Below, one piece after another: positions 1 through 18,305 of a stretch of DNA of 18,305 nt. The notes below the pieces were generated by a model, which saw only the letters and a list, made by a program, of their open reading frames with translations, did not search any database and was not told the DNA's origin. Within the stretch, counting starts at the first letter, position 1. Each line of letters starts with the position of its first letter. Origin of the DNA: Proteiniphilum sp. (lineage in GTDB: Bacteria; Bacteroidota; Bacteroidia; Bacteroidales; Dysgonomonadaceae); the NCBI GenBank assembly GCA_012728465.1, contig JAAYFB010000245.1, forward strand, positions 1 to 18,305, given 5' to 3'. Both the position numbers and the translations under genes were made by a program.

Positions 1-116
1 AGTTCGTCAGGTGGTAAATACAACGTAAAATAAGAGAATATAAGAATAAGTAGGAGCAATATAGCAAAAATGCCTGTCCCCACTATTCCACCTATTTTTT
101 CTCTTGTCATTTCCAT
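1..116 (-). CDS. tonB: TonB-like energy transducer, N-terminal fragment (cut by window edge)
   Basis: Only about 38 codons are visible. They read MEMTREKIGGIVGTGIFAIL and then a run of Leu, Ile and Phe ending YFTLYLPPDEL. This is a short cytoplasmic N-terminus followed by one membrane-spanning helix at about residues 9-31, the usual start of a TonB/TolA-type periplasmic protein. The call rests mainly on context: it lies 34 bp downstream of exbD on the same strand, in the order exbB-exbD-tonB common in Bacteroidetes. TonB would couple the proton-motive-force motor to TonB-dependent outer-membrane receptors. An in-frame ATG two codons later (position 110) is an equally possible start. The diagnostic C-terminal TonB domain lies outside the window. 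Confidence 0.6.
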   Translation of the reverse strand, partial: MEMTREKIGGIVGTGIFAILLLLILIFSYFTLYLPPDE

Positions 117-150
117 AAAGTAAATGCGTTATATATAAACTAATCAGACC

Positions 151-558
151 TTAGTTTGGCCTTGTCATTAGCACCATCTTAAATTTATTCTGATTTGCAA
201 TATCCAGAATTCTAACTATTTCTCTGTATGGCACTTCTTCGTCTGCATACAGGGCTACAAAAATGTCTGGATCTGCAGTATATGCACTTTGCAAGAAGGG
301 AGTTATATCATCAAAGGTAACCATACGTTCCTTTTCATTTGCATTTGCCACATAGTAAGTCAAATCCTTATCTATGGTTACCCTTGTTATAGGCTTTGCC
401 TGTGCTTGTTGTTGCGATTGTGGCAACAATACCTTTATTGCATTAGGCACCACAATAGTTGAAGTAATCATAAAGAAGATCAACAACAGAAATATAACAT
501 CCGTCATAGATGCCATACTAAAATTTGCTTCTAAGTTGAATCGTTGTTTTAATGCCAT
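151..558 (-). CDS. exbD: ExbD/TolR-type biopolymer transport protein
   Basis: This 135-residue protein is normal in length for ExbD. It has a short cytoplasmic N-terminus, one transmembrane helix at about residues 15-38 and a periplasmic domain. The helix contains an acidic residue in the motif MTDVIFLLLIFFMITS (Asp20), matching the conserved proton-path aspartate of ExbD/TolR. The periplasmic part has the expected pattern of a TIDKDLTYYV strand, a VALYADEEVPY segment and an LMTRPN end. ExbD forms the inner-membrane motor with ExbB and drives TonB using the proton motive force. It sits 51 bp after exbB and 34 bp before the tonB-like gene, so co-transcription is likely. A TolR role is possible, but no other tol-pal gene is visible. 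Confidence 0.93.
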   Translation of the reverse strand: MALKQRFNLEANFSMASMTDVIFLLLIFFMITSTIVVPNAIKVLLPQSQQQAQAKPITRVTIDKDLTYYVANANEKERMVTFDDITPFLQSAYTADPDIFVALYADEEVPYREIVRILDIANQNKFKMVLMTRPN

Positions 559-609
559 TTGCTTATTATATTGATTTTAATGAATGCTCGGTTAAACACT
601 TGCCAAAAG

Positions 610-1311
610 CTATGCAACAGGCTCATTCAATATATCCATAAATTCCATAATTCGCATCTCAAGCTTATTTACAATACCTTTTATCCTAGTAGTTAGATAA
701 TTGAATGCAAACAAAGCTATAATACCTACAACAAGACCACCAACAGTAGTAACTAGTGCTTCGTAAATACCAGTGGATAATATATTTACATCCACATTGG
801 CACCTGCACTTGCCATACTCATAAATGCTTTAACCATACCCGTCACAGTTCCTAAGAAACCAATCATGGGTGCACCCGCTGCAGCTGTAGCCAATAGTGG
901 CAAACCTTTTTCCAGTTTTGAAATCTCAATATTACCTTGGTTTTCAATAGCCGACATAACATCTGATGTGGGTCGTCCCAAGCGAGTAATTCCCTTTTCA
1001 ACCATGCGAGATGAAGGAGAGTCAGTATTTCGACACAATGACAATGCTGTATCTATTTTGCCATCCAGTATGTAGTCTTTTATTCGATTCATAAACGAAT
1101 CGTCTTCTTTCCCTGATTTGTTTATCACTAATGTTCTTTCTATTAGCACATAGACTGATAGCAACAATAGCAACAACAACACAACCATAATCCAACCACC
1201 CTTAAACGCTAAGTCAAGGGCATTCATAGTAGTCACTGTTTCAATATCTGCAGCTGCTTGTCCAAATTGATTCATTGTATCCTGTGCTGCGGTAATCTGT
1301 AATAGATTCAT
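610..1311 (-). CDS. exbB: ExbB/TolQ/MotA-family proton channel protein
   Basis: This 233-residue protein has three membrane segments, at about 39-58, 137-162 and 184-206, with a large cytoplasmic loop between the first two. That is the ExbB/TolQ topology. The conserved core reads ATAAAGAPMIGFLGTVTGMV at 141-160, followed by an ALVTTVGGLVVGI segment; both are hallmarks of MotA/TolQ/ExbB channels. The first 38 residues are a polar extension before helix 1. Helix 1 contains seven consecutive leucines (45-51), encoded by a CAA-rich tract on the plus strand. ExbB assembles around ExbD to form the motor that energises TonB. It starts 46 bp after pdxJ, and I see no promoter-like box in that gap, so read-through from pdxJ is likely. 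Confidence 0.94.
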   Translation of the reverse strand: MNLLQITAAQDTMNQFGQAAADIETVTTMNALDLAFKGGWIMVVLLLLLLLSVYVLIERTLVINKSGKEDDSFMNRIKDYILDGKIDTALSLCRNTDSPSSRMVEKGITRLGRPTSDVMSAIENQGNIEISKLEKGLPLLATAAAGAPMIGFLGTVTGMVKAFMSMASAGANVDVNILSTGIYEALVTTVGGLVVGIIALFAFNYLTTRIKGIVNKLEMRIMEFMDILNEPVA

Positions 1312-1357
1312 TGTGTCAATTATTTTAGTTTCTGATTATAAAAGTAGTATTATTTTA

Positions 1358-2092
1358 TTACTTATCTATTTTTGGGTCATCATTTAAGCATTTTTTATAT
1401 GCTTTTATCGTATTTTCTAGCCCATAGTACAGAGCATCACTAATTAGGGAGTGTCCTATTGATACCTCTTTTAGCCAAGGAATATTCTTATAGAGGTAGT
1501 TTAGGTTATCAAGGTTTAAATCATGACCAGCATTTATGCCTAGCCCTAGCTTTTTTGCAAATTCAGCCGCTGCCACATATGGTGCCACAGCCTCTTCCCT
1601 ATTTTTTGAATATTTTTCGGCATATGGCCCTGTGTATAGTTCTATTCTATCTGCTCCTATATCAGCAACCATGCCTATCATCTCAATACTTGGATCAACA
1701 AATATGGATGTTCTAACGCCGATTGCTTTAAATTCGGCAACAACATCAGTAAGAAAATCTTTATGCATCACTGTATTCCATCCTGCATTAGATGTCAACG
1801 CATTGTCAGCATCGGGAACCAATGTAACCTGATTGGGTCTGATACGTTCTATCAACGACACAAATTTTTGATTGGGATTACCCTCAATATTAAATTCTGT
1901 TGTAATTTTTGTTTGTAAATCAAAAACATCAGCATAAGTGATGTGCCTCTCATCGGGACGTGGATGAATAGTAATACCATTGGCTCCAAATTTTTGACAA
2001 TCTATTGCCACTTGCACTAAGTCTGGAATGTTGCCTCCTCTTGAATTCCTAATTGTTGCAACTTTATTGATATTTACGCTAAGCTTTGTCAT
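1358..2092 (-). CDS. pdxJ: pyridoxine 5'-phosphate synthase
   Basis: PdxJ catalyses the last ring-closing step of DXP-dependent vitamin B6 synthesis. It condenses 1-deoxyxylulose 5-phosphate with 3-amino-2-oxopropyl phosphate to give pyridoxine 5'-phosphate. The 244-residue protein has the usual length of this TIM barrel. It begins [18 protein letters not shown] and carries the family signature HPRPDERHI at 43-51, whose His and Arg residues bind substrate phosphate and participate in catalysis. Other typical segments are [27 protein letters not shown] and a late [16 protein letters not shown]. It is the first gene of a minus-strand unit leading into exbB-exbD-tonB and is divergent from the ACT-like gene at 2249. 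The start ATG at 2092 gives the standard N-terminus. Confidence 0.97.
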
Positions 2093-2189
2093 TTCTCTTA
2101 TTTAAATAATAACCTTCAGATAGTTTCTAATTTAGAACTAACAATAAACAATAAATATCACAATTTTATTTTATCCTCAAAATATTTAC

Positions 2190-2197
2190 CATCTTTG
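2190..2197 (+). promoter_or_regulatory. possible -7 promoter element for the ACT-like gene and nadK
   Basis: CATCTTTG matches the Bacteroidetes -7 consensus TAnnTTTG at all but one position and lies 51 bp before the ATG at 2249. I find no clear TTTG -33 element at the expected spacing. Such boxes occur by chance in AT-rich DNA, so this rests mainly on position. Confidence 0.35.
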
Positions 2198-2207
2198 TAA
2201 TTCAATA

Positions 2208-2215
2208 CAAAAATA
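2208..2215 (-). promoter_or_regulatory. possible -7 promoter element for pdxJ
   Basis: Read on the minus strand this is TATTTTTG, a full match to TAnnTTTG, 115 bp upstream of the pdxJ start. With the plus-strand box at 2190 it would make closely packed divergent promoters in the 156-bp gap. No convincing -33 element accompanies it. Confidence 0.3.
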
Positions 2216-2248
2216 GCACGAAATAACGGCATTGCCTAAAAAAAACAG

Positions 2249-2620
2249 ATGAAAGATTTTATTGAACAACAAATACAGAGTCAAAGCCTATCATTCAATA
2301 CGGATAACTTTTTGGGTCTTTCAAATACAGAGAACTCATTGATTGTTATTGAATGTTCGCTTATTGATTACTCTCTAACTGATATTGCACGCATCGTGGA
2401 GAGTAATAATGCCCATGTAATGAATTTGTTTGTTCTTCCCATTGTTGATGGCAACACTCTGCTTATTTCAATTAAGCTTAACCTCATTGATGTTTCACCC
2501 GTACTAATGAGTCTAGAGCGATTTAACTACAAAATAGTATATTACCTGATGAAAGAAGGTGTGGTTACTGACACTCACAAAGAAAGACTTGATGAATTGC
2601 TATACTACCTAGACATGTAG
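2249..2620 (+). CDS. ACT-like domain protein, apparent remnant of a CBS-ACT family member
   Basis: This 123-residue soluble protein has no signal peptide. From about residue 28 it looks like a single ACT-type alpha/beta domain: strand NSLIVIECSLIDYSLTDIAR, helix ARIVESNNAHV, strands VMNLFVLPIVDGN and LLISIKLNLIDV, helix VLMSLERFNYKI, then a tail ending LDELLYYLDM. From memory of the family, this matches the C-terminal part of a roughly 220-residue Bacteroidetes protein with two N-terminal CBS domains, often found beside nadK. Here the CBS pair is absent: an in-frame TAA at 2237-2239 lies just upstream of the ATG, and only 156 bp separate it from pdxJ. It precedes nadK by 111 bp on the same strand, so a link to NAD(P) control is possible but unproven. 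Confidence 0.7.
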   Translation: MKDFIEQQIQSQSLSFNTDNFLGLSNTENSLIVIECSLIDYSLTDIARIVESNNAHVMNLFVLPIVDGNTLLISIKLNLIDVSPVLMSLERFNYKIVYYLMKEGVVTDTHKERLDELLYYLDM

Positions 2621-2731
2621 TAGTGAAATGTATATTTTAATAACGTATTTACATACTTGAAGTAAATCATCGTAGTACCCCAAATAAAAAAGTAAAAAGA
2701 ATAATTACTAAAAAAGAACACTTATAAGTTT

Positions 2732-3610
2732 ATGAAAGTAGCACTATTCGGAAGTTCATTCAATAAGCAAGCACCTAAGGCTGAATCTCAAATCATTACA
2801 GTGTGTATGTTTTTGCATAGCCGAGCTAGCCAAGTTTTTCTTAATCAATCATTATATCAATCGCTGTCCAAACAAGGACAACTAATGCTTAAGGAACTTT
2901 GCACCCCTTTTACAGACTTACCTGATGCTGACATTGCATTAAGCATCGGAGGTGATGGAACTTTTTTGAGGACGGCAAATACTGTTGGCCGCTCTGGAAT
3001 GCCCGTATTAGGAATTAACACTGGAAGACTTGGATTTTTGGCCGACATCAACTTTCACGATTTAGATGAAACACTTGATGAAATTTTCAATGGTGAATAC
3101 ATTATTGAGGAGAGACAGCTACTCGAAGTAAGTAATAATAAAAGCGGAGCCGAATCTCAATACGCGTTAAACGAAGTTGCTTTACTGAAACAAGACACCT
3201 CGTCGATGCTAACAATACACACATACATTGACAATGATTACCTAACGTCATATCAAGCAGATGGACTAATAGTTGCTACTCCTACGGGTTCAACTGCTTA
3301 TGCACTTAGTGTAGGGGGCCCGATATTGATGCCAAAATCATCTAGTCTGGTTTTAGCACCTATTGCTCCTCACAACCTTACATCAAGACCACTTGTTGTA
3401 AATGATGACGTGAAAATAAGAATAAAAACTGAAAGCAGAAGCAATACTTTTCTAGTCTCTACCGATGGCAACTCGAATATTTTTAAAACCTCTACTGAAA
3501 TTAGTATCTCTAGGGCAGACTACACACTGAAAGTGATAAAAAGAGTGGGGCACAGCTTTTATGATACACTACGAGACAAATTGCTATGGGGTGTGGATGT
3601 AAGAAAATAA
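2732..3610 (+). CDS. nadK: NAD kinase
   Basis: This enzyme phosphorylates NAD to NADP in the cytoplasm using ATP or polyphosphate. The 292-residue protein has the normal length and every family signature. These are GGDGTFLRT at 73-81 with the catalytic GGDG, the segment LGINTGRLGFLAD at 93-105, the NE motif at 147-148 (ALNEVALLK), and the glycine- and threonine-rich segment DGLIVATPTGSTAYALSVGG at 177-196 that binds the substrate. The DGNSN segment near 245-249 fits the late family motif. The start at 2732 gives the expected beta-strand opening MKVALFGSSF. The 111 bp before it hold no clear promoter box, so transcription with the ACT-like gene is plausible. I see no hairpin terminator just after its stop. 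Confidence 0.97.
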   Translation: MKVALFGSSFNKQAPKAESQIITVCMFLHSRASQVFLNQSLYQSLSKQGQLMLKELCTPFTDLPDADIALSIGGDGTFLRTANTVGRSGMPVLGINTGRLGFLADINFHDLDETLDEIFNGEYIIEERQLLEVSNNKSGAESQYALNEVALLKQDTSSMLTIHTYIDNDYLTSYQADGLIVATPTGSTAYALSVGGPILMPKSSSLVLAPIAPHNLTSRPLVVNDDVKIRIKTESRSNTFLVSTDGNSNIFKTSTEISISRADYTLKVIKRVGHSFYDTLRDKLLWGVDVRK

Positions 3611-3884
3611 ACAAATATCCTACTTCATTTTTACTGTGAAACAATTGCGTACTAATTATTGCAGAATAAAAGAAAAAGAGGTGCAAATCAAAAACAAAAA
3701 GATAGCACTATGTCTAGAGAAAAGCAAATTTAACATTTAGAGTAAGTGATAAAAATATATAGTTAACCAATTTAACTGTGTCGAAAATATCGTTGTTAAT
3801 ATTTTAACCAAAAACAATACCATAAAACACTCAATCACCTAATATTCAAACACAAACCATTTTAGCAATTGTAAATCTTACTGC
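3611..3884. other. gene-free stretch before the palindrome array
   Basis: This AT-rich DNA between the nadK stop and the first array palindrome has no credible reading frame. It holds two short inverted repeats built on the same half-site: AGTTAA/TTAACT with a 5-nt centre at 3761-3777, and GTTAA/TTAAC with a 4-nt centre at 3795-3808. Neither has a following T-run that would make a good terminator. A minus-strand TAnnTTTG match at 3725-3732 has no gene to serve and is probably chance. Confidence 0.5.
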
Positions 3885-4050
3885 AAAACCAACTTTGGTT
3901 TTAGACTTTATAAAAAAATGAAGACTTAAACCAACTTTGGTTTTACTAATTTCATTCACTTTTCATACTGTTTCTAGGTTGTGATGACTATTTATTATTC
4001 AAACCAAGCCTTAAAGGTTAATGAAAGTTACAAAATGGCGTAAAATGGGC

Positions 4051-4110
4051 AAAACCAACATTGGTTTTAGTTCACCTGAAAGTATTTAAATCAAATGCAA
4101 TGTTGGTTTT
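4051..4110 (+). repeat. 60-bp direct repeat, copy 1
   Basis: This copy contains array palindromes 3 and 4 plus the 24 bp between them. It aligns with 4261-4319 with five mismatches and one single-base gap. The segment between the palindromes contains a smaller inverted repeat, TTCA-CC-TGAA, at 4071-4080. The conserved linker shows that the units arose by duplication and are not merely scattered binding sites. Confidence 0.85.
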
Positions 4111-4260
4111 ACATTGATTTTTTTGAAAATCTTCAATTCAATGTTGGAAAAGCATCGAAAATTTCCATATAATACCAATCCAGAGTAGGAATGAGCGCAA
4201 CACATCACAAAATATGTAAAAATAACATCAAAATAGACACAAATTATTAATAAAGTTTTC

Positions 4261-4319
4261 AAAACAATATTGGTTTTTGTTCACTTGAAAATATTTAAAT
4301 CAAATCCAATGTTGGTTTT
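4261..4319 (+). repeat. 60-bp direct repeat, copy 2
   Basis: This is the second copy of the paired-palindrome unit, 210 bp (five 42-bp steps) after copy 1. Its linker keeps the inner inverted repeat as TTCA-CT-TGAA at 4280-4289. One base is missing from the left arm of its first palindrome, yet the distance between palindrome centres is still 42 bp. Confidence 0.85.
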
Positions 4320-4503
4320 TGTTCAAATTATTTCAAAAGTAGTAAAACCAAAGTTGGATTGACAGTAAATAATTTCAATAATTGTAGAATCAATCATGGT
4401 ATTACAGTAATATATTTAGTAAGGCATAAAAATGTCTATGCCAGATATTCACATAAGGTATTAGTCTTAGTAGTAGCATTTTCACATAATAGCTATAAAG
4501 CAA

Positions 4504-4540
4504 TAAAGTCGGATGAACTTATTTTATTCATCCGACTTTA
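4504..4540 (-). terminator. hairpin terminator downstream of the distal ompH gene
   Basis: Perfect 14-nt inverted arms (4504-4517 and 4527-4540, TAAAGTCGGATGAA and its complement) enclose a 9-nt loop. On the minus strand the stem is followed by a T-rich run (TTGCTTTAT), and it begins 46 nt after the ompH stop. It fits an intrinsic terminator for the envelope operon. It is less convincing for the plus strand. Confidence 0.75.
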
Positions 4541-4585
4541 TATGATGTTTGTACCGCAACAATTAATGCGTTGTAACCATTAATC

Positions 4586-5095
4586 TTAGATACCAAGTTT
4601 TGTTTTCACAAATGCTGTAGCATTAACTGACGCATCGTTTATATAAACTATTGGAGACTGTTGTGTTGAGATATCAAAGATATATGCATATCCTTTCTCA
4701 TCACCCACCTCTTTTATAGCTTTAGATATTTTCTCTTGAATAGGTGCTAAAAGCTTCTGTTGTAACTCTTGCATCTCTCTTCCGCTATTCTGTTGAAACA
4801 TTTGATATCTTTCGCCAATTTGTTCAAGTTGTTTTTGTTGATCAGCTTTAGTTGCTTCAGAAGCAGTATCGAAAGTTTTTTGAAACTCTTCAGCCTTTTT
4901 GTTGTATTCTGCTATAAGCGCTTCCCCATCTTTAGTAATGGATTCCTGCTTTTTGGTTAACTGCTCTTCTATTCCTGGCAATTCAGGCATAAGGCTAAAG
5001 ATTTCCGCAGCATTCACGTATGCTACAGTGTTGTTCTGAGCAATTGCCACCATAGGAGCTATTGCCAGCAATAATACTATTAATTTTTTGGTCAT
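4586..5095 (-). CDS. ompH: OmpH/Skp-family periplasmic chaperone (distal copy)
   Basis: This 169-residue secreted protein has a signal peptide (TKKLIVLLLAIAPMVAIAQ) with likely cleavage after AIA or AQ near residue 20. The mature part opens NNTVAYVNAAEIFSLMPELP, like the Skp strand that reports YVDxxxIF. A long Lys/Glu/Gln-rich helical region at about 40-125 would form the coiled-coil tentacle, and a short strand-rich end (YAYIFDISTQQSPIVYIND) completes the trimer base. Skp/OmpH holds unfolded outer-membrane proteins in the periplasm for delivery to BamA. It is the second of two adjacent paralogues downstream of bamA, separated from the first by 63 bp that contain a good promoter box. A strong hairpin terminator follows. 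Confidence 0.92.
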   Translation of the reverse strand: MTKKLIVLLLAIAPMVAIAQNNTVAYVNAAEIFSLMPELPGIEEQLTKKQESITKDGEALIAEYNKKAEEFQKTFDTASEATKADQQKQLEQIGERYQMFQQNSGREMQELQQKLLAPIQEKISKAIKEVGDEKGYAYIFDISTQQSPIVYINDASVNATAFVKTKLGI

Positions 5096-5135
5096 AATAA
5101 AAATGAATAATGTTTGTTAGTTCTTAAATTGTGCA

Positions 5136-5143
5136 CAAAGGTA
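5136..5143 (-). promoter_or_regulatory. -7 promoter element for the distal ompH
   Basis: Read on the minus strand this is TACCTTTG, a full match to the Bacteroidetes -7 box TAnnTTTG. It lies 40 bp before the ATG at 5095, inside the 63-bp gap between the two ompH genes. I see no TTTG at the ideal -33 spacing. It suggests that the distal copy can be transcribed independently. Confidence 0.5.
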
Positions 5144-5158
5144 ATATATATTTGATTA

Positions 5159-5671
5159 CTAATATCCTAATAGTGTCAAAACTTGATCGCTGATATCAAT
5201 ACTTGGTGATGCAAATATTATTGATGATGCAGATGATCTATCTAATACTACTTGATAACCATCAGCCGCAGCAATTTCTTTTACAGCCTCATATATGTTG
5301 TCTTGAATTGGCTTCATAAAGGCTTCACGTCGTTTAAACAGTTCACCTTGACTACCAAAGTATGAGTCTCTAAGTTTATTAATTTCGTTCTCTTTTGAAA
5401 CAATTTCGTTCTCACGTTTTGTTTTTTCCTCTCCTGCCAAGAACACTAGGTCAGCTTGATACTTTTTGTACATAGCCTCTACCTCTTTGGCAGACTTATC
5501 TATTTCATCTTGCCACTGTTTTGAAAGTGATTCTAGCTGTTTGTTACTATTCTCAAAAGAAGGTATTTTGCCCAATATATACTCCATATCTATAAGAGCA
5601 TACTTTTGTGCATAGCTAGCTGATGTAGTTAGCGTTATTAATAGTATTGAAAGTAAAATAGTTTTCTTCAT
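5159..5671 (-). CDS. ompH: OmpH/Skp-family periplasmic chaperone (bamA-proximal copy)
   Basis: This 170-residue secreted protein has a clear signal peptide (MKKTILLSILLITLTTSASYAQ, cleavage near residue 22). The mature start KYALIDMEYILGKIPSFE matches the Skp/OmpH opening strand. A long charged coiled coil follows at about 40-130 (QLESLSKQWQDEIDKSAKEV and onwards), then a small C-terminal strand region (YQVVLDRSSASSIIFASPSI). It would act as a periplasmic holdase for unfolded outer-membrane proteins. It lies 89 bp downstream of bamA on the same strand, the usual Bacteroidetes arrangement. It is a diverged paralogue of the next gene, similar in length and layout. I see no promoter box directly upstream, so transcription from bamA is likely. 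Confidence 0.93.
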   Translation of the reverse strand: MKKTILLSILLITLTTSASYAQKYALIDMEYILGKIPSFENSNKQLESLSKQWQDEIDKSAKEVEAMYKKYQADLVFLAGEEKTKRENEIVSKENEINKLRDSYFGSQGELFKRREAFMKPIQDNIYEAVKEIAAADGYQVVLDRSSASSIIFASPSIDISDQVLTLLGY

Positions 5672-5760
5672 AATGCTATTCTTTTTATTTGTTATACAGA
5701 ATAGAGACTAGTGAAATAAAAAAACGTTTATATCTAAATAGATAAATAATATTAAATCAC

Positions 5761-8460
5761 CTAGAACTCCTGTCCTATGATAAAGTGAAACTGACTTCCA
5801 CTTGATGTCCTATTACCTCTTATAGGGTCAAAACCATAAGCCCAGTCTATACCCATCAATCCAATCATTGGCAAGAATATTCTAGCTCCTACACCTGCCG
5901 ATCGCTTGAGGTCAAAAGGGTTAAAGTCTTTTAGATCATACCATGCATTTCCAGCCTCCACAAAAGCTAGAGCATATATAGTAGAGTTTGGCTCGAGAAT
6001 AAGAGGATATCTAACCTCCAATCCCAAACGAGTGTAAGCTCTTGCTGACTGCGCAATAGAGTTATTGTCATACCCTCTCAATGCTACGTTTTCTGTTGCA
6101 AACGATGATGAATACCCTGTCATTCCGTCACCTCCCATATCGAATGTTTCGAAAGGAGTGAGTTTGTTTTTATTATAATGGCCTAAGAAACCATACTCAA
6201 CCCTAGTAGCAAGAACTGGCGTTCTCTTCACAGTCATAGCTGTAAGTGGAGTATAGGTTCTTATTTTCAGTTTCCATTTATGATATTCGTTCCATGCGTA
6301 TTTAGCAGGATCTCTGTTCGACATTTTAGAGTAATCCTTACCATCAATTAATGAGAATGGAGGAGTTGCTGATACACTAAGAGTAAATTCCGAACCCAGA
6401 CGTGTGTATGTGGGGTTGTCTGTTGAGTGACGTGCTAAAGTGATTCCCAACGTTAAGCTATTACTACTTCCCGTTTGGAATGGGAATTGGTTCCACGACC
6501 AATTCTTAAGATTGTAACGTTGATAACCTATTTCACCCATTAATTGGAAATAATCATCTGGCCACTCTAATCTCTTTCCGTATCCTATTGATGCTCCAAT
6601 CATCTCAAATACTTGATTAGGGTCATACGAGTATTCCATCATATCTTGATAGTATCCGCCGCCGTAACCACCATATCCGCCATACCCACCATAACCATAG
6701 CCACCTCCATAGCCGTATCCACCACCATATCCGTATGGATTATATGGATCGTATCCACCATACATATATGGGTTGTTTTGACTATAATAGTCTGAATTTA
6801 GTCCTGTATATCTTGAGTAATACCCGTTGAGAGAAAAGTTATTTGGACGTTTTCCTCCAAACCATGGTTCAATAAAGTTAAATTGATATGACTGATAGTA
6901 TCTACCATTGGTTTGTGCACTAAGGATTAGTGTTTGTCCTTCACCTTGAGGAATGATACCTCTATAATTTTCTCGATCAATAAGATTTTTGGCAGAGAAG
7001 TTATTTAATTTCAAGCTAAGCTTACCTACAAGTCCTGTTACCCCCCATCCAGCAGAGAATTCTATTTGGTCGTTTCCTTTGGATGTAAGAGGATAAGTCA
7101 AATCAACTGTTCCATCTTCTTGGTTAGGAACAATACCTGGTTGTAGGTTTTCAGGGTCGAAATGTCCTGTCTGGGCAATCTCTCTTATAGATCTAATAAT
7201 ATCATCTTTGCTATATACTTCTCCTGGCTTAGTTCTTAACTCTCTTCTAATAACATCTTCGTATAGACGGTCGTTTCCTTGAATAACTACACGCTTAATA
7301 GTAGCCTTAGGTCCCTCTGTTACTCTAAGTTCAAGATCCACAGAGTCATTATCAATGTTTATCTCAATAGGGTCAATATTTGAAAATAAATATCCCTGAT
7401 TTTGATATAGGTTTATAGCAGCATCATCATCAGAAAGTAACCTCTCAGTAAGTTTTTTCTGATTATAAACATCACCTGGTGCCATATTAAGTGTTCTGGA
7501 TAGATCAAACGAGTTATACTGAGTATTTCCTACCCAGTTAATCCCGCGAATATGGTATTTTGGTCCTTCGTCAACTACGATGTCAATATTTACTGTCTTA
7601 TCATCTAATTTGTAAACTGTGTCTCTAATAATCTCTGCATCACGATAACCCATTTCGTGATATTTAAGAATAATATTTCGTTTATCCTCTTTATAGAGAT
7701 CTTCCACATATTTTTTTGTTCTAAAAAGGTGTTTAAGGTTTCCTTTCTCATTGGTTTTTTTCATAGCCCACTTAAGCTTGCCATCAGAAATTGCCTCGTT
7801 ACCTTGAAGATTAATTTTCCCAACCTTAATTTTCTCTTTCTTATCTACATCAATATCCAGTATTACCATGTTCTTTCCAGATACGTCAGGACGCTCAAGT
7901 ATTGACACTTCAGCATCTCCAAAACCTTTATCGTCAAAGTATCTCTGAATTATAGTTTTGGCACTGCTTATTTGATTAGGAGTAATTTGATTACCCTTTA
8001 CCATTGATACCTTTTTCTCTATATCATCACGCTCGCTTTTTTTCATCCCCGAATAGCGGATATCAGACACACGTGGTCTGTCAGTAAGCCTAATTTCAAG
8101 CCAAATGCTATCTCCTTGAATTTTCTTTTGAAGAATTTTTGTGTCAGAAAATAAACCGAGCCTCCAAAAACGCTTCACTGCATTGGTTATATCTATACCA
8201 GGCACTTGAACCTCCTGTCCTACTGCTAGCCCAGAATATCCAAATAAAACGTACTCTTGGTCCTCATACATTGTACCCTCAACGCCTGTAACATCAATAT
8301 TTGCAATTATATACTTTTTGGGTGTACCAGTATAATTTACTACTGGCATATCCTCTGACTGACTAACGAGCGTAGAGTCACTTGGTGCAATTTGAGCAAA
8401 TGAAAACACACGTGAAAGTGTGGTTAATATTAAAACTAAGTAAAATGTCTTCTTTAACAT
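5761..8460 (-). CDS. bamA: outer-membrane protein assembly factor BamA
   Basis: BamA is the Omp85 insertase that folds beta-barrel proteins into the outer membrane. From the ATG at 8460 it has 899 residues. An in-frame TTG at 8484 is possible, but it falls inside a small hairpin and adds eight residues before a clean signal peptide (MLKKTFYLVLILTTLSRVFSFAQ). About five POTRA repeats fill residues 50-460, with strand starts such as YIIANIDVTGVEG, VSDIRYSGMKK, IKVGKINLQGN, YHIRGINWVGN and TIKRVVIQGN. The C-terminal barrel contains the L6 motif as LRGYDNNS and ends GSQFHFIIGQEF, a beta signal with terminal Phe. A surface-loop insert near residues 560-605 is almost pure Gly and Tyr. It lies 51 bp after uppS and precedes two ompH chaperones. 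Confidence 0.97.
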   Translation of the reverse strand: MLKKTFYLVLILTTLSRVFSFAQIAPSDSTLVSQSEDMPVVNYTGTPKKYIIANIDVTGVEGTMYEDQEYVLFGYSGLAVGQEVQVPGIDITNAVKRFWRLGLFSDTKILQKKIQGDSIWLEIRLTDRPRVSDIRYSGMKKSERDDIEKKVSMVKGNQITPNQISSAKTIIQRYFDDKGFGDAEVSILERPDVSGKNMVILDIDVDKKEKIKVGKINLQGNEAISDGKLKWAMKKTNEKGNLKHLFRTKKYVEDLYKEDKRNIILKYHEMGYRDAEIIRDTVYKLDDKTVNIDIVVDEGPKYHIRGINWVGNTQYNSFDLSRTLNMAPGDVYNQKKLTERLLSDDDAAINLYQNQGYLFSNIDPIEINIDNDSVDLELRVTEGPKATIKRVVIQGNDRLYEDVIRRELRTKPGEVYSKDDIIRSIREIAQTGHFDPENLQPGIVPNQEDGTVDLTYPLTSKGNDQIEFSAGWGVTGLVGKLSLKLNNFSAKNLIDRENYRGIIPQGEGQTLILSAQTNGRYYQSYQFNFIEPWFGGKRPNNFSLNGYYSRYTGLNSDYYSQNNPYMYGGYDPYNPYGYGGGYGYGGGYGYGGYGGYGGYGGGYYQDMMEYSYDPNQVFEMIGASIGYGKRLEWPDDYFQLMGEIGYQRYNLKNWSWNQFPFQTGSSNSLTLGITLARHSTDNPTYTRLGSEFTLSVSATPPFSLIDGKDYSKMSNRDPAKYAWNEYHKWKLKIRTYTPLTAMTVKRTPVLATRVEYGFLGHYNKNKLTPFETFDMGGDGMTGYSSSFATENVALRGYDNNSIAQSARAYTRLGLEVRYPLILEPNSTIYALAFVEAGNAWYDLKDFNPFDLKRSAGVGARIFLPMIGLMGIDWAYGFDPIRGNRTSSGSQFHFIIGQEF
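6649..6768 (-). repeat. Gly-Tyr coding repeat inside bamA
   Basis: This 120-nt stretch encodes about 40 residues made almost wholly of GGY, GYG and NPY units (for example GYGGGYGYGGYGGYGGYGGG). On the plus strand it is a run of CCATA/CCACC variants. It lies between barrel strands of BamA, so it would form a long flexible extracellular loop. The triplet-like DNA repetition is prone to in-frame length change. Confidence 0.85.
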
Positions 8461-8475
8461 CGTTATTATTTTACT

Positions 8476-8499
8476 GCGAAGCAATTGTGTTGCTTACGC
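8476..8499. other. small stem-loop between uppS and bamA
   Basis: AAGCAA (8479-8484) pairs with TTGCTT (8490-8495) around a 5-nt loop. The stem extends through GCG and CGC with one bulged base. It occupies the 51-bp gap before bamA and could affect translation or processing. No T-run follows, so I do not call it a terminator. Confidence 0.4.
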
Positions 8500-8511
8500 G
8501 ATATATCTATT

Positions 8512-9264
8512 CTAAATCGATTCTAATTCTATTTGTTCGCTTGTTTTGCCAAAGCGACGCTCTTTTTGTTGATAATCAATAATAGCTTCAAAAAACTGCT
8601 GCTCACCAAAATCTGGCCAAAAAACATTTGTAAAATAAAGCTCAGCATAAGCTGCTTGCCATAGCAAGAAGTTACTTATTCTTATGTCCCCACCAGTTCG
8701 TATTAATAAATCAACTTCTGGCACGCTTATCTTTTCAATATATTTTTCTATCAACTCTTCAGTAATTTCTTCTTCAGTCAAAAGAGTATTTTTTACATCT
8801 GAGACAATAGTATTTACCACTTTTGTTAGCTCCCACCTTGATGAGTAGCTTATTGCTACAACTAAATTAAGATTAGCACCATTTTTTGTCTTTTCAGTAC
8901 TATTATATACGGACTCTCGTGTCGCAGCAGGAAGTCTATCGATATCACCAATAAATTTCAGTCTCACCCCATTTTTAATAAGTTCTGGAGTTTCATTTGC
9001 AACTGCTAGCACCATTAATTCCATTATTGCATTAACCTCCTCGCATGGTCTTAACCAGTTCTCAGTTGAAAATGCATATATAGTTAGCCACTTTACATTA
9101 GCTTTTACTGCTGCTTCTACAACAGAACGAACTGAATCGACGCCTTTTCTATGTCCTTCGCTTCGCTCCAGACCTTTTTGCTTTGCCCAACGTCCATTTC
9201 CATCCATGATTATAGCTACATGGTTAGGAATATTGTTCTTATCTATTTTATCAATTAGATGCAT
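8512..9264 (-). CDS. uppS: undecaprenyl diphosphate synthase (isoprenyl transferase)
   Basis: UppS is a cytoplasmic cis-prenyltransferase. It extends farnesyl diphosphate with isopentenyl diphosphate to make undecaprenyl diphosphate, the carrier lipid for peptidoglycan and surface polysaccharides. The 250-residue protein has the family layout: HVAIIMDGNGRWAKQKG with catalytic Asp21, then EGHRKG, YAFSTENW at 63-70, and the late signature LLIRTGGDIRISNFLLWQAA with Arg189, Arg195 and Ser197. The usual GGE of this last motif is GGD here, a conservative change. The ATG at 9264 gives a normal N-terminus. It is 23 bp after the DUF6089 gene and 51 bp before bamA, so the three form one envelope unit. 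Confidence 0.97.
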   Translation of the reverse strand: MHLIDKIDKNNIPNHVAIIMDGNGRWAKQKGLERSEGHRKGVDSVRSVVEAAVKANVKWLTIYAFSTENWLRPCEEVNAIMELMVLAVANETPELIKNGVRLKFIGDIDRLPAATRESVYNSTEKTKNGANLNLVVAISYSSRWELTKVVNTIVSDVKNTLLTEEEITEELIEKYIEKISVPEVDLLIRTGGDIRISNFLLWQAAYAELYFTNVFWPDFGEQQFFEAIIDYQQKERRFGKTSEQIELESI

Positions 9265-9287
9265 ATTATATATTTCAGTTCGGTCTT

Positions 9288-9983
9288 CTAATTATCTCCA
9301 CAACAAGGGTCATTCTTCAGTCCAAATTCCCATGTAAGGAATAATAATGTAAGCGAATACCAATCATTGTTTTTTACAATACTACTTTTAATATCAAATG
9401 GACGGTTTAAGCTCCAGTTGTTATTCTTAGTAGCAACATCAAAATCATCGCCAAAAAGCTTTCGCATCGAAAATTCTATTCCAATATTAAGCCTCTCTTT
9501 TATTTTATATTTAAAACCAAAGCCTAAGGGTAAGTTTGCATTAAAAAACATATTGTCTCCTGAGCCTGCTGTTAATCCTATTCCTACAAATATGTATGGA
9601 GTATAACTTCGTGTATTTAAATATGAATACTTATCGCTGTATGGAAAGAAGTTATATTCTATTTGAGACCCCAACTCAACAAAAGCTCTCTCAAAAGACA
9701 CTTGATTATCATTCGGAAATATATTTTGTGAATATCGAGTATCACCTGAAATACCTCCTACAACAAGATTAGACTTCAACGCCCAGTTAAGATTCAAATT
9801 GTATCTGTGCATCAAGCCAACCGATGGTCCAACATTCATAAATAGTTTAGTCCTATTAGCATCTCCCATGTAAAAAGATACTCCCAATGCGCCTCCAATT
9901 TCGTGCTTATACTCTTGTGCATAAATACTAGTTTGAAGACTCAAGCACAAAACAAAAAGAGCAATAACGTTTATTCTATTCAT
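9288..9983 (-). CDS. DUF6089-type outer-membrane beta-barrel protein
   Basis: This 231-residue secreted protein has a signal peptide ending SIYAQ near residue 22. The mature sequence alternates polar and aromatic or aliphatic residues (for example EIGGALGVSFYMGDANRTK, GPSVGLMHRYNLNLNWALKS, LPLGFGFKYKIKERLNIGIE), the signature of a small outer-membrane barrel of the OmpA/PagP size class. I recognise it as the Bacteroidetes family DUF6089, usually found next to uppS and bamA; that assignment is from memory. The C-terminus ends DPCCGDN, with two adjacent cysteines, and lacks a terminal aromatic residue. Its function is unknown. The position suggests that it travels with outer-membrane assembly genes, but this is inference. 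Confidence 0.82.
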   Translation of the reverse strand: MNRINVIALFVLCLSLQTSIYAQEYKHEIGGALGVSFYMGDANRTKLFMNVGPSVGLMHRYNLNLNWALKSNLVVGGISGDTRYSQNIFPNDNQVSFERAFVELGSQIEYNFFPYSDKYSYLNTRSYTPYIFVGIGLTAGSGDNMFFNANLPLGFGFKYKIKERLNIGIEFSMRKLFGDDFDVATKNNNWSLNRPFDIKSSIVKNNDWYSLTLLFLTWEFGLKNDPCCGDN

Positions 9984-10057
9984 TACAAAGAAAGAAGTTT
10001 AATTTGTCCTTCTATAACGCGATATTACTCTTTAAAGTATCAATTGACAATACTTTT

Positions 10058-11401
10058 TTATTTTGCTAGTTTGTTAAGTCGTCCACGCCAAGCATCTACA
10101 ATTTGTACTTTGCTTTTAGATTCTCCACCGAAAATCCATATAAAATTATTCGAATCGGTAATAACTGAAGCCTTATTTCTAAAGACCATATCTTTATCAA
10201 TAGCTTGATTTTCTCCTCCCCAACTCCATGTTAATCCGTAATTGCTAGAGTAGTAGAGTTTATTTTCATCCCCATCACTTGCCAGCATATACACTTTATT
10301 ATCATACAAGAATAGTTCAGCACTTTGTATGTTCATTCCTATATTCTCTGGCAATACTTTTATTTTATCCTCTTCCTTTTGAACAATCCACATCTTCTCT
10401 TTGCTAATTCCACTACTATTCTCACCACCGTAAATTAATATATATTTAGCAGCATAAACGCTAGGATTATCGTATGTAACTGCCGAGAAATTATCTAGTG
10501 GCATATCATTAGCAAGTTCATTTAGAACTTCAAAAGTTTCAAAGTCTTCAGTAGTTGCAAACTTCAACACCCCTTCATCCTCAACTGCTACTAATATAGC
10601 AAACTCGCCAGTAATAAATGGCAACTCGCCATAAATGGTTCTAACAGAGTAGTCAGAATTAATTTCATTCCAAGTAACACCATCAGTTGATGTATGTACT
10701 TTTTTATTATTGTCTATTGCATACAAAGCAGGGGCATCCTGTTCCAATACAGATAATATTGAAGATAGCTTTATAGATACTGGAAGACCTGAAACATTCA
10801 CCTCATTCCACGTTTTTCCTTCTGATGCAGAAGACACAGAAGCTTTTACCAAGCTATTTGACTTATAGTATGTAATAAATTGATCTTTGAAGAATATTGT
10901 GATTTGATCTACGGGAGTACCCTCTAGATAATTATTCGCCATTTTACTCCAATCTATTATGTATGGATCTTGTTGGTGAATATTAATTGATATATCGTAC
11001 TTCAACTTTGTCTTCCCATCTCCTGCAGTAGTTTCTATAGTCTTAAGCCTACGCATAGCAACAGAGTCTTTGCCATTCCACTTATAGGTACTATCATTTT
11101 CTATCAATTTAAATGTGATATCTGAAAGTCCAGACATATTTCCAATATTCACAAGAATACTATCTACATTAAAAAGATATGGGAGTGAATCACGATTGAA
11201 TATTAAGCCATTAACTTGGTCTATACTAAATTTTGTTTCATCAAAGTATTTATTAGAGTCTAGAGTCGAGGAAACATTAAACGAATATATTTGTGCATCT
11301 TTAGATGGATCAAATTCTTGATTATTTGAGTTGAGACATGAGGACAGTATCAACACCCAAAGTAATATGCTAAGAGAACGATAGAAATATTTAAAAGTCA
11401 T
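10058..11401 (-). CDS. DUF6242-type lipoprotein with Asp-box (BNR-like) repeats
   Basis: From the ATG at 11401 this is a 447-residue protein. The frame is open upstream to 11470, but a promoter box at 11440-11447 lies inside that extension, and only the shorter start puts the signal peptide first. The N-terminus (MTFKYFYRSLSILLWVLILS, then SC) is a lipoprotein signal with lipid-attachment Cys22. An N-terminal domain follows (about 35-185, with DSLPYLFNVDSILVNIG). The rest looks like a beta-propeller with Asp-box motifs: SASEGKTW near 191-198, STDGVTW near 238-244 and SSNYGLTW further on. The chain ends in a FGGESKSKVQIVDAWRGRLN segment. It resembles the Bacteroidales family DUF6242, of unknown function, and is probably anchored in the outer membrane. 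Confidence 0.8.
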   Translation of the reverse strand: MTFKYFYRSLSILLWVLILSSCLNSNNQEFDPSKDAQIYSFNVSSTLDSNKYFDETKFSIDQVNGLIFNRDSLPYLFNVDSILVNIGNMSGLSDITFKLIENDSTYKWNGKDSVAMRRLKTIETTAGDGKTKLKYDISINIHQQDPYIIDWSKMANNYLEGTPVDQITIFFKDQFITYYKSNSLVKASVSSASEGKTWNEVNVSGLPVSIKLSSILSVLEQDAPALYAIDNNKKVHTSTDGVTWNEINSDYSVRTIYGELPFITGEFAILVAVEDEGVLKFATTEDFETFEVLNELANDMPLDNFSAVTYDNPSVYAAKYILIYGGENSSGISKEKMWIVQKEEDKIKVLPENIGMNIQSAELFLYDNKVYMLASDGDENKLYYSSNYGLTWSWGGENQAIDKDMVFRNKASVITDSNNFIWIFGGESKSKVQIVDAWRGRLNKLAK

Positions 11402-11439
11402 TTGTTTCAATATATATTGTACAATATCTATAAGCTTTG

Positions 11440-11447
11440 CAAAAGTA
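11440..11447 (-). promoter_or_regulatory. -7 promoter element for the DUF6242 lipoprotein gene
   Basis: Read on the minus strand this is TACTTTTG, a full TAnnTTTG match 38 bp before the ATG at 11401. A minus-strand TTG at 11473-11475 is 25 bp away, longer than the usual 19-21 bp spacing. The box helps choose the shorter start for the gene. Confidence 0.45.
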
Positions 11448-11484
11448 GAAATATTTTCTGCTACTACCATAACAATACAGACAT

Positions 11485-12552
11485 TTAAACAATATTTTGA
11501 GTTATTTTATTCTTTAAATGATACTGTATTGAGTTATCATAGTGTTTGACAATGCTATTTGACAAATTTATGCTTGGGGCTTCTACACCTTCGATAATTT
11601 CAATAGGCGAAACTTCTATATAAGCCTCGTCCCAATAATTATTTGCTATAAAGCTTGATAACAACTTACTACCACCCTCTACCAACAGTGAGTAAAATCC
11701 CTCTTTGTATAGATATTTCATGATTTGAGGAACTATATCAACAGAGAAATCAATATTAACAAATTTAAAACCTCTACCCTCTTTTATATAATCCTGTTTT
11801 TCTGTAAAAAAAATAGTATCAGTCTCGCCATCAAAAACCGAAAGACTTTCTGGTAAACGGCCATCTCTATCTACAACTATTCGAGTAGGATTTTTCCCAA
11901 ACCAATTTCTAGATGTAAGCTGAGGATTGTCAAGAAGAGCTGTGTTGGTACCAACCATAATAGCTTGTACTTCTGTACGTAATTTATGAACAAAGGCTGA
12001 TGTAATTGTACTAGACAATCGAACAGCACTTTTTTCATCATCAATTGACCTGATACCATCAATAAATCCATCTTTACTTTGAGCCCATTTCAGTATAATA
12101 AAAGGGCGCTCATAGTTTTGATTAACAAAAAACACTCTATTTTGAATTGAAGCCATTTCACTCAATACCCCAACAACAACCTCTATGCCTGCATCTTCCA
12201 ATATTTTAATTCCCTTTCCAGCTACTGCAGGATTGGGATCGGTAACAGCGATTACAACTTTAGGTATCCCACTTTTCACAATAAGTTCAGCACAAGGCGG
12301 AGTTTTGCCATAGTGAGAGCAAGGCTCAAGCGAAACATATATAGTAGAAGTAGCAAGGCGAGACTTGTTTACAACAGCGTTTATGGCATTAACCTCAGCA
12401 TGTGCACATCCATATTGTCGATGATATCCTTCCCCAATAATCTCTCCTTTGTCCACAATTGCTGCACCAACCAACGGGTTAGGCATGGTACTTCCTTTAC
12501 CCTTGTTGGCTAATTGAAAACACCGCATCATATATTTTTCGTCAATCGTCAT
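11485..12552 (-). CDS. ribD: bifunctional riboflavin biosynthesis deaminase/reductase RibD
   Basis: RibD performs two consecutive steps of riboflavin synthesis: deamination of the GTP-derived pyrimidine, then NADPH-dependent reduction of its ribosyl side chain. The 355-residue protein has both domains. The N-terminal deaminase (1-145) has the zinc site His51-Ala-Glu53 together with the motif PCSHYGKTPPC at 77-87 (Cys78, Cys87). The C-terminal reductase starts near 146 with RPFIILKWAQSKDGFI and contains VGTNTALLDNPQLTSR, TRIVVDRDGRLP and SLLVEGGSKLLSSFI. Length and order are normal. It is divergent from prmC across 48 bp, and 83 bp separate it from the DUF6242 gene downstream. No FMN riboswitch is visible upstream; the gap is too short for one. 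Confidence 0.96.
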   Translation of the reverse strand: MTIDEKYMMRCFQLANKGKGSTMPNPLVGAAIVDKGEIIGEGYHRQYGCAHAEVNAINAVVNKSRLATSTIYVSLEPCSHYGKTPPCAELIVKSGIPKVVIAVTDPNPAVAGKGIKILEDAGIEVVVGVLSEMASIQNRVFFVNQNYERPFIILKWAQSKDGFIDGIRSIDDEKSAVRLSSTITSAFVHKLRTEVQAIMVGTNTALLDNPQLTSRNWFGKNPTRIVVDRDGRLPESLSVFDGETDTIFFTEKQDYIKEGRGFKFVNIDFSVDIVPQIMKYLYKEGFYSLLVEGGSKLLSSFIANNYWDEAYIEVSPIEIIEGVEAPSINLSNSIVKHYDNSIQYHLKNKITQNIV

Positions 12553-12558
12553 TTTATG

Positions 12559-12566
12559 TATCTTTG
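12559..12566 (+). promoter_or_regulatory. -7 promoter element for prmC
   Basis: TATCTTTG is a full match to the Bacteroidetes -7 box, 34 bp before the prmC ATG at 12601. A T-rich run at 12535-12539 lies near the -33 position but lacks the G. The box sits in the 48-bp ribD-prmC divergent gap. Confidence 0.55.
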
Positions 12567-12600
12567 TTCGATAAATATTAAATATAAAAACATTCGGTAA

Positions 12601-13440
12601 ATGCTAAGCATCAGAGACTATATTAAGGGTGAACTAAATTCCTTATACTCGAAAGAAGAAATATCTTCCATCAATCAAATTATACTTAAATCTAAATTTA
12701 ATATATCATTGATTGATTCTCTGAACTACAAACTTAATAATTTATCCGATTTACAGCTTAATATTCTCAATGAAATAATTGAGAAACTAAAGACAAAGGA
12801 ACCCTTACAATATATCTTAGGTGAAACTTTTTTCTACAATATGTCATTTACTGTTAACAGAAATGTATTAGTACCTCGACCTGAAACCGAAGAGCTTATT
12901 GAGTGGATTATTGATTGCGAGAGAGGCAATAATATATCAATTCTTGATATTGGCACTGGAAGTGGTTGTATAGCTATCACTTTGGCAAAAAATATTTTAA
13001 CAGCCAAAGTACATGCCTGGGACATTTCAAGCGAAGCACTAGAAGTGGCAAAACATAATGCAAAAAGAAACGATGTTATAGTTGATTTTGCTCAAAATGA
13101 CATACTAAATATGGACAACCACAACCAATTGTTTGATGTCATTGTAAGCAATCCACCTTACATTACTCAATCAGAAAGTAAAATGATGCATCAAACAGTT
13201 CTTGATTTCGAACCACACATTGCACTTTTCGTTCCCGATAGCAATCCTCTTCTGTTCTACGAGCATATATCTCATTTTGCGATGAACCACCTAAGAAAAG
13301 GGGGGAGCCTTTACTACGAAATAAATCAAAATAATGGTGAGGATACTAAAAGCTTGCTTGCTAATATGGGGTTTGTTAATATAGAACTACGTCACGACAT
13401 TTCAGGAAACGAGAGAATGATAAAAGCTACTAAACCATAA
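12601..13440 (+). CDS. prmC: peptide chain release factor N5-glutamine methyltransferase
   Basis: PrmC (HemK) methylates the glutamine of the GGQ motif in release factors RF1 and RF2 using S-adenosylmethionine, which speeds translation termination. The 279-residue protein has an N-terminal helical substrate-binding domain (about 1-80). A Rossmann-fold methyltransferase domain follows, with VPRPETEELIEW at 91-102, the SAM-binding loop ILDIGTGSGCIAI at 114-126, and the catalytic NPPY at 184-187 (VSNPPYIT). All diagnostic motifs are intact. It leads a plus-strand unit: recX begins 6 bp after its stop. A matching -7 promoter box lies 34 bp upstream of the ATG. Confidence 0.96.
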   Translation: MLSIRDYIKGELNSLYSKEEISSINQIILKSKFNISLIDSLNYKLNNLSDLQLNILNEIIEKLKTKEPLQYILGETFFYNMSFTVNRNVLVPRPETEELIEWIIDCERGNNISILDIGTGSGCIAITLAKNILTAKVHAWDISSEALEVAKHNAKRNDVIVDFAQNDILNMDNHNQLFDVIVSNPPYITQSESKMMHQTVLDFEPHIALFVPDSNPLLFYEHISHFAMNHLRKGGSLYYEINQNNGEDTKSLLANMGFVNIELRHDISGNERMIKATKP

Positions 13441-13446
13441 TAAGTG

Positions 13447-13944
13447 ATGGAACAAAAAGACACAAAAGTAATAAGTCAGGAGAATGCACTGAAACGCATG
13501 ATGAGAATTTGCTCTCGGAAAGAGTACAGCACATACGACATAAAGCAAAAGCTTTATAAGCTACAACAATCTCAATCAAGCATCGACACTATAATATCGG
13601 AATTAACAAAAAACAAATTCATCAATGACGAAAGATTTGCTAGAAGTTTCATAAAAGACAAATTACAATTCTCTAAATGGGGAGAAGTAAAGATTAGATA
13701 TTCATTGAGACAAAAGCAAATATCCGACTCCCTAATAGACGCAGTCATTGAAGAGCTAGCACCCAACTCATTGAATGAACACCTGCAAACAATAGTTGCA
13801 AGAAAGTATCAAAGTGTAAAAGGTGAAACAGTGTACGAAAAGCGGACAAAAGTTATAAGATTTGCATTAGGAAGAGGATTTAATATGAAGGACATCATAA
13901 AATGCTTAGACAAGATATCAACATCAGATGAAGAAATATGGTAA
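13447..13944 (+). CDS. recX: regulatory protein RecX
   Basis: RecX binds RecA filaments and modulates recombination and the SOS response. From the ATG at 13447 it is 165 residues; a GTG immediately before it adds one residue and is less likely. The protein is all helical and shows repeated RecX three-helix modules: ALKRMMRICSRKEYSTYDIK, VISELTKNKFINDERFARSF, WGEVKIRYSLRQKQISDSLI, and a final RKYQSVKGETVYEKRTKVIR with FALGRGFNMKDIIKCLDKI. The key family pattern of a small residue and Tyr followed by a DI/EL pair (STYDIKQKL) is present. It sits 6 bp after prmC and overlaps the start of the comF-family gene by 7 nt, which suggests translational coupling. Confidence 0.92.
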   Translation: MEQKDTKVISQENALKRMMRICSRKEYSTYDIKQKLYKLQQSQSSIDTIISELTKNKFINDERFARSFIKDKLQFSKWGEVKIRYSLRQKQISDSLIDAVIEELAPNSLNEHLQTIVARKYQSVKGETVYEKRTKVIRFALGRGFNMKDIIKCLDKISTSDEEIW

Positions 13945-14633
13945 AACTATTCAAACACTTACAAAATCTATTTTTTGATAACACCTGCCCATCGTGCAAG
14001 AAAAATATTCTTATAAAAAATGAGTACATTTGTCTGCAGTGCATATACTCACTACCTAAAACTAACAACTACTTAAAGCCTAACAATTCAGCTGAGGTGA
14101 TGATGGCTGGACGATTTCCTTTTGAAAGAATTGCCACATATTGCATATTTAGCAAAGAAGGCACATTGCAGCCACTAATACACAGCCTGAAGTATAAAAA
14201 CAATAAAAATATTGGACTACAATTAGGCAGAATGTTTGGCAAAGATATACATAACAGTAGCTTTGTAGAAACTGTTGACTTCATAGTGCCAGTACCACTA
14301 CATAAAAAGAAATTAAAATCAAGAGGATACAATCAATCAGAGATTATAGCAGAAGGAATTTCAAGTGCCATTTCGAAATCCTTATCAAATGATAACCTCA
14401 TTCGTGAAATACACAATCCATCTCAAACAAAGCTTTCTAAATCTCAAAGATGGGACAACGTAGAAGGTATTTTCAAACTGACTAACCCTGATCAATATAA
14501 TAACAAACACATATTGCTTGTAGATGATATTATAACCACAGGCTCAACAATTGAAGCTTGTGCGAAGGCTCTACTTGAAGCTAAGAATATAAAAATAAGT
14601 GTTGCCACCATCGGTGAAGCGATTTATTTATAG
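13938..14633 (+). CDS. comF: ComF/GntX-family phosphoribosyltransferase-like protein
   Basis: This 231-residue cytoplasmic protein has an N-terminal zinc-finger-like module with two Cys pairs (CPSC at 17-20 and CLQC at 32-35). A type I phosphoribosyltransferase fold follows. Diagnostic motifs are VPVPLHKKKLKSRGYNQ at 117-133, QTKLSKSQRWDNVEGIF at 163-179, and the PRPP-binding loop LLVDDIITTGSTIEAC at 193-208. ComF proteins are required for DNA uptake in several naturally competent bacteria, and GntX is the enteric homologue; the enzymatic substrate is not settled. Its ATG lies inside the recX stop region (7-nt overlap). Next to recX, a role linked to single-stranded DNA handling is reasonable. 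Competence in this organism cannot be concluded from this gene. Confidence 0.9.
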   Translation: MVKLFKHLQNLFFDNTCPSCKKNILIKNEYICLQCIYSLPKTNNYLKPNNSAEVMMAGRFPFERIATYCIFSKEGTLQPLIHSLKYKNNKNIGLQLGRMFGKDIHNSSFVETVDFIVPVPLHKKKLKSRGYNQSEIIAEGISSAISKSLSNDNLIREIHNPSQTKLSKSQRWDNVEGIFKLTNPDQYNNKHILLVDDIITTGSTIEACAKALLEAKNIKISVATIGEAIYL

Positions 14634-14688
14634 ATTGTATTAAGAAAATTAATTATCCACAAAGTCGGGCTTTCCCAATAAAAACTAC

Positions 14689-14696
14689 TATTTTTG
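14689..14696 (+). promoter_or_regulatory. -7 promoter element for pyrE
   Basis: TATTTTTG is a full match to TAnnTTTG, 35 bp before the pyrE ATG at 14732, in the 98-bp gap after comF. No TTTG is seen at the -33 spacing. It suggests that pyrE can be transcribed separately from the prmC-recX-comF unit. Confidence 0.45.
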
Positions 14697-14731
14697 CACT
14701 TGATCTGAAAATTAATTTACAAATTGACATT

Positions 14732-15361
14732 ATGAGCATTGTAGAAAAGCTAACTGCAGAAAAACTTTTAAAAATTAAAGCTATAAAGCTACAACCCTCT
14801 AACCCTTTCACATGGGCTTCAGGATGGAAGTCGCCAATATATTGCGACAATAGAAAAATAATGTCCTATCCAGAGGTTAGAAATTATATCAAGATAGAGT
14901 TTGCAAGATTGATACTTGAGAAGTATCCAAATGTAGAGGCCATTGCTGGTGTAGCCACAGGTGCTATTGCCCCAGGTGCTATCGTAGCTGATGCATTAGG
15001 ATTGCCTTTTGTGTACGTTCGATCCGCACCCAAAGGACATGGATTAGAAAACCTTATTGAAGGTGATTTAAAGCCTAAACAAAAGGTGGTAGTGATTGAG
15101 GACTTAATTTCAACAGGAATGAGTAGCCTTAAAGCAGTAGATGCAATAAGACAAGGCGGAGCAGAAGTGTTGGGCATGATGGCTATCTTCACATACAACT
15201 TCCCATTGGCTCAAGAGGCTATGAAAGAGGCACGCGTAAACTTAACTACACTTACCAATTACGATGCTGTTCTAGACGAAGCTTTGAGCATTGACTACAT
15301 TGAAGAGTCAGACCTAAGCACACTGCAAAACTGGAGAAAAGCTCCAGAGAAATGGAGTTAG
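14732..15361 (+). CDS. pyrE: orotate phosphoribosyltransferase
   Basis: PyrE joins orotate to PRPP to give orotidine 5'-phosphate, the fifth step of pyrimidine synthesis. The 209-residue protein matches the family in length. It shows FTWASGWKSPIYCDNRKIMS at 26-45, the orotate-binding and hood region. The flexible catalytic loop lies around VRSAPKGHG at 96-104. The PRPP-binding signature is VVVIEDLISTGMSS at 119-132. The ending FPLAQEAMKEARVNLTTLTN followed by DALLDEALSI-like residues is typical of Bacteroidetes PyrE. The start at 14732 lies 35 bp after a promoter box. The SRPBCC gene follows after 25 bp on the same strand and is probably co-transcribed. Confidence 0.97.
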   Translation: MSIVEKLTAEKLLKIKAIKLQPSNPFTWASGWKSPIYCDNRKIMSYPEVRNYIKIEFARLILEKYPNVEAIAGVATGAIAPGAIVADALGLPFVYVRSAPKGHGLENLIEGDLKPKQKVVVIEDLISTGMSSLKAVDAIRQGGAEVLGMMAIFTYNFPLAQEAMKEARVNLTTLTNYDAVLDEALSIDYIEESDLSTLQNWRKAPEKWS

Positions 15362-15386
15362 GTTTCATTTGCTAAAAATTTAAATA

Positions 15387-15806
15387 ATGACTGAATTTAC
15401 AAGCGAAATAAAGACAATACCTCATAATGACGAGGATATATTCAGAGTTCTTTCCGATTTAAGCAAACTAGAGTTGGTAAAAGACAAGATTCCACAAGAC
15501 AAGATAAAAGACTTCAAGTTTGATAGTGACTCTTGTTCATTTAATATTAGCCCAGTTGGTGAGATTCGTTTTGAAGTAATAGAGCGTGAACCAAATAAAC
15601 TGGTTAAATTCCAGTCGGCAAATCTACCCTTTGAAACTTTTCTTTGGATACAGCTAGTATCAAAAGATGAAAAGGATACTAAGCTCAAAATAACAGTACG
15701 TTCAAAAATTAATCCTTTGATGAAAGGAATGGTAAGCAAACCATTGCAAGAAGGTATAGATAAGATTGCAGACATAATCTCGTCACTACCTTTCGATACG
15801 ATATAA
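15387..15806 (+). CDS. SRPBCC-fold (START-like) small protein
   Basis: This 139-residue soluble protein has no signal peptide. It begins with a strand (EFTSEIKTIPHN), then a helix (DEDIFRVLSDLSKLELVKDK), a series of strands (FKFDSDSCSFNISPVGEIRF, FEVIEREPNKLVKFQSANLP, TFLWIQLVSKDEKDTKLKIT) and a long C-terminal helix (MVSKPLQEGIDKIADIISSL). This helix-grip order is the SRPBCC/polyketide-cyclase-like fold, which binds hydrophobic ligands in a cavity. I recognise the pyrE neighbour as a recurrent Bacteroidetes arrangement; its ligand and role are unknown. It ends 22 bp before a bidirectional terminator and closes the plus-strand unit. Confidence 0.82.
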   Translation: MTEFTSEIKTIPHNDEDIFRVLSDLSKLELVKDKIPQDKIKDFKFDSDSCSFNISPVGEIRFEVIEREPNKLVKFQSANLPFETFLWIQLVSKDEKDTKLKITVRSKINPLMKGMVSKPLQEGIDKIADIISSLPFDTI

Positions 15807-15828
15807 AGCCTAACAAGGCTATAATAAA

Positions 15829-15868
15829 AAAGACTGCAACTATTTTTCTAATTTAGTTTGCAGTCTTT
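15829..15868. terminator. bidirectional intrinsic terminator
   Basis: Eleven-nt perfect arms (AAAGACTGCAA at 15829-15839 and its complement at 15858-15868) enclose an 18-nt loop whose CTA and TAG ends could extend the stem. A T-run (TTTATTTTTTA) follows on the plus strand, and the A-run on the left gives a T-run on the minus strand. It separates the convergent SRPBCC gene and the membrane-protein gene. Confidence 0.9.
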
Positions 15869-15889
15869 ATTTTTTATAATCATTTCGTA

Positions 15890-16603
15890 TTATGCGGCTT
15901 CATCTTGAACCTCGTCAGCTTCTGAATCTACACCCATCTTTCGCTCTGCGGCTTTTTTACAAGTAGCACATAGTTCCGAATCGCCAATCTTACGCTCCTC
16001 CCATGCTTCTGCCACTGTGCCACTATTTTGATCGCGATTTCTAATATGCTGACAATCTGAATCTAGGTGATATTTTCCACCATGATTGGTCCAATATACA
16101 AAGTCAACACCATTATTAAGACTCTTAATAAGATCAGTTTGCGCATTAATCTGTTCAGTATATTTTTCAATAGATGGAGGATTAAAATCTATTCCTGTTA
16201 TGCTTGCAGCCAATAGTGCCACGACACCAATTGTGCCTACAATACCCTTTGTTTTGCCATCTAAATCTTTATTGGTAAATATCAACAAAACTAGTGGCAG
16301 AAAAGCCAATACAGCCATGATTGCTCCAAGCTGATTTTGAACAAAGAATTTAAACTTATCCTTTTCAGAGGCAGGATCTAACTTGTTAGATTTTTTCCAC
16401 AATAGAGAACCAGTGATTGATAATGCCAAAATAACTACAATAGCAACAATCAACATCACCATAGTTTCATTACCTATAAGCTTTAATATTGCAAACACCT
16501 CACCAGCAATAGCGATAAACCATGCAAGCATTGCAAATAATCTCAACTGTTTAGCTTTGCCTTTAGCCTCGTCCGAAGCAACAAAAATTTTCTTTTCCGT
16601 CAT
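15890..16603 (-). CDS. membrane protein with C-terminal YHxxxC...CxxC metal-binding-like motif
   Basis: I do not recognise a named family. From the ATG at 16603 the protein has 237 residues. The frame is open to 16678, but a well-formed promoter at 16643-16674 lies in that extension, so the shorter start is preferred. Residues 1-20 are charged. Four likely membrane helices follow at about 22-40, 48-68, 93-110 and 119-135. A soluble C-terminal domain contains WTNHGGKYHLDSDCQHI (171-187) and GDSELCATC (207-215), giving candidate metal ligands His179, Cys184, Cys212 and Cys215. This spacing recalls the small Ada-like or zinc-binding modules attached to some secreted and membrane proteins. The tail is acidic. 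It stands alone between a terminator and trpA. Confidence 0.75.
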   Translation of the reverse strand: MTEKKIFVASDEAKGKAKQLRLFAMLAWFIAIAGEVFAILKLIGNETMVMLIVAIVVILALSITGSLLWKKSNKLDPASEKDKFKFFVQNQLGAIMAVLAFLPLVLLIFTNKDLDGKTKGIVGTIGVVALLAASITGIDFNPPSIEKYTEQINAQTDLIKSLNNGVDFVYWTNHGGKYHLDSDCQHIRNRDQNSGTVAEAWEERKIGDSELCATCKKAAERKMGVDSEADEVQDEAA

Positions 16604-16642
16604 AATATTTAGGTTTAGTTTGACTAATTTCAAAAATCTTAT

Positions 16643-16674
16643 CAAAGATAGAAGATACGACTTGATTATGCAAA
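16643..16674 (-). promoter_or_regulatory. promoter for the membrane-protein gene
   Basis: On the minus strand, TTTG at 16671-16674 is followed by 20 bp and then TATCTTTG at 16643-16650, a full match to the Bacteroidetes -33/-7 arrangement. The -7 box ends 39 bp before the ATG at 16603. This is the best-formed promoter in the window. Confidence 0.7.
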
Positions 16675-16723
16675 TCAATAGGCTTAAAATAGAGAATTAC
16701 AACCAACAATTAATAAAGTCGAT

Positions 16724-17500
16724 CTACTCCTCATTCAGAACCTTAACTAGCTTTTGCACAGCCTCATCTACTGATGCCTCGCTTTGCAAAAGTGTTACAA
16801 ACTTACTACCAATAATTGCTCCAGACGAATAAGCACATGCAGAGTCAAAAGTCTTTTTATTTGAGATACCAAATCCTATAAGGCGTGGATTTCTTAAATT
16901 CATTCCATTAATACGCTCGAAATACTTAACATTTTCATCACCAAATGTGCTTTTTGCACCTGTAACTGATGCTGATGATACCATATAGATAAATCCATTG
17001 CTATTTTCATCAATAAGATGAATGCGCTCCTCAGAGGTCTCGGGAGTTATCAACATAATCATATGCAGATTATGGGAATCAGCAATTTGCTTATAGTGCT
17101 TGATATATTGCTCGTATGGTAAATCGGGAATAATAAGACCATCAATACCACAGTCTTTTGCTTCACTACAAAAATTTTCAAATCCAAATTGCAATATAGG
17201 ATTAAAATATCCCATTAACACCAATGGTATTGACACTTGACTACGAACATCCTTAAGTTGTTTGAACAATACCTTCAAACTCATTCCATTATTTAAGGCC
17301 TGAGTTGCCGAGGCTTGTATAACTGCACCATCAGCCATTGGATCACTAAAGGGAATACCTATCTCGACAAGATTTACACCATTTCTTTCCAATGCTTTAA
17401 GAACTGGAACAGTGTCATCTAAATTGGGATATCCTGCAGTAAAATAAACTGATAATATATCTTTGCTCTTGTGTTTAAATAAATTGTCTATTCTATTCAT
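16724..17500 (-). CDS. trpA: tryptophan synthase alpha subunit
   Basis: TrpA cleaves indole-3-glycerol phosphate to indole and glyceraldehyde 3-phosphate; the indole is channelled to TrpB. The 258-residue TIM barrel has the signature LVEIGIPFSDPMADGAVIQA with catalytic Glu46 and Asp57. It also has YFTAGYPNLDD near the start, LMGYFNPI, DGLIIPDLP, and the phosphate-binding region around FIYMVSSASVTGAKSTF and LIGFGIS. Its ATG lies within the last codons of trpF (8-nt overlap), indicating translational coupling. It is the last gene of the trp operon here; 120 bp separate its stop from the start of the downstream membrane-protein gene, and that gap holds a separate promoter. Confidence 0.97.
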   Translation of the reverse strand: MNRIDNLFKHKSKDILSVYFTAGYPNLDDTVPVLKALERNGVNLVEIGIPFSDPMADGAVIQASATQALNNGMSLKVLFKQLKDVRSQVSIPLVLMGYFNPILQFGFENFCSEAKDCGIDGLIIPDLPYEQYIKHYKQIADSHNLHMIMLITPETSEERIHLIDENSNGFIYMVSSASVTGAKSTFGDENVKYFERINGMNLRNPRLIGFGISNKKTFDSACAYSSGAIIGSKFVTLLQSEASVDEAVQKLVKVLNEE

Positions 17501-18107
17501 TTTGTTTTATTTGTTTAATAAAATGCTCTATTTTGCTTATATCTTTCAATGCGGGAGACACCTCAAACTTGCTGTTGACATCTAGTCCTATTAGCTTAGG
17601 ATGATTAATATTCAACAACTCATTCGCATCTTCTATGGACAGTCCACCACTTAGCAGGAATGGTGTTTCACCATCATAATCTGACAATATGCCCCAATCA
17701 AACTTTTTACCTGAACCTCCGAATGATTCGGTTTTTGTATCGAACAAGAAATACTTACATGTATGCTGATAACTTTTTACTAGTGACGAAGGAAAAACAT
17801 CGTCAACCGAAAAGGCCTTCATGACTGTAAAACCACCGATAGAAAGCTCACTACAAAAGCTTGGAGATTCATTACCATGCAATTGAATTATATCTAGTGA
17901 GAACTTACTACTAATTTGCTTTACAACAGTAATTTCCTCATTCACAAATACCCCTACACGCTTTGCATTTATGGGCATCTTGTTTGGCACAGTATCAACA
18001 TATCTAGACGATTTGGGATAAAATATAAACCCCATCCAATCAACACCTAACTTATCTACTGCGACAATGTTTTCAGAATCACGCATACCACAGACTTTAA
18101 GTATCAT
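17493..18107 (-). CDS. trpF: phosphoribosylanthranilate isomerase
   Basis: TrpF performs the Amadori rearrangement of phosphoribosylanthranilate in tryptophan synthesis. The 204-residue barrel has the N-terminal KVCGMRD with catalytic Cys6. It continues with GFIFYPKSSRYV, VGVFVNE, IIQLHGNES, and the segment FLFDTKTESFGGSGKKFDW with catalytic Asp123 and the GGSG phosphate loop at 130-133. LLSGGLS near 151 and GLDVNSKFE near 174-182 complete the set; the last has Lys where many relatives have a second Ser. It starts 5 bp after the trpC stop and overlaps trpA by 8 nt. Confidence 0.96.
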   Translation of the reverse strand: MILKVCGMRDSENIVAVDKLGVDWMGFIFYPKSSRYVDTVPNKMPINAKRVGVFVNEEITVVKQISSKFSLDIIQLHGNESPSFCSELSIGGFTVMKAFSVDDVFPSSLVKSYQHTCKYFLFDTKTESFGGSGKKFDWGILSDYDGETPFLLSGGLSIEDANELLNINHPKLIGLDVNSKFEVSPALKDISKIEHFIKQIKQNE

Positions 18108-18112
18108 ATGTA

Positions 18113-18305
18113 CTATATTTTGTCTATAAAATCCACAATTTCATCACCAGGATTTCGCTCCTTCATAAAGTGCTCACCAATGAGGAACCCCTTATAGCCC
18201 ACCTCTCGCAACGTTGCTACTGTTTGTGGAGAAGATATACCGCTTTCGGCAACCCAAATAGCATCTTTTGGAAGGAGCTTTGCCATTTGAAATGACTTAT
18301 CAATC
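18113..18305 (-). CDS. trpC: indole-3-glycerol phosphate synthase, C-terminal fragment (cut by window edge)
   Basis: The last 63 codons and the TAG stop are visible. They read IDKSFQMAKLLPKDAIWVAE, SGISSPQTVATLREVGYKGF, LIGEHFMKERNPGDEIVDFI, DKI. The WVAESGI strand, the Gly-rich YKGFLIGE segment and the short final helix match the C-terminal end of the IGPS barrel, where the ESGI and GEHFM segments contribute to the phosphate-binding end. The enzyme makes indole-3-glycerol phosphate, the TrpA substrate. With trpF 5 bp downstream, this fits the usual Bacteroidetes trp order ending C-F-A. Confidence 0.93.
   Translation of the reverse strand, partial: IDKSFQMAKLLPKDAIWVAESGISSPQTVATLREVGYKGFLIGEHFMKERNPGDEIVDFIDKI

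Follow-up and report, generated by a model that had tools for sequence, protein, structure and literature searches.

The window (the whole analyzed stretch of 18,305 nucleotides of Proteiniphilum sp. DNA) contains nadK, which ends at 3610 on the plus strand, and an ompH-like gene, which ends at 4586 on the minus strand. The two genes are convergent around an array of palindromes, and the initial annotation was right that both of them end there. The features of the locus are as follows (positions in the window).

2732..3610, plus strand: nadK, leader-side neighbor, ending toward the element (Pfam NAD_kinase)
3729..4403, both ends approximate, plus strand: whole element copy, leader to tail (alignment with C319, C399, C464, and others)
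3729..3884, plus strand: leader with TTAAC dyads (copy alignments)
3762..3776, no strand: leader dyad GTTAACCAATTTAAC (leader pattern)
3795..3808, no strand: leader dyad GTTAATATTTTAAC, 33 bp past the first leader dyad (leader pattern)
3885..3902, no strand: unit 1 dyad AAAACCAACTTTGGTTTT (pattern scan and copy alignment)
3927..3944, no strand: unit 2 dyad (pattern scan and copy alignment)
3969..3986, no strand: unit 3, degenerate, likewise in other aligned copies (copy alignment)
4051..4068, no strand: unit 5 dyad (pattern scan and copy alignment)
4093..4110, no strand: unit 6 dyad (pattern scan and copy alignment)
4134..4151, no strand: unit 7 dyad, weak (copy alignment)
4176..4193, no strand: unit 8, degenerate (copy alignment)
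4260..4277, no strand: unit 10 dyad (pattern scan and copy alignment)
4302..4319, no strand: unit 11 dyad (pattern scan and copy alignment)
4344..4361, no strand: unit 12 dyad (pattern scan and copy alignment)
4386..4403, no strand: unit 13, the last dyad, decayed and close to the end of the tail, four mismatches (copy alignment)
4586..5095, minus strand: ompH-like gene, tail-side neighbor, ending toward the element (Pfam OmpH)

The AAAACCAANNTTGGTTTT pattern, at up to three mismatches, matched the window nine times, whereas 0.35 matches were expected from shuffles; the maximum in 200 shuffles was two, and none of the 200 gave nine. Seven of the nine matches lie inside 3885–4361 with zero to two mismatches each, and the two outlying ones (4589 and 9356) have three mismatches each. 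Together with a weak site found by eye (CAATTCAATGTTGGAAAA, 4134–4151; unit 7 in the copy alignment), the seven matches make up the array of eight palindromes that had been described. The site centers, read off by hand, are at 3893.5, 3935.5, 4059.5, 4101.5, 4142.5, 4268.5, 4310.5, and 4352.5, and the center-to-center steps are 42, 124, 42, 41, 126, 42, and 42 bp. Relative to a 42-bp grid, the array slips by 2–3 bp in total over 459 bp, which corresponds to 0.29 turn at 10.5 bp per turn. Neighboring sites therefore lie on one face of the DNA, yet the window array as a whole is turned by about 100 degrees; the one-face register claimed for all sites holds between neighbors but not along the full length. 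The leader further to the left (from ~3729), the degenerate units in the gaps (3969 and 4176), and the decayed unit at 4386 had been overlooked.

A coding repeat (42 bp being 14 codons) was excluded, as no ORF of at least 90 aa overlaps 3611–4585. An intrinsic terminator was also rejected: the CCAA/TTGG stem appears too weak, and a dozen in series would be unlike terminator design. Past the ompH stop, the window has a terminator-like perfect inverted repeat of 15 bp (ATAAAGTCGGATGAA/TTCATCCGACTTTAT) at 4503–4541.

A dispersed intergenic element

The window's own assembly (G000; 2.54 Mb in 472 contigs, 89% complete) matches AAAACCAANNTTGGTTTT at up to three mismatches in 108 places, versus 59 for the reversed control. 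The matches with zero to one mismatch that were followed stand mostly in series with the 42-bp register. BLAST with the C319 copy as the query gave at least 56 matches (40 of 72 candidates scored), and the window was matched over 3750–4378. The first alignment comprised 19 pieces with CCAANNTTGG-type dyads, the window included. Fifteen of them run off a contig end, so a leader and a tail on separate contigs may be one element. The 17 places found with the strict leader pattern, which cover both copy groups described below, are the safer lower bound for the number of elements.

The element consists of a ~155-bp leader with GTTAA/TTAAC dyads, which also carries TTTAAC, followed by 12–13 units of 42 bp, and measures ~0.65 kb overall. 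In both copy groups (including L024 and L217–L221, and 3762–3808 in the window), the leader dyads GTTAA-N5-TTAAC and GTTAA-N4-TTAAC are 32–34 bp apart, or ~three turns. When the loci are printed in 42-base lines, different copies have a common unit order for up to 12–13 consecutive units. Units 3, 4, 8, and 9 are degenerate across the aligned copies, unit 8 less so in some, and the copies stop shortly beyond the last dyad, with no separate tail seen. Internal deletion or truncation is found in C356, where the leader is directly joined to units 10–13, and in C402; broken dyads and degenerate units are also present. A CRISPR array, which would have near-identical repeats and unique spacers, was ruled out, as the dyads vary and the spacers are common to the copies in unit order. 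None of the 20 CCAA-type and 10 D/E-type pieces is overlapped for more than 60 nt by an ORF of at least 80 aa. What the window contains is one diverged copy of an element that is dispersed, intergenic, non-coding, and ~0.65 kb long.

The initial annotation had considered a dedicated chromosome-organizing, segregation (partition), or boundary site. Phased dyads would suit such a site, as would the convergent gene setting, which is seen at the window copy and the C319 copy. However, many copies lie beside unrelated genes (of 24 flanking genes, taken as ORFs of at least 100 aa next to 20 pieces, 15 have their end toward the element and the other nine start away from it), and the patterns are absent in the sampled relatives. 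Instead of being a single locus of this kind, the array belongs to an element dispersed through the genome, with its leader at 17 places or more and array pieces in far greater number, and a dedicated site is now very improbable. The scattered genome-wide repeat with random spacing that had been named as the case against a phased array applies by half: the repeat is scattered, but its spacing is not random.

Another explanation is REP/BIME-like palindromes mobilized by RAYT, the REP-associated Y1 transposase; it would suit palindromic repeats that stand between genes in regular series. According to passages of PMC2817692, REPs are set in BIMEs with regular spacing and alternating orientation. 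REPs are dispersed extragenic palindromes of 20–40 bp, whereas the present element is an ordered one of ~0.65 kb. In addition, Y1_Tnp (PF01797), one of the two transposase families searched in G000 (the other being PF01609), gave no match in this 89% complete assembly, although five of 14 control genomes were positive. An origin of the REP/RAYT kind is hardly plausible.

Dyad exchange and constraint

With a leader locus as the query, at least 19 further contigs were matched, some only briefly (40 of 59 candidates scored); this count leaves out contigs with the window's type only, and C356 carries both types. Ten pieces of this second group could be aligned along their length with the window copy, C319, and C399; the leader is present in seven of them. 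At the same centers as the CCAA-type dyads, the second group has type D (AATGTCA-NN-TGACATT) or type E (AACCACA-NN-TGAGATT), the latter with reversed orientation in units 5–6. What separates type A (AAAACCAA..TTGGTTTT) from type B (AATCCCAACGTTGGGATT) is a set of paired changes in units 1, 2, 5, and 6. The unit 2 dyad occurs at one center in three versions, AAAACCAA..TTGGTTTT, CATCCCAA..TTGGGATG, or AATGTCA..TGACATT. Between C319 and C399, 11 of 56 arm pairs are altered on both sides with pairing retained.

The dyad switch is incomplete within a copy, because the B and E copies keep mixed types (units 11–12 of B copies retain A-type or hybrid dyads, and unit 11 of E copies holds a D-type dyad), unit 10 has no dyad in seven of seven D/E pieces, and some D-type dyads are broken (3/7 paired in unit 1 of C413, 2/7 in unit 6 of C413 and C256). 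Type E dyads pair at only five of seven positions (six in one). Their sites in units 1–2 are reverse complements of those in units 5–6, and the two blocks pair at 42–48 of 56–60 positions. Such incompletely paired, reversed dyads are more in keeping with inverted blocks than with a site for a strict homodimer.

In dyad-anchored alignments, with units called palindromic from C319 and with non-independent copy pairs, C319 and the window copy differ at 3 of 64 core positions (CCAA/TTGG), 86 of 191 spacer positions, and 12 of 16 center bases (core versus spacer, Fisher p 2.7e-10). The corresponding values for C319 versus C464 are 1/64, 86/192, and 11/16. Changes private to the window copy (C464 = C319) amount to 3/63 in the core versus 17/106 in the spacers (Fisher p = 0.029). 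The same columns of the degenerate units are not slower (10/30 versus 37/95 in the spacers). Positions C6, A7, A8, T12, and G13 do not vary among the 61 distinct units, and T11 is kept in 58. The core conservation partly reflects the choice of C319-palindromic units, and master copies may account for another part.

Of 71 steps between neighboring homologous dyads, 70 measure exactly 42 bp, the exception (41 bp) being units 6–7 of the window copy; three-unit steps are 126 (10 cases), 125 (13), or 124 bp (1), and five-unit steps are 210 bp in six of six. Indel events per substitution, summed over nine non-independent pairs, are 16/509 in the leader and 14/1391 in the array, and C399 and C170 keep the register without an indel at 46% array identity. 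The helical register and the sequence specificity of the dyads, both suspected from the window, are supported by the retention of register and half-site core between copies whose spacers are 23–46% different.

Palindromes are known to be perfected by template-switch correction. A functionless, neutral minisatellite, spread by recombination and with its palindromes kept by such correction, would accommodate the deleted or truncated copies, the broken dyads, and the degenerate units. Correction would match the arms to each other, but it would not fix CCAA/TTGG across copies with spacers 45% diverged. Nor does this explanation fit with units 1, 2, 5, and 6 having changed type together while their unit-specific spacers stayed, or with the intact register of the C399–C170 pair. 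We regard it as unlikely.

The main rival explanation is a structured nucleic acid, that is, a transcribed or single-stranded element in which the dyads form hairpins or the blocks of units 1–2 and 5–6 form a long stem, with selection on pairing and not on sequence. The dyads do change with pairing kept, the type E blocks are complementary as described above, and the predicted fold of the window array is stronger than those of its dinucleotide shuffles (z −3.48, with 1 of 100 shuffles equal or better). On the other hand, 38 distinct dyads have no excess of G-U (6 G-U versus 9 A-C), and the innermost A-T cannot pair across a 2-nt loop, yet A8 never changes and T11 rarely does. Within the inverted blocks, spacer pairing is limited to 7–14 of 24 positions, an exact 42-bp spacing has no evident reason in RNA, and a scan of the window gave no Rfam match at the gathering score. 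A structured nucleic acid is a possible explanation, though not a probable one. We read the dyads as double-stranded protein sites.

Distribution in relatives and other phased arrays

The strict paired-site pattern was found in none of nine same-genus genomes, and BLAST with a copy likewise found none. No OmpH-like ORF adjoining nadK was seen by eye in stretches from nine same-genus genomes; the nadK–ompH gap, which had been put forward for comparison in relatives, is not common to them. The looser pattern was not found in 100 other genomes of the family, and 392 further genomes of the order (drawn evenly from the larger group) gave no match to the leader pattern. In the order, the looser pattern matched nine of 392 other genomes, six of them with at least three matches. 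The control matched six genomes with one to two matches each, against 10 for the real pattern, so single matches mean little. Those in G161 and G330 proved to be plain tandem repeats of 43 and 21 bp, respectively, and the single match in G338 falls in an apparent coding sequence. The G220 and G366 matches were dropped as open (coding) repeats, as copies have TAA where others have TAT or TAC. No plasmid matched one element copy. Viral contigs gave four leader-pattern and two triple-dyad matches; no leader was present in the 520 bases inspected of each of two viral contigs (L266 and L267).

A blind scan for palindromes (arms of at least 6, loop of up to 4, any sequence or spacing) over 78.5 kb in 20 of the 472 contigs of G000 revealed a second array type of unrelated dyads, with TTTCCGNACGGAAA every 41–42 bp and CTGAAAAGTTTTTCAG midway. 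In G000, TTTCCGNNCGGAAA has 27 exact sites on nine contigs, and 29 at up to one mismatch versus two for the control. The steps of this second family are 41–42, 83, and 125 bp. Its loci are L167 (C55, 7381–7570), C3, C153, C179, C218, C222, C308, C366, and C437. In the alignment, the copies mostly have a sharp left end and units that decay gradually rightward, and one of eight copies (C153) overlaps an ORF of 111 aa.

In G228, which belongs to another family of the order, the adjacent spacings in a 400-kb sample were 10.5 (5 cases), 21 (7), 31.5 (3), and 41–42 bp (16); two of the 20 stretches sampled were picked for looser-pattern matches, and nine of the 16 spacings of 41–42 bp are in arrays already known from these matches. 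There were also 17 spacings of 9.0 bp, and those printed are overlapping AAACCT/AGGTTT hairpins. The array loci are L145 (4586–4702), L149 (8547–8736 and 17993–18098), L161 (3499–3871 and 14284–14389), and L162 (12394–12599). These arrays use different palindromes, and one locus shifts from CCGACNNGTCGG to CCCAANNTTGGG along the array. In G138, the 42.0-bp spacing occurs 10 times in 40 kb chosen around known matches. A 400-kb sample of G001, of the same genus as the window, has no 42-bp spacing peak. Neither do G220, with a spacing of 42.0 once and of 9.0 thirteen times, and G366, with none at 42.0; G330 gave little in the palindrome scan. Short tandem arrays of TTCGAA or TCTAGA every 9 bp are present in G220 (L188 at 8464 and 19179, L190 at 14261). 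Any tandem repeat of 21 bp with dyad symmetry produces half-period spacings such as 10.5 bp, so what needs explaining is the period of 21/42 bp.

Proposed role and known systems

Here, we propose, with moderate confidence, that the window array belongs to a MITE-like element with sites, on one face of the DNA, for a dimeric DNA-binding protein, the specificity of which changed between subfamilies. The element is short, non-coding, multi-copy, and intergenic, as MITEs are, and would be mobile but non-autonomous. Neither terminal inverted repeats nor a target-site duplication was seen by eye at the copy ends in the alignments, and three DDE_Tnp_1 loci matched the ends of five copies at chance level only; the binding protein and the transposase partner of the element were not found. 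The dyads may be double-stranded sites that a cooperative dimer occupies every four turns on one DNA face, with a predicted half-site NA[AT][ACT]CCAA in the window's subfamily and a looser A-W-N-N-N-M-A across subfamilies. A change in the specificity of the protein, or of the paralogue used, between subfamilies would have led the dyads of units 1, 2, 5, and 6 to change together; the leader and the register stayed through this change, with units 10–12 not always following. The likeliest role of the bound array would be to silence or insulate the element and its target site, or to serve the enzyme that moves it.

In mycobacteriophages, the sequence of the stoperator site follows the specificity of the repressor between immunity groups. 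As described in passages of PMC9283540 and PMC6550527, stoperators are many dispersed repressor sites, asymmetric and phage-borne, whereas phased dyad clusters in a bacterial genome are found here; we use them as a working analogy and make no claim of membership.

Closer in plan is BrickBuilt, a MITE of Porphyromonas gingivalis (Klein 2015, PMC4596501). In the passages concerned, it is exclusively intergenic and species-limited and has a leader, an internal repeat array, a tail, partial copies, and 19 copies in number (PMC4596501). It differs in its 23-nt direct repeats ("palindrom" occurs zero times in the main text) and its IS5-like terminal inverted repeats, which were not found here; bidirectional promoter activity was shown for BrickBuilt in E. 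coli (PMC4596501). MITEPgRS/MITE464 of the same species, compared by description, is MITE-like and present in ~10–20 copies, with terminal inverted repeats and with 41-nt internal tandem repeats, close to the 42-bp unit (PMC4596501). Both share with our element an intergenic setting and an internal array, built of 23-nt units in BrickBuilt and of 41-nt units in MITEPgRS; dyad symmetry, phase, and dyad exchange within one family were not found in passages of PMC4596501. The literature searched, by title and abstract opening, gave no description of phased dyad arrays.

Descriptions of bacterial MITEs usually center on the ends, and the insides are taken as filler. In this element the inside is the conserved part: the register and the palindromic core outlast the spacers, and dyads of several units are swapped at the same center. 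Swaps at kept centers are the expected look of co-evolution with a DNA-binding partner, and they make that partner findable. The many dyad sequences in the arrays of other genomes cannot all be explained by one protein. We tentatively suggest that, in some genomes of the order, phased dyad arrays are a general architecture, namely mobile intergenic platforms with a fixed register of two or four turns (~21/42 bp) and an exchangeable dyad module, which might be read by co-evolving families of dimeric proteins that polymerize on one DNA face. If the phase rule holds across the order, a protein–DNA scaffold without a description in the literature searched may sit in its intergenic DNA.
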